NCBI GenBank assembly: GCA_001800315.1
Contig: MGVE01000001.1
Location: forward strand, 124,001 to 188,000
DNA length: 64,000 bases
Direction: 5' to 3'
Source of the DNA: Elusimicrobia bacterium RIFOXYA2_FULL_47_53
GTDB taxonomy: Bacteria > Elusimicrobiota > Endomicrobiia > Endomicrobiales > XYA2-FULL-47-53
The position numbers and the translations under genes were made by a program. The first letter of the stretch is position 1; each line of letters starts with the position of its first letter. The notes under the pieces are model-generated. The model saw only the letters and a list, made by a program, of their open reading frames with translations. It was not told where the DNA came from and did not search any database. Positions 1-64,000 of this stretch are shown here, in pieces.

Positions 1-828
1 AATTTGATCAATGCCGGCGCGCTTAAGCCCGAAATCCTCAGGAGTAATCTTAAATGATATAACCTCACCGGCGTTAAGCTCCGCCACATGGGTTACTCCC
101 GATATGGATATCTCGTCCATGCCGTCCTCGCCGTGAACAACCCAGGCTCGCTTTGAGCCGAGGTTGCTGAGCACCTGCGCGAGCATCTCAACGAGATTCC
201 TGGAATATACTCCGAGAACCTGTGCCGTTGCTCCTGCGGGATTTGTCAAAGGGCCCAGCACGTTAAATATGGTCCTGATGCCAATTTGGCGCCTGGGGTT
301 AATCGCGTGTTTCATGGCTCCGTGCAGTGAAGTCGCGAAAAGAAACCCTATGCCTATTTTGCTGATGCATTCCTCTACTTTTTCCGGGGCTATGTTAATG
401 TTGACACCAAGAGCCTCAAGCACATCGGCGCTGCCGCAGGCGCTTGAAACGGAGCGGTTGCCGTGTTTGGCTACGGTCAGACCGCAGGAGGCGACCACAA
501 AAGCCGTGGCCGTGGAGATGTTGAATGTTGAGGTGCCGTCACCGCCTGTGCCGCAGGTGTCCAGTATGGTTTCAGCGTCAATGTTAATGTCGTCTCTGTC
601 AATGTCAAGCGCGGCTTTTACTCTTATTGGCGTCGCGAAACGGCGCATCACCCTGGCGCAGCCTGTAATCTCTGAAATTGTTTCGCCCTTCATTCTAAGC
701 GCCGTAATAAATGCCGCTATCTGAGCGTCGGTAGCTTCACCGCCCATAATCTCGGCCATTACATCGGAGGCTTCTTTTTCCGTAAGGTCCTGCCCGTTTA
801 CGGCCTTATTTATTGCCTCTTTTATCAT
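1..828 (-). CDS. trpD: Anthranilate phosphoribosyltransferase, 3' end outside window
   Basis: This enzyme transfers phosphoribose from PRPP to anthranilate, the second committed step of tryptophan synthesis. Translating the minus strand from the ATG at 826-828 gives an uninterrupted 276-codon frame to the window edge. It carries the family PRPP-binding loop (DTCGTGGDG, about residues 89-97), then [18 protein letters not shown] and NPRRQIG. The start overlaps the trpG stop as ATGA, which fixes the start and suggests translational coupling. The C-terminal ~60-70 residues lie beyond base 1. It is the last visible gene of the trpE-trpG-trpD run. Confidence 0.93.
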
Positions 829-1406
829 CTTTTCAGCCTTTTGCAGTTATTAAAGAAATTGCGCAGCAGCTTCTTGCCTTCATGGGTAAGAATAGATTCC
901 GGATGGAACTGAACGCCTTCAACCATGAGAGTTTTGTGCCTCAGGCCCATTATCTCGCCGTCTTTTGTCACGGCGCTGACCTTAAGGCAGTCCGGAAGCG
1001 TTTTTTTATCCACCAGCAGCGAATGGTAACGCGTAGCCTCAAAGGGGTTTGGCAGATTTTTGAATATTGTTTTGCCGTCATGTTTTATCATGGAGGTTTT
1101 GCCGTGCATAAGCGTTTTGGCGCGCACTATTCTGCCTCCGAAAGCCTCTCCTATGCACTGAAGGCCCAGGCAGACGCCGAAAATAGGAATTTTACCGGCG
1201 AAACGCTTTATGAGATCCAGAGATATGCCGGCCTGTTTCGGGTTGCCGGGGCCCGGAGAAATCAATATCCAGTCCGGGTTCATGCGCTCAATTTCTTCAA
1301 GGGAAATCTCGCTGTTTCTGAAAACTCTAATATTTTTTTCCCATTCTCCGAGGTACTGGACAATGTTGTAAACGAAAGAATCGTAGTTGTCAATAACGAG
1401 TATCAT
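825..1406 (-). CDS. trpG: Anthranilate synthase component II (glutamine amidotransferase)
   Basis: This subunit provides ammonia from glutamine to TrpE for anthranilate formation. The 193-residue protein is a lone class I amidotransferase domain with the family opening [13 protein letters not shown]. The nucleophile is Cys79 in GVCLGLQ, and the His168/Glu170 pair sits in FHPES. Its length is normal for an unfused TrpG. The start codon overlaps the trpE stop (TGATG), and its own stop overlaps the trpD start, so all three are probably coupled. In many bacteria this subunit also serves as PabA for folate; no pabB is visible here, so dual use is only a possibility. Confidence 0.96.
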
Positions 1407-2899
1407 CAGATCAAACCTTTTTCGGCTTTTTCTATCGCAGAGAAAAGAGCCGCCGCTTTGTTTTTTGATTCCTGAAGCTCTTTTGAAGGCACGGAATCTG
1501 CGACTATTCCGGCTCCGGCCTGGGCATAAGCCACGCCTTTCTTAAGGACTAAGGTCCTTATCGTTATCGCCATGTCCATATTGCCTGAATAGGAAAAGTA
1601 TCCCACCGCGCCGGCGTAGGGCCCGCGAGCCTCGGGTTCCAGTTCGTCAATTATTTCCATGGCGCGAACCTTGGGAGCGCCTGAAACCGTTCCGGCCGGA
1701 AAGCAGGCCCTGAAAAGGTCAAAGCTGTCCATGCCGGGTTTAAGCGTTCCGGTTACGGAAGAAACTATATGTATTACATGTGAGTATTTCTCTATGGTCA
1801 TAAGCTGTGGGACCCTGACACTCGCGCTTTTGCATACCCGGCCCAGGTCATTTCTTCCGAGGTCCACAAGCATAATATGTTCCGCGCGCTCCTTCGGATC
1901 CGCCAGAAGTTCACGGGAAAGGCGCGTTTCTTCAGCCTCATCTTTTCCCCTGGGCCTTGTGCCGGCTATAGGCCTGGTCTCGGCGAAATCGTCTTCTTTG
2001 CGCACAAGTATCTCAGGCGAAGAGCCGATAATCTCAAAATCGCCCATTTTAAGAAAGTACATGTAAGGCGACGGGTTTACAAGCCTTAGCGCCCTGTAAA
2101 TATCAAATGCGCCCGCGGCGGTTTTCTTTGAAAACCTTTGAGACAGAACTACCTGTATTATGTCGCCTTTTTTAATATATTCCTTTGCCCTGTCAACATT
2201 ATGCTTGAATGTTTTCTCGGAAAGATTAGATTCCACCAAAGAATGTTTTAGCGCGCGGCGCTTAGCGTCTCTGAGCGGTTTTCTTAAAAGAGAAATAATC
2301 TCGCTTATCTGCGCGGCTGCCCCGGCATACGCCGCCTTCAGGTTTGTTTTTTCCGAGGCTTCAACGCAGACAACTATTTTTACCGAGTGGCTCAGATGGT
2401 CAAAAATAACCAGCTTGTCATTGAGGGTGAACAGCGAATCCGGAAGGTTAAGGGCTTCTTTCGGTTTATTCGGCAGTTTCTCAATAAAGCGAATCATATC
2501 GTAGGAAGCAAACCCTACCGCGCCCCCCCAGAACCTCGGAAGGCCGCGTACCTCCACGGGATTATATTCGGACATAAGCCTTTTTATTTCATTTATCGGG
2601 TCAGGGGACGGTTTCCAGTCTGTTTTGCCCGGCTGGCGCGAAACCGAATACTGGCCTCCCTTTGACTGAAAGTAAAGTTTTGGATTCCAGGAAATAAAAG
2701 AATACCTGCCCCACCGTTCCCCGCCTTCAACGCTTTCAAGGAGGTAGGCGTAAGGGTGGGCGTCAGCCAGTTTCAGAAAAGTGGATACCGGGGTTTCCAG
2801 ATCGGCCAAAATTTCGCTGTAAACCGGTATTATGTTTCCTTTCTTTGATAGAAGGCGGAACTCGTTGAACTCCGGAATAATTTTAAAGTTAGCGTTCAT
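1406..2899 (-). CDS. trpE: Anthranilate synthase component I
   Basis: TrpE converts chorismate plus ammonia to anthranilate. The 497-residue protein has the N-terminal regulatory half and the C-terminal chorismate-binding half, with signatures such as IIGSSPEILVR, ETRPIAGTRPRG and AGAGIVADS. An LLES motif at residues 53-56 followed by Ser67 matches the tryptophan feedback site of TrpE, which argues for TrpE rather than PabB. It lies 8 nt after lepB and overlaps trpG by one base. I see no leader peptide or attenuator ahead of it; the preceding gene is lepB, so control probably comes from the larger operon or from enzyme feedback. Confidence 0.96.
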   Translation of the reverse strand: MNANFKIIPEFNEFRLLSKKGNIIPVYSEILADLETPVSTFLKLADAHPYAYLLESVEGGERWGRYSFISWNPKLYFQSKGGQYSVSRQPGKTDWKPSPDPINEIKRLMSEYNPVEVRGLPRFWGGAVGFASYDMIRFIEKLPNKPKEALNLPDSLFTLNDKLVIFDHLSHSVKIVVCVEASEKTNLKAAYAGAAAQISEIISLLRKPLRDAKRRALKHSLVESNLSEKTFKHNVDRAKEYIKKGDIIQVVLSQRFSKKTAAGAFDIYRALRLVNPSPYMYFLKMGDFEIIGSSPEILVRKEDDFAETRPIAGTRPRGKDEAEETRLSRELLADPKERAEHIMLVDLGRNDLGRVCKSASVRVPQLMTIEKYSHVIHIVSSVTGTLKPGMDSFDLFRACFPAGTVSGAPKVRAMEIIDELEPEARGPYAGAVGYFSYSGNMDMAITIRTLVLKKGVAYAQAGAGIVADSVPSKELQESKNKAAALFSAIEKAEKGLI

Positions 2900-2907
2900 A
2901 TAGCGTC

Positions 2908-3417
2908 TTAATTTATCCTTATAACTCTGCCTTTAATATTTGACAAGGGAAGAAAATAAATGTGTTCTCCGGTCGCGCTGTTTATCCAGTCGCGGCTGTC
3001 GTTTGACTCATCCCTGTTGTCGCCCATTACAAAAACTGTTGAGGCCGGAACCGTAAGCCTGTTTATATTGTCTCCGCTCAAAAGCTCCGAAGCCCTTGTG
3101 TGTTTTACATAGTCTTCTTTTGCCGGAGCGCCGTTAATAAATACTTCTTTTTCTTTTATTTCCACGGTGTCGCCAGCGACGGCGATAACTCTTTTGATAA
3201 GTTCTTTTTCGTCAACCGGAGATTTGAAGACTATGATCTCTCCGCGCTTCGGTTTTACCAGCCAGCGGCTAATCTTTTCTTCAAGCATCAACTCGCCGAC
3301 TTTCAGCGTTGGCTCCATGGATGCCGAAGCGACATAAACAGTTTCTATGACAAAGGTTCTAATAAACATCGCCGCAAGAACCGCGGCGGAAACTATAAAG
3401 GCCAGTCTTTTTATCAT
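2908..3417 (-). CDS. lepB: Signal peptidase I
   Basis: This inner-membrane serine protease removes signal peptides from exported proteins. The 169-residue sequence has one N-terminal membrane anchor (about residues 5-24), the catalytic Ser33 in SASMEPT, the general base Lys75 in ELIKRV, and the GDNRDES box from 132. It is a compact version of the family. The gene sits between hisI, whose last 4 nt it overlaps, and trpE, 8 nt downstream. This is an unusual place for a secretion gene and implies co-transcription with amino-acid biosynthesis. Identity is secure; the physiological meaning of the location is unknown. Confidence 0.95.
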   Translation of the reverse strand: MIKRLAFIVSAAVLAAMFIRTFVIETVYVASASMEPTLKVGELMLEEKISRWLVKPKRGEIIVFKSPVDEKELIKRVIAVAGDTVEIKEKEVFINGAPAKEDYVKHTRASELLSGDNINRLTVPASTVFVMGDNRDESNDSRDWINSATGEHIYFLPLSNIKGRVIRIN

Positions 3418-3809
3418 TTATATATGTCTTTGGGATTAAAAACTCTTTTTCCGCAAACCGTGTGCTTGCCGGCGGAAGAAATCTTTGTAAAAAAACAGCT
3501 CCTGTATCCCGTGTGGCAGGCCGCACCGCCAACCTGAACAGCTTTAACCAGCAGGGCGTCTTTATCGCAATCGTAAGAGACTTCTTTGACTTTCTGAATA
3601 TTGCCGGAGGTCTCACCCTTTACCCAGAATTTTTTGCGTGAACGGCTCCAGAAAGTCGCTTTCCTGGTTTTCAAGGTCAGTTCAACCGCTTTGGAGTTCA
3701 TGTAGGCGAGCATAAGAACCTGGTTGTCTTTATAGTCCTGCACAATGACAGGGATAAGGCCGTTAGCGTCGTATTTCAGGCTTTTCGCGAATTTGGTTAT
3801 CTCAGACAT
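3414..3809 (-). CDS. hisI: Phosphoribosyl-AMP cyclohydrolase
   Basis: HisI opens the adenine ring of phosphoribosyl-AMP in the third step of histidine synthesis. The 131-residue protein has only the cyclohydrolase domain, with no fused HisE pyrophosphohydrolase. Visible family motifs are VLMLAYMN (31-38), WSRSRKKFW, the Mg-binding DCDKD (80-84) and the zinc cysteines Cys81, Cys98 (ACHTG) and Cys105. It follows hisF by 8 nt and overlaps lepB by 4 nt. Because hisE is not in the window, the preceding pyrophosphohydrolase step must be encoded elsewhere. Confidence 0.96.
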   Translation of the reverse strand: MSEITKFAKSLKYDANGLIPVIVQDYKDNQVLMLAYMNSKAVELTLKTRKATFWSRSRKKFWVKGETSGNIQKVKEVSYDCDKDALLVKAVQVGGAACHTGYRSCFFTKISSAGKHTVCGKRVFNPKDIYK

Positions 3810-3817
3810 TTTATCTC

Positions 3818-4573
3818 CTATATTCTTACGGGAACTTTTTTTGATTTAAGGTATTTTTTAAGTCCGTTTATTGGCAATTCCCTGAAGTGGAAAAGGGACG
3901 CGGCAAGAACGGCCGAGGCTCCGCAGCGGTAGGCGTCAAAAAAATGCTGTTTTTTTCCGGCTCCGCCGGAAGCTATTACGGGAATGCTTACCGCACTGCT
4001 TACGGCTTTCAGTAATGCGTTGTCGTAGCCGTTTTTTGTGCCGTCGGCATCCATGCTGGTGAGCAGTATTTCACCGGCGCCGAGCTTCTCGGCTTTCCTG
4101 GCCCAGGCCACGGCATCCAGGCCGGTTGCCTTTCTGCCTCCGTGGGTATAAACTTCCCAACTGTTTTTTGCGGTTCTTTTCGCGTCAATCGCGACAACTA
4201 TGCACTGGTTGCCGAACTTCCTGCTGGATTCTCTGATAAGGGGTGGGTTTTGCACCGCCGATGTGTTTAAAGATACTTTATCCGCGCCCGCTTTGAGAAG
4301 TTTTCTGATATCTTCAATTGTTTTAAGCCCGCCTCCGACAGTCAGCGGAATAAAAACCTGCTCGGCGGTTTTTTTTACCACATCAAGCATTATGGGCCTG
4401 CCGTGGGCCGACGCGGTGATGTCTAAGAAAACCAGCTCGTCGGCGCCTTCCACATTGTATCTTTTCGCGACTTCAACGGGGTCTCCCGCGTCGCGCAGAT
4501 TTAAAAACTTTGTGCCTTTTACGACGCGCCCGGCGTCCACATCAAGGCACGGTATGACTCTTAAGGAAAGCAT
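3818..4573 (-). CDS. hisF: Imidazole glycerol phosphate synthase, cyclase subunit
   Basis: HisF is the (beta/alpha)8 subunit that combines PRFAR with ammonia from HisH to form imidazole glycerol phosphate and AICAR. The 251-residue sequence shows both catalytic aspartates, Asp11 in CLDVD and Asp130 in VVAIDAKR, as well as the phosphate-binding VGGGLKT and ASGGAG loops. It lies 1 nt after hisA and 8 nt before hisI. Full length and intact. Confidence 0.97.
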
Positions 4574-4574
4574 T

Positions 4575-5300
4575 TTATTTTCCGCCGATCTTTATGGCTT
4601 CTTCAAGCTTGATGGCGTCGGTATAGAGTGCCTTGCCAATTACCGCTCCCATAATCCCCTCTTTTTCGTACTCTTTGAGCTTCCTGATATCGTCAAGGCT
4701 GGATATGCCGCCGGAGGCTATAACGCCGATGCGCGCGGCCTTAGCTATCAATCTTAATCCTTCAATGTTGGGGCCTTCCATCATGCCGTCTTTTTTTACA
4801 TCGGTAGAGAGTATCTCTTCAATGCCCATGTCTTTTAACTTTACGGCCAGGTCGGTGGCTTCAACGGAGGTAGTTTCTTTCCAGCCGCCGATAGCGACCT
4901 TGTTGTCAACGACATCAACGGCAACTATCAGTTTCCTGCCGTGCTTTTCAATTGCCTGCCTGATAATATCGGGATTATAAATAGCGAGAGTGCCGACAAT
5001 AATCCTGTCAATGCCGATATCAAAAAGCGTATCTATGGTATTTAGGCTTCTCACTCCGCCGCCAAGCTGAATAGGAATTGATATCCCGGCCCTGATCCTT
5101 TTAATTATCTCAAGGTTTTGCGGCGATCCTCCGAAGGCGCCGTCTAAATCCACGACATGCAGGCGCGAAGCTCCTTTGGCCTGCCACAGCTTGGCCATGA
5201 AGACAGGGTCCTTGGAATAGACAGTCTCGGCGTCAATCTTGCCCTGTTTAAGCATTACGCAGTTTCCCGCCCTTATGTCAATAGCCGGTATTATAAGCAT
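4575..5300 (-). CDS. hisA: Phosphoribosyl-ProFAR isomerase
   Basis: HisA performs the Amadori rearrangement of ProFAR to PRFAR. The 241-residue TIM barrel has the catalytic Asp8 (PAIDIR) and Asp129 (VAVDV), and phosphate loops at LGGGVRS and ASGGISS. In organisms lacking trpF this enzyme can be bifunctional (PriA); trpF is not in the window, so this cannot be excluded, but no PriA-specific residue is claimed here. It overlaps hisH by 10 nt and abuts hisF. Confidence 0.96.
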
Positions 5301-5926
5301 TTTTTAACCTCTCTTGTGAAATTGCCAAGGAGTTTAAGCCCGTATTTAGAGCTTTTCTCCGGATGGAACTGGCAGGCCCAGACATTGTCTTTGCAGATGC
5401 TTGAGCAGAACTTTATTCCGTAGGCGGTCGTGGAACCGGAAAAACTTTTATCCTTCGGTATCCCGTAATAGGAATGAACAAAATAAAAATAACTTGAGGC
5501 CGGTATCCCGGAAAACATGGTTTCAGCCGCGTTCTTTGAAACGCTCAGCGTGTTCCAGCCCATATGAGGGATCTTGAAAGGAGGTTTCAAGTTAAACCTC
5601 AAGACCTCTCCGGGCACCACTTCAAGGCCGGCATGGGACCCTTCCTCCGAGCTTTTATCAAAAAGAAGCTGGAACCCGAGACAGAGCCCGAGAAAGTGTT
5701 TGCCGCCGGCGATTTGTTTTTTTAGGAAATTAAAAAGCCCCTTCTTCTTAAGATAGTCTGCGGCGGGCTTAAACGAACCCACTCCCGGCAGAACTATGGC
5801 GTCGCAATCAGCTATGCGCTGTTTGCTGTCGGAAACCAGCACATCCGCGCCGACAGCCTCAAGCGCTTTGGAAACGCTTCTTAAATTCCCCATTCCATAA
5901 TCAACGACTGCTATTTTTGGCTGCAT
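5291..5926 (-). CDS. hisH: Imidazole glycerol phosphate synthase, glutamine amidotransferase subunit
   Basis: HisH hydrolyses glutamine and channels ammonia to HisF. I choose the ATG at 5924-5926, which gives 211 residues and the family opening MQPKIAVVDYGMGN. An in-frame TTG at 5941 would add five residues, but it lies inside the terminal inverted repeat of a mobile repeat and has no ribosome site. The nucleophilic cysteine is in GLCLGFQ (Cys82 from this start) and the His/Glu pair in CQFHPE. The gene overlaps hisA by 10 nt. It is separated from hisB by the only sizeable gap in this operon, filled by the repeat at 5936-6076. Confidence 0.93.
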   Translation of the reverse strand: MQPKIAVVDYGMGNLRSVSKALEAVGADVLVSDSKQRIADCDAIVLPGVGSFKPAADYLKKKGLFNFLKKQIAGGKHFLGLCLGFQLLFDKSSEEGSHAGLEVVPGEVLRFNLKPPFKIPHMGWNTLSVSKNAAETMFSGIPASSYFYFVHSYYGIPKDKSFSGSTTAYGIKFCSSICKDNVWACQFHPEKSSKYGLKLLGNFTREVKKCL

Positions 5927-5935
5927 AATAATTTG

Positions 5936-6076
5936 AGTCAATTGAAAAACCTTATTAATGCCCTGTCATTGCGAACCCGCAGGGTGAAGCAATCTCGCTT
6001 TTTAGTCGGCAACTACGGGATTGCTTCGTCGTTGCACTCCTCGCAAAGACTGCCTGAAACACTTTTTCAACTGACT
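5936..6076. repeat. MITE-like palindromic element with terminal inverted repeats
   Basis: A ~141 bp element fills the hisB-hisH gap. Its ends are a 14-bp inverted pair with one mismatch: agtcaattgaaaaa at 5936-5949 and tttttcaactgact at 6063-6076. Inside is a hairpin in which attgc (5968-5972) pairs with gcaat (5989-5993), enclosing an accc-gca-gggt stem. A second, more decayed copy lies at 32288-32407. It has no coding capacity. It resembles the GTCATTGCGA-type intergenic palindromes common in many bacterial genomes. Confidence 0.75.
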
Positions 6077-6086
6077 TAATATAGGT

Positions 6087-6674
6087 TTACAGGCTGCCTT
6101 TCGTTGAAGGAATACCCTTTGTTGACCTGCTTTTAGAGACCGCCTGAGAAAGCGCCCTGCCGAAGCCCTTGAAAATAGATTCGGCGATATGATGATTATT
6201 GCGCCCCTTTTTCAGCGCGATATGAAGCGTTATCCCGGCATTTACGGCCAGCGCGTAGAAAAATTCATTTAATAGGCCGAAATCAAAATTTTCTCTGCCG
6301 GCGGCCGCTTTGAATTTTACATCATACTCAAGGTAGGGCCGGCCCGATATATCCATGGCGACATAAGAGAGCGCTTCGTCCATTGGCAGAAGAAAGTTGC
6401 CGTAGCGGTTTATCCCCTTCTTGTCGCCTAAAGCTATTTTTAGAGCTTTTCCTACGGTTATGCCCAGGTCTTCCACCAGGTGGTGGTCGTCAATGTGCGT
6501 GTCTCCCGCGGCAGATACCACAAGGCTTATTCCGGCATGGTGAGCGAAAAGCTCAAGCATGTGGTCTATAAAAGGGATGGTCGTTGCTATCTTAACCGGT
6601 TTATTCTTTTTAAGGTTAAGCGCAACCTTTATGGAAGTTTCCTTTGTTATTCTTGAGACAGTTCCGGATTTCAT
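6087..6674 (-). CDS. hisB: Imidazoleglycerol-phosphate dehydratase
   Basis: HisB removes water from imidazole glycerol phosphate using a dinuclear Mn centre. The 195-residue protein is the monofunctional form without a histidinol-phosphatase domain. Metal-ligand motifs are DHML (37-40), FAHHAG (44-49), DDHHLVED (62-69) and NNHHIAES near residue 160. It begins 2 nt after a small unknown ORF. A MITE-like repeat follows its stop. Histidinol phosphatase must come from another gene, not seen here. Confidence 0.97.
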   Translation of the reverse strand: MKSGTVSRITKETSIKVALNLKKNKPVKIATTIPFIDHMLELFAHHAGISLVVSAAGDTHIDDHHLVEDLGITVGKALKIALGDKKGINRYGNFLLPMDEALSYVAMDISGRPYLEYDVKFKAAAGRENFDFGLLNEFFYALAVNAGITLHIALKKGRNNHHIAESIFKGFGRALSQAVSKSRSTKGIPSTKGSL

Positions 6675-6676
6675 TA

Positions 6677-6880
6677 TTAATGCCTCAGCCCGTTTAATCC
6701 GAGTTCAGATAGGTCTATAGTCAGCTTATTCTGTTTTAAGGCCATTTCAAGTTTTGAAATAATAGAAAGCTCTTCCGAAGAAAATACGGCCGAACCTTCA
6801 AATTCAAAATCGGAAGCGGCTACATCGTTTAGTATGAGCAGTATAAGCTCAATTTCTCTGGGCGTCAAGTCAACTTTCAT
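6677..6880 (-). CDS. Small uncharacterised protein between hisD and hisB
   Basis: This 67-residue, acidic, probably soluble protein has no family that I recognise. It opens with a predicted helix containing LTPREIELILLILND, followed by a Ser/Glu-rich linker and a second helix (EELSIISKLEMALKQNK). There is no signal peptide, cysteine pair or obvious metal site. It is tightly embedded: 21 nt after hisD and 2 nt before hisB, in the same orientation, which supports it being a real translated gene. The upstream tgattgttttcctttcttg on the plus strand gives an AAGGAAA ribosome site in the transcript. A role in histidine synthesis is only guilt by association. Confidence 0.75.
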   Translation of the reverse strand: MKVDLTPREIELILLILNDVAASDFEFEGSAVFSSEELSIISKLEMALKQNKLTIDLSELGLNGLRH

Positions 6881-6901
6881 GATTGTTTTCCTTTCTTGTA
6901 A

Positions 6902-8068
6902 TCACTGCCTTATTTTTGCCGACAGGGCGTGAAAGCTAAGCCCCTCGGCGGCGGCTATAGCCACAATATCTTTCCTTCCGGAAAGCCTTCTTTTTCCGGC
7001 GCTGATGTAGCTGATTTTTTTTATGAATGTCGCGCAGGATAACCCGCCCGAAAAACGCGCTGTGCCGTTTGTGGGCAGAACATGCGAGGGGCCGGCTATA
7101 TAATCTCCCGCGGCGGTCGGGGTGTTGCCTCCGACAAAAACCGCGCCGGCATTCTGAATCTTTTTAACTATTGTTTCCGGGTTTGCTGTCATGATTTCAA
7201 GGTGTTCGGGGGCAATTTCATTTACTCGCTTAACCGCTTCGGGAACGGAGGATTTAAAGATAGTTATCTGTTTTGTATTCTCTCCCGACAGAAGCACCCT
7301 GACCGTGGCGATAATTTCATCCGATTCGCAGAAAAGGTAGGCCTTTGCCATGCTGTCATGTTCGGCCTGGGCCAGCAGGTCAGCGGCTATGTGCTCGGGA
7401 TTGGCGTATCTGTCCGCTATGATAGCTACTTCGCTTGGGCCCGCAAGAGAGTCAATACCGCAGACATCAAGGATCTGGCGTTTGGCTTCGTTAATATAGG
7501 CGTTTCCGGGGCCGACAATTATGTCAACTTTGGGTATAGTTTTAGTGCCGTATGCCATGGCGGCTATGGAAGCCGGGCCGTTAACCGCGTAAATCTCGTC
7601 AACCCCGCAGATTTTTGCCGCGAAAAGAACCGCAGGGGTCAGATTCTTCGGAGGCGTGGCCATGATTATTCTTTTTACTCCAGCTATTCTCGCGGGTATA
7701 GCCGTCATAAGCACCGTTGAAGGGTAAGAATAGTACTTCCCGCCGGGAACATAGAGGCCGGCGGTTTCAACCGGTTTGTAAATAAAACCGGTGGCTGTTC
7801 CTGCTATGTTTATCCTCCAGCTTTTCGGAAGCCTGGAGAACTCTTCCTTGTGAAAGCGGGTTATATTCTGAGCGGCCTTTTTGAGCGCTTTCGCCAAATC
7901 CGGACTTATTCTGGATGCCATGGCGTCAACAAGGGTTTTGGAAACTCTGAAGGATGAGGGTTTGATGTTTTTTCCGTCAAATTTGGCCGTAAAATATGAG
8001 ACAGCGCTATCGCCGTCTTTAAGGACGCGCTTTATAATTGATGAGACCTGAGCAGCGGTATTTTTCAT
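6902..8068 (-). CDS. hisD: Histidinol dehydrogenase
   Basis: HisD oxidises L-histidinol to histidine in two NAD-dependent steps with a catalytic zinc. I start at the ATG at 8066-8068 (388 residues); the TTG two codons earlier is a weaker choice. Visible motifs include VPGGKYYSYPST, GPGNAYI, the zinc ligands in LLAQAEHDS and the AGPSHVLPT segment. Typical family members are ~430 residues. Here the N-terminus is ~25-30 residues shorter, although the core is complete, so activity is expected. The gene follows murA by 33 nt. Confidence 0.95.
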   Translation of the reverse strand: MKNTAAQVSSIIKRVLKDGDSAVSYFTAKFDGKNIKPSSFRVSKTLVDAMASRISPDLAKALKKAAQNITRFHKEEFSRLPKSWRINIAGTATGFIYKPVETAGLYVPGGKYYSYPSTVLMTAIPARIAGVKRIIMATPPKNLTPAVLFAAKICGVDEIYAVNGPASIAAMAYGTKTIPKVDIIVGPGNAYINEAKRQILDVCGIDSLAGPSEVAIIADRYANPEHIAADLLAQAEHDSMAKAYLFCESDEIIATVRVLLSGENTKQITIFKSSVPEAVKRVNEIAPEHLEIMTANPETIVKKIQNAGAVFVGGNTPTAAGDYIAGPSHVLPTNGTARFSGGLSCATFIKKISYISAGKRRLSGRKDIVAIAAAEGLSFHALSAKIRQ

Positions 8069-8101
8069 ATTCAAGTATTCTATAAAAAAACGAATATAAA
8101 A

Positions 8102-9358
8102 TCAATAAGAAATGCGTCGTACCCTGGCGCCAAGTTTTCTGAGTTTTTGTTCAAGTTTTTCGTAGCCGCGGTCTAAGTGGTAAACCCTCAAAACCTCGGT
8201 TTTTCCCCCGGCTGCCAGGCCAGCTATTATAAGCGCGGCGCCGGCCCGAAGGTCTGATACCATTATGGGGGCTCCGGAGAGCCGTTTGACGCCGTTAATA
8301 ATAACTCTGCTGCCCCTGATCCTTAAGTCAGCGCCCAGCCTTTGAAGTTCTCCGACATGCAGGAACCTGTTCTCAAAGACAGTTTCCTCTATGTAAGAGC
8401 TGCCGGGAACCAGAGCCATAAGCGCCATCCACTGAGCCTGAACATCCGTAGGAAAGTCAGGGTAAACGGCGGTGCGGATATTCTGAGGCTTCAGGTTTTT
8501 TGTCCATTTAGCAGATATATAGTCCGGGCCCTCCGTGATCTTCAAGCCCGCTGAAACCAGCTTCCTGACAATGGCCTTAATAAACGAAGAGTTGGTGTGG
8601 AGCAGTTTTACGCTTCCCTTTGTCACCGCGGCCGCGATAAGATAGGTAGCCGTTTCTATTCTGTCGGGTATTACTTCATGCTTGAACCCGCCAAGTTTAT
8701 CTACGCCGTGTATGTGAATAGTGGACTGGCCCGCTCCGGTAATTTTTGCCCCCATCTTATTGAGGACATCCGCGAGGTCAATGATTTCAGGTTCTCTGGC
8801 GGCATTTTCAATTATTGTAGGGCCTTTTGCCAGGACACTGGCCAGCAGTAAATTTTCCGTGGCCCCCACGCTCGGGTAGCGGAAAACAATTCTTGCTCCG
8901 GAGAGTTCCTTTGCTTTTACCTCCACATAGCCGCCGCTGAGCTCAATTTCGGCGCCCATTTTTGAAAAACCGTCCAGATGAATATCAATGGGCCTGGCTC
9001 CTATGGCGCAGCCGCCCGGCAGAGAGACTTTTACATGGCCGAGCCTGGCCAGAAGAGGCCCCATTACCAGCACGCTGGCCCTCATTTTCCGCACAAGATC
9101 GTATGGGGCTGTATCGCTGAGCCGCTGCTTGTCCGGGCTTATGATTACCTTGTTAGGGCGCCTCTCAACTTTCTTTCCGATAAATTCAAGCAGAGCAACC
9201 GTCGTGCCTATATCGGCAAGGTCGGGCACATTGTCGGCCTCACAAACCTCGTCGGTAAGCAGGCTCGCGGCCAGTATGGGCAGGGCGGCGTTTTTGGAGC
9301 CGGAAATCCTTATGGTTCCGTTTAGTTTCCTGCCGCCGTGAATAATTATTTTGTCCAT
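8102..9358 (-). CDS. murA: UDP-N-acetylglucosamine 1-carboxyvinyltransferase
   Basis: MurA transfers enolpyruvate from PEP to UDP-GlcNAc, the first committed step of peptidoglycan synthesis, in the cytoplasm. The 418-residue protein has the conserved Lys22 in ISGSKNAALP and Cys117 in PGGCAIGARP. Cys117 is the residue alkylated by fosfomycin, so sensitivity is predicted. The C-terminal DLRAGAALIIAGLAA motif is present. Its start overlaps the prmC stop by one base, continuing the prfA-prmC-murA run. Confidence 0.97.
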   Translation of the reverse strand: MDKIIIHGGRKLNGTIRISGSKNAALPILAASLLTDEVCEADNVPDLADIGTTVALLEFIGKKVERRPNKVIISPDKQRLSDTAPYDLVRKMRASVLVMGPLLARLGHVKVSLPGGCAIGARPIDIHLDGFSKMGAEIELSGGYVEVKAKELSGARIVFRYPSVGATENLLLASVLAKGPTIIENAAREPEIIDLADVLNKMGAKITGAGQSTIHIHGVDKLGGFKHEVIPDRIETATYLIAAAVTKGSVKLLHTNSSFIKAIVRKLVSAGLKITEGPDYISAKWTKNLKPQNIRTAVYPDFPTDVQAQWMALMALVPGSSYIEETVFENRFLHVGELQRLGADLRIRGSRVIINGVKRLSGAPIMVSDLRAGAALIIAGLAAGGKTEVLRVYHLDRGYEKLEQKLRKLGARVRRISY

Positions 9359-10248
9359 TATTTTCCTCTTATTGTCGCGCTTAATACTCTTTCAAGCCCG
9401 GAGTAATCTTTTGTTATGTTGTCCACGCGGAAACCGCTTTTTTTAAACAGTGAAGCGATCTCGCCGGGCCTGGTGGAGCTCAGCTCTACAAAAACCGCGC
9501 CGCCCTTTATTAAATATTCACCCGCGCCGGAAACGAGCTTTTTGTAGAAATCCAGCCCGTCCTCCCCTCCGTAGAGAGCGCCCGCCGGCTCAAAGGAAAG
9601 CTCCGGCTCAAGCTCTTTCATTTCCGGGGCTGACACATAAGGCGGGTTGGAAACGATAACATCTACTTTGCCCTCAAGCCCTTCGTTTATGAAGGCGCCA
9701 AGCATGTCCCCGCGCTTAAGAAAAATCCGGCCGGAGAGAGAATTTCTGTCAATGTTCTGCTGGGCAACCTTCAGGGCTTCAATGGAAATGTCTGAGGCGT
9801 ACACCGAGCAGCCCTTCACGAAACTTGCAATTCCGACAGCGATATTTCCGGAACCGGTGCAGACATCCAATACCAGGGAAGACTTGTTTTTCTTTATATA
9901 GTCACAGGCTTCCTCTACAAGCAGTTCGGTTTCAGGCCTCGGAATAAGCGTGTCGGGTGTAACTTTAAAATCAAGCCCCATAAATTCCGATTGCCCCAGG
10001 ATATAGGCTATCGGGAGCCGTGACTGCCTTTTGCCGATCAATTCTTTGTATTGAGCAAGCTGTTTTTCGTTTAACAGTTCGTCACGCTTAAGTATCAGGT
10101 CAAGCCTTTTTAAGCGAAGCGCGTGCGCCAGAAGTATCTCGGCGTCAGCTCTGGGGTTTGAAATTCCGTGTTTTCCGAAATAGCCGGCTGTCCACTCAAG
10201 AGTATCGGCTATGGTCCATTTTTTCGCGGGAGCGCCTTTTGCTTTCAT
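9358..10248 (-). CDS. prmC: Release factor glutamine N5-methyltransferase
   Basis: PrmC methylates the glutamine of the GGQ motif of release factors using S-adenosylmethionine. The 296-residue protein has the N-terminal helical bundle, the linker IPRPETE (102-108), the SAM loop DVCTGSGNIA (128-137) and the catalytic NPPY at 201-204. It directly follows its substrate gene prfA with a 1-nt overlap, the classic arrangement. Confidence 0.96.
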   Translation of the reverse strand: MKAKGAPAKKWTIADTLEWTAGYFGKHGISNPRADAEILLAHALRLKRLDLILKRDELLNEKQLAQYKELIGKRQSRLPIAYILGQSEFMGLDFKVTPDTLIPRPETELLVEEACDYIKKNKSSLVLDVCTGSGNIAVGIASFVKGCSVYASDISIEALKVAQQNIDRNSLSGRIFLKRGDMLGAFINEGLEGKVDVIVSNPPYVSAPEMKELEPELSFEPAGALYGGEDGLDFYKKLVSGAGEYLIKGGAVFVELSSTRPGEIASLFKKSGFRVDNITKDYSGLERVLSATIRGK

Positions 10249-11318
10249 TATTCTTTTATGTCCGTCAGCTGAGCTGCCTGGTCTGCCGCTATAAGCGCGT
10301 TTATCATCTCGTCAAGATCACCCTCAAGCACCTCTTTGAGCCTGTGAGTCGTGTAATTGATCCTGTGGTCGGTAATGCGGTTTTGAGGAAAATTATAGGT
10401 CCTGATTTTTTCGGATCTGTCGCCGGAACCTATCTGGTTGCGGCGTTCGCTTATGATGGCGTCTTCCTGAGCCTTTTGCCTTGATTCGTAAAGTTTTGCC
10501 AGCATAAGCTTCATGGCTTTAGCCCTGTTTTTCATCTGGCTTCGCTCGTCCTGGCAGGCGACTACAAGCCCTGTCGGAATATGGGTAATTCTAATGGCAG
10601 ACTCTGTTTTATTTACATGCTGGCCGCCGGCTCCCGAAGCTCTGTAAGTGTCTATCCTTATCTCGTCGGGTTTTATGCCTACTTCAACCTCTTCGGCTTC
10701 CGGTAAAACCGCCACGCTGATGGCGGATGTATGTATGCGGCCCGAAGCCTCCGTTTCAGGGACTCTCTGGACTCTGTGGACACCGCGTTCATACTTTAAA
10801 AATTTCCAGACTTTTTCCCCCGAAAGCCCGAAAACCACTTCCTTAAAACCGCCAAGACCGGTCGGATTTGAATCCATTATGTCAACTTTCCAGCGCCTGG
10901 TGTCGGCGTAGCGGCAGTACATCCGAAACAGGTCGCCGGCAAAAAGCGCGGCCTCTTCACCGCCGGTGCCGGCCCTTATTTCAATTATGATATTTTTCTC
11001 TTCGTTGGGGTCTTTTGGCAGGAGCAGGACTTTAAGCTCGTCTGTCATCAGAGCCTTCTTTCTGGAAAGCTCCTCCAGTTCGCTCTGTGCCATAAGCTTC
11101 ATTTCCAGGTCACTGGATTCTTTAAGCGATTCCAGGCCTTTTATCTCGTCAAGCAGGCGTTTGTAGTCGCGGTATTTGTGAATCAGGGGTTGTAAGGCGG
11201 AATGTTCCTTAGACAGGTTTTTGTAATCGTCAACCCGGGAAGTTATCCCGTGGTCGCTTAATTGCTTTTCAACTTCAAGAAAGCGTTTTTCAATATTTTC
11301 TAATTTGTTTTCAATCAT
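10248..11318 (-). CDS. prfA: Peptide chain release factor 1
   Basis: RF1 ends translation at UAA and UAG. The 356-residue protein has the universal GGQ loop at 231-233 (GAGGQHVNKTES). It carries PET at 187-189 within VQRVPETEASGR, the PxT codon-recognition tripeptide that distinguishes RF1 from RF2. No programmed frameshift is needed. It appears to be the first gene of the prfA-prmC-murA-his-lepB-trp run, since rpmE upstream ends in its own terminator. I see no strong promoter in 11319-11490; CATAAT near 11340 is a weak candidate -10. Confidence 0.97.
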   Translation of the reverse strand: MIENKLENIEKRFLEVEKQLSDHGITSRVDDYKNLSKEHSALQPLIHKYRDYKRLLDEIKGLESLKESSDLEMKLMAQSELEELSRKKALMTDELKVLLLPKDPNEEKNIIIEIRAGTGGEEAALFAGDLFRMYCRYADTRRWKVDIMDSNPTGLGGFKEVVFGLSGEKVWKFLKYERGVHRVQRVPETEASGRIHTSAISVAVLPEAEEVEVGIKPDEIRIDTYRASGAGGQHVNKTESAIRITHIPTGLVVACQDERSQMKNRAKAMKLMLAKLYESRQKAQEDAIISERRNQIGSGDRSEKIRTYNFPQNRITDHRINYTTHRLKEVLEGDLDEMINALIAADQAAQLTDIKE

Positions 11319-11490
11319 AAACCGTTCTTTATTTAAAATTATGCGTGTCCAAACAGGGCAACATGAATTTTGAGGTTTAAAATCATAAACTCAGCTTGTC
11401 GTACCGGAAATGGATGAAAGGCAGAAAAATTCGGGCATAAGACCAAAGAGATAATTGAGTCATCAATGATTCTTACACTTTACTGCCATA
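11319..11490. other. Intergenic region upstream of prfA
   Basis: These 172 bp between the rpmE terminator and prfA contain no ORF or repeat that I can support. A promoter for prfA should lie here, but only weak hexamer matches are visible, for example CATAAT with no good -35. Confidence 0.4.
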
Positions 11491-11532
11491 AAAAAATGAC
11501 AGAGATACCCGAAAGGATGATCTCTGTCATTT
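11491..11532 (-). terminator. Rho-independent terminator of rpmE
   Basis: A perfect 11-bp inverted repeat (11496-11506 with 11520-11530; core tgacagagat/atctctgtca) with a 13-nt loop is followed, in the minus-strand transcript, by a run of six to seven U residues (plus-strand A run ending at 11496). It lies directly after the rpmE stop and isolates it from prfA. Confidence 0.9.
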
Positions 11533-11542
11533 ATATTTTAAG

Positions 11543-11899
11543 CTATTTGCTTTCTTTTTTTGGTTCAGCCTTTTTGGGCGCTGCCGCTTTGGGCGCCGCG
11601 GCCGACTTCTTTCTGCGAGGCGCGGTTGAAAGTATCTTTGATTTCGGTTTCTTTGCAACAACCGGTTTCGCCTTTTTTACGGCTTTCACTGTTTTGCCCT
11701 CGGTTTTCGCGAAGCGTTTGTGGAAGCGTTCCACGGTTCCGGCGCTGTCAACAAGTTTCTGTTTTCCGGTGAAGAAAGGATGGCAATGCGAGCAGATTTC
11801 AAGCCTTATTACCGGTTTTGTTGAACGGGTCTTGAAAGTATAACCACAGGCGCAGGTTACCGTTGATTCTACATAGTTTGGGTGAATTCCTTCTCTCAT
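11543..11899 (-). CDS. rpmE: Ribosomal protein bL31 with Lys/Ala-rich C-terminal tail
   Basis: bL31 bridges the two ribosomal subunits. Residues 1-68 are a typical zinc-binding (C+) L31, with Cys16, Cys18, Cys36 and Cys39 and the [15 protein letters not shown] signature. Residues 69-118 form an unusual tail composed largely of Lys, Ala and Pro, nearly doubling the normal length of ~70. The same frame continues without interruption, and low-complexity basic tails are known on ribosomal proteins, so I read it as genuine. A GGAG ribosome site precedes the ATG, and the gene has its own promoter (11952-11980) and terminator. Confidence 0.94.
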
Positions 11900-11912
11900 T
11901 TGAGTCTCCTGT

Positions 11913-11932
11913 AAACGCCAAAACGGCGTGTT
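11913..11932 (-). promoter_or_regulatory. Small hairpin in rpmE leader
   Basis: An acgcc/ggcgt inverted repeat (11915-11919 with 11925-11929, 5-nt loop) lies in the rpmE 5' untranslated region just before the ribosome site. L31 leaders can be autoregulated in other bacteria; here that is only a suggestion. Confidence 0.35.
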
Positions 11933-11951
11933 TAATTTTTATTGAAGCAGA

Positions 11952-11980
11952 ATTATCGCAAAAATACACTAATTTGTCAA
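11952..11980 (-). promoter_or_regulatory. Sigma70-type promoter of rpmE
   Basis: Read on the minus strand: -35 TTGACA (11975-11980), 17-nt spacer, -10 GATAAT (11952-11957). Eleven of twelve hexamer positions match consensus. It sits between rho and rpmE, giving a leader of ~45 nt. Confidence 0.85.
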
Positions 11981-12010
11981 ATTTCTGGCAATAAGGCCGG
12001 AAACAAACTC

Positions 12011-13279
12011 TTATCTTTCAGCCATCTCCATGGACTTAAGGAAATCTTTGTTTGATTTCGTCGCGGAGAGTTTTTCCACCAGAAGTTCCATGGCTTCAAC
12101 CGGGGTCATGGTGCTTATAACTTTCCTGATAACCCAGACTTTGTTGAGTTCGTCTTCCGTAAGAAGCAGTTCTTCCTTCCTGGTTCCGGAACGGGTAATA
12201 TCAATGGCAGGGAATATTCTGCGGTCCGCGAGTTTTCTGTCAAGGTAAACCTCGCAGTTGCCGGTGCCTTTAAATTCTTCAAATATGACATCGTCCATTC
12301 TGCTGCCGGTCTCCACGAGAGCGGTTGCTATAATGGTGAGACTGCCGCCTTCCTCAATGTTTCTGGCGGCTCCGAAGAATCTTTTTGGGCGCTGCAGCGC
12401 GTTTGAATCAAGCCCTCCGGAAAGCACTCTTCCGCTGGACGGCGTTACGGTATTATAGGCTCTCGCCAGCCTTGTTATGGAGTCAAGCAGTATTACCACA
12501 TCCTTGCCGTGCTCTACATGGCGCTTGGCTTTTTCTATAACCATCTCGGCTACCTGAATATGCCTTTCAGCGGGTTCGTCAAAGGTGGAAGAAATTACCT
12601 CGCCCTTCACGGAACGCTGCATATCCGTCACTTCTTCGGGGCGTTCGTCAATAAGCAGAACCATAAGCACGACCTCGGGATGGTTCGTGGTCACGGCGTT
12701 GGCGATTTTCTGCATTATGACTGTTTTACCCGTTCTCGGCGCAGCGTTGACAAGCATTCTCTGGCCTTTGCCAAGAGGCGTCACCAGATCCAATATCCTT
12801 GTTGAAAGCTCGTCTTTTTTTGTTTCAAGCGTGATCTTTTTATTTGGGTAAAGGGGTGTCAGGTTGTCAAAGAGCGCTCTTTCGCGGATGTTTTCAAGGT
12901 CCTGCCCGTTGACGGATTTGACCTGAAGCAGGGCAAAGAAGCGCTCCTGCTCTTTAGGAGGCCTGACATAGCCGGCGACCGTGTCGCCTTTTCTTAAAGC
13001 GAATTTTTTAATCTGCGACGGAGATATATAGATGTCGTCGGGGCCCGGAAGATAATTGTAGTTGGGAGAACGCAGGAAACCGAAGCCGTCCGGAAGGATT
13101 TCCAGCACACCCTCATCGTATACAAGGTTGTTTTCTTTAGTCTGCGCCTCAAGGATCTTGGCTATCAGTTCCTGCTTGCGCAGACCGGAAACCGTTTCAA
13201 GTTTCAGGTCCTTCGCGATTTTGGTCAGCTCTGTAATAGTGCGGTTTGACAAAGCTGTAACATCCATTGAACGATCCAT
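12011..13279 (-). CDS. rho: Transcription termination factor Rho
   Basis: Rho is the hexameric RNA helicase that ends transcription. The protein has the N-terminal SAP-like and cold-shock RNA-binding domains ([16 protein letters not shown]), the Walker A PRTGKT and the Q/R-loop region [19 protein letters not shown] choose the ATG at 13277-13279 (422 residues). A GGAGGA Shine-Dalgarno at 13284-13289 sits four bases upstream, and it overlaps the alternative GTG start at 13291. Short of the long disordered inserts seen in some phyla. It precedes the separately promoted rpmE. Confidence 0.96.
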
Positions 13280-13407
13280 CAATTCCTCCACAGTGTTATG
13301 TATTGTTTGAAATTCATAGGTGTGTTAAGGGGGTTACGCAATTTGGTTTGAGTGATTAATACGCTTGTGATTTTGAATAATTTGTTTTCAGGTAAGACCC
13401 TTTAGAA

Positions 13408-14058
13408 TTACTTGAGGTGCCTGCTTTTGGCTTGTTGACCGTGATTATACTTAAGTTTCATTTCGTTTGTCAAGCCCCGGTAAAGTTTTTTGACATCTTT
13501 TTTAAGTTCTTCCAGAGTTCCCGAATTCTCAACAATATAATCCGCTCTGGACAGCTTTGCGCGCAGAGGCAGCTGGGCGTTGATCCTTTTTTTTATTTCA
13601 TTCGGGCGCAGTTTGTCCCTTCCGGCCGCCCTTTTCTCCTGTTGCTGCCGGGAAGAATTAACGACGACAATCTTATCAAAAAGGCTCTCGGCCCCGGCCT
13701 CAAACAGCAGAGGCGCCTCAACAACCACAAGCCCCCCTCTCTTTTGCTTTTTAATTATATTTTTTATCTCTGTAATTATAGCGGGGTGCGTTATCTTTTC
13801 AAGCAGGATTTTTTTTGCGGGATCGGCAAAGACAATTCCTGCCAGCAGTTTTCTGTTGATTTTCAGCTTTGAGTCCAGAATCTTTGAGCCGAACTCATTG
13901 ACTATTTTAAGGTAAGCCGGCCTGCCGGGCCTTACTATTTCCCTGGCGATGAGGTCGGAGTCTACCACTGCCGCTCCCAGTTTTTTAAGCGCTGCGCAGG
14001 CTGTTGATTTGCCGCTTGCCAGCCCTCCCGTGAGCCCTACAATAAACGGATCGTTCAT
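13408..14058 (-). CDS. coaE: Dephospho-CoA kinase
   Basis: CoaE phosphorylates dephospho-CoA in the last step of coenzyme A synthesis. The 216-residue P-loop kinase has the Walker A motif TGGLASGKST near residue 10, the DSDLIAREIV substrate segment (about 34-43) and the lid region RRAAGRDKL-like basic stretch. The start overlaps the polA stop by 4 nt, a common polA-coaE arrangement. The C-terminus is basic (KLKYNHGQQAKSR). Confidence 0.94.
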   Translation of the reverse strand: MNDPFIVGLTGGLASGKSTACAALKKLGAAVVDSDLIAREIVRPGRPAYLKIVNEFGSKILDSKLKINRKLLAGIVFADPAKKILLEKITHPAIITEIKNIIKKQKRGGLVVVEAPLLFEAGAESLFDKIVVVNSSRQQQEKRAAGRDKLRPNEIKKRINAQLPLRAKLSRADYIVENSGTLEELKKDVKKLYRGLTNEMKLKYNHGQQAKSRHLK

Positions 14059-16772
14059 CTAACCGCCTCCAGATCAGCCCAATTGGTTCCTGTCTTAACT
14101 TCAACGGTCAAAGGAACGCTTAATTTCACGGCGTTTTCCATTTTTTCTTTTACCAGCTTAACCGCTCCCGCGGCATTGTCCCGCTCGGACACAAAAAGCA
14201 GGTCATCGTGAACCTGCATGAGCATTTTAGCCTTTAAGGTTCCGTTCCTGTAGCATTTAAACAGGTCTATCATGGCTATTTTAATAATGTCTGCCGAAGT
14301 TCCCTGTATCTGAGTGTTTATCGCGATCCGCTCGGCGAACTTCTTTGCCTGTTTATTTCCTGAGTTGATATCCGGTATATGCCTTATCCTTCCCGCCAGC
14401 GTCTTTACATGTCCGTTTTTTGAGGCCTCAATGAGAGACCGGCCTATCCACTCGCGCACGCCGCTGTATCTTTTGAAATAGTTGTCTATAAACTCCTGCG
14501 CCTGCTGGTTGGATATGCCGAGCTGCTGGGAGAGCCCGAAGGCCGAGAGGCCGTAGATTACCCCGAAATTAATTGTTTTGGCCACCCTTCTGTCGTTCTC
14601 GTCAATTTGGGACGCGCTCTTTCCGAATATCTCCGCGGCCGTGGCGGTGTGAATGTCCTCGCCGTTTATAAATGCGCTGATAAGCGATTGATCCTGCGAA
14701 ATGTGCGCAAGAACCCTCAGGTCAATCTGGGAATAATCCGCCGAAACAAACAGGTTCCCCGGCCCGCTTATAAAAGCCCTTCTTATCTGGCGGCCGTAGC
14801 CGCTCCGTATAGGAATATTCTGCAAGTTTGGGTCGCTGGAAGAAAGCCGGCCTGTCGCGGTGCCGGTCTGATTTAGTGAAGTGTGAATCCTTCGGTTATT
14901 TTTATCGGTCAGCTCAATTATGCTGTCAATATAGGTGGATTTTAATTTTTGAAGTTCCCTGTATTCAAGCAGTGTTGCCGGAAGTTTATGCAAAGGGGCC
15001 AGGGCCGAGAGCGCCTCCTCGTCGGTAGAAAAACCGGTTTTTGTTTTCCTCTGGACGGGAAGTTTTAATCTGGTGAATAGAATCTCAGCAAGCTGTTTAG
15101 TGGAGTTAGGGTTAAATTCCCCGCCGGCAGATTCAAATATTTTAGATTTGAGGCTTTCAATAGCCGCGTCAAAATCCAAGGCAAGTTTATTTAAGTACTC
15201 CAGGTCCACCTCAATGCCTTCATTTTCCATAAAGGCAAGAATTTTTACCAGCGGCATCTCAATATCGTTGAAGAGGCCGTTTAAACCCGCCTCTTTAAGC
15301 TTCGGAGCGAAATACTCGGCTAATTTGACGACAGCCGCGGCATCGGCGCACGCGTATGGGGCGGCTTTATCTATCGCGACAGAACTCATGGTGGTTTGCT
15401 GTTTGCCGCTGCCGATAAGCTCTGATATTTCAGTCATCTTTTCGGATAAGAAGTCCGACGACAGTTTCTTAAGGCCGAAAGACGCTCTTGAAGGATCCAG
15501 GCAGTAAGCGGCCAGCATTGTGTCAAAGCTGAGATTTGCCGGTTCAATACCGTGGCGCTTCAAAATCAAATAGTCAAACTTGATGTTTTGCCCGTAAATC
15601 CTGACCTTGTCGTCCTCCAGCACTTCCTTAAGCTTCTCCAGGGTATCTCTCAGGTCCAGCTGTTTATCAACACCCAGATAGAAGTGTCCCAGAGGTATAT
15701 AAAAGGCGCGGCCCTTCTCATACGAGAGAGAAATTCCCACAATGTCGGCAGCGTAAGTGTTTAAGGAAGTTGTTTCCAGGTCTATGGCCGCGAACCCCGC
15801 TTTTCTTATGCCGGTTATCAGCGATTTAAGCGACGAAGTGCTATTTACGATTTCAAAGTCAAAAGCGGGCGGCTTTAATTGCCGTTCTTCAGGAGTAAAA
15901 TCCGCCGAAACGGCCGCGGCTGCTGAGCCGGCGCCTAACTCCGGTATAAGGCTTTTAAAACCCATGGAGCTGAAAAAATCCAGGGCTGACGCGGAGTCCG
16001 GGCTTTGTGTCTTAAGCTCGGAAAGCCGGATATCAAGAGGCACATCGTCGCGTAGTGTGACCAGGCTCTTGCTTAAAATAATATTGTCTTTTGAAGAGAG
16101 AATATTGTCCTTTAATTTTCCTTCAAGCTTTTGCGTGTTGTTTAGAAGATTGTCAATGGAAGAGAATTGCTGAATCAGCTTTACGGCGGTTTTCTCGCCG
16201 ATGCCTTTGGCCCCCGGCACATTGTCGGAGGAGTCGCCCATTAAGGCGAACATATCGTTGAGCTGGGCGGGTTTAAGCGAATACTTCTCTATTACCACGG
16301 CTTCATCAAACATTATGTTTTTATGCTCATTCCAGACTTTAATGTTTCCGCCGACCAGCTGCAGCGCGTCTTTGTCGCCGGTTACTATAACCACATCCAG
16401 GCCTTCCGCGGATGATCTTTTCGCCAGAGTGGCTATTACATCATCGGCTTCAAAGCCTTCTTTTTCTATTACGGGGATGTTTATGGCCTTCATGGCCTCT
16501 CGCGCGAGGGGCATTTGAAACTTAAGATCGGGTTCGGTTTCTTTGCGGTGCGATTTGTAGTCAAGATATTGCTTGTGCCTGAAGGTGGGAGCCGGAAAGT
16601 CAAAGCAAACGACGGTGTAGTCAGGTTTATGAGCCTTCATCAGCTTAAAAATAAATTTCAAAAATCCAAAAACTGCCCCTATCGGCTCACCTCTGGAATT
16701 TGTCAGAGGAGGCAGCGCGTGATAAGCTCTGTGAAGGTAGGCATTGCCGTCAATAATGTAAATTTTAGGCAT
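14055..16772 (-). CDS. polA: DNA polymerase I
   Basis: Pol I fills gaps and removes RNA primers during replication and repair. The 905-residue protein has three domains in order. The first is a 5'-3' nuclease (about 1-290; DGNAYLHRAYHA, TGDKDALQLV). The second is a 3'-5' exonuclease (about 310-500) that keeps the DxE (AIDLETTSL), NxxFD (QNIKFDYL) and YxxxD residues, so proofreading should be active. The third is the polymerase domain with DYSQIDLRVLAH, RRVAKTINFGVIYG and MQVHDDLLF. It lies 33 nt after trxB and overlaps coaE. Confidence 0.97.
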   Translation of the reverse strand: MPKIYIIDGNAYLHRAYHALPPLTNSRGEPIGAVFGFLKFIFKLMKAHKPDYTVVCFDFPAPTFRHKQYLDYKSHRKETEPDLKFQMPLAREAMKAINIPVIEKEGFEADDVIATLAKRSSAEGLDVVIVTGDKDALQLVGGNIKVWNEHKNIMFDEAVVIEKYSLKPAQLNDMFALMGDSSDNVPGAKGIGEKTAVKLIQQFSSIDNLLNNTQKLEGKLKDNILSSKDNIILSKSLVTLRDDVPLDIRLSELKTQSPDSASALDFFSSMGFKSLIPELGAGSAAAAVSADFTPEERQLKPPAFDFEIVNSTSSLKSLITGIRKAGFAAIDLETTSLNTYAADIVGISLSYEKGRAFYIPLGHFYLGVDKQLDLRDTLEKLKEVLEDDKVRIYGQNIKFDYLILKRHGIEPANLSFDTMLAAYCLDPSRASFGLKKLSSDFLSEKMTEISELIGSGKQQTTMSSVAIDKAAPYACADAAAVVKLAEYFAPKLKEAGLNGLFNDIEMPLVKILAFMENEGIEVDLEYLNKLALDFDAAIESLKSKIFESAGGEFNPNSTKQLAEILFTRLKLPVQRKTKTGFSTDEEALSALAPLHKLPATLLEYRELQKLKSTYIDSIIELTDKNNRRIHTSLNQTGTATGRLSSSDPNLQNIPIRSGYGRQIRRAFISGPGNLFVSADYSQIDLRVLAHISQDQSLISAFINGEDIHTATAAEIFGKSASQIDENDRRVAKTINFGVIYGLSAFGLSQQLGISNQQAQEFIDNYFKRYSGVREWIGRSLIEASKNGHVKTLAGRIRHIPDINSGNKQAKKFAERIAINTQIQGTSADIIKIAMIDLFKCYRNGTLKAKMLMQVHDDLLFVSERDNAAGAVKLVKEKMENAVKLSVPLTVEVKTGTNWADLEAVR

Positions 16773-16805
16773 ACAAGAAGGGTTATTAAAGATGGGTGTG
16801 ATAGA

Positions 16806-17753
16806 CTATTTGTAAGATGTTCCGAGTATGTTCTCCACATACTCCTGAGCCGCGAAAGCCGCGGTAGCCCCGTCGCCGGCAGCCGTTACAACCTGTCTTA
16901 ATAACTTGTTTCTTGAGTCTCCGCAGCAAAATATGCCTGGAACGCTGGTGCCCATGTCGTTGTCCGTAAAAATATACCCTTTGTCATCCATCTTCAGTAA
17001 ACCGGAAAACGGCACGGTGTTTGGCGAATGGCCGACAAAAATAAAAACGCCTCCGCAGGCTATTTCGCTTTCCACCCCGGAAACGACATTCTTTATAGAT
17101 ATTGCCTCTACTTTGTCTTTGCCGGATATTTTAACGGCTGTAGAATTCCATACAACCTGAATTTTGTTGTTTGAAAGCGCCCTGTCCGAAAGAATCTTGG
17201 TCGCTCTGAAACGGTCTCTGCGGTGCACGATAGTGACTTTTGAAGCAAAGCGGGTTAAATAGATTGCTTCCTGTACCGCGGAATCCCCTCCGCCCACGAC
17301 AACCACCTCTTTCCCCCTGAAAAAAGGGCCGTCGCAGGTCGCGCAGTAGGATACGCCCCTGCCCCTTAAATCAAGTTCGCCGGGAATATCCAGCATTTTG
17401 TATTCCGCTCCGGAAGCGATTATGACGGAATAGGCGCTGTATTGGTTCTCGGCCGTTTTAAGGGTTTTGATCCGCGAGTCCGCGTCAACAGAAACACTCT
17501 TTACTTCCTCAAAAGCAATTTTTAACCCGAATTTCTTGGCCTGCTCCTCAAATTTTCCCGAAAGCTCAAAACCGGAAATGCCTTCCGGAAAGCCCGGATA
17601 ATTTTCAATCCAGTCGGTTATGGCGTTCTGGCCGCCGCAGCCCATTTTCTCTATCAAAAGGACATTCATTCTGGCGCGCGCGGCATAAATACCGGCCGTG
17701 AGCCCCGAGGGGCCTCCGCCTATTATGATGATATCAAGAATATTTTCAGGCAT
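16806..17753 (-). CDS. trxB: Thioredoxin reductase
   Basis: TrxB uses NADPH and FAD to reduce thioredoxin. The 315-residue flavoprotein has the FAD motif GGGPSGLTAG (12-21), the redox pair Cys137/Cys140 in CATCD and the NADPH loop VVGGGDSAVQEA. It lies 1 nt from the TlpA-like gene and close to trxA. A complete reduction pathway is therefore encoded together: TrxB to TrxA, and possibly an extracytoplasmic oxidoreductase. Confidence 0.96.
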   Translation of the reverse strand: MPENILDIIIIGGGPSGLTAGIYAARARMNVLLIEKMGCGGQNAITDWIENYPGFPEGISGFELSGKFEEQAKKFGLKIAFEEVKSVSVDADSRIKTLKTAENQYSAYSVIIASGAEYKMLDIPGELDLRGRGVSYCATCDGPFFRGKEVVVVGGGDSAVQEAIYLTRFASKVTIVHRRDRFRATKILSDRALSNNKIQVVWNSTAVKISGKDKVEAISIKNVVSGVESEIACGGVFIFVGHSPNTVPFSGLLKMDDKGYIFTDNDMGTSVPGIFCCGDSRNKLLRQVVTAAGDGATAAFAAQEYVENILGTSYK

Positions 17754-17754
17754 T

Positions 17755-18288
17755 TTATTTGGAGAGCTTTTTTGAGGGAGTTTTGGAGCCTTTCGGCGCC
17801 GCTTCTTTTAAGAGGGTTTCAATGGCCTCATCCCAATGGTTTACATACTCAGGATCGTAACCCGCGTAATTAGAGTGCACTTCCCCGGCCTTGTTAATTA
17901 TGAAAAATGAAGGTATACCTCTAACTTCGTAGTAGGCCGAAGCTTTTCTATCGTCAAACAAAACCGTGTATTTCATGGAATTCTTCTCAATAAACTTTCT
18001 TATCGCGGGGGTGTTCCCCTCAAGGTTTATGCCGTAAAATTCCACATCTTTCCCTTTGTATTTATCATAAAGCTTTTCAACCGCCGGTATGGAAGCTCTG
18101 CAGGGCGGGCACCAGGAAGCCCAGAAATCAATAAAAACTACCTTTCCGCGGGCTTCGGAAAGAGTAACTTTTTTTCCGTTTACATCAAGAAGAGTAAAAT
18201 CCGGAGCTTTAATATTTTCGGCGAACGCAAACGAGGCAAGAGACGCCATGGTAATCGCCGCGGCAATAACCGTTTTAAAGTAAAGCAT
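17755..18288 (-). CDS. TlpA-like exported thiol-disulfide oxidoreductase
   Basis: This 177-residue protein has a signal peptide or anchor (about 1-23, ending AFA-EN) and one TlpA/ResA-type thioredoxin fold. The active-site pair Cys60/Cys63 lies in WASWCPPC, the cis-proline loop is RGIPSFFI, and the tail is Lys/Ser-rich. It probably acts outside the cytoplasmic membrane on cytochrome c or other periplasmic disulfides. It overlaps trxA by 14 nt and precedes trxB by 1 nt. No CcdA/DsbD electron-relay protein is visible nearby. Confidence 0.88.
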   Translation of the reverse strand: MLYFKTVIAAAITMASLASFAFAENIKAPDFTLLDVNGKKVTLSEARGKVVFIDFWASWCPPCRASIPAVEKLYDKYKGKDVEFYGINLEGNTPAIRKFIEKNSMKYTVLFDDRKASAYYEVRGIPSFFIINKAGEVHSNYAGYDPEYVNHWDEAIETLLKEAAPKGSKTPSKKLSK

Positions 18289-18595
18289 CTATAACCTTCT
18301 TTAGTTCAATTTTAGGTTTAAAACCGACTATCTTTTGCACCGGTTTCCCGTCTTTGAAAATCAAAAGAGAGGGAATGGAAGTTATCTGAAACTTGCTTGC
18401 CAGGTCTAAATTCTCGTCCGTGTTTAGTTTCGCGACTTTAAGCTTGCCCGCGTATTCGGAGGCAAGTTCGGCCACTACAGGGGCAATCATTTTGCACGGC
18501 CCGCACCAGGGAGCCCAAAAATCCACTAAAACCGGCAACGCGCTTTTGCTGACTTCCGCCTCAAAATTGCTCTGATTAAGCTCAATCTCTGCCAT
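18275..18595 (-). CDS. trxA: Thioredoxin
   Basis: This is a cytoplasmic dithiol carrier. The 106-residue protein is a canonical thioredoxin with the redox pair Cys31/Cys34 in WAPWCGPCKM and the cis-Pro in TSIPSLLIF. A strong GGAGGAAAT ribosome site sits just before the ATG, and a near-consensus promoter lies at 18623-18651. It is the first gene of the trxA-tlpA-trxB-polA-coaE run. Confidence 0.97.
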   Translation of the reverse strand: MAEIELNQSNFEAEVSKSALPVLVDFWAPWCGPCKMIAPVVAELASEYAGKLKVAKLNTDENLDLASKFQITSIPSLLIFKDGKPVQKIVGFKPKIELKKVIDALL

Positions 18596-18622
18596 ATTTC
18601 CTCCGACGGTATTTGATGCGCC

Positions 18623-18651
18623 ATTTTACCAAAGTATGAGGATGTTGTCAA
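18623..18651 (-). promoter_or_regulatory. Sigma70-type promoter of trxA operon
   Basis: Minus-strand -35 TTGACA (18646-18651), 17-nt spacer and -10 TAAAAT (18623-18628), 11 of 12 consensus positions. It lies about 27 nt ahead of the trxA ATG and separates the redox/replication genes from the histidine-kinase cluster upstream. Confidence 0.87.
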
Positions 18652-18721
18652 CTTTTTGGTGTTTCGTTAATCATCCGACAGTGCCGTGTTTTGATGGTAA
18701 AGATTTCACCGGTTAAGTTGA

Positions 18722-18802
18722 GTCACCCTGAACAAAGTGAAGGGTCTGGCTTTTCATACTACGACGAGATTCTTCGTCCGCCGCGGCGGACTCAAGAATG
18801 AC
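18722..18802. repeat. REP-like double-hairpin intergenic repeat
   Basis: An ~80 bp palindromic unit begins gtcaccctgaac and ends caagaatgac, so its ends are complementary (gtca/tgac). It contains an accct/agggt hairpin and an attctt...aagaat hairpin enclosing tccgcc/ggcgga. It lies between the kinase at 18843 and the trxA promoter and has no coding potential. It is of the widespread GTCATTCTGAG-type class and differs from the element at 5936. Confidence 0.6.
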
Positions 18803-18842
18803 TGCGACGCCTGGTGTTTCGCGAAATGCAGGGACGGCGTTT

Positions 18843-21506
18843 TCAGCCGGCAGCCCTACCGGAGCCTGCTTTTCCGTCCAATGTGTCTCTAACCTTATTC
18901 AGTATTTCTCCGATCTGATAGGGCTTTTGGATAAAAACAGAACCGCCGTTTTTGACGAGATCCTGCGACTTTGCGTCCTGATTCATCCCTGAGGAGAATA
19001 TGACTTTTACCTCCGGATTAATCTCTTTCAGCTTTACATAAGTTTCATAACCGGACATTTTAGGCATGATCATATCAAGAATAACCAGTCCAATCTTTGA
19101 TGAGTTGCTTTTATAAATTTCCGCCGCTTCCAGTCCGTTTTCCGCGAGCATAACCTTATACCCGTAAGTTTCAAGCATGTTTTTCGCGAAGGACCTTATG
19201 TATTTCTCGTCATCGGCGATCAGGATGGTTTCGCTGCCTCTTGGAATTTCACCGGGTTTTTTCTGGGGTTCCTCTTTAACTTCATTAGACATGCTGGCAG
19301 GAATATATATTTCAAAAGTTGAACCTTCCCCGGGTTCGCTGTAGACATTTATAAAGCCGTTATGGCTCTTTATGATGCTGTAAGCCATAAATAGCCCTAG
19401 CCCCACTGATTTGTCGTTGTCCTTTGTGGTGAAGAACGGTTCAAAAAGCTTATCTCTGGTTTTCGCGTCAATGCCCTGTCCGGTGTCGGTAATGGAAAGC
19501 GTAACATAGGAGCCGGGTTTTATATCGGTATGCTGTCTGGCCAGGTCATCGGTTATCATGCTTATGCCGGTGATTAAAACAAGTTTTCCGCCTGATGGCA
19601 TGGCCTCTTTTGAATTTATACATATATTCATGAGGGCCTGCTGGATCTGGGAAGCGTCGGCGTCAATGGCGGGAAGCCCGGAATAGAGATTGTTCTCAAC
19701 TTCAATATTTTTGTCAAAAGTAGAGGAAATTATCTTTAAAGTTTCTTTTACTATCTGGTTAAGGTTCACGCTGTGAAGTTTGTATTTGCCCCCCCTGGCA
19801 AAAGTCAAAAGCTGGGTTGTCAGAGAAGCGGCACGCCGGGCGTTATCTTCAATTATCTGGATTCCTTCAAAAAACTTATTGTCGCTGGCGATATTGTTCT
19901 TTATAAATGAAGCATAGCCGAGAATTCCGGTTAAAAGGTTGTTAAATTCATGGGAAATGCCGCCGGCGAGCAGGCCCAGTGATTCCATTCTTTGAGACTG
20001 CAGCAGCTGGTGCTCTATCTTCTTTCTCTCGGTAACATCTCTGATTATGCAGCGGTATTCGGTTACATTGTTTTTTTTGTCTGTCACGGCGGTTCCCGAC
20101 AGCTGAATATATATCTGGTGCCCGTCCTTGAGTTTCAGCACCATCTCAAAGTCTTTTATAAAACCTTTAGAGCCGGCCAGGGCTTTAAAATTTACACATT
20201 CCGTATCGGAACAATTAAAGTCGTTAAAGAAATTAATGTTTCGTGCCTGCTCTATGGAATCTATCCTGAACAGGTCAAGGCCGCTGGGGTTTATGTCCGT
20301 AATCTCGCCGGCAGGTTTAAAAATAACAATGACATCCTTGGAGTCCTCAAACAGTTTTCTGTATTTCTCCTCTGATTTTCTAAGCGCTTCTTCCAGCACT
20401 ATTTTGTTTGTTATGTCTTCCGCTATTCCCAGAAGATACTGCGGGTTGCCGTTTTCGTCCAGTATAGGCAGTTTTTTAGTGTTTAGAATTTTCTTTTTTT
20501 TATCTTTTGTTATAATTGTTTCATCGGGGATCTCTAACATCTTTTTTGTTCTTATCACTTCTCTGTCTTTCTCTCTTAACTGGTCGGCTCTTTCCGCTGG
20601 AAAAATGTCGTAGTCATTTTTTCCGATGAGCGCGTTTTTCGGGTAGCCGAGGAGGTGTTCGGCTGCCTTATTGAACTGAACAAATTTAAAGTCCCGTGCG
20701 CTTTTTAAAAATATAGCGTGAGGTATGTTTTCAAAAATAGAATTTATCAGCGCATGGGAGTGCTGTATCTCGTCCTCATTTCTCTTTCGCTCGGTTATGT
20801 CGCGGGCTACAACCACGGCATGGGTTATGGACTTTGATTTTGTTCCCGCGTAGGGGTAGTATGAAACATCAAAGAATCTTTCCCCGGCTATCGGTAGTTC
20901 AACCCGCTCCTGATAATGCACCTCATGGCCGCCGAAACATTTATCAAGGTAAATCTTGGTGATGGATCTAAACATTTTATCGCCAAAAACATCCGAAACC
21001 GATTTTCCTATGAAATGCTCGCGTTTTTTATTGTGAGCGCTGATAAGCGACTCATTCACGGCCTCATAAATATAGTTGCGGCTTATCAGAGACATGAACT
21101 CTTTTGATGTGTTGATGATAAATTCATATTTTTTCCAGGTGTCCTCAATGGAGAGATGCTGGGTAATGTCCTGTCCCGAGCAGAAAATAGAAGAAATCTT
21201 TCCGCTTTCGTCGCTCTGCGAAATCAAATTCCATAGAAATATTTTCTCGGCCCCCGTTTTAGTTAAAAAAGGAGTCTCAAAGCTTTCCGACGAGCTTTCC
21301 CTGGAACGAAACATTCTTTTAAGTATGTCATGAGACTCCGCCCTGGCCCTTTCCGGCATAAGGTCAAAAACAAAGCTTCTGCCGAGAATATCCTTTTCAT
21401 TGTATCCGAGGATTCCCTTCGCCGCGTGATTGGCAAAGGTCACATTGAGCCCGGAATCAATGATAATAAAAGCTGAGCCGATTTTGTTAAAATGATGAAG
21501 TTCCAT
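18843..21506 (-). CDS. Hybrid histidine kinase, four PAS domains plus receiver
   Basis: This 887-residue, apparently soluble sensor kinase has no membrane segment. Domains in order: four PAS units (about 5-115, 125-240, 250-370, 380-495); a HisKA dimerisation helix with the phospho-acceptor His519 in GGISHEFNN; a HATPase domain (about 600-735; NICINSKEAM N-box, TDTGQG, GLGLFMAYS); and a C-terminal receiver (about 758-880) with Asp811 (LVILDMIMP) and Lys861. The signal is probably cytoplasmic, such as redox, oxygen or a small molecule; no cofactor residue is identifiable. It starts 11 nt after another hybrid kinase, so the two are likely co-transcribed. Confidence 0.9.
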   Translation of the reverse strand: MELHHFNKIGSAFIIIDSGLNVTFANHAAKGILGYNEKDILGRSFVFDLMPERARAESHDILKRMFRSRESSSESFETPFLTKTGAEKIFLWNLISQSDESGKISSIFCSGQDITQHLSIEDTWKKYEFIINTSKEFMSLISRNYIYEAVNESLISAHNKKREHFIGKSVSDVFGDKMFRSITKIYLDKCFGGHEVHYQERVELPIAGERFFDVSYYPYAGTKSKSITHAVVVARDITERKRNEDEIQHSHALINSIFENIPHAIFLKSARDFKFVQFNKAAEHLLGYPKNALIGKNDYDIFPAERADQLREKDREVIRTKKMLEIPDETIITKDKKKKILNTKKLPILDENGNPQYLLGIAEDITNKIVLEEALRKSEEKYRKLFEDSKDVIVIFKPAGEITDINPSGLDLFRIDSIEQARNINFFNDFNCSDTECVNFKALAGSKGFIKDFEMVLKLKDGHQIYIQLSGTAVTDKKNNVTEYRCIIRDVTERKKIEHQLLQSQRMESLGLLAGGISHEFNNLLTGILGYASFIKNNIASDNKFFEGIQIIEDNARRAASLTTQLLTFARGGKYKLHSVNLNQIVKETLKIISSTFDKNIEVENNLYSGLPAIDADASQIQQALMNICINSKEAMPSGGKLVLITGISMITDDLARQHTDIKPGSYVTLSITDTGQGIDAKTRDKLFEPFFTTKDNDKSVGLGLFMAYSIIKSHNGFINVYSEPGEGSTFEIYIPASMSNEVKEEPQKKPGEIPRGSETILIADDEKYIRSFAKNMLETYGYKVMLAENGLEAAEIYKSNSSKIGLVILDMIMPKMSGYETYVKLKEINPEVKVIFSSGMNQDAKSQDLVKNGGSVFIQKPYQIGEILNKVRDTLDGKAGSGRAAG

Positions 21507-21517
21507 AAGTTTTCCGC

Positions 21518-24500
21518 TTAATTCAGCACTTCTCTTACTTTTTTTAAGAGGTCAAACGGTGAAAACGGTTTTTGAATAAAATGGCTGTTCTCAATCTTCG
21601 CTACTTCTTCGGCGATATTCGGGAAACCCGAAAAAACTATTATTTTAGTGCTCTTATCGTTTCGCCGTATAGTTCTGGCGAGGTCGGTTCCGTTTATTTT
21701 AGGCATTACGGCGTCGCTTAAAAAAAGTTTCAGCCCCTTATTCATGTTTTCCTGATATAATCTCATGGCTGTTTCGCCGTCCATAGCCTCAATGACCCGG
21801 TAACCCTGTTCTTTCAGCACCCTTGATGTCAGGTTCATTACCGTAACATCATCCTCGGCGAGTAAAATAGTCTCGTTCCCCTTGGTATAGTCTACAATAT
21901 TATCAGCGACTTGAGTAGTGTCTTCTGCCGCTTCAGCCGCGGGAAGATATATTTTAATTGTAGTCCCCTTGTTAAGCTCGCTGGAAATGATTATGTTGCC
22001 TCCGCTCTGCTTAATGATGCCAAAGCAGGTCGCCAATCCCAGTCCGGTGCCTTTTCCTTTCTCTTTTGTGGTAAAAAACGGCTCAAAAAGATGATTTTTA
22101 ACTTCCTCGCTCATTCCGGAACCATGGTCCGTGACACTCAATAACACATAGTTGCCGGGTGGAATGTCTCCCATAAGATCAAAAATAGGAGCCGTGATTT
22201 TCACATTTGAAGTCGCGAGCTCTATAGTGCCTCCGTTTTGCATGGCGTCTTTGGCGTTAATAACAAGATTTGTAAGCACCTGATCAATCTGTGACGGGTC
22301 AACATTTACATTTTTCAAGCCGGTATCCAGGTTCAGGTCCAGCCGGTTGCCCGCGCCGATGAGTTTATTCAGCATTTTTTGTATATTAAGAATCAGAGTG
22401 TTTATGTTTATAACGGATGGATTTAATGTCTGTCTGCGCGAAAAGGCAAGAAGCTGTTTTGTGAAAACAGAAGCCCTTTCGGCGGTTAAAAATATTTCCT
22501 TCGCGTCTTCATGAGCCGGATCGGCTTCATTTAGGGTATTTAACAGGAGCTGCGAATAGCCGATTATCGGCGTCATCAGGTTGTTGAGGTCATGGGCCAC
22601 GCTTCCGGCCAGCCTGCCGACGGTTTCAATTTTCTGAGATTGAAATAACTGCATTTCAAGCTTAGTATGCTCAATAGAGTTAATGAATACCTCTCCCAAG
22701 AGGCTCAAAAGCGAGAAATCCCTGTGGTCAAACGGGTTCTTTGGATAAAATGAGGCGAATCCGTAAAAACCTCTTAAGGTATCTTTGAAATACATTGGTA
22801 GCATTGTAATGAATTTAATAGTCTGCTCTCCGCTTTCCGCCAAAAACTTCAGGTCGTCCTGGGAGATAAGGTTGTTTTCGGTAAGGTTCATGCTGACATA
22901 TTCATCCCTCTTGAAAAAATTCATCAGCCATTGAATGTCTTTAACCTCAAGGAGTTTGCTGAAGGACAGCCCCGCATCGTTGTGCGGAGGAGTTGAAGCG
23001 AATAACTCTGCTTTTGTGATTGAAGTATTGAAAAGGTATAAAAACGAATGTTCAATGGAAAAAAATCTGGAGATCTTACCGAGCGAAGCAGCCAGTTCGG
23101 TGTTAATTTCGCCAGAGCGGATGTTGATGAATTTAGCGGAAATCTCAGAGACCTTCTGTTCAAATTCAAGGCGCTGCTTTAACGCTTCTTCGGTTTTTTT
23201 TCGTTCAATAACACCGGCCAGGGTATTCGCTATTGCGGTTAAAAAAGCAATGTCATTTTCATTGTATTTGTAGCCATGAGCGAGGTAAAGGTTAATAACG
23301 CCGAGCATTTTTTCGCCAGAAATAATCGGCACGCAATAGTGGCCGTGATCGTGGATTCCCGGGTAATTTACGGAATGTCTGGCATCCAGGGCGCTTGAAA
23401 ATACAACCTTTTTTTCTTTAGCGGCTATCCCGCAGAGGCACTTGCCGAAGGGAAGTGAGGAACAGCTGGTTAACAAAGAATCGCTGAGCCCGGTCTGGGT
23501 CTTCATTATCAGGGTTTCGCCGGATTCGTTTGCAAGGAAAATGCAGCCCTTGGACTCAAGGGAAAGCCAGGAAACGGAGATTATAATGGAAAGCGCTTCC
23601 TCAAGCAGCTTGTCAATGGATATATTTTCAAGAGATTTTGACAGCAGGTTGTTTATTGCTGATTCTGTCTCGTAATTTCTAATCACCTTTTCCTGGTATT
23701 CAAATCTCTGAGTTATATCTTTTTGCATGCCCCGGTACCCAATAAGTTCTCCGGATTCGGATAACATAGGCATGGCGTTGGATTCATGGATTTGAACGCG
23801 CCCGCTTTTATGGATATTTCTGCAGACAATATTTTTAAAAACAACTTTATTCTCAAACCCCTTAAAAAGCTCCGGCGCAAGGTTTTTTCTGTCACCTTCC
23901 GTGAAAAAGTCATAAAAATATTTTCCAATAACCTCTTCTCGGCTATAGCCAAGAATATCAAAAACAGTGTCGTTGGAATATGTGTATTTTCCTGCGGCGT
24001 CAACTTCCCATATCCACTCGCCGGAAAGTTCCGACAGCTGTCTGAAACGCTCCTCCGAGTATCTCAGGCGGCTCTCTGCTTTCTTGAACTCCGATAAATC
24101 TTCTCCTGAACTGAGTATGGCATAAGTGTCGCCGTTATTGTCTTTCAGCAGGCTGTTGTGCCATAAAAATTCCTTTTCCGAACCATCTCTGCGGAGGATG
24201 GAATTTTCATGATACTCGTATTTCCCCAAATCACCGTTAAAAAGGGTGTCAATTGCTGAAATTATGCCGGCCCTTGACTTTTCTGGGATAAAAAGCGCTG
24301 CCCAGTCTTTTCCAATGACTTCATTGGGGTCAGAGAATCCCAGTATTTCCACGCCCTTTTTGTTTATGCTGGATATTTTCCCGTCTCTGCCGATAGTTAT
24401 GATAAATGAGCCAGAGACTTCAAACAGGTTGTTATTTTTACTCAGTTCCCTGGCAAGAGTTGACTCGGCGATAATGTTTTTTTTGAATATTATATACAAA

Positions 24501-24706
24501 GCCGCTGAGTAACCGGAAATAAAAACGATGGCAAGAATCCTCATCCATAAAATATCAACATCACCAGTAAATATTGTCTGAACGAAATTGCCTTCCTTTA
24601 AAATAACGGTGTCAAACAACGAGTCCAGTATCCAGTAGAGCAGGGACGCTGCCAGCGCGGTAATAGACAAAAAAATGAGAGTTTTCCTTTTATCGTGTTT
24701 TTTCAT
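21518..24706 (-). CDS. Membrane-anchored hybrid histidine kinase (PAS-PAS-GAF-GAF-HK-REC)
   Basis: This 1062-residue kinase has two N-terminal membrane helices (about 10-28 and 54-74). Two PAS domains follow (about 92-208 and 215-335), then a GAF domain (about 355-500) rich in cysteine (SLPFGKCLCGIAA, HGHYCVP) and a second GAF-like region (515-685). HisKA carries His705 in GSVAHDLNN, then comes HATPase (GTGLGLATCFGI), and a C-terminal receiver has the phospho-Asp998 in FLSDAVMP. A GAGGAGAAA ribosome site precedes the ATG. It is tandem with the kinase at 18843 and downstream of the TPR/HEAT, PorV-like and surface-protein genes, suggesting that it belongs to the same programme. Confidence 0.9.
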   Translation of the reverse strand: MKKHDKRKTLIFLSITALAASLLYWILDSLFDTVILKEGNFVQTIFTGDVDILWMRILAIVFISGYSAALYIIFKKNIIAESTLARELSKNNNLFEVSGSFIITIGRDGKISSINKKGVEILGFSDPNEVIGKDWAALFIPEKSRAGIISAIDTLFNGDLGKYEYHENSILRRDGSEKEFLWHNSLLKDNNGDTYAILSSGEDLSEFKKAESRLRYSEERFRQLSELSGEWIWEVDAAGKYTYSNDTVFDILGYSREEVIGKYFYDFFTEGDRKNLAPELFKGFENKVVFKNIVCRNIHKSGRVQIHESNAMPMLSESGELIGYRGMQKDITQRFEYQEKVIRNYETESAINNLLSKSLENISIDKLLEEALSIIISVSWLSLESKGCIFLANESGETLIMKTQTGLSDSLLTSCSSLPFGKCLCGIAAKEKKVVFSSALDARHSVNYPGIHDHGHYCVPIISGEKMLGVINLYLAHGYKYNENDIAFLTAIANTLAGVIERKKTEEALKQRLEFEQKVSEISAKFINIRSGEINTELAASLGKISRFFSIEHSFLYLFNTSITKAELFASTPPHNDAGLSFSKLLEVKDIQWLMNFFKRDEYVSMNLTENNLISQDDLKFLAESGEQTIKFITMLPMYFKDTLRGFYGFASFYPKNPFDHRDFSLLSLLGEVFINSIEHTKLEMQLFQSQKIETVGRLAGSVAHDLNNLMTPIIGYSQLLLNTLNEADPAHEDAKEIFLTAERASVFTKQLLAFSRRQTLNPSVININTLILNIQKMLNKLIGAGNRLDLNLDTGLKNVNVDPSQIDQVLTNLVINAKDAMQNGGTIELATSNVKITAPIFDLMGDIPPGNYVLLSVTDHGSGMSEEVKNHLFEPFFTTKEKGKGTGLGLATCFGIIKQSGGNIIISSELNKGTTIKIYLPAAEAAEDTTQVADNIVDYTKGNETILLAEDDVTVMNLTSRVLKEQGYRVIEAMDGETAMRLYQENMNKGLKLFLSDAVMPKINGTDLARTIRRNDKSTKIIVFSGFPNIAEEVAKIENSHFIQKPFSPFDLLKKVREVLN

Positions 24707-24800
24707 AATTTCTCCTCAATGCTGTCGGCATCCATGCAACGAAATCAGTGTTTTTGAAATGTATTACTGGCAAAATATAACAGCCATGATTCATCTAAGA

Positions 24801-26117
24801 TCATAATATCCATTCACCTTTTGTTTTTTCATCGTTTAAACAATTTAATATCTTTTCCTGATCCGAAGCGCTCAGAGATGTTTTATCAAAGTTTGTTCTG
24901 CCGGCCATTGTTTTAAAGTTCTTTAATACTTCTCTTTTTACGGTGCTATCGCTGTCGTTGTACAGGTCAAATAATATTTTAATCGTATCGGGATTGGCTA
25001 TCAGCGCCAGGGCACGCACAACATTGGATCTTATCTGAGGGTTCTCGTTTTTTGACATTTTTTTTAGAAAATCAAGCGCCGAGCCCGGCGCGTACTCATA
25101 GAGGTTTTGCGCCATCGCGGCGATTCTTTCCCGGGCCGATTCAAGAGCCGGAGAAGCAAATTCACCGGTGCTTATGTCTCCGTCAAGAATTTCAAGAATC
25201 CTGGCCTGCTGCTGGTGAAAAAAAGCTTCCTGTGGGGCGGCATTCCTGCCGTATTTAGCTATCATTTCGGAACGGAGCCTTTCTTCAATCTGCCTGGTTT
25301 TCTGCTCCAGTTCTATTTTAAGCCTTTCTTCTTCCTTCCTTGATCTTTGCTTAAGTTCAACCCTGAACTGCTCGGCGATCTGATGCTCGTATTTGATTTT
25401 CTCTTTATGTTTTTCAAGTTCAATAGATACATTGTTCTTTTCTTTAGAAAGCGTTTTAAACTCCTCTTCAACCTTTAACAGGCTGGCCCTTACTTTTTTC
25501 AGGGAAATTGATTCAATTATCAGGGAGGCCAAAAGAACAATAAACCCGAGAAAGAAAACGGACGCGGCTCCCGCAAAAATAAAAAAGTATCTTATCTTGT
25601 AATCATTTGACTTGTCCCGATAAACCGCGTTAAGAGGCGCCCTCTGCTCGGCCGTTCGCTTCACGGGAGCTTCCGCCTTTACCGCCGGCTTATACTGTTT
25701 TGTAACCTGAGTCTGCGGTTCAGGATAGCTTTTTCGCTCTTTTGATTCTCCCGGTTTATTGTATTCCTGGGCGGTGTTCATCAGGTCGTTCGTAAGCTTG
25801 TATAATTCCTGAACCCTCTGGTTTTGCGGAGCGAAAGCGTTCGCTCTGCTGATGTATTCCAGGGCCTGCCTGTAGTTTCTGTTCATGTGAGCCTGGGTCG
25901 TAGCCTCAATAAGTATTTTAATAATAAATTCCCGAATTTTGGCGTTAGAAGGGTCTAATTTTTGAGCCTTTTCAAGATTTTCAACGGCTTCAGCGAAATT
26001 ACCCTGCAGATATTTCTCGGTACCGGCGTTGAAATACAAATTGGAATCTTCCGATGAGAATATCGTCCCGAGCGAGAAAAAAATAATTAAAATAATTGAA
26101 GCGGTTATTTTTATCAT
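24801..26117 (-). CDS. TPR / transmembrane / coiled-coil / HEAT-repeat scaffold protein
   Basis: This 438-residue protein belongs to no single family I recognise. It has an N-terminal signal or anchor (1-20) and TPR repeats (about 25-120; YFNAGTEKYLQGNFAEAVEN, YRQALEYISRA). A Pro/Lys-rich linker (120-170) and one strong membrane helix (about 175-202) follow. A charged coiled coil (205-310; EEEFKTLSKEKNN and ERLKIELEQKTRQIEERL) leads to C-terminal HEAT-like repeats (about 320-420; PQIRSNVVRALALIANPD). This predicts periplasmic TPRs and cytoplasmic HEAT repeats joined across the inner membrane. It follows the PorV-like TPR protein by 33 nt, so the two TPR regions could meet in the periplasm. 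Confidence 0.8.
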   Translation of the reverse strand: MIKITASIILIIFFSLGTIFSSEDSNLYFNAGTEKYLQGNFAEAVENLEKAQKLDPSNAKIREFIIKILIEATTQAHMNRNYRQALEYISRANAFAPQNQRVQELYKLTNDLMNTAQEYNKPGESKERKSYPEPQTQVTKQYKPAVKAEAPVKRTAEQRAPLNAVYRDKSNDYKIRYFFIFAGAASVFFLGFIVLLASLIIESISLKKVRASLLKVEEEFKTLSKEKNNVSIELEKHKEKIKYEHQIAEQFRVELKQRSRKEEERLKIELEQKTRQIEERLRSEMIAKYGRNAAPQEAFFHQQQARILEILDGDISTGEFASPALESARERIAAMAQNLYEYAPGSALDFLKKMSKNENPQIRSNVVRALALIANPDTIKILFDLYNDSDSTVKREVLKNFKTMAGRTNFDKTSLSASDQEKILNCLNDEKTKGEWIL

Positions 26118-26150
26118 AATATTAACCTCTTGGAGCCATATTGAGTCAAA

Positions 26151-27611
26151 TTACTGAGATATTTCCAGAATTGTCTGTATTCTCTTAAGGAGCAGAGAGG
26201 CCTCCGTGTTTTGCGGATCAATCTTCATAACCTCTATTAATTCGCCTTTAGCGTCATTATATTTCTGTTCACCCAGATATAGCTGCGCCTGAGAGAGAAA
26301 ACCCATGACCCTAACTTCCGTGTTATCGGGTTGAATATCCAGCAGGTAATTAATGTCGCTCATGGCGGCCTCGTACTTCCCTTGTTTATAGTTTGCCCGT
26401 ATTTCCTTGAGCCTTCGGACAATTGTTTCGCTGTTCATTCTTGATCTAATTTCCGCGAGCAGAGCTTTTGCCTCTTCCTGGGCAGGATCGGATTTCAGAA
26501 TCGCCTCAAGAATTTCAGCGGACGCGCTGTATTGTTTTTTCTCGTATTTATCCCTCGCGTCTATAAACATTATTATCAGCTTTGAGGAGGTTTTTAAGCG
26601 CTCTTTTTCAAAGCGGATCCGCTCCAGTTCGTTAGCCGATTTGTTTTCAAATTCAATCCTTTCATTCTTAAGGTTTTCCCACTCGCTTTTTACCCTCTCC
26701 TCGGCCTCGGTCAATATAAAGCCGTAACGGACAGTAAGCGTGAAAGAATGAATCAAATCAAGCGGATGGTATATGATAGCATAGTCAAAATCAATCTGCC
26801 TTGTTGAAAATCCGAAACCCGCGGAAAACTGCTTCTGATTCGCCCCCACGCGCCAGTGAGCCATTTTAGGATAATCGTACTCCAGGCCCGCAAACCATCT
26901 GGAAACCAGATTCCCGCTCTGGAATAAATTTAAGATATGCAGGTCAACAGCCGCCGTAAGTTTCCCCGGAATCAGTATACGGCTGTATCCGGCTTTGGGG
27001 ACAAATTCAAATACATCCGTGCCCAGCCGGGCCGGGATGATATTAGACAAGGTCAGCCCCCAGCTGTCCGCGGGAGAGGTCTTGATAATAAGGCCGGCGT
27101 CGGCTCCGGCTCCGCGCGCGGAATAATAATCAATATCCTGGGAAATAAACTTTGCTCCGCCCCCCGCGAAAATGTTTTTTGAAAGCTTGCGCGAGTATAC
27201 GGCCATTATCGTTGTGTTGACATCCGCGAAGCTTCCCAAAGTTTCTCCGAGAGCGTTGGTCTTTTCGGCATCGGAAGAGGAAAGCCTTATCAGCGAAAGC
27301 CCGAACGAATGTTTTTCGTTGAACGGATAACCGTAGCTCATAGCTATGAACTGACCCTGGGCGAACAGAGGGGTCACATTAAAGCTTGCTTCTTTCCACC
27401 AGAGGCTGGCCAGGCTGGCCGGGTTTGAATAAATCAGCTCTGCTTTGCCGTCAAGCCCTGTCCCCGCGAGCCCGAGAGAGGCGCCTCTGGCGCCTCCGGA
27501 AAACGCGTTAAGGTATTCTCCCGCGTAGCCGCTGTAGTCCTGCTGCAGCCAGGAAAATGAATCTGATGAGAGTAGCAGTAGCAGCATGATAGCCGGCGCG
27601 AGCCTTTTCAT
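26151..27611 (-). CDS. PorV/UPF0164-like outer-membrane barrel with C-terminal TPR repeats
   Basis: This 486-residue exported protein has a signal peptide (about 1-20). A region of ~280 residues follows with alternating amphipathic strands and the family opening GGARGASLGLAGTGL plus YSNPASLA, typical of PorV/UPF0164-type outer-membrane barrels. A short charged coiled coil (~305-345) leads to TPR repeats (~348-480; ARDKYEKKQYSASAEIL, IRANYKQGKYEAAMSDINYL). In Bacteroidetes, PorV shuttles type IX secretion substrates. Its direct neighbour at 28003 carries a C-terminal domain of that substrate style, which supports a related role. The TPR fusion is not standard for PorV. Domain assignment is by pattern only. 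Confidence 0.8.
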   Translation of the reverse strand: MKRLAPAIMLLLLLSSDSFSWLQQDYSGYAGEYLNAFSGGARGASLGLAGTGLDGKAELIYSNPASLASLWWKEASFNVTPLFAQGQFIAMSYGYPFNEKHSFGLSLIRLSSSDAEKTNALGETLGSFADVNTTIMAVYSRKLSKNIFAGGGAKFISQDIDYYSARGAGADAGLIIKTSPADSWGLTLSNIIPARLGTDVFEFVPKAGYSRILIPGKLTAAVDLHILNLFQSGNLVSRWFAGLEYDYPKMAHWRVGANQKQFSAGFGFSTRQIDFDYAIIYHPLDLIHSFTLTVRYGFILTEAEERVKSEWENLKNERIEFENKSANELERIRFEKERLKTSSKLIIMFIDARDKYEKKQYSASAEILEAILKSDPAQEEAKALLAEIRSRMNSETIVRRLKEIRANYKQGKYEAAMSDINYLLDIQPDNTEVRVMGFLSQAQLYLGEQKYNDAKGELIEVMKIDPQNTEASLLLKRIQTILEISQ

Positions 27612-27613
27612 AG

Positions 27614-27988
27614 TTATTGGCGCTGCAAAATCTCGTTAACCGTTGAAAGCAGGGTGGCGACTTTAAAGGGCTTCTCAAGATAGGCGGCAACACTGACGCC
27701 TTCTCTTGCTTTAAGAAATTCCTGCATATGCCCTTTGCCCGTGACAATTACAACGGGAATGCCGGCTGTTTCCGGGTTTTCCCTGAGCCTGAGATTCACG
27801 GAATAACCGTCCAGCACAGGCATCATAATGTCAAGAATTATCAAATCCGGCTTAAAGGACGCGACTTTTTTAAGAGCCTCTAAACCGTCGGCCGCGCTGT
27901 CGGTTATATAGCCGGAACCGTCCAGGGCGGATTTCAGGACGAAAACAATGTCTTTTTCGTCATCAACCACAAGCACTTTTTTGGACAT
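27614..27988 (-). CDS. Single-domain response regulator
   Basis: This 124-residue CheY-like receiver has no output domain. Acidic pocket residues are in VVDDEKD (7-13), the phospho-acceptor is Asp53 in LIILDIMMP, and the switch Thr and Lys are in IVTGKG and LEKPF (Lys106). It lies 2 nt upstream of the PorV-like gene and 14 nt after the surface-protein gene. It therefore probably passes a phospho-signal from a kinase in this cluster to a protein partner rather than to DNA. Confidence 0.92.
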   Translation of the reverse strand: MSKKVLVVDDEKDIVFVLKSALDGSGYITDSAADGLEALKKVASFKPDLIILDIMMPVLDGYSVNLRLRENPETAGIPVVIVTGKGHMQEFLKAREGVSVAAYLEKPFKVATLLSTVNEILQRQ

Positions 27989-28002
27989 ATCCCCTCCACG
28001 AC

Positions 28003-31000
28003 TTATTTTACAACCCCAATCTTCCTTAACTGCTTTTCGGAGCCGCTTTTAATCTCAAGCAGATAGATGCCGTTGGCCACATATCTCCCGGAGTTATTTT
28101 TACCGTCCCATTTTATCTCATTGGAATAGCCGGTCGGCTGGCCCTTTGCGCCTTCCGAGCCTGAAGGATAATTTCTTTCAAGCACCAGATCCCCCAGCTG
28201 TGTGTATATTTTAATGGTCGTATCGTGATTTTCCGTTAACACATAAAGAATCCTGGTCTCCTCTTTGCCGGCCGCGAAAGGGTTTGGAAAATTTGTTACG
28301 CCGGAAATCGCGGAAACAGGCGCGAGAGCCCCTACAAGAGTTATCACGCCTAATTTTGATATCGCTGTTCTAACTGCGCCGGCGCCTGAGTCAATAGAAG
28401 GGAAATCAGGAGCCGTTTCCCATTTGCCGGCATTTTCATTGAGCAGGGCGCATCTTAAGTTTTTCAGGGGCACGCTTGTGCCGTCATAATAGTTGTCTTT
28501 GTTGCTGTTGCGATATCTGAATTTAATTTCGCATTTGGGATTATCAACGGGAAGCACGCTATCGTCCGCCGCGCAAACGCTTAATCTGTATGAGTCTTCA
28601 TTCAGCGGTTTAATAAGCCTGTCGGCCAGCGTAAATTCATCAGCCATGGCTATGGCCTTGAGCTCGGACGACTGAACCTTTACAATTTTCAGGTAGCCGT
28701 TGTCAGGAAGGCCCTGCGTGATTTCAGCGTACAATTTGGAATCCGTGCTGGTGGTTTTGAAACGGCTTAAAACAAAAGCCCAGCCCGAGCCGGAACTGAT
28801 TTTTTCAAGTCCCAGAGGGTCTTTTGCCACTACTCTCCAGAAGTAAGTGGTTTCCTGGGTTAAACTTAACGGGGAAAGCCTGTAAGTGTTTGTGCTTATG
28901 CCTTCAACAACAAAGGATGGAGTGAAGTTCTCGGCTGTGCTGATGACAAGAGAAAACGAGATAATATCTTCAGGGTTCGGGTCCCCGTTATTTTCCCAGG
29001 CGAAATCAAGATTCAGCTGCGAGACATTATCCCCGCTGGCCGGATAGATAATTGAAAAATCCATCGGAGGAAAGTTCTGGTTATTAACCGAAATATCGGC
29101 TGTTGAAAGGGCCTCAGCGGAGAGCGGAGGAGCGCCGTTGTCAGTGACAATAATTTTAATCCGGTAGTTCGGGCCGTTTGGGATAGTTCTTGTATTTAAC
29201 TGGTAATAAGTCGCGTTAACCGTTGATAACAGCGAGAAATTTTCTCCGCTGTCATTTGAAATATATACGGCTGAGGAGTGAGAGTCGGCGAGATTTGGGT
29301 CGGATACGGACCAGGAAATTTGAACCGTACCGCTGATGGTTGTGCCTCCCGCGGGTGTCTGAAGCGACACCGAAGGAGCCTCGTTAATATTGGAAATCTG
29401 AAAGTTCGCGGCGGAAGCAGTTGAAAAATTCAGGCCCCTTTCGTCCGTTGCGGTTATTTTTATTTTGTGTTCGGCGCCGTTGCAGGTCTGCCGGGTATTC
29501 CATAGGTAATGGGTGGTTCCGTTTGGCAGGCCGGAGGCTACAGTAACAGGGAAAGTAAGCCCGCCGTCAAAAGATTCGTATATTGAAAACACCCTTGTGT
29601 CTCCCGGGTTAGGATCTGCCGAACTCCAGAGAATATCCTGTTCCGCGGCCCAGTTTTCCCCTCCGGACGGCGCTATAATGGTTACTAAGGGAGGAGCATT
29701 GGTTAAAGCGCTCGCCTGTGGAGAAGAGATTGTTGAAGAATTGCCGGCGATATCGTACAGCTTCACCGCGAAATAGTAGGTTGTGGAATTGTTTAAACCG
29801 TCAACGGCGACATTCTCATGATGCCCCTGCGGCGAGTTGGCGAAGCTGCCGGTGTTTTGCCCGGGAGTTGAGTCAAAGCTTCCCGCTGTAATGGCTGAAA
29901 TTGAACTGTGCCTGATGTCATAGGCCTTAAAATAGGTGTTTCCGGAGGGGCTTGAATCCCACGGAGAGGTCCAGGAAAGAATTATCTGTCCGTTGGAATA
30001 GCCTATAGAAGCTGAAAGGTCGGTTATAGGGTTTGGAGCGATCGTGTCAACATAAAGAGTATAACTGTCAGACCAGTCGCCGTAAGCGGTGGCGTCAAAG
30101 GCTCTTACCTGCCAGTACCAGGTGCCCGGGGTCAGGAGCGAGGTGGTTCCGGAAGTCAGAAAAGATGTGGTATTGAGCCCAGAGGTGCTTATTTCGGGGC
30201 TTGAGAAAGCAGGAGCGTTGTCAACCTGCAGATGGTATGTGATAATATCTCCCGTGTCAGAGTCCTGCGAGTCTAACCAGGAAAAGACGGGCCTGGAAAA
30301 ATTTGTGGTGGCGCCGGTGAGCGGCGAAAGCAGTGTTACTTTATTCGGGGCGGAATTGTATGTTACGGTTACCGACTTTATGACAGGAGTTTTGGGAAGC
30401 GTTGTCGCGTCAAAATATGCTTTATATTTTATAAATCTCCTGTTGTTATGCACTGTCGTGCCGATAGAATAAGGCGGCATGCCGGTGAAAAAAGTATTCG
30501 TATTGCCGTCCGGCCCCCTGAAACTATCCCAGTTAGCGTTGTCAGTTGACGATGCCAGCTGGAATTTTAAGGTAGTACCTGTTATAACCTGAGGGTTATC
30601 CGTGACGCTGAGCTGTTTCCACTGCAAAGATGTCGTAAAAGGCACATCAATATAGGCCGATTCAAAACTGCCGGAGGCGCGGTAAACGAAATATCTCGTT
30701 TCCTGAAGATTCGCGGTATCACTGCCGCCGAAAAAAAATGATTTTCTTTGAGAAGGAATATAGACAGCGGACTGTCCGTATCTGGCGGTAATTACATTTA
30801 ACGGCGCTTCATTGCTCAGGGCCCAGGAATTTGTTATCGGCACAAAATACCTGATATCATTGTAACGAGTCGTATTGAATATTCCTCCCGTGACGACTAT
30901 ACAGGAAGAAGTAAAAGAGTTATACGCGTCGTAGAACATTGATGAATCCGTCCTTGCTTCAGGCGCGTTACTGGCAGCGTTATAAACATACCAGGAGCTT

Positions 31001-31794
31001 GAAACTACATCGTAGGACCATAGATCCTGCATCTCCGCATTGGAAATATTAACGCCTCCGAATATAAACACTTTACCGGCATTATCGTAAGCTATTGAGG
31101 CGCCGGTGCGCGCCGCCGGCGCGGTTTGAGGCGAGGCCAGGCTCCAGGTTTTTGCGGCTATATCGTAAAACCAGGTTTCGTTTGATTTGGTTCCCTCGGT
31201 GTTGCCGCCAAAAAGAACCACCTTGGATTGATTATCAACCCTTGCCATGGAAAAGAAAGCCCTGTTTGAAGGTGAGGTTGAGACGGACTGTTCCTCCCAT
31301 TTTGTTGTGCTGCAATTGTAGAACCAGGTGTCTCCGTAGTAAGTTCCAGCCTCATTTTTACCGCCAAACAGAAGTATCCTGTTTGAGTCAAGAGGCACAA
31401 TGGTGTGTCCGTATCTTGCCTGGGGCGCCACAGTGCTTGTAATTATGTGCTGGTTCCATAAATTATTTGAGGAATTGTATTCCCAGACATCATTAAATTC
31501 ACTCCCTGAATTGTATCCGCCAAAAACTATCATGGATGAATTTGATGCCGGATTCAGGCAGGCAGAATGCCAGCGTCTTGGGGAAGGGCTTAAGGCGGGA
31601 GTCAGGTCTGAAGACCACTGAAAACTCAGCTGTATGCTGTCAGTCGCGGCGTCAACAACCTGAACCTGATCCTGCTTCCCTGAATTAAACTGGTTGTACG
31701 AGTTTTGAGTAGAAGAATTGGCAAACACAAGAGAGTCAGCCGCGCATGAGAGCAACAGGATAAGCGTATAAAATGAATGACGAATATTTCTCAC
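28003..31794 (-). CDS. Large Kelch/FN3 surface protein with FlgD-like C-terminal sorting-style domain
   Basis: This 1263-residue exported protein starts at a GTG, the only good start before the signal peptide (about 5-26). Residues ~65-376 hold six Kelch repeats (each with a GG followed by a Trp, for example IVFGGYN, LLFGGKN, VLFGGNT), enough for one six-bladed propeller. Residues ~490-1010 contain several FN3/Ig-like domains of the "PNKVTLLSP" and "GGTTISGTVQISWSVSD" type. The last ~95 residues are a FlgD-Ig-like domain with NFPNPF, IKIYTQLGDLV, KWDGKNNSG and GIYLLEIKSG, as in type IX secretion substrates. It is probably displayed on or released from the cell surface. It is flanked by response regulators and followed by a PorV-like gene. 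Confidence 0.85.
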   Translation of the reverse strand: MRNIRHSFYTLILLLSCAADSLVFANSSTQNSYNQFNSGKQDQVQVVDAATDSIQLSFQWSSDLTPALSPSPRRWHSACLNPASNSSMIVFGGYNSGSEFNDVWEYNSSNNLWNQHIITSTVAPQARYGHTIVPLDSNRILLFGGKNEAGTYYGDTWFYNCSTTKWEEQSVSTSPSNRAFFSMARVDNQSKVVLFGGNTEGTKSNETWFYDIAAKTWSLASPQTAPAARTGASIAYDNAGKVFIFGGVNISNAEMQDLWSYDVVSSSWYVYNAASNAPEARTDSSMFYDAYNSFTSSCIVVTGGIFNTTRYNDIRYFVPITNSWALSNEAPLNVITARYGQSAVYIPSQRKSFFFGGSDTANLQETRYFVYRASGSFESAYIDVPFTTSLQWKQLSVTDNPQVITGTTLKFQLASSTDNANWDSFRGPDGNTNTFFTGMPPYSIGTTVHNNRRFIKYKAYFDATTLPKTPVIKSVTVTYNSAPNKVTLLSPLTGATTNFSRPVFSWLDSQDSDTGDIITYHLQVDNAPAFSSPEISTSGLNTTSFLTSGTTSLLTPGTWYWQVRAFDATAYGDWSDSYTLYVDTIAPNPITDLSASIGYSNGQIILSWTSPWDSSPSGNTYFKAYDIRHSSISAITAGSFDSTPGQNTGSFANSPQGHHENVAVDGLNNSTTYYFAVKLYDIAGNSSTISSPQASALTNAPPLVTIIAPSGGENWAAEQDILWSSADPNPGDTRVFSIYESFDGGLTFPVTVASGLPNGTTHYLWNTRQTCNGAEHKIKITATDERGLNFSTASAANFQISNINEAPSVSLQTPAGGTTISGTVQISWSVSDPNLADSHSSAVYISNDSGENFSLLSTVNATYYQLNTRTIPNGPNYRIKIIVTDNGAPPLSAEALSTADISVNNQNFPPMDFSIIYPASGDNVSQLNLDFAWENNGDPNPEDIISFSLVISTAENFTPSFVVEGISTNTYRLSPLSLTQETTYFWRVVAKDPLGLEKISSGSGWAFVLSRFKTTSTDSKLYAEITQGLPDNGYLKIVKVQSSELKAIAMADEFTLADRLIKPLNEDSYRLSVCAADDSVLPVDNPKCEIKFRYRNSNKDNYYDGTSVPLKNLRCALLNENAGKWETAPDFPSIDSGAGAVRTAISKLGVITLVGALAPVSAISGVTNFPNPFAAGKEETRILYVLTENHDTTIKIYTQLGDLVLERNYPSGSEGAKGQPTGYSNEIKWDGKNNSGRYVANGIYLLEIKSGSEKQLRKIGVVK

Positions 31795-31863
31795 CCCTGT
31801 TTTCGTTGTGCCTAAGCCGGATATAATAATTTTTACGGCCGACGCGCGTTTACCGGGACAGGC

Positions 31864-32238
31864 TTACTCAAGAAGTTTTGCCATTACGGCCTGCCTTAAG
31901 TATTTAAGGTCAAACGGCTTGAAAATGCAGTCAAAAGCGCCGATGCGAAAGGCATCAACAACTTTTTCGGCGTCGCGGTAAGCGGTAATCATAATAACAG
32001 GCAGGTCGGGCTGAATTTTTTTTAATTCTCTCAAAGTTTCAATGCCGTTCATGCCCGGCATTGCCATATCCAGAAGAACCAGATTCGCCTTCATTTCATG
32101 AAGTTTGTCAACGGCCTGCTGTCCGCTCTTAGCCGTCAACACCTTAAACCCCTCACTACTGAGAAACTCGCCAAGAATCATTAATATGTCCGGCTCGTCG
32201 TCAACAATCATGATGCTGCTCTTTTTAGTTTCTGCCAC
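31864..32238 (-). CDS. Single-domain response regulator
   Basis: This CheY-like receiver has the acidic pocket IVDDEPD (11-17), phospho-acceptor Asp57 in LVLLDMAMP and switch residues in MITAYRD and FKPFD (Lys107). I start at the GTG at 32236-32238 (124 residues), because a GGGGAGG ribosome site (32244-32250) sits five bases upstream. A TTG 45 nt further up has no such site and would add a non-homologous extension. No output domain is present. It lies between the REC-GAF-kinase gene and the surface protein and is likely a phosphotransfer partner within this cluster. Confidence 0.9.
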   Translation of the reverse strand: MAETKKSSIMIVDDEPDILMILGEFLSSEGFKVLTAKSGQQAVDKLHEMKANLVLLDMAMPGMNGIETLRELKKIQPDLPVIMITAYRDAEKVVDAFRIGAFDCIFKPFDLKYLRQAVMAKLLE

Positions 32239-32287
32239 AATAACCTCCCCGGTTAGCCACCCCTTCGCATCTTTGCTGCTCAAATTG

Positions 32288-32407
32288 AGTCTGTTGAAAA
32301 ACCCTTAAAACGACCCGTCATTGCGATCTCCCGCAGGGAGAGAAGCAATCTTGAAGTTTCGTTGTTGTCGTTGCGAGCGACTGAAAGGAGCGTGGCAATC
32401 CCGCAGT
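32288..32407. repeat. Second, decayed copy of the MITE-like element
   Basis: The left end agtctgttgaaaaa (32288-32301) matches the terminal repeat of the element at 5936. The core also matches: cgtcattgcga, then a tctccc-gca-gggaga stem flanked by attgc/gcaat. The inner stem differs from the first copy but still pairs, so base pairing is kept while sequence changes. The right terminal repeat is not recognisable. It lies between the kinase at 32460 and the response regulator at 31864. Confidence 0.65.
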
Positions 32408-32459
32408 TTTCGCCGGACTATTCGGTGCGATTTTGACACGCAGGGCAGCTTTAAAAGGT

Positions 32460-34052
32460 TCAGGCTTCCTGATTTACAGGAAGCCTGACAAAAAACTTTG
32501 AGCCCTTGCCTTTTTCCGACTCAGCCCAGATAGCGCCCCTGTGTTTTTCAACTATTGATTTAACAATGGCCAGGCCGAGGCCAAACCCGGCGTGGGTTCT
32601 TGAAACCGAACCGTCCACCTGGAAAAACTTTTCAAAAATCCTACCAATCTTGTCAGCGGGTATGCCTTCGCCGTTGTCACTTACGACCAGCAGGACAGTC
32701 TTGCCGCCTTCTTCAATTTTGGCGCTTATTATTACTTCTCCTCCCGAGTGAGTGAATTTTAATGCGTTGCCGATAAGGTTTACAATTACCTGTTTTATGC
32801 GTTCATTATCGCCGAATATTTCAATTTTCCCGTCAGAATGCTTGAAAATAAGTTCAATGTTCTTTTCTTTCGCTCTTAAATGAAGGTCCTGAAGGGTTTC
32901 GTCAATAAGAACTTTTAAATTAAACCATGAAGGCATGAGGTTAAGTTTATTTGTCTCCATACGGGAAAAATCAAGCAGGTCGTTTACCAGGAGCTGCATT
33001 CTTGTTGAATTTCTCTTAATGAGGTCAAAAAACATGGTGACTTTGTCATTGTCCTTTAAAATGGACATATAGGGGTAAAGCAGTTCAATTGCTCCGCCGA
33101 TAGACATTAAGGGAGTCCTCAGCTCGTGCGAAACATTGGACATAAACTCTGAGCGCAGTTCGTCAAGCTGTCTTTGCGCCTCGCGGTACTGCATGGCTGA
33201 AATCAGCAGAGTGGAGTGCACGCCAAAGACCTTGAGCGAATCAAGGTCATTCTGGGTAAACTGGTAATTGGTCTGAGAAACCAGCCTGTTAAGGCATATC
33301 ACCCCTATAAGGGCGTCTTCATTTATCAACGGACAGATTAGAGAGGAGACTATTTCAGACCTTGAGGGAAGCTCGGCAAACTGCGGCGCGTTCTCAAACC
33401 CACTTTGAATAAGAACGGCCTCCCTGTTCTTGGCGACCCACCCGACTATTTTTTCGCCGTAACCGACTCTGGTCAGTTCCTCCTCATTCAGGCCGAAGGA
33501 AGCCACTGAAGCAAGCTGATTGCTGTCCAGAACAAGCATAAAAATGGATCCGGTATCCGCCTTTAGCGTTTTTATGGCTCTTTCCAGTATCAGGTTAAGC
33601 AGTTCTTTCTGGGTGTTATTTTTCGTGGCCTGCTGGGCGAGTTGATACAGGTGAGTGGTTTCCCTGTAAATATTCTCTTTGCGTGAGAGTTTGGCGTGTT
33701 CCAGGCACTTTCTGACATTCACAAGAACATCTTCAATATTGAATGGTTTCAGCAGATAGGCGAAAGCGCCGCTTTTAATTGAGGCTATGGCGGACTCTAT
33801 TGTGGCCTGGCCGGTCATTATTATTACTTCTGTCTGAGGTTTTATAAGGCGGATTTTGTTGAGGATTTCCATGCCGTTGCAGTCCGGCATTTTCAGGTCG
33901 GTCAGCACAAGATCAAAAAAAGTCGTGGAAATTAACGAGTCAAGATTGGCGCAGGAATTAAGGGTGGTTACCTTGTACCCCTCCGCTTCTAATACTTTGC
34001 TCAGCAGCTTAAGTATTCCTTCTTCGTCGTCAATGATTAATACGCTTTCCAT
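32460..34052 (-). CDS. Receiver-GAF-histidine kinase
   Basis: This 530-residue soluble protein has the receiver at the N-terminus (about 1-120; Asp52 in LVLTDLKMP, Lys102 in LLKPF), the reverse of a usual hybrid. A GAF domain follows (about 145-285). HisKA carries His309 in NVSHELRTP, and a HATPase domain closes the protein (NLIGNALKFT, SDNGEGIP, GLGLAIVKS). The layout suggests that phosphorylation of the receiver by another kinase gates its own kinase activity, making it a relay in this cluster. A GGGAGAAATG ribosome/start site is visible. A perfect-consensus promoter (34199-34227) and a leader hairpin lie upstream. Confidence 0.93.
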   Translation of the reverse strand: MESVLIIDDEEGILKLLSKVLEAEGYKVTTLNSCANLDSLISTTFFDLVLTDLKMPDCNGMEILNKIRLIKPQTEVIIMTGQATIESAIASIKSGAFAYLLKPFNIEDVLVNVRKCLEHAKLSRKENIYRETTHLYQLAQQATKNNTQKELLNLILERAIKTLKADTGSIFMLVLDSNQLASVASFGLNEEELTRVGYGEKIVGWVAKNREAVLIQSGFENAPQFAELPSRSEIVSSLICPLINEDALIGVICLNRLVSQTNYQFTQNDLDSLKVFGVHSTLLISAMQYREAQRQLDELRSEFMSNVSHELRTPLMSIGGAIELLYPYMSILKDNDKVTMFFDLIKRNSTRMQLLVNDLLDFSRMETNKLNLMPSWFNLKVLIDETLQDLHLRAKEKNIELIFKHSDGKIEIFGDNERIKQVIVNLIGNALKFTHSGGEVIISAKIEEGGKTVLLVVSDNGEGIPADKIGRIFEKFFQVDGSVSRTHAGFGLGLAIVKSIVEKHRGAIWAESEKGKGSKFFVRLPVNQEA

Positions 34053-34106
34053 TTCTCCCGCTTTTCAATCTGTCGTGTAATATGTTAAAAGACTTACCAA
34101 GATTAG

Positions 34107-34133
34107 TGCGCCCCCGTGGGGGGGACGGGGGCG
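34107..34133 (-). other. Very GC-rich perfect hairpin in kinase leader
   Basis: A 10-bp perfect inverted repeat (gcgcccccgt at 34107-34116 with acgggggcgc at 34124-34133) encloses a 7-nt loop that is all G on the plus strand and all C in the transcript. It falls between the consensus promoter at 34199-34227 and the kinase start at 34052, hence within the 5' untranslated region. There is no U-run after it, so it is not a simple terminator. It could be a translational or RNA-stability element, or a repeat scar. Confidence 0.7.
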
Positions 34134-34198
34134 CTGGGGATATTGAAAAATATTATTATGATCGCTGGATGGAGCAATACTGCTAAACTCTCACATGA

Positions 34199-34227
34199 AT
34201 TATAACAGAAGCTTTACCTGTTGTCAA
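34199..34227 (-). promoter_or_regulatory. Perfect consensus sigma70 promoter
   Basis: Minus-strand TTGACA (34222-34227), exact 17-nt spacer and TATAAT (34199-34204): 12 of 12 consensus positions. It drives the receiver-GAF-kinase gene with a leader of ~140 nt. It is the strongest promoter-like sequence I found in the window. Confidence 0.92.
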
Positions 34228-34286
34228 GCGGTAAGTTTGCACAAATTTTAAGATACGCGTTATCGGAATGTGACTGTATTTTAGGT

Positions 34287-36086
34287 TCATTTCTTGTTTT
34301 TGTCCGGCTGTGCCGCGGCGCGCTTATTGTTTTTCTCATGAGCAGTTAAAAGCTTTGATTCAGCGTTTTCACGGCGCTCAGTTTCTTTCGCGAGCAGCTG
34401 CTTAAGCCGGTCGTTTTCCTCTTTTAACCGCGCGAAGCGTTCCGTGCTGTTTTCCTGCCTGTTCTTTATCAAAGCGGAATCGTGCTTATTCTGAGCGTCC
34501 ATAAGCTGAGAGTTTTTAATCGCTAAATCCCGCTTAATTTTCTGCAGTATCTCCTTCTGTTCGGCCTGAGCTGTCTGAGCGGCCGCGAGCTCCGCGTTCA
34601 GCCTTGAAATCTCGTTGTCCCTGGACTCAATCTGGATGTTAAACTTATTTCTGCCGTCATCAAGCTGTTTTTTGTAGAGTTCCTTTTCTTTTGACAGAGT
34701 CTCCTGCCAGTGAAGGTCATTTTTACCGTTGTATTCGTTCAGCCTGCTATTTTCCGACTCAGTGGATCTTAGTTTTGCCGCCAGAACGGCCAATTCTTCT
34801 TTCGCGCGCGATAAATCATCCTTCAGGGCGGACAATAAATCCTCCAGCAATTTCTTTTCGCCTTTTAATGCGGACTGGTCTATTTCAGACTGAGCGCTCA
34901 TGCCGGACAGCTCTTTGGCGAAAGCCCCCTCTTTCTCGCGCAGAATGGATTCAAAGCCTGCTGTTTTATTGGCAGATTCGGCCAGAAGTTTCTGAATTTT
35001 TGACTCGGCTTCAATAAGGCGAGAGTCTTTCTCGTTAATTTTAGCTTCCAGTTCGGCGCGCAATTTCTTCTCGTCGTCCAGCTGCTGTTCAAACATCTCA
35101 GCCGACTGCGCCAGCCTCTTTATCTGCTCAAGGTGGTCATTTTTTAATACCTCAATCTGCCTGGAAGCTTCTTCCTTTGATTCAGTGGCGCTTCTCTGCG
35201 CGTCAAGACGAATTTTCTCGGCTTCTATCTTTTCGTGCTCCGATAAAAGCTTAAGCTGAGCGACAAGGGTTTCTTTGCCCGCGAGCTCTTCTTTATAAGA
35301 AACGGCCTGCTGCTGCAGAGCTTCATTGGAATTTCTCAGGGCATTGAGCTGAATTATCGTGTCCTGCAGGGCGTTCTGAAGCTTCTGAATATCCGAATCC
35401 TTCTTTTCAGCGGATTTTTTGATATTCTCCATTTCAAAGCCGTGCGTTTTAGCAAGCTGTTCTATCTTAGCCTTTAACTCAAACAGCTCATTGTCTTTAT
35501 CGGAAGCGGCTTTTAAGAGGGAGGTTTCTTTTTTGTAAATATTGTCCCTGAGCGCGCGCAGTTCATCATCGCGTTTTTTTAACTCGTCGTTCAGCCTTTT
35601 TACGGCTTCCTCATGGGCTCTCTTTATGTGTATTATGCGCTCGCGTTCCGCGGCAAGCGCCTTTTCCGATATTTCGGACGCGGCCTTATAGTCTTTCAGT
35701 TTCTCGGAGATTTCATCCCATTTCTTCTTTTCCGTGATCCTTCGCAGTTCGGCTTCCCTGGACTTTTCCTCCAGCCTGACGATGTCAAGCGACCTTTCGT
35801 CGTTAAGCCTCTGCTTGGCGGCCTTAAGGATGTTTTCCGTCTCTTCCAGCTTTGAACGGAGCGATAAAATTATGCTTTCTTTTTCAGAAATGATTTTAGT
35901 CCAGCCCTCTTTTTCCTTCTCGTGGCGGGAGCGGACAAGGCGGAGTGTTTCGGATGAAATTTCTTTCTCCGTGTTTAACAGGTCCTGGACTATCTTATCG
36001 GGATTATCGGGCGTAACGGGCCGGGGAGTAGTTTCTTTTTGAATGCTGAAATTCATGAAGGAGTTGTTTTTATCGTCAATTGCCAT
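34287..36086 (-). CDS. Long coiled-coil protein of the MotA/MotB operon
   Basis: This 599-residue cytoplasmic-looking protein has no signal or membrane segment and consists almost entirely of charged heptad-repeat helix from about residue 30 to 585 (rich in Glu, Lys, Ala, Leu). A short non-helical N-terminus (about 1-30, with TTPRPVTPDNPDK) precedes it and a basic tail follows. There is no enzymatic motif. It starts 9 nt after the second MotB-like gene, so it is the last gene of a motA-motB-motB operon. By context it could be a cytoplasmic filament or scaffold for the ion-driven motor; AglZ of Myxococcus gliding is a functional analogy only, not a detected homologue. Confidence 0.8.
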   Translation of the reverse strand: MAIDDKNNSFMNFSIQKETTPRPVTPDNPDKIVQDLLNTEKEISSETLRLVRSRHEKEKEGWTKIISEKESIILSLRSKLEETENILKAAKQRLNDERSLDIVRLEEKSREAELRRITEKKKWDEISEKLKDYKAASEISEKALAAERERIIHIKRAHEEAVKRLNDELKKRDDELRALRDNIYKKETSLLKAASDKDNELFELKAKIEQLAKTHGFEMENIKKSAEKKDSDIQKLQNALQDTIIQLNALRNSNEALQQQAVSYKEELAGKETLVAQLKLLSEHEKIEAEKIRLDAQRSATESKEEASRQIEVLKNDHLEQIKRLAQSAEMFEQQLDDEKKLRAELEAKINEKDSRLIEAESKIQKLLAESANKTAGFESILREKEGAFAKELSGMSAQSEIDQSALKGEKKLLEDLLSALKDDLSRAKEELAVLAAKLRSTESENSRLNEYNGKNDLHWQETLSKEKELYKKQLDDGRNKFNIQIESRDNEISRLNAELAAAQTAQAEQKEILQKIKRDLAIKNSQLMDAQNKHDSALIKNRQENSTERFARLKEENDRLKQLLAKETERRENAESKLLTAHEKNNKRAAAQPDKNKK

Positions 36087-36095
36087 AGGTAAGCC

Positions 36096-36815
36096 TCACT
36101 GGGCGGCTTGTTTTCTGGCGGTAAGTATGTCAATTTCTATGCGCCTGTTCTGAGAGCGGTTCTCTTCGGTGTCATTGGATAAAACAGGGCGGAATTCCCC
36201 ATACCCCGCTGCGGCGAACCTCCGCGGGTCTAATCCTTCATTTTTTACAAAGTAGTTAACCACTTCCATGGCTCTGGCTATTGAAAGCTCCCAGTTGGAT
36301 TTAAATTTGCCGCCGTGGATGGGAAGATTGTCGGTATGGCCTTCAACTATTATCTCATTATCCGTCTGCTTCAGGATTATCTGGGCCATCTCGTGCATCA
36401 GTTCTTTTGATTCCTTTTTAAGCTCAAACTGGCCTACATCAAAAAGTATAGGGTTCGCGAAAACAACCTTGATATGATCCGCCGCGCTGTTAACCGTGAT
36501 GAAGTTTTTAAGATGCAGTTTTTCTATCATGTCGTCAAATTTTGAGACTATCTGGTCATTTTTATCCTGTTCCACCATTTTTTCAATAAGGTCTTTATTT
36601 ACCTCTCCGCCCATCTCCGCCTGAATGTCGGCCACTATCTTCTGGAAGCTTTTATCCTGTTTTGAATTATAGGCGAACGCGAACATCAGAAGAAAGAATA
36701 TCATTAAAACCGTCATGAAGTCCGCGTATGGAACTATCCATAGGTCTCCGAGATCGGTCTGGTGATCTTCTTCTCTTGTGGCATTCTCCCAGTCTCTTGA
36801 CGAGTATTTAGACAT
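36096..36815 (-). CDS. MotB-like stator protein with OmpA peptidoglycan-binding domain (second copy)
   Basis: This 239-residue protein has a short cytoplasmic N-terminus and one membrane helix with the proton-carrying Asp32 in PYADFMTVLMIFFLLMF. A linker (~50-120) leads to a C-terminal OmpA/MotB domain (VEGHTDNLPI, NWELSIARA, GYGEFRP, NRRIEI). These features define a MotB-type stator subunit anchored to peptidoglycan. It is 5 nt from the other MotB-like gene and differs from it in sequence, so the motor may contain two kinds of B subunit. No flagellar gene is in the window. Confidence 0.9.
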   Translation of the reverse strand: MSKYSSRDWENATREEDHQTDLGDLWIVPYADFMTVLMIFFLLMFAFAYNSKQDKSFQKIVADIQAEMGGEVNKDLIEKMVEQDKNDQIVSKFDDMIEKLHLKNFITVNSAADHIKVVFANPILFDVGQFELKKESKELMHEMAQIILKQTDNEIIVEGHTDNLPIHGGKFKSNWELSIARAMEVVNYFVKNEGLDPRRFAAAGYGEFRPVLSNDTEENRSQNRRIEIDILTARKQAAQ

Positions 36816-36820
36816 AGCCC

Positions 36821-37510
36821 CTACTTTATTTTGATAATGCTGATTTCTATTCTTCTGTTTATCATTCTGTTTTCCGGATTGTCATTGGGCGCCTTGGGCC
36901 TGAACTCGCCATAGCCAAGGGCCGAAATCCTTTTTGGCTCAATACCCTCTTTGTCTATCAGGTATTGTATGACGCTAAAGGCCCGGGCGGCCGAAAGTTC
37001 CCAATTTGAGGCGTATTCGCCCCCGGCAGTTATCGCGATGTTGTCCGTATGCCCTTCAACAACAACTCTGTTTGTGGTATTTTTTATAAGGTTTGAAATT
37101 TCGCTCAGCGTTTTTATGGTCGCGGCCTTAAGCTCGGCGCTGCCGGAATCAAAGAGAACGGGGCTTGGCAGGACTATTTTTATTTTTTCTTCGTTTATTT
37201 CAACATTGGCGAACTGCTGTTTTGCTTTTTTCTCCAGGTCTTCCTGTTCTTCCATCTGAGTCTGCCGCTTCTTTTCCAGGCCCTTTTCAGTTTCCATTAC
37301 CTCGTTTTTCTGTCCGCCGAAAGTTTCGGCGAATGAAGAGGCCGCCAGCTGCCTGTCGCTTTCATCCAGCCAGGTCAGGCAATAGGACATAAGGAAAAAT
37401 ATCATGAGATTGGTGATCATATCGGTGTATATGATCATCCAAAGCGGCGCTTTCAGGTCAGAATCCACGCCTCTGACATTGTCGTAGTTAGGCGAAAACG
37501 GGTCTGACAT
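36821..37510 (-). CDS. MotB-like stator protein with OmpA peptidoglycan-binding domain (first copy)
   Basis: This 229-residue relative of the neighbouring MotB-like protein has the membrane Asp30 in IIYTDMITNLMIFFL, a charged linker rich in Glu/Lys/Gln (~65-105) and a C-terminal OmpA domain (VEGHTDNIAI, SNWELSAARAF, GYGEFRPKAP, NRRIEI). Both B subunits retain the channel Asp and peptidoglycan motifs, so neither is an obvious dead paralogue. The gene follows motA by 3 nt, indicating a coupled operon. Confidence 0.9.
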   Translation of the reverse strand: MSDPFSPNYDNVRGVDSDLKAPLWMIIYTDMITNLMIFFLMSYCLTWLDESDRQLAASSFAETFGGQKNEVMETEKGLEKKRQTQMEEQEDLEKKAKQQFANVEINEEKIKIVLPSPVLFDSGSAELKAATIKTLSEISNLIKNTTNRVVVEGHTDNIAITAGGEYASNWELSAARAFSVIQYLIDKEGIEPKRISALGYGEFRPKAPNDNPENRMINRRIEISIIKIK

Positions 37511-37513
37511 TAA

Positions 37514-38290
37514 TTACTCCCGGACGGGTTTTTTGCTGCGCAGCTTCGCGGCCATGAAAGCCTGAAGTTTCCTGTTTAAAATAATAGGTATGTCGCCTTT
37601 CTGAATGGAAAGAATTCCTTCTATCATAACTTCTTTAATCAGGAGTTCTTCCTCGGTGTGGGCGTCCAGTTTGTTCGCCATGGGAAGGAAAAGAAAGTTC
37701 GCGGCGGAGATGCCGTAAAATGTTCCGGTAACGGCGATCGCCATTGAGTGGCCGAGGTTTTTCGGGTCGCTTATGCTTTTAAGCACCTGCACAACGCCGA
37801 GCAGTGTCGCCAGAAGGCCGAAGATCGGAGAGAAAGTTCCCAGCGAGCGGATAACATTGCTTACCTGGTGATGGCGTTTCCTGATAAAGGTGATTTCTTT
37901 TAAAAGATTCTCGCGCACCATCTGAGGCTCAAGGCCGTCAATGAGCATTAAAATTCCGTCGGCAAGAAATCTGTCCTTTACCCTGCCTACATCTTCCTGC
38001 AGGGAGTATATGCCTTCTCTTTTGGCTTTTTCAGAAAAATTTACCAGAGACGAGATAACATCATTTGGTTTAAGAGTTTTTCTGGCAAGGAATACATTAA
38101 GAAGCGCTCCGGGCAGCCTGAGCACAACTTCCATAGGGGTTGAGATAAGCATAGAGGCGAAAGTCCCGCCGAAAACCAGCACAAACGCGTCCCTGTGCCA
38201 GAGCAGATGAGATGTTCCGCCCCAGTACATTACGATGTAAACAGCTCCGAAACCAAGGCCTAATCCAAGCAGTGTCATGAAATCAAGCAT
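37514..38290 (-). CDS. MotA-like ion-channel stator protein
   Basis: This 258-residue inner-membrane protein of the MotA/TolQ/ExbB superfamily is of MotA length. It has membrane helices near 5-22, 33-52, ~150-175 and ~185-205, with the conserved GTFSPIFGLLATLLGVVQV and AVTGTFYGISAANFLFLP segments that line the ion path. A cytoplasmic loop between helices 2 and 3 carries charged residues (SEKAKREGIYSLQEDV). It heads an operon with two MotB-like proteins and a coiled-coil protein. A GGGAGAAG ribosome site lies before the ATG. Flagellar use cannot be judged from this window. Confidence 0.92.
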   Translation of the reverse strand: MLDFMTLLGLGLGFGAVYIVMYWGGTSHLLWHRDAFVLVFGGTFASMLISTPMEVVLRLPGALLNVFLARKTLKPNDVISSLVNFSEKAKREGIYSLQEDVGRVKDRFLADGILMLIDGLEPQMVRENLLKEITFIRKRHHQVSNVIRSLGTFSPIFGLLATLLGVVQVLKSISDPKNLGHSMAIAVTGTFYGISAANFLFLPMANKLDAHTEEELLIKEVMIEGILSIQKGDIPIILNRKLQAFMAAKLRSKKPVRE

Positions 38291-38310
38291 TATTTCTTCT
38301 CCCTGAGTGA

Positions 38311-38362
38311 AGTATAATATTTAAAATACATTTAAAATATAGCATATTTTTCCGCGATTCAA
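38311..38362 (-). promoter_or_regulatory. Possible AT-rich promoter of the MotA operon
   Basis: In the 91-bp gap between larC and motA the minus strand reads TTGAAT (38357-38362) and TATATT (38336-38341) with a short 15-nt spacer. TATTTT at 17 nt spacing is an alternative. It is the natural place for a promoter, but the exact hexamers are uncertain. Confidence 0.4.
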
Positions 38363-38381
38363 AAGGGTTTTGTGTTTTTGC

Positions 38382-39485
38382 TCAGGCCTGTTTGATTACC
38401 CTCTTCAAAGGAAGGCCGTGTTTTAAGGCTTTTCTTTTTGCCTCTTCAAATTCTATCCTGATTTTTTTAGTTCCGCCGGGCATAAATATCGTTTTACGCG
38501 AGCCGTCAGTGGATCTGTTGAGCAGGTATCTTTTGGCCGGGAGGGATCTTACCCCGATTGTGGTTGTTTCGTCAAAAAGTATTGAGGCCATTTTTGCCTC
38601 GTCTTTTGTATCGCAGAGCACGCCTATCTTGGTGCCGGGCCTGCCTTTTTTCATCATAATCTGCTCAAGCCATACATCCTTGGCTCCGGCTTTAAGCAGT
38701 TGCTCGGAAACATAGGGATAGATTCTTGGGTCCATGTCGTCAATGTTGGTTTCAAGCACCGCGATCTCTTCCTGCCTGAAATCGTATTTATCCCCCGCGG
38801 CGCCGGGCTCGCCTACCAGGATATTTAAAACATTGGGTTTGCCGTCTATGTCATTTTCTCCGGCTCCAAAACCGGATTTCGTCACGATTAACGAAGGCAT
38901 GGCGCCGAAATTCAAACAGAGGCTTCCTATCAGGGCCATCCCCGTCGGCGTAGCGAGCTCATGGTTTGAATCATCGGAGAAAACCGGCACCTTCATCGCT
39001 TTCGCGAGTTCAATAGCCGCGGGAGCCGGCCTGCCGAGATTAACTTCGGAGGCGAATAACCGCTTTATACCGAGAAGCTGCAAAGCAAGGCAGACACCGG
39101 AAATATCCACCAGGGTGTCAATATCCGCGAGCTGATGAAAATGAGTGCCGTCTACGGGCCTTCTGTGCACGGAAGCCTCGGCGGCGGCAAGCGAACGCAT
39201 GGCCGCAAGCGCGTTTGACTTGACTTCACCGGGCAGCGAGGACCTGTTCAGGGCGCTGATAAGCTTCAGCGGAGTATCAAACTTTATGTTTCCCTCCACT
39301 CGCAGAGTTTTGGCCGGGAAGTGATACCTGTTTGTAGTTCTTACAGTCAGCCTAAAATCACCTATGTTTAAGCGCTTTTTAAGAGTCCCGGCAAAAGCCG
39401 AAGGATTTAAGCCGGCATCTATTAGCGCGGAGAGCAGCATATCGCCTGATACGCCCCGCGAACAGTTTATGTAGGCTATGCTCAT
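38382..39485 (-). CDS. larC: Nickel-pincer cofactor nickel insertion protein LarC
   Basis: LarC inserts nickel into the pyridinium dithiocarboxylate precursor using CTP, producing the NPN cofactor of lactate racemase-type enzymes. The 367-residue protein shows the family opening YINCSRGVSGDMLLSALID, THFHQLADIDTLVDI, ATPTGMALI and the C-terminal ETNIDDMDP segment in one unbroken frame. It is not split into LarC1/LarC2. It is shorter than usual (~400 or more), and the histidine-rich stretch common before the "HFHE" motif is absent. It overlaps larB by 4 nt. Confidence 0.92.
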   Translation of the reverse strand: MSIAYINCSRGVSGDMLLSALIDAGLNPSAFAGTLKKRLNIGDFRLTVRTTNRYHFPAKTLRVEGNIKFDTPLKLISALNRSSLPGEVKSNALAAMRSLAAAEASVHRRPVDGTHFHQLADIDTLVDISGVCLALQLLGIKRLFASEVNLGRPAPAAIELAKAMKVPVFSDDSNHELATPTGMALIGSLCLNFGAMPSLIVTKSGFGAGENDIDGKPNVLNILVGEPGAAGDKYDFRQEEIAVLETNIDDMDPRIYPYVSEQLLKAGAKDVWLEQIMMKKGRPGTKIGVLCDTKDEAKMASILFDETTTIGVRSLPAKRYLLNRSTDGSRKTIFMPGGTKKIRIEFEEAKRKALKHGLPLKRVIKQA

Positions 39486-40138
39486 TTCTTTCCTCCGCCG
39501 TTTATCAGCCCGGCTATAACACCGGCCCCAAAACCGTCGTCAATATTTACCACGCTCACATTTGCCGCGCAGGAATTTAACATGCTCATTAAAGCCGAGA
39601 CACCGCCGAAAGATACTCCGTATCCCACGGAGGTAGGAACGCCTATAACCGGACAGGCGACCAAACCGCCCACCACGCTGGCCAGAGCGCCCTCCATGCC
39701 AGCGCAGACGACGGCACAAGAGGCGTTTTTTAAAAGCTTATCGTATTTAAAAAGCCTGTGTATTCCGGCAACACCGACATCGTAAACTCTTTCAACTCTA
39801 TTTCCCAGAATCTCCGCTGTAACCGCGGCTTCTTCCGCCACCCTAATGTCGGAAGTTCCAGCAGTAACCACGCAGATATACCCGCCTGGCCTGCCGATTT
39901 TATGCTTTCTGTTGAAAAGTATTATCCCCGCGCTTTCATAGTATTTGGAACCCCGAAAAGAGCGGCGAATCTTTTGGTAAAGATCCGGCTGAACTCTTGT
40001 GGCTATGACAGGGCCGCCGCCATTGACAAGTTCCCTGGCTATAGAAATTATCTGCTTTACCGTCTTTCCGGGAGCATAGATAGCCTCGGGAAAGTTCTGC
40101 CGCAGGTACCTGTGCCCGTCAGCGTGAAAATGTTTCAT
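39482..40138 (-). CDS. larB: Nickel-pincer cofactor biosynthesis protein LarB
   Basis: LarB carboxylates nicotinic acid adenine dinucleotide and hydrolyses it, the first step of NPN cofactor synthesis. The 218-residue protein has the N-terminal HRYLRQNFPEAIYAPGKT motif and the AIR-carboxylase-like core (VVTAGTSDIRVAEEAA, RVYDVGVAGIHRL, CAGMEGALASVVGG, PVIGVPTSVGYG). It is ~25-30 residues shorter at the N-terminus than many LarB proteins, but the core is complete. It is coupled to larC. larE and larA are not in the window. Confidence 0.93.
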   Translation of the reverse strand: MKHFHADGHRYLRQNFPEAIYAPGKTVKQIISIARELVNGGGPVIATRVQPDLYQKIRRSFRGSKYYESAGIILFNRKHKIGRPGGYICVVTAGTSDIRVAEEAAVTAEILGNRVERVYDVGVAGIHRLFKYDKLLKNASCAVVCAGMEGALASVVGGLVACPVIGVPTSVGYGVSFGGVSALMSMLNSCAANVSVVNIDDGFGAGVIAGLINGGGKK

Positions 40139-41157
40139 ATTTTTCCCTCAAAGTACGGGGCATGCCATACCTTATTGAGAAGCTCGGTCAATTCCGCGAG
40201 GTTTTGCGCCTTATTGAACTTGTTCCTGATGGCTGAGGCGTTCGGAAGCCCTTTGAGGTAATAGGCGGCAATTTTTCTAAGCAGAATGACTCCTTTTTTC
40301 TCTCCGTAATAGGCGCTGGCGATAAGCGCGTGTTTCTTTAAATACCTTAGCCTGTCTTCCCATGAGGGGTGAGGCAGAATGTTTCCGGAGTTAATATAGT
40401 ATTCTATTCGCTTGAATATATCAAAGTTGCCTATCGCGGCTCTTCCGATCATAATGCCGGCACAGCCTGTTTTTTCAACAAAGTTCACCGCGGACAATTC
40501 GTCTACTATCCCGCCGTTGCCTATCACGGGTATTTTTGAGGTTTCAACCACGGCGCGAATGGCGTCAAGGTCCGGGCTTCCGCTGTGTACAGCCTCAGCG
40601 GTCCTGCCGTGTACTGTTATGGCGCTTACTCCGGCCTCGCGGGCTATTTTCGCGAGCCTTGAAGCCGTATTTTCGCCTCCGTTTGATCCGATCCGGACTT
40701 TTATAGTTACGGGAACCTTCACGGCGGAAACAGTTTTCTCCATTACCCTGATTAAATGCGCCTCGTTCTCTATAAGTTTTACCCCCGCCCCTGAACGCAC
40801 GATCTTTCTTACCGGGCAGCCAAGGTTAATGTCAATAATATCGGCTCCGGCCCCTTCTGAAATTCTTGCGGCTTCCGCAATAACTTCAGGCTTCGCGCCG
40901 AATAGCTGAACTCCGGCGGGATATTCGGATTTTGAAATTCTCAGCATTTTTGAGGTCCGCTCGTCTTTATGCACAAGCGCGTTGGCCGAGATCATTTCCG
41001 TAAACACAAGGCCGGCCCCGCCTTCCTTGGCAAGAGACCTGAACGGAAGGTCCGTTATCCCCGCCATCGGGGCCATAACCATGTTTCTTTTTATGTATAC
41101 TCCGCCAATAAAAAGAGGCGTGGAGAATATTTTTTCCTGTTTTCGCAAAGCCGTCAT
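40135..41157 (-). CDS. dusB: tRNA-dihydrouridine synthase (DusB type)
   Basis: This flavoenzyme reduces uridine in the D-loop of tRNA. The start is the ATG at 41155-41157, which overlaps the tsaD stop as TAATG and gives 340 residues; the TTG four codons earlier is less likely. Motifs are MAPMAGITDLPFR, the catalytic cysteine in NLGCPVRKIVRSGAG, TVKVRIG-like (PVTIKVRIG), TVHGRTAE and IGNGGI. The frame is intact through the C-terminal helical tRNA-binding domain. It overlaps larB by 4 nt. Confidence 0.94.
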   Translation of the reverse strand: MTALRKQEKIFSTPLFIGGVYIKRNMVMAPMAGITDLPFRSLAKEGGAGLVFTEMISANALVHKDERTSKMLRISKSEYPAGVQLFGAKPEVIAEAARISEGAGADIIDINLGCPVRKIVRSGAGVKLIENEAHLIRVMEKTVSAVKVPVTIKVRIGSNGGENTASRLAKIAREAGVSAITVHGRTAEAVHSGSPDLDAIRAVVETSKIPVIGNGGIVDELSAVNFVEKTGCAGIMIGRAAIGNFDIFKRIEYYINSGNILPHPSWEDRLRYLKKHALIASAYYGEKKGVILLRKIAAYYLKGLPNASAIRNKFNKAQNLAELTELLNKVWHAPYFEGKI

Positions 41158-42200
41158 TAATATTTCCAATCCGAAAGAATCAGGCCGGGATCACTTGCGA
41201 GGGTATCCGCTCCGGCATAAGCCTTATCACCGGTATTCTTTAATTTCAGATAGCCGGCGTAGGCTATCATAGCGGCGTTATCGGTGCACAAAAGTGTGCC
41301 CGGCATAAAAACCCTGAAAGCGTTGGCTTTTGAGGCGCTCGTGAACGCTCTTCTTAAAGCTGAGTTAGAGCTGACGCCGCCGCCTAAAGCCAGCCGCGAA
41401 ATCCCGAATTGCTTCATGGCTGTTACGGCTTTGGATACAAGAGTGTCAACAACGGAGTTTTGAAAAGCTGAGGCCACCGCTGTTTTGTTTTTTAAGGAAT
41501 TTTGATAGGAACCGCTCTTTGAGTTTAAGTGGTTAACAACCGCGGTTTTAAGCCCCGAAAACGAAAAGTCCCAGGTGCCTTTTAAATAAGGGCGTGGAAA
41601 ATTAATTAAGTCTCTTACGGCGTTTTTTGAGAGCCTGTCAATAACAGGCCCGCCCGGATACCCCAGGGAAAGCAGTTTGGCAACCTTATCGTAGGCTTCG
41701 CCGGCAGCGTCATCCCTTGTGCCGCCAAGAATCTCGTATTTTCCCGGGGCGCGAACGATTATCAGTTCGGTGTGCCCGCCTGATACGACAAGCGCCATAA
41801 ACGGCGGTTTTAAATCCTTATTCTCTATCATAGCCGAATATATGTGCCCTTCAAGGTGATTGACCTGAATAAGCGGCAGGTTGTTAATGTATGAAAGTGT
41901 TCTGGCGCAAACAGCCCCTACAAGCAGAGAACCGGCGAGGCCGGGGCCCGCCGTGTAGGCGATGGCCGAGACCCTGTCCATGCCCAGGCCCGAACTCTTC
42001 AGCGCCCGAGAGACAACCGTGTTGACGCTTTCCAGATGGGCCCTGCTGGCCAGTTCGGGAACCACACCGGAATATTTTCTGTGTATGCCGATCTGTGACA
42101 GGATAACATTTGAAAGCACCCTGCCGTCAATTAACAGTGAAGCGGATGTTTCATCGCAGGAGGTTTCAATCCCGAGTATTATAATGTTATTTTTTTTCAT
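41157..42200 (-). CDS. tsaD: tRNA N6-threonylcarbamoyladenosine transferase
   Basis: TsaD transfers the threonylcarbamoyl group to A37 of ANN-decoding tRNAs, an essential modification. The 347-residue protein has the ASKHA-fold opening ILGIETSCDETSAS, the metal-binding histidines in NHLEGHIYSA, VVSGGHTELI, and the nucleotide site GGGVSSNSALR. It overlaps the upstream YibQ-like gene by 14 nt. Partners TsaB, TsaC and TsaE are not in the window. Confidence 0.96.
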   Translation of the reverse strand: MKKNNIIILGIETSCDETSASLLIDGRVLSNVILSQIGIHRKYSGVVPELASRAHLESVNTVVSRALKSSGLGMDRVSAIAYTAGPGLAGSLLVGAVCARTLSYINNLPLIQVNHLEGHIYSAMIENKDLKPPFMALVVSGGHTELIIVRAPGKYEILGGTRDDAAGEAYDKVAKLLSLGYPGGPVIDRLSKNAVRDLINFPRPYLKGTWDFSFSGLKTAVVNHLNSKSGSYQNSLKNKTAVASAFQNSVVDTLVSKAVTAMKQFGISRLALGGGVSSNSALRRAFTSASKANAFRVFMPGTLLCTDNAAMIAYAGYLKLKNTGDKAYAGADTLASDPGLILSDWKY

Positions 42201-43296
42201 ATAGATCCGAAAGATATATGAATTCAGCCCCGGATTGCCTGACTTTTGGAATGTACTTTGATAGTGAGCCGAGCAGATATTTTTTCTGAATGTGGCCTAT
42301 GGCGATGACCGTATCATGTTTTTTGAGCCTGTTTAAAAGAATATCAAGCTGTCTGTCTATTGAGGCGGTATCGTCCGAATTGTCCAGAAAAAGGCCGTTC
42401 TCAATCAAAAGCATGCCTTCAGCCTTTGCCGCGGCCGCGGCTTTTGATTTAGTCGTGGTGTAAGAGTCAAAAAAGAAAAGGCCGTGTTTTTTTACAAGCG
42501 AAAGCAGGTATTTCATTTTTTCATAATCGGCAGTAAACCTGGACCCCATATGATTGGAAACTCCGGCGGCTCCCGGCACAGTTTTGAGGTTTGATTCAAA
42601 GATACTTTTAATTTCGGCATCGCTCATTGTTGAAAGAATCGCGGCTTTCCCCGGGTTAACCTTCGGGTAAGCCTCCGGTTCAAGAGGAAGATGCATAATA
42701 AACGGAATCCCTTTTTTGGCAAGCTCTTTTGCTATGGAAACCGAAAATCTTTCCTTCGGCAGAACGGCGAAGGTCACCGGTATGCCGAGTTCGGAAAATC
42801 CGTTTAAGCCTTTATAATACCCCACATCGTCTATTACAAGGACGACGCGTTTCTTATTGGAAACGGAAGAGACCGGCGGTAACAGAACTATCCTTGAGAG
42901 AATTTTCCCCTCGGCGGAGGCCTCAATGGAAATAGAATTGTCGGCAAGTTTGCTCTTTTTCAGGGTTAGTTTATATCTTTCCGCTAATTCACCGACCCTG
43001 CTGATGAAGGCGTCAAGATCAAACCCTTTTCTAATCCTTATCTTTTTGTAATTCTCAATCCACAAGGAGCCCGCGGACCTCTTTTCTTCCCTGGATTGGG
43101 AAATAATGTCGGAGTCCGAGATTTTTAATGAAAATAAAATATCGGTTATTCCGGCGTCAACTCTCGCGGATTGAAGAGTCAGGTCGCTTCCGGAGTACCT
43201 GAAAAATACCCAGGAGAGCGCTCCGAAAAGCATCAGAAGAGCTATAAATACGGCTTTAATCGGTCCGGAGTTCCCGGGCTTCTTATTTTTATCCAT
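42187..43296 (-). CDS. Divergent polysaccharide deacetylase (YibQ-like)
   Basis: This 369-residue protein has an N-terminal membrane anchor (about 14-32), a variable region and a divergent polysaccharide deacetylase fold. The fold shows VVLVIDDVGYYKG, VTFAVLPKE, FIMHLPLEPEAYPK and GVSNHMGSRFTADY. In many Gram-negatives this family follows envC and ctpA, exactly as here, and is thought to act on the cell wall in the periplasm. The metal-binding Asp/His pair (DDVG, NHMGS) is preserved. Substrate is unproven. Confidence 0.88.
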   Translation of the reverse strand: MDKNKKPGNSGPIKAVFIALLMLFGALSWVFFRYSGSDLTLQSARVDAGITDILFSLKISDSDIISQSREEKRSAGSLWIENYKKIRIRKGFDLDAFISRVGELAERYKLTLKKSKLADNSISIEASAEGKILSRIVLLPPVSSVSNKKRVVLVIDDVGYYKGLNGFSELGIPVTFAVLPKERFSVSIAKELAKKGIPFIMHLPLEPEAYPKVNPGKAAILSTMSDAEIKSIFESNLKTVPGAAGVSNHMGSRFTADYEKMKYLLSLVKKHGLFFFDSYTTTKSKAAAAAKAEGMLLIENGLFLDNSDDTASIDRQLDILLNRLKKHDTVIAIGHIQKKYLLGSLSKYIPKVRQSGAEFIYLSDLYEKK

Positions 43297-43305
43297 TATT
43301 TTATG

Positions 43306-44568
43306 TTATTTCTTGTTTATGAATATTTCCCTGATCTTCAGGTATTCAACAGCTCTTTTAAGCGCTTCGTCTTCAACTCTTTCCTGTTTCTTAAGAGCCG
43401 GTTCCGGTGTCTTGCCGGGCGCGAAGATTTCCTCGGACTGGGCGTAGAGTTTTGCCTCAACTTCACGGGGCACCTCTATGATAACATCGGGCATTATTCC
43501 TCCGGCTCCGGTATCTTCGTTGCGGTGTATGCTTCTGCCGGAAGGTGTATAGTACTTGGCGGTCGTAAGCCTCAGCGCGTTTCCTTCCGTCAGAGGGAAG
43601 ACGGACTGAACGCTTCCTTTCCCGAAGGTGGTCGTTCCCACTATCAGGGCTCTTTTTAAATCCTGCATAGCGCCCGCGACGATTTCGGAACCCGAAGCCG
43701 ACCCTCTGTTTACCAGCAGAACTATGGGCAGGTCCTCGTATGGCGCCTTGTCATAGGCGTTATAGTCCTTTCTTGTTTCCTTATGCCTGCCCTGGGTGAA
43801 AACTATTACTTTGTTTCCTCCGATAAATTCCCTGCAGACATTGACAGCGGTATCCAAAAGCCCTCCGGGGTTGTTCCTTAAATCAAACACAAGAGATTTC
43901 ATGCCTTTTTTGGAAAGCTCGCTGAGCGCCTTATCAAGGTCTTTGTCGGAACTGGCGTTAAACTCTGTAAGCTGAATGTAGCCCACATCTCCATTCAGCA
44001 TCTTGCTTCTGATGGTTTCTATCTTAATTATCTCTCTGGTAATAGTGAAATCAATCAGTTCCTTTGCTCCCTCGCGGGCGATGGTAATGGAAACCTTTGT
44101 GCCGGGCGTGCCGCGCAGTTTCTTTACGGCATCTTCTATGGATATTCCCTCAGTGGATTTCCCCTCAATCTTTACAATTCTGTCGTCGGGCAGAATGCCA
44201 ATTCTGTAAGCCGGCGTGCCGAGCAGAGGCGTAATAACGGTGAGCCAGTTATTTTTAAGCGAAATTCTGATTCCGAGGCCGCCAAACTGGCCCTCGGTCT
44301 CGGTTTTCATTTCTTTATAGGCTTCGGGTTCCATAAACTGGGAGAAAGGGTCAAGAACTCTTACCATGCCGTTAATGGCGCCTGTAAGAAGTTTCTTCGG
44401 TTCTCTTTCCTCTACATAATTCTCCTGAATTATGCCCATGATATCCACAAGAAGCCTTATCTGTTCATAGGTTGTATTAACATTCACTTTTACCTGCGGT
44501 ATGGCCGTATAAGTAAGCGTTCCGATTAATACAAAAGCCGCCAGCAGGGACAACAGTTTTCTTCTCAT
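43306..44568 (-). CDS. ctpA: Carboxy-terminal processing protease (S41)
   Basis: This periplasmic serine protease is involved in protein processing or wall-enzyme control. The 420-residue protein has a signal/anchor (about 1-24), a PDZ domain (~90-170; GQFGGLGIRI) and the S41 core with Ser292 in NRGSASGSE and Lys317 in TFGKGSVQ, spaced 25 residues apart as in Prc. A short Lys/Glu-rich tail follows. It lies between the EnvC-like and deacetylase genes, as in the conserved envC-ctpA-yibQ order. Confidence 0.95.
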   Translation of the reverse strand: MRRKLLSLLAAFVLIGTLTYTAIPQVKVNVNTTYEQIRLLVDIMGIIQENYVEEREPKKLLTGAINGMVRVLDPFSQFMEPEAYKEMKTETEGQFGGLGIRISLKNNWLTVITPLLGTPAYRIGILPDDRIVKIEGKSTEGISIEDAVKKLRGTPGTKVSITIAREGAKELIDFTITREIIKIETIRSKMLNGDVGYIQLTEFNASSDKDLDKALSELSKKGMKSLVFDLRNNPGGLLDTAVNVCREFIGGNKVIVFTQGRHKETRKDYNAYDKAPYEDLPIVLLVNRGSASGSEIVAGAMQDLKRALIVGTTTFGKGSVQSVFPLTEGNALRLTTAKYYTPSGRSIHRNEDTGAGGIMPDVIIEVPREVEAKLYAQSEEIFAPGKTPEPALKKQERVEDEALKRAVEYLKIREIFINKK

Positions 44569-44588
44569 CTAAACCTCCGTTAAGTAAT

Positions 44589-45719
44589 TTATCTCAACCA
44601 AAGCAATGGGTTTTCCGGTTTGCCGCCTGATCTAACCTCAAAATACAGATCAGGGTCTCCTGTTCCAGCAATCTTTCCTATGACCGTGTCTTCTCTGACT
44701 TTTTGTTTTTCTTCAACGGCTATCTCGCCCAACAGGCCGTAAATCGTGTAAAATCCGCCGCCGTGGTCAACAATTATCATAAGGCCGTAAGCGCGGAACT
44801 CGCCGCTGAATATTACCTCTCCTCTGCTTACGGGTTTTACGGCATTATTCCGCACAGACCTGATTTTAATGCCGTTGCTTATAATGAAGGTGTCAAGTTC
44901 AGGGTGCTTGTTCTTTCCGAAGGCCGTTATTACTTTGCCTTCAACGGGCCAGGGAAGCTTATTTTTCTTTTCGGCAAAACTCTTTCTTGCAAGAGCGTCC
45001 TGTTCCGTCTGCTTCTTTTTCTTTACCAGCTCAAAGATAACATCTTCAAGCGCCCTGGCCGATTCAACCAGGCCTTTTATCTCGTTCTCCGCCACAATGC
45101 GTTTTCCAACGGTAGTCCCTAACAATTTCTGTTTTTGCGCCTTTATCAGCTCATTTTCCTTAAAGGAGTTCTCCTGCTGAGCTTTAAGTCCCATCAATTC
45201 CGTCTTGTAGCGGCGCCAATTCCCCAATGAAACCTTTGAGTTCTCTTCCTTAATCCTGGCGCCGTCAATATAAGACTTCTTCTGTCTTATCGCCTCAAGA
45301 CTCTGTACATCAAGCGGAATATCATTTAAAAAAGAGTGATACGCCTTGTGCGCCCGGAACCAAAGACGGGATTCCGCGGCATAGAGTTCTATCCACTGAT
45401 TTTTTTCCAAATTGGCGGCCTTAAGTTCATTGTCCGCCTTAGTGAGATTTTTCTCGGTTGCCAATATTTTTTTTCGGATAACTTCTCTCTGTTTCTGCAG
45501 GCGCGCGAGTTCTTTTTCTATCTTTGACAGTTCGGCTTTAATTTTCTTCTCGTCCTGCGCTATGCGCTCTTTTTCGGCTTTTTTGTCATCAATAGTTTTT
45601 TTCAGCTGCTTGAGGCTTTGATTTTCTTTTTCAATTTCTTTTTGATACTGTCTGGCGCTTTTCGCGTAAGCGCCGGAGGCGGAAAGCAGAATAATCAGAA
45701 CTAACAGAAGGCGCCTCAT
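44589..45719 (-). CDS. EnvC-like murein hydrolase activator with degenerate LytM domain
   Basis: This 376-residue exported protein has a signal peptide (1-19), a long coiled coil (~20-245) and a C-terminal LytM/M23 fold (~253-376; WPVEGKVITAFG, DHGGGFYTIYGLL). The zinc ligands of active M23 enzymes are lost. The usual HxxxD is replaced around SNGIKI, and the HxHFE motif reads DLYFEVR. It is therefore predicted to be catalytically dead and, like EnvC, to activate amidases at division. It sits directly after the FtsX-like gene (3 nt), the expected regulator of EnvC. Confidence 0.9.
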   Translation of the reverse strand: MRRLLLVLIILLSASGAYAKSARQYQKEIEKENQSLKQLKKTIDDKKAEKERIAQDEKKIKAELSKIEKELARLQKQREVIRKKILATEKNLTKADNELKAANLEKNQWIELYAAESRLWFRAHKAYHSFLNDIPLDVQSLEAIRQKKSYIDGARIKEENSKVSLGNWRRYKTELMGLKAQQENSFKENELIKAQKQKLLGTTVGKRIVAENEIKGLVESARALEDVIFELVKKKKQTEQDALARKSFAEKKNKLPWPVEGKVITAFGKNKHPELDTFIISNGIKIRSVRNNAVKPVSRGEVIFSGEFRAYGLMIIVDHGGGFYTIYGLLGEIAVEEKQKVREDTVIGKIAGTGDPDLYFEVRSGGKPENPLLWLR

Positions 45720-45722
45720 TTT

Positions 45723-46439
45723 TTAGAGGTTCTCCCAAAGCAAAACGCCCGTAAAACCCGGGATCATCAGATACATCAGGTAGTGCGACGGCAGGGCTAA
45801 ACTGCTTGAATGAAAGAAAATGTTCACAATCAGGAAATAAACCCAGGAACCGGCAAGGCCGCTCGCCAGAGCGAAGGCCGCGGTTTTAACCTGTTCCTTC
45901 GCGTTAAAACCTGAACGGTAAACAATAACCGCGTATTTCGCGGCTATAACCAGCAACACGAGCAGTAAAGTCAGTTTGGAGAAAGATTTGACAGAATTGA
46001 TTATCCCGGTCAGGGCGAAAACTATCTGAGGGATATTTTCGTCGTAACGAATCTCTTCAACGCCGCTGATTTTGCTGAGGTTGTTTTTAAGGTTCTCAAC
46101 TAACCCCGGATTAACCGAGTCGGGATAAACGATAAAATACGGCGTGAACGGGTTATCTGAACCGATTAATATCTCTTTGGCCCTGGGAGAGTCTTTTATA
46201 GCCCGTTCAAAAACCGCGTCTGCCGGTATCAGCTCGGATTTTTTTACCCCGTCGCTGTTTACAATATGCTCGGCGACAACCTCCGGCGCCGCAGTCTTAT
46301 CTATGAACACGGCCATCTGAAACTTTGGCGCGACAATATCCCTGTAGGTTTTGGCCTGATGATAATAACTCAAGACAAGACCGGCCGGCAGGCATGTCAG
46401 TATTCCGGACAGCACAACAAACAGATATTTAATTTTCAT
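45723..46439 (-). CDS. Minimal FtsX-like membrane protein
   Basis: This 238-residue protein has FtsX topology: one helix near residue 5-25, an extracytoplasmic domain (~30-140; FQMAVFIDKTAAPEVVAEHI, ISGVEEIRYDENIPQI) and three C-terminal helices (~150-172, 187-212, 218-236). It is much shorter than typical FtsX (~300-350), and its cytoplasmic N-terminus is only a few residues. The gene precedes the EnvC-like gene, as expected, but the ATPase gene ftsE is not beside it; csaB is instead. The ftsX call rests on topology, extracellular-domain pattern and neighbours. Confidence 0.72.
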   Translation of the reverse strand: MKIKYLFVVLSGILTCLPAGLVLSYYHQAKTYRDIVAPKFQMAVFIDKTAAPEVVAEHIVNSDGVKKSELIPADAVFERAIKDSPRAKEILIGSDNPFTPYFIVYPDSVNPGLVENLKNNLSKISGVEEIRYDENIPQIVFALTGIINSVKSFSKLTLLLVLLVIAAKYAVIVYRSGFNAKEQVKTAAFALASGLAGSWVYFLIVNIFFHSSSLALPSHYLMYLMIPGFTGVLLWENL

Positions 46440-46459
46440 GTATTCCCCTTCAACTTTCT

Positions 46460-47530
46460 CTATTTAAGTTTCGCGGCCGGATTAATCTCGTTTCCGAAAA
46501 TCTCCGCCGTCATCTTTGAACGCAGCTGCAATGAGGGCAGAATATTAGAAACATTCTTAATGAACTCATCGCGCCATTCCCAGACATCGGCGATAACCGC
46601 CAGAAGCGAATACGGATTAGTTTCCGCGGAAATAGCTATGTTCTTCTGCCCCAGCTCCCTGAGGTAGCGTTCCAGCTTGGAGTCGTCGGAGATGCCGACC
46701 AATGGTATCCTGTAAAGCGACGCGAGTATCAGCCCGTGCAGCCTCTGGCTTACGACCATGTCAATTTCGCTGAAGATGTTATAGAGATCATTGGGTTTGT
46801 TCCATTGCACCAGCCTGGCCGTGGAGCGCATGGAATTCATCACGGAGAGAGTGAATCCCAGGTCCTTTTCTATATGAAACGGGATGAATATTATTTTCGC
46901 GGATATTCTCTGGCTCAAAGAGTCGCAGAGTTTTGAAAACATGCCCGCCGAGGCAGCCACTTCGGTTCTGGGAGGGCGGAGCACAAAAGCGATCTTTGGC
47001 TGGGGGCGTTTTGCATTTACATAAGGCACTTCCCTGTGAAGCACAGGATCGGCAGTGACATCCATTTTCGCCTGAGAAACACCCCATCTGACCAGCATGT
47101 CAAACGAGTAGTTTTCCCTGACGGTGATCCTGTCGCATAATTTCAGCGTAAACGCCGTAAAAAACCTGTTTATCAGCTTAAGTTCATTTATGCCGACGGC
47201 GTATATGAACACCTTTTTTCGCAGCAGCTTAGCGGTTAATATCGTAAGCAGGTAGTAATACAGGCTCGGGCTGCCGGTCATGTCCTGAAACAACCCGCCA
47301 CCGCCTGAGATTAATATATCCGAACGGTAGATAGCCCAGAAAGATTTAAACGGGTTCCATCTGTTAATTGAACGCACTTTATAAAATGACGAAGTCTTCT
47401 CCGGCTGAACGGAAAGCACCGTAATGTTAAGGCCCGGCTCTTTTGACCTGATTTGCGTTATTATGGCGTCAAGAATCAGCTCGTCGCCGGCGTTGCCAAA
47501 ACCGTAATATCCCGAAATAACAACTTTCAT
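46460..47530 (-). CDS. csaB: CsaB-like polysaccharide pyruvyl transferase
   Basis: CsaB adds a pyruvate ketal to cell-wall polysaccharide, creating the ligand for S-layer homology (SLH) domains. The 356-residue protein has the opening ISGYYGFGNAGDELILDAI, SGGGGLFQDMTGS and the glycosyltransferase-like C-terminal half (VVSQRLHGLILAS). The start overlaps the upstream membrane-protein gene by 4 nt. This pairing of csaB with a DUF5693-like protein recurs in other bacteria. Confidence 0.88.
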   Translation of the reverse strand: MKVVISGYYGFGNAGDELILDAIITQIRSKEPGLNITVLSVQPEKTSSFYKVRSINRWNPFKSFWAIYRSDILISGGGGLFQDMTGSPSLYYYLLTILTAKLLRKKVFIYAVGINELKLINRFFTAFTLKLCDRITVRENYSFDMLVRWGVSQAKMDVTADPVLHREVPYVNAKRPQPKIAFVLRPPRTEVAASAGMFSKLCDSLSQRISAKIIFIPFHIEKDLGFTLSVMNSMRSTARLVQWNKPNDLYNIFSEIDMVVSQRLHGLILASLYRIPLVGISDDSKLERYLRELGQKNIAISAETNPYSLLAVIADVWEWRDEFIKNVSNILPSLQLRSKMTAEIFGNEINPAAKLK

Positions 47531-49248
47531 AGTTTAAACCCTAAATTAAAATGCCTGTGTAGATATTTAATCAGCAGGACAAATATATACCCGATAAGCA
47601 AACCCATCCAAATCCCGTTAACGGTTCTTATCAGGGAAATCGTTACCGGGGTGTGCGCGTGCATAAAAGTATTGAGTATGGATACCTGTCCTATCATGCC
47701 AAACCAGATCAGAACCGGTTTTTTGAATACAAAGCCCGCCAGCAGCATAGGATGGCCGAAAAGAAATTCTTTTGTGCGCGGCCTGACAAAAAGCAGTTGT
47801 TCCAGCAATTCCCTGAGTTTCTGCTCGGGCGCGAAAAGAAAATTGGAATTGTTGCCGGTGCGTATAAGTATAACGGCCGCTGCCGCTATCAGCGCGCCGG
47901 CTATAACCAGGTGTTTGACCCTCAGGTTTTTATTCCAGGTTTTTTTCAAAACATCAAACGGGAATACGATAAATAGAGCCAGTACCATCGGCAGCAATAA
48001 GGAAAGTTTAACTCCGGGCATGTCGGATATTTTCTGCATAAAGAAAACATCTCCAAGCACGGCGGCGACGACAAGCCCGCCTAAAAGAGAAACGGAATTC
48101 GCGGTAACAAAAGCATGTATAGGATTGTTTATTTTTCTGGCGTTCAGCACAGCGACAAGCGGGAATATAATAGTCGCCGTCAAAGCCAGATAAATCCGGA
48201 AAGTTCTGTTGCCCTTGTTGGGAAAGCCGGGCGGCTCGCTTAAAGCGAGAGTAAAACCATTTTTCTTTAAAACCCTGGAGAGTTCCCGTAAGTACTCCAG
48301 ATTCTGTTCAATTCCCTTGTTGGCAAAGAAATGAAAATAGGCAAACCTGATATTTCTTTCGGAAACGGCTCTCACCCACCTGTTTATCCATTGGGAGTTG
48401 TTTGGATCCCTGGACAGCTCAACGACGCTGATAGAGTGGGCTCGTACGGTTTTGTCAGGGAGAAGCCCGAAAAATGCCCCCCCACCGTAGAGTGACTGGA
48501 ATTCCATGTTGATAAGTTTTACATTCGCGTCCTTGAATTTTGCCGCGGCTTTGCCGCCCGCGCCGGGGTAGCCGGGGGTTTCTTTCTCAAATATCAGGCC
48601 GGAAAGATCGTCTGTATTAAGAGCTAAAAGCCACGACGGGTCGCCGTAATTCTGCGCTTTTAATACCAGTTTAAACCCACGGTCTTTAATGTATGAAGCC
48701 CTGGCGGCTGAGGGGCCCATAAAGGTGTCATTTCTGAATACCGGGGAACCGAATAAAGGCTGATGTGTGGAGTAAACCACGAAATACTTCCCGGCCGCGA
48801 ACGCCTGCGCGGGCAGGCCGTACCTTATTTGCAGTTGAGCCATCAGCTGGTCTCTCTGCTCGCGGTTTGCCGTGAGAAAACAATTCTCTTTTAATTTTGA
48901 GGATTCGGGTACCAGGTCAAGCAGGCGAAGCTGCTGAAAATCATTTCTTGAAACAAAAAGAGCCTCGCCCGAGGTTGTAAGCGAGCCGATATTTTCCTCG
49001 CTTAAAGACAGGCTTGAGACGCCAATGGCGCGGCACCTTTCCAGGAAACTTTCAAGGGGATAGCCGTTTCTGGCGCAGATATCCGCCGCCTCTTCAAAAT
49101 CAAGGCAGAGCTCAACGGTTTTGTTGCCGTTTTCGGACTGCGCCCGCTTAAATACTGCAAACGCAACCAGGGCAAGCAGGGCAAACGCGAGAACAAGCGC
49201 TGTTTTCTGTCCGAAGCTTAGCCTGCCAATCAGATTTGATATCTTCAT
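47527..49248 (-). CDS. DUF5693-like multi-pass membrane protein
   Basis: This 573-residue protein has one N-terminal helix (about 12-32) and a large extracytoplasmic domain (~35-345; SLSLSEENIGSLTTSGEALF, YFHFFANKGIEQNLEYL). Seven or so C-terminal membrane helices follow from ~350. The layout and its tight coupling to csaB match the DUF5693 family, of unknown function. It may flip, polymerise or modify the polymer that CsaB pyruvylates; this is inference. It overlaps both csaB and glgA by 4 nt. Confidence 0.75.
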   Translation of the reverse strand: MKISNLIGRLSFGQKTALVLAFALLALVAFAVFKRAQSENGNKTVELCLDFEEAADICARNGYPLESFLERCRAIGVSSLSLSEENIGSLTTSGEALFVSRNDFQQLRLLDLVPESSKLKENCFLTANREQRDQLMAQLQIRYGLPAQAFAAGKYFVVYSTHQPLFGSPVFRNDTFMGPSAARASYIKDRGFKLVLKAQNYGDPSWLLALNTDDLSGLIFEKETPGYPGAGGKAAAKFKDANVKLINMEFQSLYGGGAFFGLLPDKTVRAHSISVVELSRDPNNSQWINRWVRAVSERNIRFAYFHFFANKGIEQNLEYLRELSRVLKKNGFTLALSEPPGFPNKGNRTFRIYLALTATIIFPLVAVLNARKINNPIHAFVTANSVSLLGGLVVAAVLGDVFFMQKISDMPGVKLSLLLPMVLALFIVFPFDVLKKTWNKNLRVKHLVIAGALIAAAAVILIRTGNNSNFLFAPEQKLRELLEQLLFVRPRTKEFLFGHPMLLAGFVFKKPVLIWFGMIGQVSILNTFMHAHTPVTISLIRTVNGIWMGLLIGYIFVLLIKYLHRHFNLGFKL

Positions 49249-50705
49249 TTTTCGTTTTTTTGTTTTACGGCGTGCGTATAGAGCTTAACATACTGTCCGA
49301 CCGTTTTTGACCAGGAAAAATCGCTTTTCATGGCGTTTGAGACAAGTTTGTTCCACTGTTTTCTGTTCTTAAAAAATCCGTAGGCCTTAAGGACGGCTTT
49401 GACAAAAGCTTCGGTTGTCAAAGGCCTGAATGAAATTCCGTTTCCCTCGCCTGTTTTCGCGTTGTAATCGGCTATCGTATCGGCAAGGCCGCCCGTCTTG
49501 TGAACAATCGGGATTGTGCCGTAAGCAAGAGCAATCATTTGGCCCAGGCCGCAGGGTTCAAACCTTGACGGCATCAGAAAGGAGTCCGAACCCGCGTATA
49601 TCTTATGAGCCAGAGGATTGTTAAATCCCGGATTAAAACTCGCTCTGCCGGGAAACTTAGCCATGGACAGCGCGAGCTGTTCCTGAAGTTTTCTGTCTCC
49701 GCTGCCCAGCACCACAACCTGAATATTGTTCTTAAGCAGTTCGGCTATGGAATCGGCCAGCAGGTCGCAGCCTTTTTGAGGGTCTACGCGGGAAACCATT
49801 CCGAGCACAAAAGCGTTCCTGTCCGCCTGCAGGCCGGCGGTTTTCTGGAGTTCCAGCCTGCACAGCTGTTTCCCGTCCATGCTGGAAGAGTCGTAAACCG
49901 CCTTTATGTGCTGATCCTCAGCCGGGTTCCATTCCTGATAATCCAGGCCGTTCAATATGCCGAAAAGATCTCCTGACCTGTATCTTAAAGTCGGTTCCAT
50001 GCCGCGGCCCTCTTCGGTAAGAAGGATTTCCTTGGCGTAAGTAGGGCTTACGGTTGATATGGCCTCAGAATAAACTATTCCTGATTTTAAAAGGTTTACC
50101 TTGCCGAAATACTCAAGCTTGTCCCAGGTAAATTCCGTCTGCGGAATGCCGGCTATCTTTAGAATATCCTGAGTGAACAAACCCTGATAGGCGATATTGT
50201 GTATAGTGAATACGGAGGCCGTTTTAAGAAAAAACGCGTCAAAAGAATAAGCGGTTTTCAAAAGAGCCGGGACTATGCCCGTCTGCCAGTCGTGGCAGTG
50301 GATGACATCAGGCTGAAAATTTATCAGTTTGGCGGCTTCAAGCACGGCCTTGGAGAAAAACACAAACCGCTCTTTGTTGTCGTTATAGTCTCCGTCGGGA
50401 GTTCCGTAAATTCCGGGCCGCGCGAAATATTTGTCGCTGTCCACGAAATATACCGGAACACCGTTATCCATAGTGCTTTCAAATATCCGCGCCGGTTCAT
50501 TTCTTCCGCCGAGCAGTATTTTGAATTCACGGCCCAGCGGCCTTAAGGAATAGCCGGCCGCGTCTATTTTTGAATACTTGGGCAGAATAACCCTCACATC
50601 GTGTTTGGCTTTTCTTAGATGTTTAGGCAAAGTGCCTATCACATCCGCCAGGCCGCCGACTTTTACGAATGGAGCGCATTCCGATGCCGCTATCAGTATT
50701 TTCAT
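49245..50705 (-). CDS. glgA: Glycogen synthase (ADP-glucose type)
   Basis: This GT5 enzyme extends alpha-1,4-glucan from ADP-glucose (some relatives use UDP-glucose). The 486-residue protein has the N-terminal KVGGLADVIGTLPK substrate loop, HNIAYQG, and the C-terminal GT-B half (PSRFEPCGLGQM, TGGLADTI). It follows galT by 18 nt, linking hexose-phosphate and glucan metabolism. No branching or debranching enzyme is in the window. Confidence 0.94.
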   Translation of the reverse strand: MKILIAASECAPFVKVGGLADVIGTLPKHLRKAKHDVRVILPKYSKIDAAGYSLRPLGREFKILLGGRNEPARIFESTMDNGVPVYFVDSDKYFARPGIYGTPDGDYNDNKERFVFFSKAVLEAAKLINFQPDVIHCHDWQTGIVPALLKTAYSFDAFFLKTASVFTIHNIAYQGLFTQDILKIAGIPQTEFTWDKLEYFGKVNLLKSGIVYSEAISTVSPTYAKEILLTEEGRGMEPTLRYRSGDLFGILNGLDYQEWNPAEDQHIKAVYDSSSMDGKQLCRLELQKTAGLQADRNAFVLGMVSRVDPQKGCDLLADSIAELLKNNIQVVVLGSGDRKLQEQLALSMAKFPGRASFNPGFNNPLAHKIYAGSDSFLMPSRFEPCGLGQMIALAYGTIPIVHKTGGLADTIADYNAKTGEGNGISFRPLTTEAFVKAVLKAYGFFKNRKQWNKLVSNAMKSDFSWSKTVGQYVKLYTHAVKQKNEK

Positions 50706-50723
50706 GGCTTTAACCTGACTCCG

Positions 50724-51716
50724 TTAAATTTCCCGCAAAAACTTCGCCGCTTCTTCCGGCGGAGTCGGGTTGATATAAAAACCGCTTCCCCACTCAAAAC
50801 CAGCTACATTGGACAGTTTGGGTATTATCTCAATGTGCCAGTGGTAATACGGCAGGCGTGATTCTTTAAGCGGCGCCGTATGAATGACATAGTTGTACGA
50901 GGGGTTATCAAGGACTCGGTTAATCCTGCCTAACACATCCTTAAGAACCACCGCAAGGTTGACGGCCTCGTGCTTCTGAATATCCTCAAAGTCGGAGTCA
51001 TGTAATTTAGGAAGTATCCAGGTCTCAAATGGGAACCTGGAAGCGAAAGGGCAGAGAGCAACGAAATCCTCGTTCTCGGACACTATTCTCTGGCCAAACT
51101 GCGTCTCCTGCTTAATGATGTCGCAGAACACGCAGCGCTCTTTGTACTCAAAATAATCTTTAGAACCGTTGACCTCTTCCCGCACCCTTTTAGGCACTAT
51201 GGGCGTGGCTATGAGCTGAGAATGAGGATGAGCAAGCGTCGCTCCCGCGGAATGGCCGTGGTTTTTGAATATCATGGCGTACTCAAGCCTGATATCTCTC
51301 TTTAAATCCATAATCCGGTCGCGGTAGGCCCAGATAATATCTTCAACATGCTTGTCGGGCAGGTCCGGTATCTGCTTTGTGTGATGAGGGGATTCTACTA
51401 TCACCTCGTGAGCGCCGAGGCCGTTCATCTTGTCGTACATCCCCTCGCCCTGGCGGTTGAGCGTTCCCTCAACCTTGAGCGCCGGGAATTTATTGGGTAT
51501 TACCCTGAGCCACCATCCGTCGGAATCTTTAGGCTTGGCGGTTTCGCGGTACGCGAGAATCTCGCGGGGAGTCATGTTCTCGTTGCCCATGCAGAACGGA
51601 CAGCTCTGATCCGACGTTTTCTCAAATTCCTTTTTGTTTTCCAGAAGCCTCTTGGCTCGTTCAGTGGATATGATCACCCACCTGCCTATGATGGGATCTC
51701 TCCTTAATTCGGACAT
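50724..51716 (-). CDS. galT: Galactose-1-phosphate uridylyltransferase
   Basis: GalT exchanges UMP between UDP-glucose and galactose-1-phosphate. The 330-residue HIT-superfamily protein has the zinc pair Cys39/Cys42 (CPFC), a second CVFCDI pair and the nucleophile motif HPHSQL. YYHWHIEI near the C-terminus completes the site. The bacterial/archaeal short form often acts as a general hexose-1-phosphate nucleotidylyltransferase. Placement beside glgA suggests a role in glucan or envelope-sugar supply. Confidence 0.92.
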   Translation of the reverse strand: MSELRRDPIIGRWVIISTERAKRLLENKKEFEKTSDQSCPFCMGNENMTPREILAYRETAKPKDSDGWWLRVIPNKFPALKVEGTLNRQGEGMYDKMNGLGAHEVIVESPHHTKQIPDLPDKHVEDIIWAYRDRIMDLKRDIRLEYAMIFKNHGHSAGATLAHPHSQLIATPIVPKRVREEVNGSKDYFEYKERCVFCDIIKQETQFGQRIVSENEDFVALCPFASRFPFETWILPKLHDSDFEDIQKHEAVNLAVVLKDVLGRINRVLDNPSYNYVIHTAPLKESRLPYYHWHIEIIPKLSNVAGFEWGSGFYINPTPPEEAAKFLREI

Positions 51717-51732
51717 TTTTCCTCCGGACTGC

Positions 51733-52653
51733 TCAGTTAATTATTTGCCTGTCAGTTAAATATTTTACCGCGTTTTTCAGTTCGCCGGCCGTTGACTTGG
51801 CGTGCGCTTCAATAACAAGCAGGGTTTCCTTGCCTATGTAAGCCTTCAGCCGCGAAAAGTCAAAATCCCCGCTGCCGGGAGCGAAATGGTCTTCAAGGCC
51901 GTTAATGTCATGCAGGTGCATGCCGAAAATATGTTTTGACAGCGGTTTTAAAAAATCATCCTGAGAAGCCGCGAGCCCGAGCCTTACAAAAACCTCGGCG
52001 TGGCCGTTGTCATGCCAATAGGCAAGAGGGGCGCCCTTGAACTTGTCTATGAGCATCAGGGTTTCCTCAACGGAGGGTATCTCGTGAGGGTAAAGCCGGT
52101 TTTCAAGGCAAAGAGTCACATTTCTTTTTGACGCGGCGTTGAGGCACTGGTCCATAGACCTCATCAGGTTGTCTAAATATTTTGGGGCGAGTTTATTTCT
52201 TGCGCTTAAAACCGTGGACTTATATTTTTCAAAAAGCATGCCTTTTATTCCGAACTTCACGGCGTAATTATAAAGCTCCACCCCGGAAAGCTCCATGGGC
52301 ACGGTTCCGGCGTGAATAACGACCGCCCTGGCGTTGACCCTGGCGGCGAAATCAATGGTTTTAAGGGTGTTTTGCACAGCGAGGGCGAATTCGCCCGGAT
52401 CGTCGGAAGAAAGAAAATATCCGGAATATATTGACCTGTTTTCCGGAAGGTTTTCCAGTTTGGGGCAGTAGTTGTGCAGGCTTGAAACAGAAATCTCGCC
52501 GGAAGCCACGGACTTGACAATATCGCCAAACCAGGCCTCGGGCACCTGGACATTGAGCTCAACGCTGTTGATGCCGAAACCAAGCACCTCGTCTCGGAGC
52601 GAGTTCCAGGACTCATGCCTGCGTATGTTGTAAGCGGTTGAAAGGGATAACAT
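51733..52653 (-). CDS. Sugar phosphate isomerase/epimerase-like TIM barrel
   Basis: This 306-residue AP-endonuclease-2/xylose-isomerase-like TIM barrel has metal-site segments SVELNVQVPE, SLHNYCPKL, VIHAGTV, LCLENRL, YWHDNGHAEV and GMHLHDINGLEDH. These suggest a divalent-metal enzyme acting on a sugar or related substrate. The family contains isomerases, epimerases and other hydrolases, so the substrate is unknown. It overlaps scpB by one base and precedes galT by 16 nt. Confidence 0.82.
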   Translation of the reverse strand: MLSLSTAYNIRRHESWNSLRDEVLGFGINSVELNVQVPEAWFGDIVKSVASGEISVSSLHNYCPKLENLPENRSIYSGYFLSSDDPGEFALAVQNTLKTIDFAARVNARAVVIHAGTVPMELSGVELYNYAVKFGIKGMLFEKYKSTVLSARNKLAPKYLDNLMRSMDQCLNAASKRNVTLCLENRLYPHEIPSVEETLMLIDKFKGAPLAYWHDNGHAEVFVRLGLAASQDDFLKPLSKHIFGMHLHDINGLEDHFAPGSGDFDFSRLKAYIGKETLLVIEAHAKSTAGELKNAVKYLTDRQIIN

Positions 52654-53234
52654 TATTGCTGGCCCTGGTTCTCTAATTCCTCCGGCACCGCTTCGGGCAG
52701 TGTTTCCTCCGGCGGAGTTACTTCCTCAATGGCAGGCAGCTCGCTTAAATGGCCCAGCCCGAAATGCCTGAGAAACTCGGTGGTCGTGCCGTAAAGAAGC
52801 GGACGGCCTATGGTTTCTTTTCTTCCCACTATGTGTACCAGTTTGCGTTCCAGGATGGTTTCAAGAACCGAAGTTATCTCAACGCCGCGGATCTCCTCAA
52901 TTTCGGACCTTGTAATCGGCTGTTTGTAGGCGATTATGGAAAGGGTTTCCAAGGCCGAGGTTGAAAGGCGCAGCATGGTCCTTTCTTTATACAGGCGCTT
53001 GATAAACGGCGAAAACTCTTTTTTAGACGAAAACTGCCAGCCCTCGGCCACAAACCTCAGCTCAATGGGGCTGTTTCTCTGCTTATAATCCTCGGCTATC
53101 TCTTTGATCAGCTGTTCAATATCATGCCCTTCGCTGACATCGCCCAGAATGGATTTAATGTTTTTAATGCTGAGCGCCCGGTCCGACATAAACAGCAGAG
53201 ATTCAACAATTTGCTTTACCTGATTAGATTCCAT
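52653..53234 (-). CDS. scpB: Segregation and condensation protein B
   Basis: ScpB is a winged-helix subunit that binds ScpA in the SMC condensin. The 193-residue protein shows the two winged-helix units and the family segment LSTSALETLSIIAYKQPITRSEIEEIRGV (residues ~90-120). An acidic Pro/Glu-rich tail closes the protein. It lies 31 nt after scpA. smc is not in the window. Confidence 0.95.
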   Translation of the reverse strand: MESNQVKQIVESLLFMSDRALSIKNIKSILGDVSEGHDIEQLIKEIAEDYKQRNSPIELRFVAEGWQFSSKKEFSPFIKRLYKERTMLRLSTSALETLSIIAYKQPITRSEIEEIRGVEITSVLETILERKLVHIVGRKETIGRPLLYGTTTEFLRHFGLGHLSELPAIEEVTPPEETLPEAVPEELENQGQQ

Positions 53235-53265
53235 AAGTATCCCGTATTTTTATTTCACCGCACTC

Positions 53266-54000
53266 TCAGGCCTCGGGCGCCGTTTCCTGCGCCTGAACCT
53301 GATCAAAGGGTGCTATTTTATATATTCTGATCTCGTCAAATATATCCGATTGCTTCGCGACGATTTGCTTTAGCCTTATCAACTCAAGGATAGCAAGGAA
53401 ACTGACTATCAGCGCCATGCGGGAAGGCTGTTTTTTTAATATTTCGCCGAAGGAAATATACTCGCAGCCCTCCATGAGGTCAAGGACCTCGCGAATCTTT
53501 TCTTCTATAGGTATTTCTTTAAAAACTATCTCCTTGACATCTTTGGGGAGTTCCTGGATAACATTCTTGAATTTGTCAAGAAGATCAAAAAGCGAGACAT
53601 CAAGGACAAAATCGTCTTTTTCAAACGACGGGGAAGGCCGGTAGTAGAGGTTGGCGAACTCTTCCTCCCTGCCGGAAAGAGTCTGTGCGACTTCTTTATA
53701 TTTCTGGTATTCCAGGAGCCTGGCTTTGAGTTCCTCCAGCGGATCCGGGCCTTCTTCGCCCTCAACCTCCGGCGCCGGCAAAAGCATCCTTGCCTTTATC
53801 TGCATAAGCGTGGAGGCCATCACAAGAAATTCGCCGGCGACATCAAGGTTCATCTCTTTCATAAGCGCAAGGCACTCAAGGTACTCGGCCGTGATGCCGG
53901 ATATGGGTATCTCGGCTATCTCAAGGTCATTCTTTTTAATGAGAAAAAGAAGCAGGTCCAGAGGCCCTTCAAAATTTTCCAAATGCACATCGTATGCCAT
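53266..54000 (-). CDS. scpA: Segregation and condensation protein A
   Basis: ScpA is the kleisin that bridges SMC heads. The 244-residue protein has the N-terminal FEGPLDLLLFLIKK motif, the helical GEFLVMASTLMQIKARMLLP segment and the C-terminal winged helix (VSFLAILELIRLKQI). The middle is acidic. It is followed by scpB and preceded by trpS at 9 nt. Confidence 0.95.
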   Translation of the reverse strand: MAYDVHLENFEGPLDLLLFLIKKNDLEIAEIPISGITAEYLECLALMKEMNLDVAGEFLVMASTLMQIKARMLLPAPEVEGEEGPDPLEELKARLLEYQKYKEVAQTLSGREEEFANLYYRPSPSFEKDDFVLDVSLFDLLDKFKNVIQELPKDVKEIVFKEIPIEEKIREVLDLMEGCEYISFGEILKKQPSRMALIVSFLAILELIRLKQIVAKQSDIFDEIRIYKIAPFDQVQAQETAPEA

Positions 54001-54009
54001 ATTTGCCTT

Positions 54010-54990
54010 TTATCTGTGGAGAACGGTTTTTCTTACTTCAGACATCGTCTGCTGAGCGAAAGCCTTTGCTTTTTTATTGCCGGCGCTTAGTATGTCGTCA
54101 ACCAGGTTCTTGTCTTTGAGAATGGAGTTTCTCTTTTCCCTTAACGGTTCCATGGCTTTGTCCATGAGGCTGACCAGCTGGGCCTTGCAGGCGACACAGC
54201 CTATCTGAGAGTTTTTGCATTCCACTTCCCTCTGCTTGCCTTCGGGGTTGAATATTGAGTGAAAAGCAAAAACCACGCAGCCTTCGGGGTGCCCGGGGTC
54301 GTTGGCCCTTATTTTCTGAGGGTCGGTGAACATCTTCTGAACTTTCTGTTTAATAACAGCCGCGTCCTCGGCTATGCTTATGGAGTTGCCGTAGGATTTA
54401 GACATCTTCCTTGCGTCTATGCCCGGGACTCTCGCCGATTTTGTCAGCCTGGCCTGAGGCTCCGGAAATATATCGCCGTAGAAATTGTTAAATCTTCTTA
54501 CTATCTCCCTTGTTAACTCAAGGTGAGGCAGCTGATCCTCTCCTACCGGCACGGCGTGAGCTTTATAGATCATTATATCCGCGGCCTGAAGGACCGGATA
54601 TCCGAGAAAGCCGAGGTTATGAAGGTCTTTGTCCTTAATTTCCGAAAGCTGTTCTTTATAGGTCGGGCAGCGGAACAACCATCCAAGTGGCGTAACCATG
54701 CCAAGCAAAAGGTTTAACTCGGCGTGTTCAATCACCTCGGATTGAGTGAAAATTGTACACTTGTCCGGGTCAATGCCGGCCGTCAGCCAGTCAATGACCA
54801 TCTCCCTGATATTGGACGGTATCGCGGCTGTGTTGGCGTAATCCGTGGTAAGCGCGTGCCAGTCGGCCACCATGTAGTAGCATTCGTATTCATCCTGCAG
54901 AGAGGCCCAGTTATTCAGGGCCCCGTAAAGATGCCCGAGATGAAGCCTTCCTGTCGGGCGCATTCCAGATAAAATCCGTTTTTTATTCAT
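54010..54990 (-). CDS. trpS: Tryptophanyl-tRNA synthetase
   Basis: TrpS charges tRNA-Trp. I choose the ATG at 54988-54990 (326 residues), one base after the stop of the upstream protease, so that the protein opens MNKKRILSGMRPTGRLHLGH as in the family. The TTG at 55014 would add eight residues inside the upstream gene. Class I signatures are HLGH (17-20) and KMSKS. It lies in the scpAB run rather than beside trpEGD. Confidence 0.94.
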   Translation of the reverse strand: MNKKRILSGMRPTGRLHLGHLYGALNNWASLQDEYECYYMVADWHALTTDYANTAAIPSNIREMVIDWLTAGIDPDKCTIFTQSEVIEHAELNLLLGMVTPLGWLFRCPTYKEQLSEIKDKDLHNLGFLGYPVLQAADIMIYKAHAVPVGEDQLPHLELTREIVRRFNNFYGDIFPEPQARLTKSARVPGIDARKMSKSYGNSISIAEDAAVIKQKVQKMFTDPQKIRANDPGHPEGCVVFAFHSIFNPEGKQREVECKNSQIGCVACKAQLVSLMDKAMEPLREKRNSILKDKNLVDDILSAGNKKAKAFAQQTMSEVRKTVLHR

Positions 54991-54991
54991 A

Positions 54992-55627
54992 TCAGATGTA
55001 AGCTGTCCCTCCAAGATGGAAAATAATAAAATTTGCTATCGGCCCTAATATCCCCCACAAAATACCGGAAGAAAGCAGGATTATAATAATAAAAAAACCG
55101 TATTGTTCCAGCATAGCGTACCTGTACGCCAGTCCGGAAGGCAGAAAACCAGCCAGAACGCGGCTTCCGTCAAGAGGCGGCAGAGGAAAGAGGTTAAAGA
55201 CCGGCAGTATTACATTAATCACAAGTACCATTCTCATAAGTTCATGGATTGATATGGCCATTGAGGCGCCCATGATATCATAACTGCGGACAATCCACAT
55301 GATAAAGGCCGCGCCTGCGGCCAAAGCGATGTTTGAGGCCGGCCCGGCGAGCGAAACCCAGATGATATCGCGCGAGGGATTATTTAACCTGTAGGTATTA
55401 ACGGGCACCGGTTTAGCCCAGCCGAAAACAGGGGCTCCGGTTATAAGCGAAAGGCCGGGAAGTATTATGGTTCCGAAAAGGTCTATATGAGGGATGGGGT
55501 TTAGCGTAAGCCTGCCCATAACCCTGGCGGTGTCGTCTCCGAATTTATCAGCCGTCCAGCCATGAGCGACTTCATGAATTATAACGGAAAAAAGCAGCAC
55601 GGGCAGTTGAACCAGTATATTAATCAC
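54992..55627 (-). CDS. Site-2 protease-like zinc metalloprotease (M50)
   Basis: This 211-residue integral membrane protein of the short M50 group has the zinc motif HEVAH at 18-22 within the first helix, NPIPHIDLFGTI, and the second metal-site motif NLFPLPPLDG. There is no PDZ domain. Such short members are often annotated as site-2 protease family with unknown substrate; release of anti-sigma factors is one known family role. It abuts trpS. Confidence 0.92.
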   Translation of the reverse strand: MINILVQLPVLLFSVIIHEVAHGWTADKFGDDTARVMGRLTLNPIPHIDLFGTIILPGLSLITGAPVFGWAKPVPVNTYRLNNPSRDIIWVSLAGPASNIALAAGAAFIMWIVRSYDIMGASMAISIHELMRMVLVINVILPVFNLFPLPPLDGSRVLAGFLPSGLAYRYAMLEQYGFFIIIILLSSGILWGILGPIANFIIFHLGGTAYI

Positions 55628-55671
55628 AGGGTATCGTCCTATTTGTATTTTAGATTGAAATTTGACTAATT

Positions 55672-56700
55672 TTATCTATTTTTGGGGAATTTGTCAAACA
55701 GGAGGGAAATGGCGTCTTTTTTTGACTTGAAAGCGCCGTTATTTATGGCAGTCAGAATATCCTTAAAAGAGGGCCCGGGCTTATAGCCGAGATTAATCAA
55801 GTCCTTTCCGGTGAGCAGGGGTTTCTTATTTTTGCCGGCAATAGCGCGTACCCCCGACTTTAAACCGCGAGCTATCCTGAGATCCTTTAAAACCTTCTCC
55901 CGGGTTCCGCTGTCCAAATGAGCCGTTAATGCACGCAGTTTGACGGCGATAGAAGCCCCGGTTTTTACGCCCTTTAATGCGGAAACACCGGCTTGAGGAA
56001 ATACGACACTTAAGACCCCCCACTTTACCAGCAGTTTCATGGCTGCGTAAGGATTATTATCTTCCAGAATCTCCAAAATCTCTTCCCGCACTCTTTCCGC
56101 TGAAAGCCCTGACACAAAAGTACAGGATTCGGCAGCCAGCTTTGCTGTTTTTCCTTCAATCCTGTAACCTCTGGACGCAAAACGCGCCAGGCGGAAAATC
56201 CTGGTCGGATCATCGCGGAAACTGTTGCCGTGAATAACTCTGAGAGTTTTGGCTCCGAGATCTTTTAATCCGCCCGTAAAATCGCTGACTGTTCCAAAAT
56301 CGGAACCGGAGAGAGAGGCAGCCAGAGCGTTTATAGTGAAATCGCGCCGCAGCATGTCATCGCGGAGCGTGCCCGGCGCCACGACGGGAAGCCTGGCCGG
56401 GGCAGGATAAACCTCGTTTCTCGCCGTTACAAAATCTATATGGGCGTTTTTGGCCGGAGAAAGAGTATATGTCATAAACCGCGGGTGCGATACAACTTTT
56501 ACGCGCCATTTCTCAGACAGGTATTTAACCAGTTTGTGCGGGTTTATCTCGGAAACGACATCAATATCGCGGGTTTTTCCTCCCAGGAGAATATCCCTTA
56601 CGGCTCCGCCCACAAGATAGGTCCTGATGCCGAGTTTGTCCGAAGCAAAGGATATGTCTTTAAGATACCTGTTGTTAAACCTGTTTTTGTTTATTTTCAT
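55672..56700 (-). CDS. CCA-adding / poly(A) polymerase-type nucleotidyltransferase
   Basis: This class II tRNA nucleotidyltransferase-type protein is 342 residues long. The N-terminal catalytic head has YLVGGAVRDILLGG and the DxD pair in TRDIDVV, followed by RRDFTINALA and DDPTRIFRLARF, the ribose/ATP-binding signatures. No HD phosphodiesterase domain is present. Such proteins may add CCA, add only CC or A, or act as poly(A) polymerase; the sequence does not decide which. It overlaps the upstream small gene by 26 nt. Confidence 0.9.
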   Translation of the reverse strand: MKINKNRFNNRYLKDISFASDKLGIRTYLVGGAVRDILLGGKTRDIDVVSEINPHKLVKYLSEKWRVKVVSHPRFMTYTLSPAKNAHIDFVTARNEVYPAPARLPVVAPGTLRDDMLRRDFTINALAASLSGSDFGTVSDFTGGLKDLGAKTLRVIHGNSFRDDPTRIFRLARFASRGYRIEGKTAKLAAESCTFVSGLSAERVREEILEILEDNNPYAAMKLLVKWGVLSVVFPQAGVSALKGVKTGASIAVKLRALTAHLDSGTREKVLKDLRIARGLKSGVRAIAGKNKKPLLTGKDLINLGYKPGPSFKDILTAINNGAFKSKKDAISLLFDKFPKNR

Positions 56701-57010
56701 TTTGTTTGCCGCGCCGCCTTATAAAATAGTATGCCGCCGCCGCTGCCAGCAGCGCTACCGGAAGAAGTTTCCAGCCGTATTTTGCCGAGAGTCTTTTGGC
56801 CAAACTCATGCCTTCCGGTCCGGCAAGATAAAACCCCAGGGCGAGCATTCCCCACGATATGGCGTAAACGGCGGTTCCAATCGCGATATAATATTTTTTG
56901 CCGGTTTTTTTCGCGAGATAAGCGAAATAAATAATGCCCCCCCAGCCTACCGGCTGGTTAGTCACAAGCAGTATAAGGCCGGCGATAAAGCGCGTCGTCA
57001 TGTGTTCCAT
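56675..57010 (-). CDS. Small membrane protein, unknown function
   Basis: This 111-residue protein has hydrophobic stretches near 8-30, 40-64 and 80-97 and a very basic C-terminus (RRRGKQNENKQKQ). I recognise no family. It overlaps the P-type ATPase stop by one base and the CCA-type gene by 26 nt, so it is almost certainly translated as part of this operon. The basic end following the last helix predicts a cytoplasmic C-terminus. Confidence 0.72.
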   Translation of the reverse strand: MEHMTTRFIAGLILLVTNQPVGWGGIIYFAYLAKKTGKKYYIAIGTAVYAISWGMLALGFYLAGPEGMSLAKRLSAKYGWKLLPVALLAAAAAYYFIRRRGKQNENKQKQV

Positions 57011-59721
57011 TATTGATTGGCCGCCTGTGAGGGGCTCATTTTCTTTCTGATAAAAGCCTTCGCTGCTTCCATGGAAACGAAAACCGCGGCTCCCAGATAG
57101 AAGATCAGGCTTAAGTCGCGAAATGAAGGCATGTTAATTCCGAAGGATGACCTTACCGACGGTATCTGCACCAGCGCGAAAAGAAGCGCCAGCTCCCAGA
57201 AAATCGCAATCAAAAGCCATTTGTGAGGCGGAGCCTTAAAGACGCTGTATTTCATGGACCGGAAGTTCAGCGCTATTATAAGTTCAACTATTATAAACAT
57301 AAAAAACATTTCCGTCCGCGCGTGGGCGATATCGGTCAGGTCATGAAAAAATATAAAGTAAAAGAAAGGTATCTCTATAAACAGCGCCAGGGCGATAAAA
57401 GCCTTAACATCAAAAGAAAACACGCTCTCGCGGGGATTTCTCGGCGGCCTGTTCATGATATCCGGGTCGGCCGGTGCCACGCCTAAAGCCAGAGCCGGGA
57501 GTCCGTCAGTGCCGAGGTTGATATAAAGAATGGCGGCCGGCAAAAGGGGCAGGTATTCCGGCCCCAGTATAAGAACCACCCCTCCGATAACCACGACCTC
57601 CACTATATTACAGCGCAGCAGGTAGGTGAGATATTTTTTTATATTGTCGTAGATCCATCTGCCCAATTCAATGGCCTTGACGATGGTCGCGAAATTGTCG
57701 TCGTTTAGCACCATGTCGGCCGCTTCCTTTGTAACCTCGGTTCCGGTAATTCCCATGGCGATGCCGATATCGGCGTGTTTTAAAGCCGGCGCGTCATTGA
57801 CTCCGTCACCGGTCATGGCGACCACTTCGCCGCACTTCTTCCAGGCGTTGACAATTTTAAGCTTGTCCATGGGCGAAACGCGCGCGTAAACCGAAACTTT
57901 TCGCACGATTTTTTGCAGGTCCTCGTCAGACATTTTTTCAAGTTCTTCTCCGGTTAAGACCAGGTCCCCCTCAGTGTAAAAACCAATTTCTCTGGCGACA
58001 GAGACCGCGGTAAGCTTATGGTCTCCTGTTATCATAACAGGTTTAATGTGAACCCGCCTGCAGATTTTAGTGGCCTCAATAACCTCGGCCCTGGGAGGGT
58101 CCATCATGCCCGCGAGACCGATAAAAACCATATCACTTTCTATGGCCTCTTCGGAATAACTCTGCTGTTCGCCTATCACCTTATAAGAAAGGCCGAGAAC
58201 TCTCAGCGCGTTTTTGGCAAATTCTTCATTGGTGTATAATAGTTTTTTTCGGCTCTCGTCAGTTAAGTCAGATTCTCCCGCGCCTTCTGATATTTTGGCG
58301 CACCTGCCTAAAATAGTTTCCGGGGCCCCTTTCATAAAGGCGACAACTCTGCCGTCGGCCATTTTGTGAACGGTTGTCATCCTCTTTCTCTCGGAGCTGA
58401 AAGGGAATTCGTGTATTCGTTTGTTTGATTTCTTTAACTCATCAACAGACAATCCCTTTTTGGAAGCCGCCACAAGCAGAGCCGCCTCCGTTGAATCTCC
58501 CTTTACGGACCATTTTCCGTCATCAAGAGAAAGCTCGGAATCGTTGCATAAAACGCCGCATAACAGGAGCAGTTTTAATTTTTCTTCGTCTTCGTTCTTA
58601 AGCCCGACAAATTCTCCCTCGGGCGCGTAGCCCGAACCCGTAACCCCAACGGTTCCGCTGCCCAGCGCGATATTTCTTATAGTCATTTCGCCTTTGGTAA
58701 GCGTGCCGGTTTTGTCCGAGCAGATTACGGTGGTGCAGCCCAGGGTTTCCACGGCGGGCATTTTTCTTACAAGAGCGTTGTTTTTTGCCATTTTATGCAT
58801 GCCTATAGCCAGAGCGCCTGTTACTATAGCGGCCAGCGCCTCCGGCACGGCGGCAACCGCCAGGGCAATGCCGAACATGGTAATTTTGACGACAAAACTC
58901 AGATTGACGCTTCCACCCAGGTATTCTCTTATTATGCTGACCGCAATTACTATCAGGCAGATGGCTATTGAGGAAATGCTGAGCCATTTGCCTATCTCGT
59001 CAGTCCTTTTTTCAAGAGGAGTTTTTTCGGTTTTTATTGCCGTGACCTCACGGGCGATCTTGCCGAATTCCGTGTTCATGCCGGTGGAGGTGACCACAGC
59101 CATGCCTCTTCCGTAGGTCACGGTGGTTCCGGCAAAGAGCATATTGCTTCTGTCGTTTACGGGCGCGCTCTCGTCAACCGGCGTAGTTTCTTTTTCCGCG
59201 GGAAAGGATTCCCCTGTTAGGGATGCCTCGTCGCATTTAAGGGAGTGTGCTTTTATCAGCCTCGCGTCAGCCGGCACCTTGTCGCCTGCTTCAAGCAGGA
59301 GAATGTCTCCCGGCACCAGCTCCTTGGAAGGCACCTTTTGTCTGGACGAACCCCTTAGAACCGTGGTAGTGGGCGAAAGCATTTTTTTGAGGGCGTCTAA
59401 AGCTTTCTCTGCCCTGTATTCCTGAATAAAACCCAGTATTGCCACAAAAAAAACAATCAACGCTATGATGCCGGCATCAATGTATTCCCCCACAAGCGCG
59501 GAAAGCACAATAGCGACAAGCAGGATTATAACGAGCACATTGTTGAATTGATTGATGAATGTTTTAAAAGCCGAGGTTTTCTCTTCCTTACTGAGCTCGT
59601 TAAGCCCGTATTTTTGCGCGCGGATACCGACTTCCGCGTCACTTAAGCCCGTTTCGGAGTTTGTGTTCAGTTCGCTTAAAACACCGGCGGTTTCAATCGC
59701 ATGCCACGCTTTAGAATCCAT
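57010..59721 (-). CDS. P-type cation-transporting ATPase (Ca2+ type)
   Basis: This 903-residue P2-type ATPase has the actuator motif TGES (169-172), the membrane PEAL site in AVAAVPEALAAIV, phosphorylated Asp336 in CSDKTGTLT, and MTGDGVNDAPALK. Transmembrane segments NIVEVVV and NLGTDGLPALALG resemble M5/M6 cation ligands of P2A Ca2+ pumps. Ten membrane helices are expected. It probably exports Ca2+ (Na+ and Mn2+ are alternatives). It follows the CpXC gene by 48 nt. Confidence 0.91.
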   Translation of the reverse strand: MDSKAWHAIETAGVLSELNTNSETGLSDAEVGIRAQKYGLNELSKEEKTSAFKTFINQFNNVLVIILLVAIVLSALVGEYIDAGIIALIVFFVAILGFIQEYRAEKALDALKKMLSPTTTVLRGSSRQKVPSKELVPGDILLLEAGDKVPADARLIKAHSLKCDEASLTGESFPAEKETTPVDESAPVNDRSNMLFAGTTVTYGRGMAVVTSTGMNTEFGKIAREVTAIKTEKTPLEKRTDEIGKWLSISSIAICLIVIAVSIIREYLGGSVNLSFVVKITMFGIALAVAAVPEALAAIVTGALAIGMHKMAKNNALVRKMPAVETLGCTTVICSDKTGTLTKGEMTIRNIALGSGTVGVTGSGYAPEGEFVGLKNEDEEKLKLLLLCGVLCNDSELSLDDGKWSVKGDSTEAALLVAASKKGLSVDELKKSNKRIHEFPFSSERKRMTTVHKMADGRVVAFMKGAPETILGRCAKISEGAGESDLTDESRKKLLYTNEEFAKNALRVLGLSYKVIGEQQSYSEEAIESDMVFIGLAGMMDPPRAEVIEATKICRRVHIKPVMITGDHKLTAVSVAREIGFYTEGDLVLTGEELEKMSDEDLQKIVRKVSVYARVSPMDKLKIVNAWKKCGEVVAMTGDGVNDAPALKHADIGIAMGITGTEVTKEAADMVLNDDNFATIVKAIELGRWIYDNIKKYLTYLLRCNIVEVVVIGGVVLILGPEYLPLLPAAILYINLGTDGLPALALGVAPADPDIMNRPPRNPRESVFSFDVKAFIALALFIEIPFFYFIFFHDLTDIAHARTEMFFMFIIVELIIALNFRSMKYSVFKAPPHKWLLIAIFWELALLFALVQIPSVRSSFGINMPSFRDLSLIFYLGAAVFVSMEAAKAFIRKKMSPSQAANQ

Positions 59722-59769
59722 AAAGTTCCTTCCTTAAGATTATGAATGTTTTTAACGAAATAAGGCGGG

Positions 59770-60426
59770 TTATTCACTGACAACAAGTTTCTTGTCTAAT
59801 TTCCATTTTTTGTCGTGCTCAAGAAGCTGCAGGAATTTTCTGTATGACGAGAGATGCTGGTTGTGTTTGATGAGGCAGGAAAGGCCTGCGATAAAGTCGT
59901 CTCTTTCCGATGCTTTGCTGGCTTTCGGTTTCGGGAGAACTCTCGGCATGTCTTTAGGCCTTGCCAGAGCGGGATGAAGTTTAATCAGGGCCAGTTCCAG
60001 CTCTTTGGCCATATGTTCAAGTATTCTTACTTCGTCGTTAAAGGCATCGTCATTTTTTATAATTTCAACAAGCGTATCCATCCCGAAAACAAGCATGGGT
60101 TCGTATTTTATGGATTTTGTGTCCCCGAGCTCGGACATCGCGTTCTTGAAATCCTTTTCCATTTTATCGCGCCAGTGCGCGGCCTGATGAGAAAAACTTG
60201 ACGGATAGACAAAAGCGATGAGCTCTGAGGCGGGGTCATGATAAAGCACAAAATGCTCGGCGTAAAAAATCTCTCTGCAGTTCGGGCAGCAGACAACATT
60301 GACCTCGCCGGCTATAAGAGATTCTTTCAGCTCAGGGTCTTCGTTTACATTTATGGCGTTGTAGAGCTCGGCCTCAAAAACTTCTCCGCACGGGCATACA
60401 ATCTCTTCAAGTTTTAAAAATGACAT
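59770..60426 (-). CDS. CpXC domain zinc-binding protein
   Basis: This 218-residue protein begins with a CpXC-type domain. One metal half-site is Cys11-Pro-Cys13 and the other is Cys47-Pro-Asn-Cys50 (VVCCPNCREIFYAEH). A helical middle and a basic C-terminus (PKPKASKASERDDF) follow. The family's function is unknown. It starts the long 59.7-38.4 kb run from its own promoter (60450-60478). Confidence 0.86.
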   Translation of the reverse strand: MSFLKLEEIVCPCGEVFEAELYNAINVNEDPELKESLIAGEVNVVCCPNCREIFYAEHFVLYHDPASELIAFVYPSSFSHQAAHWRDKMEKDFKNAMSELGDTKSIKYEPMLVFGMDTLVEIIKNDDAFNDEVRILEHMAKELELALIKLHPALARPKDMPRVLPKPKASKASERDDFIAGLSCLIKHNQHLSSYRKFLQLLEHDKKWKLDKKLVVSE

Positions 60427-60449
60427 ATTCCCTCGTAAATTACAGGGAT

Positions 60450-60478
60450 ATAATAACAGAAAAAATATATTAAATCAA
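60450..60478 (-). promoter_or_regulatory. Sigma70-type promoter of CpXC gene
   Basis: Minus-strand TTGATT (60473-60478), 17-nt spacer, TATTAT (60450-60455), then a ~20 nt leader to the CpXC ATG. Nine of twelve consensus positions. It lies just after the terminator at 60515, as expected for a new transcription unit. Confidence 0.7.
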
Positions 60479-60514
60479 TAGAATAACGGCCGCGGCTTAC
60501 GAAAATACTCCAAA

Positions 60515-60557
60515 ACAAAGCGCCTCTGTTCTGTTTAAGAGAACCGAGGCGCTTTGT
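60515..60557 (-). terminator. Rho-independent terminator of the YeiH unit
   Basis: A perfect 12-bp inverted repeat (60515-60526 with 60546-60557; core caaagcgcctc) with a 19-nt loop follows the YeiH stop. In the minus-strand transcript it is followed by a short U stretch (TTTGTTTTGG). The U-run is modest, but position and stem strength fit a terminator. Confidence 0.78.
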
Positions 60558-60577
60558 GAAACTTTTAAGAGCTTAAA

Positions 60578-61618
60578 TCAGATAATCGTCATGAAAATCC
60601 CGAATCCGACCGCGAAGGCTATAAGAGAGACCGCGAGCGGCACCCATAGCTTTTTAAAGACGCCGAGAAAATTCGCGTTCATTCCGACAGAAGCGAGTAC
60701 GGTCGCGAGCGAAATAGTTCCGATCTGGCCCGCAAGCTCGGAGATAGCCTTATTCTTGCCGATGTCCGAGTAGGTCCAGTACAATCCGAAGGCCACAAAG
60801 ACAAGCAAAAACCACGGCAGTACTATTTTTCTGCGCAATATAAAGGTAACACACGGGATGTAGAGCACCAGCAGGGCCACTCTCATGGATTTAAGCGCCA
60901 TTCCGGCTTTCACCAAAGGCGCTTCAAGAGGAGACAAGCCTACTTTGCAAAAACCCGTCTGCTGGACGAAGAAGCCGACTGCCTGGGCGTACAACTCAGG
61001 GGCGAGCCATTTCAACACGAAAGTCAGCATAAAGAATGTTGTTATTACTGTCAGGATGGTGTTTAACACAAGCGCTGTGGCGGTGTCGTCGGGCTCGGCT
61101 TCCACAAAGGGGCTTGTCATGGCTATCGCAGAGGCTCCGCACACAGCCGAACCAAAACCCAGGAGGAAGCACAGTTTTTCGCCTAACCCGAATTTCCTGC
61201 CGACAAAATAAATTATCGCGAAGGTCAGGATCATCGTTCCCACAAGGCCGAGAAGCACTAAAGGGTTTATCTCGGTCAACAGCTTGAAGTTAAGGCTCTT
61301 GCCGTAAAAAATAATTCCGATGGGAATAAAGAATACCTGCGCCATCAAGATGCCGGGAAGCACCTTAAAATATGTTTTGCTTGTGCCGATTATCATTCGT
61401 ATCAACAGCCCGATTAATATCGCGACCACCATAGCGTCAAACAGATTGCCGGCATGTCCGCCAACGGCATTTTTTCCCCAGGCGGCTATGAGGGGCGCGG
61501 AATATCCGAGGCCAAGAGAGAGCAGAAAGCCTATCCACACATCTTTAAGCAGGTTGCCGATGTTGACATTTGAAAAATTCATCTGAGACGGAAAGAATAC
61601 CTCTTTAATGCTGCCCAT
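60578..61618 (-). CDS. YeiH-family (UPF0324/PSE) membrane permease
   Basis: This 346-residue protein has about ten hydrophobic helices and the family signature FGSAVCGASAIAMTSP in mid-protein, followed by the acidic VEAEPDD segment. The family is a putative sulfate or sulfur-oxyanion exporter group, but few members are tested. It starts 9 nt after an 89-residue unknown. The two share a promoter at 62002-62030 and a terminator at 60515-60557, so they form a discrete transcript. Confidence 0.88.
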   Translation of the reverse strand: MGSIKEVFFPSQMNFSNVNIGNLLKDVWIGFLLSLGLGYSAPLIAAWGKNAVGGHAGNLFDAMVVAILIGLLIRMIIGTSKTYFKVLPGILMAQVFFIPIGIIFYGKSLNFKLLTEINPLVLLGLVGTMILTFAIIYFVGRKFGLGEKLCFLLGFGSAVCGASAIAMTSPFVEAEPDDTATALVLNTILTVITTFFMLTFVLKWLAPELYAQAVGFFVQQTGFCKVGLSPLEAPLVKAGMALKSMRVALLVLYIPCVTFILRRKIVLPWFLLVFVAFGLYWTYSDIGKNKAISELAGQIGTISLATVLASVGMNANFLGVFKKLWVPLAVSLIAFAVGFGIFMTII

Positions 61619-61627
61619 TTTGGCCTC

Positions 61628-61897
61628 CTATTTTAGATTTGCTGGCAGGACAATACCTGAATCGTTGGCGTAAGGAGCTATGGCGCCTTTCATAAGCATT
61701 AAGGCAACCGTTCCGGCTATTTTCTCGTAGGAAGCAACAACCGCCGTAAGTTTCGCCGCGTCACCGCCGGTGGCTGTGCCATCCTGTGCCACGGTTAGCC
61801 CGGCGATGTCTTTTACCGACTTGAGCGCCATGTTGGAGCCTATGATACTCATCTGCTTTTTTATGATAGCAGAAATCACATCATTGTAAGTAGCCAT
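61628..61897 (-). CDS. Small protein co-transcribed with the YeiH permease
   Basis: This 89-residue protein is of no family I recognise. It looks soluble and mostly helical, with MATYNDVISAIIKKQMSIIG at the start, a Gly/Thr-rich loop (VAQDGTATGGDA) in the middle and a hydrophobic helix (EKIAGTVALMLMKGA) near the end. A strong GGAGG ribosome site lies five bases or so before the ATG. It precedes yeiH by 9 nt. It might be a regulatory or sensor partner of the permease; this is inference from context. Confidence 0.82.
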   Translation of the reverse strand: MATYNDVISAIIKKQMSIIGSNMALKSVKDIAGLTVAQDGTATGGDAAKLTAVVASYEKIAGTVALMLMKGAIAPYANDSGIVLPANLK

Positions 61898-62001
61898 TTA
61901 AACCTCCATATCTAAAATTTATACAAAGCTAACCCGCCTCCTTTAATACATTATTTATTGTTATACTTAAGCCTATCCTAAAGTGGCTGCAATATGAATA
62001 A

Positions 62002-62030
62002 ATTCTATTAAATATTTCTTATGTTTTCAA
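62002..62030 (-). promoter_or_regulatory. Sigma70-type promoter of the 89-aa/YeiH unit
   Basis: Minus-strand TTGAAA (62025-62030), 17-nt spacer, TAGAAT (62002-62007), 10 of 12 consensus positions. The leader to the ATG is ~100 nt, long enough for regulation, and includes a second AAAGGAGG-like run that is not followed by an ORF. Confidence 0.72.
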
Positions 62031-62042
62031 TAGGCGCGTCAA

Positions 62043-63518
62043 TTATTTTCTTGAGCCAAACAGGCCAAGAATATCCTGCTCGGTTTTGGCGCTTTCCAGG
62101 TTTCCCATATATATGTAACTGTTGGCCAGGTACAGATGAGCGTTCTCGTAAAAAGGGTTTATTGCAATGGACTCGCAAAAAGCTTTTATGGCCTCCGGGT
62201 ATCTTGCCTGTTTGTAATACAGCTCACCAAGCGCCTGGTACGGAGTCACATAATTCGGATTTTTTTCAATCGCGGACAGCAGGTATTGCTCGGCCTTTTT
62301 CTCGTCGCCGGAGGCCAGCAGAGACCTGGAAAGCTTAAGAAGTATAAGCGGGTTTGCCGGCTCAAGTTCAAGAGCGCCGCTGTATTGTGCCGCGGCCGCG
62401 GCCATGTTGCCCAGCTGCCTGAATTTGTCGCCCAGCCTTATCTTGCCGGCCGCGTCGGCTCCTATATATTCATCTTCGGGCTTGCTATAAAAAACCGGCA
62501 GATCGGATACGGTTCCAACGGCCCTCTCCAGGCCGAGCCCGCCCAGATATTTTCTGAACTTATTCTCAAAAGACGCCTCGGAAACACCGACAGAGGACTT
62601 AAAGGATTTATTATAAGGGAGTGAAGACAGCCCGGAGAGAAGGAGCCTCAGGGCGTCAGGCCCGTAATTTTTTTTCATAAAATCCACGGCAGCCGAGACT
62701 TCCGCGAAGGCAAGAGCTATCTCGTCCTGATCCTTTAAATAAATAAGAGACGGGCTCATTTTCTTAAATGTAACATAGGTTCCGGCCTTATTTGAATCTG
62801 CCAGGCGGTTTTTGGCGTCCGGAGTAAGAAAAAGCGGCTCAGCCAGCCTCCACCTGGTGTCATGGTAACGGGCTATCCCTTCGTGAAGCCAGAGCGGGCA
62901 CTGCGAGACGGAAATATAGTTGACAAGATAGTGGGTGTACTCGTGAGAGAGCGTATCAAGCCACCTGTAGCCAAGAGGCAGGGCGTTGGGCGAGAGCAGC
63001 ATGATCCTGTTGAATTTGCATATACCCACCGTCCCGGTCTTTTCAATGATGTCAAGCGGGATCGTGGACGCGAAAGAAAACTCCTCTTTGTTCGGATAAA
63101 CCTCCACAAGAATCTTGTTTTCGGGGTAGGCGCCCAGGTCAGCGCCTATCTCTGTATATGACATTTCAAGCGCCGTAAGAGCGTAAGTGGAGAGAATTAC
63201 ATCATAGCCCCTGGCTTTAAAAACAAAATGAGAGCTTTCAGCCGCGGAAAAGTTTTTTGTTATCATGGCAAGCTTTAGAAAGTAGCCGCTGTTTTCAGAA
63301 GCCACATTACCGGCCGAGGAATAATCGCCCCCATAAAATTTAATTCTGCTTTTCCACAGTTTTGCGTCCCGGGAATCGCCGTTTTGTTCAATTATCGCAG
63401 CGGCTTCCGACAGCCTGCCAGATTCCAGCAGCCTGTAGAGCCTGTTGTCGTCATAAGCGTGAGATAAACACGCCGGCGCGATTAGAAAAAACACGGTTAA
63501 AACCAATTTAATATTCAC
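62043..63518 (-). CDS. Gluzincin-type peptidase (MA-like) with C-terminal TPR repeats
   Basis: This 491-residue exported protein has a signal peptide (about 1-21). Its metal-peptidase domain has HEYTH at 192-196 and the downstream Glu213 in LWLHEGIARYHD, the peptidase-MA pattern. At least three TPR repeats follow (~370-485; MAAAAAQYSGALELEPANPL, YYKQARYPEAIKAFCESI). The active-site residues look intact. Substrate is unknown; it likely works in the periplasm or on the cell surface. It overlaps the upstream gene by 4 nt. Confidence 0.87.
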   Translation of the reverse strand: MNIKLVLTVFFLIAPACLSHAYDDNRLYRLLESGRLSEAAAIIEQNGDSRDAKLWKSRIKFYGGDYSSAGNVASENSGYFLKLAMITKNFSAAESSHFVFKARGYDVILSTYALTALEMSYTEIGADLGAYPENKILVEVYPNKEEFSFASTIPLDIIEKTGTVGICKFNRIMLLSPNALPLGYRWLDTLSHEYTHYLVNYISVSQCPLWLHEGIARYHDTRWRLAEPLFLTPDAKNRLADSNKAGTYVTFKKMSPSLIYLKDQDEIALAFAEVSAAVDFMKKNYGPDALRLLLSGLSSLPYNKSFKSSVGVSEASFENKFRKYLGGLGLERAVGTVSDLPVFYSKPEDEYIGADAAGKIRLGDKFRQLGNMAAAAAQYSGALELEPANPLILLKLSRSLLASGDEKKAEQYLLSAIEKNPNYVTPYQALGELYYKQARYPEAIKAFCESIAINPFYENAHLYLANSYIYMGNLESAKTEQDILGLFGSRK

Positions 63519-64000
63519 TTTGTCAGCCTTCTGTAATACTCTTTTATAATTCCTTCAAATTTCTCTGGAAATTTTTCCTTCATGGCTTCCAGGAGTTCCT
63601 GCCGGAACTCACGCGGCGGTTTGAAATCTCGGGATTTAGGCAAAAGCACCGGAGCCGTCCTGAATCCCGCCGACTGCCCCCCGCGCGTTTTTACCTGCCT
63701 CATGCCCGGAGCCCCGCCAGCGGCGCCTTCGGCGCTCTCCTGCATGGACTCTGAAGTCCCTTTAAGATTGTCGGCGCCGCTTAAAAGCAGGTTAAGCGCG
63801 TTTCTTTGCGATTCAACCGCTTGAGGAACCCTGCCTGAATCCAGTTCGGAGGCGGCGCTCTCCATGCTGGCCCCGGCCTCGTTTAAGCTTCCAAGCGTTT
63901 CGGGAGGGATCAGTGCGCTTTTTCTGCCAACAGTTTCTAACGATTGCCTTAATGACACGGTGTCTCGCGCAAGGGCAGACTGTTCCTTTGAGGCCGCTTC
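63515..64000 (-). CDS. C-terminal part of a large helical protein (DUF4175-like), truncated by window
   Basis: The frame is open from base 64000 through to the stop at 63515. Upstream of the GTG at 63958 it continues AASKEQSALARDT into the visible SLRQSLETV, so 63958 is probably internal. The visible ~160 residues are helical and Gln/Ser/Ala-rich, then Gly-rich, and end in a basic FRQELLEAMKEKFPEKF helix. This resembles the C-terminus of large DUF4175-type membrane-anchored proteins, but the rest is not visible. It overlaps the peptidase gene by 4 nt, implying an operon. Confidence 0.65.
   Translation of the reverse strand, partial: EAASKEQSALARDTVSLRQSLETVGRKSALIPPETLGSLNEAGASMESAASELDSGRVPQAVESQRNALNLLLSGADNLKGTSESMQESAEGAAGGAPGMRQVKTRGGQSAGFRTAPVLLPKSRDFKPPREFRQELLEAMKEKFPEKFEGIIKEYYRRLTK

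What the first reader, a model, noticed from the sequence alone, without database searches (positions are those of the whole stretch)
26151..31794. Kelch/FN3 protein with FlgD-like sorting-style C-terminus next to a PorV-like barrel
The 1263-residue protein ends in a domain with NFPNPF, GDLV, WDGKNNSG and GIYLLEI, the layout of type IX secretion substrate tails. Its neighbour (one single receiver gene between them) is a PorV/UPF0164-like barrel, and PorV is the outer-membrane shuttle for such substrates in Bacteroidetes. Here PorV is fused to TPR repeats, which is not the usual form. This suggests a substrate/shuttle pair in a non-Bacteroidetes lineage.
Basis: partly seen in the sequence, partly recalled or inferred. 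Interest (0 to 1): 0.68.

Follow-up and report, generated by a model that had tools for sequence, protein, structure and literature searches.

The report
Type-IX-like secretion pairs in Elusimicrobiota
A little-studied bacterial phylum (Elusimicrobiota) carries a version of the type IX protein-secretion machine, thought to be confined to Bacteroidetes and close allies, in which most secreted surface proteins seem to come with their own outer-membrane escort, often one that is tied to the cell wall.

Summary
The 1263-aa kelch/FN3 protein ends in a type-A-like T9SS sorting domain; the 486-aa neighbour is a 14-strand PorV-family barrel with TPRs. Predicted folds match PorZ/PorU (tail) and translocon-bound PorV (barrel) best. 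The genome (Elusimicrobiota, Endomicrobiales) has one SprA-like translocon (E=1.8e-29 to solved SprA), 36 such tails and 30 PorV-family barrels; 25 of the 30 barrels sit beside a tail gene. Some barrels carry C-terminal TPR, OmpA or LysM domains. The window's order, substrate–receiver–barrel/TPR–TPR/HEAT, recurs in five other genomes up to another class. SprA is in 168 of 177 good genomes of the phylum. Over 72 genomes, tails and barrels vanish where SprA is lost (49/51 against 2/21 with at least 2 tails). GldL, GldM and a PorU-type C25 peptidase were not found; GldK, GldN, SprE and PorT were not tested. FlhA is absent from the order, so the tails are not hook proteins. Best reading: a divergent, phylum-wide SprA secretion pathway in which most substrates have a dedicated PorV-family shuttle that stays on as anchor, extending the Bacteroidota type B/SprF logic to the PorV/type-A branch. 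Shuttle function, energy source and tail fate are inferred.

The parts
28003..31794 (-). Substrate: 1263-aa kelch/FN3 surface protein with N-terminal Sec-type signal and C-terminal sorting domain
28006..28302 (-). C-terminal sorting domain (residues 1165-1263), Ig fold, type-A-like T9SS CTD
   Evidence: FlgD_ig 27.1 bits; model pLDDT 89.9; best PDB matches PorZ and PorU
30856..31539 (-). Kelch repeats (about residues 86-313)
   Evidence: PF24681, PF13415, PF13418
27614..27988 (-). Single-domain response regulator between substrate and shuttle; kept at this place in G001, G005, G062, G043, G047
   Evidence: PF00072
26151..27611 (-). Dedicated PorV-family shuttle barrel fused to TPRs
   Evidence: NF033709 94.5 bits; 14 strands; PDB matches PorV 8gl6_F and 6h3i_F
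26718..27524 (-). 14-strand barrel region (about residues 30-298)
26178..26561 (-). TPR region (residues 351-478)
   Evidence: PF14559, PF14853
24801..26117 (-). TPR/HEAT protein, fourth gene of the conserved module
   Evidence: PF13646, PF07719; conserved order
31864..32283 (-). Response regulator upstream of the substrate; same place in G062 only among the loci read
   Evidence: PF00072
36096..38290 (-). MotB, MotB, MotA genes (orphan motor), adjoining the module in this genome, G001 and in part G005; link to secretion not shown
   Evidence: PF13677, PF00691, PF01618

Best explanation
The window holds one member of a large family of substrate/shuttle gene pairs that feed a single SprA-like outer-membrane translocon in Elusimicrobiota. 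Proposed steps: the kelch/FN3 protein crosses the inner membrane by Sec; its C-terminal domain (CTD) directs it into the SprA-like pore; its own PorV-family barrel docks at the pore's side gate, binds the CTD and carries the protein out into the membrane. With no C25 sortase detected the CTD probably stays on the barrel, so that the barrel is also the surface anchor; its TPR tail (OmpA or LysM in some other pairs) ties it to the periplasm or cell wall. Shown here by sequence or prediction: the parts, their folds, the pairing, the conserved order and the co-loss. Inferred: docking, order of events, specificity of each pair, CTD retention, anchoring, and the energy source, which is unknown.
For: SprA-like protein: solved SprA at 1.8e-29 in three colinear stretches, all 11 relatives match TIGR04189, 168 of 177 good genomes. 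Folds: tail to PorZ/PorU, barrel to translocon-bound PorV. Pairing: 25 of 30 barrels beside a tail gene; 23 of 36 tails within 1 kb of a same-strand barrel, random mean 0.77, maximum 5; 39 of 53 in loci of other genomes. Module order kept in five other genomes. Co-loss with SprA over 72 genomes, 49/51 against 2/21. Fused TPR, OmpA, LysM. Proteins made only of signal and CTD sit beside barrels. Not flagellar: no FlhA. Precedents: cognate SprF shuttles (PMC12618676), PorE-PorP-substrate complex (PMC9143113), PorZ held by PorQ (PMC10202324).
Against: The SprA-like proteins stay under the SprA equivalog cut-off (166 against 200 bits) and type A CTD models under theirs. GldL, GldM not found, so the known motor is missing or unrecognisable. 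Some tails have no nearby barrel (e.g. C20:242920, C9:44438, C7:104551), so some shuttles must be shared or those tails do something else. The co-loss genomes are related to each other, so the P value overstates. No physical interaction was tested.
Confidence: 0.78

Rival explanations
1. SprA-dependent secretion with shared shuttles: adjacency reflects co-expression, and most PorV-family barrels can serve many tails, as the single PorV does for all type A substrates in Flavobacterium.
For: Type A substrates of F. johnsoniae all use one PorV (PMC12618676). Several tails here have no barrel nearby.
Confidence: 0.3
2. Surface motility: the tail proteins beside MotAB are adhesins moved by an orphan MotA/MotB motor acting on wall-linked shuttles.
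For: MotA-MotB-MotB lies upstream of the module and beside it in G001 and partly G005. Regions around MotB hold a PorV-like barrel in 27/49 cases against 3/20 arbitrary regions, P=0.003. No FlhA.
Against: MotB_plug is found in only 22 of 50 SprA-positive genomes, so it cannot be the general secretion motor. No MotA/MotB matches in the stretches read around the module in G062, G043, G047. Tail enrichment near MotB is not significant (P=0.086). Control regions were hand-picked positions.
Confidence: 0.15
3. The barrels are ordinary FadL-type uptake channels and the tails are plain Ig domains; pairing is a coincidence of surface gene clusters.
For: FadL structures match the barrel model after PorV; Ig domains are common and the tail's structural E-values are modest.
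Against: Pairing far above chance, co-loss with SprA, proteins made of signal and tail alone beside barrels.
Confidence: 0.06

Closest known systems
Type IX secretion system of Bacteroidota (Sov/SprA, PorV, type A CTD)
   Same: SprA-like translocon, PorV-family barrels, C-terminal Ig-fold sorting domains on Sec-exported proteins.
   Different: SprA and CTDs are below the family cut-offs; GldL, GldM and C25 PorU not found; about 30 barrels rather than one PorV, most with a neighbouring substrate.
Type B CTD / PorP-SprF cognate pairs, with PorE, in Flavobacterium and Porphyromonas (PMC12618676, PMC9143113)
   Same: One outer-membrane barrel gene next to each substrate gene; peptidoglycan-linked partner.
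   Different: Barrels here belong to the PorV family and tails are type-A-like; the wall-binding or TPR part is fused to the barrel instead of being a separate PorE.
PorZ/PorQ (PMC10202324)
   Same: A type A CTD kept on its own PorV-like barrel.
   Different: A single pair in the known system; about 25 pairs here.
Flagellar hook cap protein FlgD
   Same: Related Ig domain (PF13860; FlgD 3c12 at rank 11 of the fold search).
   Different: No FlhA in the order; here the domain ends large exported proteins.

Membership tests
Type IX secretion system | SprA/Sov translocon | tested here: met
   Homology shown: 6h3i at 1.8e-29, TIGR04189 in all 11; but under the equivalog cut-off (166 against 200 bits).
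Type IX secretion system | PorV-family shuttle | tested here: met
   NF033709 94.5 bits, cut-off 90; PDB best matches PorV.
Type IX secretion system | Type A CTD on substrates | tested here: inconclusive
   PF18962 and TIGR04183 below cut-off; fold nearest PorZ/PorU.
Type IX secretion system | GldL/GldM (PorL/PorM) motor | tested here: not met
   No match over cut-off in 40 genomes; strong divergence not excluded.
Type IX secretion system | PorU-type C25 sortase | tested here: inconclusive
   PF01364 not found in own genome; no control genome rang.
Type IX secretion system | GldK/GldN ring, SprE, PorT, PorD | not tested
Type B CTD / PorP-SprF pairs | Barrel of the PorP/SprF family | tested here: not met
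   Window barrel has no PF11751 match; of ten others one reaches it (22.9 against 22.3 bits).
Type B CTD / PorP-SprF pairs | Substrate and barrel genes adjacent | tested here: met
   25 of 30 barrels.
Flagellar FlgD | Flagellar export apparatus present | tested here: not met
   No FHIPEP in 40 genomes of the order; the family rings in four flagellate controls. Only this flagellar family was searched.

The most novel reading that the evidence does not exclude
Elusimicrobiota keep a form of the SprA pathway that works without GldLM and PorU. Most substrates have a personal PorV-family shuttle that becomes a wall-linked tether, proteins made only of a CTD act as place-holders for shuttles, and in some lineages MotAB motors act on the wall-linked shuttles to move surface adhesins.
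Probability: 0.15. Interest if true: 0.9.

Novelty: new variant of a known kind. Interest (0 to 1): 0.75.

Why it matters
T9SS is described as restricted to Bacteroidetes (PMC4793230, PMC7463736) or to the Fibrobacteres-Bacteroidetes-Chlorobi group (PMC11205867). No paper in the held open-access library reports it in Elusimicrobiota; subscription papers are not held, so prior reports cannot be excluded. A phylum-wide SprA/PorV/CTD set in which GldLM was not detected asks what the minimal secretion core is and what powers it. One shuttle per substrate offers many natural CTD-barrel pairs for testing recognition, and the losses in gut symbionts offer comparisons.

Tried and rejected
FlgD hook protein: rejected, no FlhA in the order. 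C25 (PorU): not found in own genome, without a working control. GldL and GldM: not found; the best GldL match (24.7 bits, one genome) is below cut-off and control genomes ring as well. MotAB as general secretion motor: rejected, MotB in only 22 of 50 SprA-positive genomes. phmmer of the single SprA-like protein against the PDB gave only noise; the alignment profile was needed, and no Pfam family matched it. Literature searches for T9SS in Elusimicrobiota, FlgD-like CTDs or candidate-phylum PorV gave nothing pertinent. Pfam on the giant tail ORF gave little beyond Ig domains. My first listing missed the small receiver in G005 and G062 because a longer spurious ORF hid it; one search found it.

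Full report
Observation. The 1263-aa protein carries kelch repeats, Ig/FN3-like domains and a C-terminal FlgD_ig match at its cut-off; type A T9SS models match the same end below their cut-offs. The 486-aa neighbour passes the NCBIfam PorV/PorQ family cut-off and ends in TPRs.

Fold. The tail model (pLDDT 89.9) matches PorZ 5m11 first and PorU 6za2 next in the PDB; FlgD 3c12 is rank 11 and a translocon-bound NucA CTD rank 12. E-values there are modest (8e-5 and weaker), so the order of the ranks carries limited weight. The barrel model (pLDDT 88.2, pTM 0.62) has 14 strands preceded by helices; its two best PDB matches are PorV chains of the SprA translocon (8gl6_F, 6h3i_F), then FadL.

Translocon. 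The same contig holds a 1768-aa SprA-like protein at G000:C1:14175-19472. An alignment of 11 relatives finds solved SprA 6h3i at 1.8e-29 in three colinear stretches. All 11 match TIGR04189; the own protein reaches 166 bits, under the equivalog cut-off of 200. The protein is found in 168 of 177 good genomes of the phylum that were drawn. Named relatives come from Elusimicrobia and Endomicrobia MAGs, apart from some records titled Clostridia, Deltaproteobacteria or just bacterium, which I did not check. Among 30 such loci longer than 14 kb, ComF is near SprA in 27 and LptF/LptG in 13, which fits, but does not prove, vertical inheritance.

Pairing. PorV_fam finds 30 barrel genes in this genome, merged by me from 35 matches, leaving out a fragment at a contig end. 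Tails number 36, with a profile whose 18 seeds were chosen by FlgD_ig alone. 25 of 30 barrels have a tail gene as neighbour: 23 directly and 2 with one ORF between (the window pair and C14); in 22 the tail is upstream, many with gaps of -4 to +34 bases. 23 of 36 tails lie within 1 kb of a same-strand barrel gene; 2000 random placements of the barrels gave mean 0.77 and maximum 5. In loci fetched from other genomes 39 of 53 tails do so; many of these loci were fetched because of SprA, MotB or tails, so this is not an unbiased sample. Orphans are real and not only edge effects: three tails inside contigs (C20:242920, C9:44438, C7:104551) have no same-strand barrel within 25 kb or on the contig, and the 14 unpaired tails all have more than 4 kb of fetched sequence on their downstream side. 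A diverged barrel that the profiles miss remains possible.

Fusions. Of ten longer barrels scanned, five show TPR matches (one below the cut-offs), two OmpA, two LysM (one below cut-off) and one nothing beyond barrel families; the window's own has TPRs. In other genomes' loci 42 of 73 barrels exceed 420 aa. OmpA and LysM domains are known peptidoglycan binders, hence the anchoring idea, which was not tested.

Co-loss. I counted barrels and tails in 72 genomes chosen to include SprA-negative ones and set them against SprA status. With intact SprA 49 of 51 have at least 2 tails; with SprA absent or degraded 2 of 21 (G019, partial SprA; G117, 280 contigs). Fisher P is 3.5e-13 but assumes independence, which related genomes lack. 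Within genus g7 at 1.0-1.4 Mb, barrel plus tail counts are 3-14 against 0-5.

The window module. A relative of the kelch-tail protein, the small receiver, the barrel/TPR protein and the TPR/HEAT protein follow each other in G001 (same family), G005 (same order), G062 (same class) and G043 and G047 (same phylum only). These loci were picked for their similar tail proteins. MotA-MotB-MotB genes adjoin the module in this genome and G001, and MotB in G005.

What was not found. GldL and GldM; C25 in the own genome (without a working control). GldK, GldN, SprE, PorT and PorD were not searched. A tail-bearing M6-type metallopeptidase with an HExxH motif lies near SprA beside its own barrel; relatives of it lie within 6 kb of SprA in 4 of the 30 longer named loci. 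It might stand in for PorU, which is speculation.

Signal peptides. A hydrophobicity heuristic passes 26 of 33 tail genes. Of the other seven, three (C6:90170, C14:28001, C8:197000) begin at the edge of a fetched region and four, the window protein among them, score 1.85-2.18 against my threshold of 2.2. The background is 149 of 274, so this supports export only weakly; reading the N-termini by eye is more persuasive than the count.

MotAB. No FlhA family member was found in 40 genomes of the order, so MotA/MotB here are probably not flagellar. In 49 fetched MotB regions outside this genome, reaching up to about 10 kb to each side and less at contig ends, 27 hold a PorV-like barrel, against 3 of 20 arbitrary regions of about 20 kb from part of the same genomes (P=0.003); for tails it is 19 against 3 (P=0.086, not significant). 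The control positions were picked by hand, and the question arose from looking at the hit lists. MotB occurs in 22 of 50 SprA-positive genomes.

CTD-only proteins. Several ORFs of 129-142 aa consist of a signal-like N-terminus and the tail alone, each directly beside a barrel gene. They make it likely that the tail itself is what the barrel handles.

Interpretation and literature. In F. johnsoniae type B substrates use cognate PorP/SprF-like shuttles, 9 of 12 encoded side by side, while all type A CTDs use one PorV (PMC12618676). PorE, PorP and a type B substrate form a complex (PMC9143113). The CTD of PorZ is retained and binds PorQ (PMC10202324). The Elusimicrobiota layout looks like the type B logic carried out with PorV-family barrels and type-A-like tails. 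Surveys and reviews place T9SS in Bacteroidetes (PMC4793230) or the FCB group (PMC11205867). Because motor parts were tested and not met, I call this T9SS-like and do not file it as a T9SS.

Noticed in passing
G000:C6:90170 to about 142200 (L076, L243-L245); similar in G007:C31, G058:C11, G068:C1, G047:C3, G125:C12, G043:C1: Open frame of 17343 aa ending in the same tail; frames of 17-19 thousand aa with the tail in several other families of the phylum, and one of 24396 in G004:C22. Pfam finds only Ig-like domains.
   Followed up: partly
L076:9340-9729, L139:5182-5580, L080:15400-15789, L170:7882-8286, L178:18323-18730, L202:15581-16009: Proteins of 129-142 aa that are only signal plus tail, each beside a PorV-like barrel; in L139 and L170 just downstream of a much longer tail gene.
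   Followed up: partly
L064:15992-17635 (G000:C1): M6-type metallopeptidase (HEYGH) with the tail, near SprA and beside its own barrel; a possible stand-in for PorU.
   Followed up: partly
window 36096-38290: MotA with two MotB genes in an order without FlhA; MotB regions elsewhere in the phylum often hold PorV-like barrels, in some about 500 bases from the MotB match.
   Followed up: partly
L112, L122, L133, L136: SprA-like genes in records titled Clostridia or Deltaproteobacteria; mislabelled MAGs or transfer.
   Followed up: no
L138:8258-10432: Barrel-OmpA protein with internal CHU_C and FlgD_ig matches: shuttle and tail-like domains in one chain.
   Followed up: no
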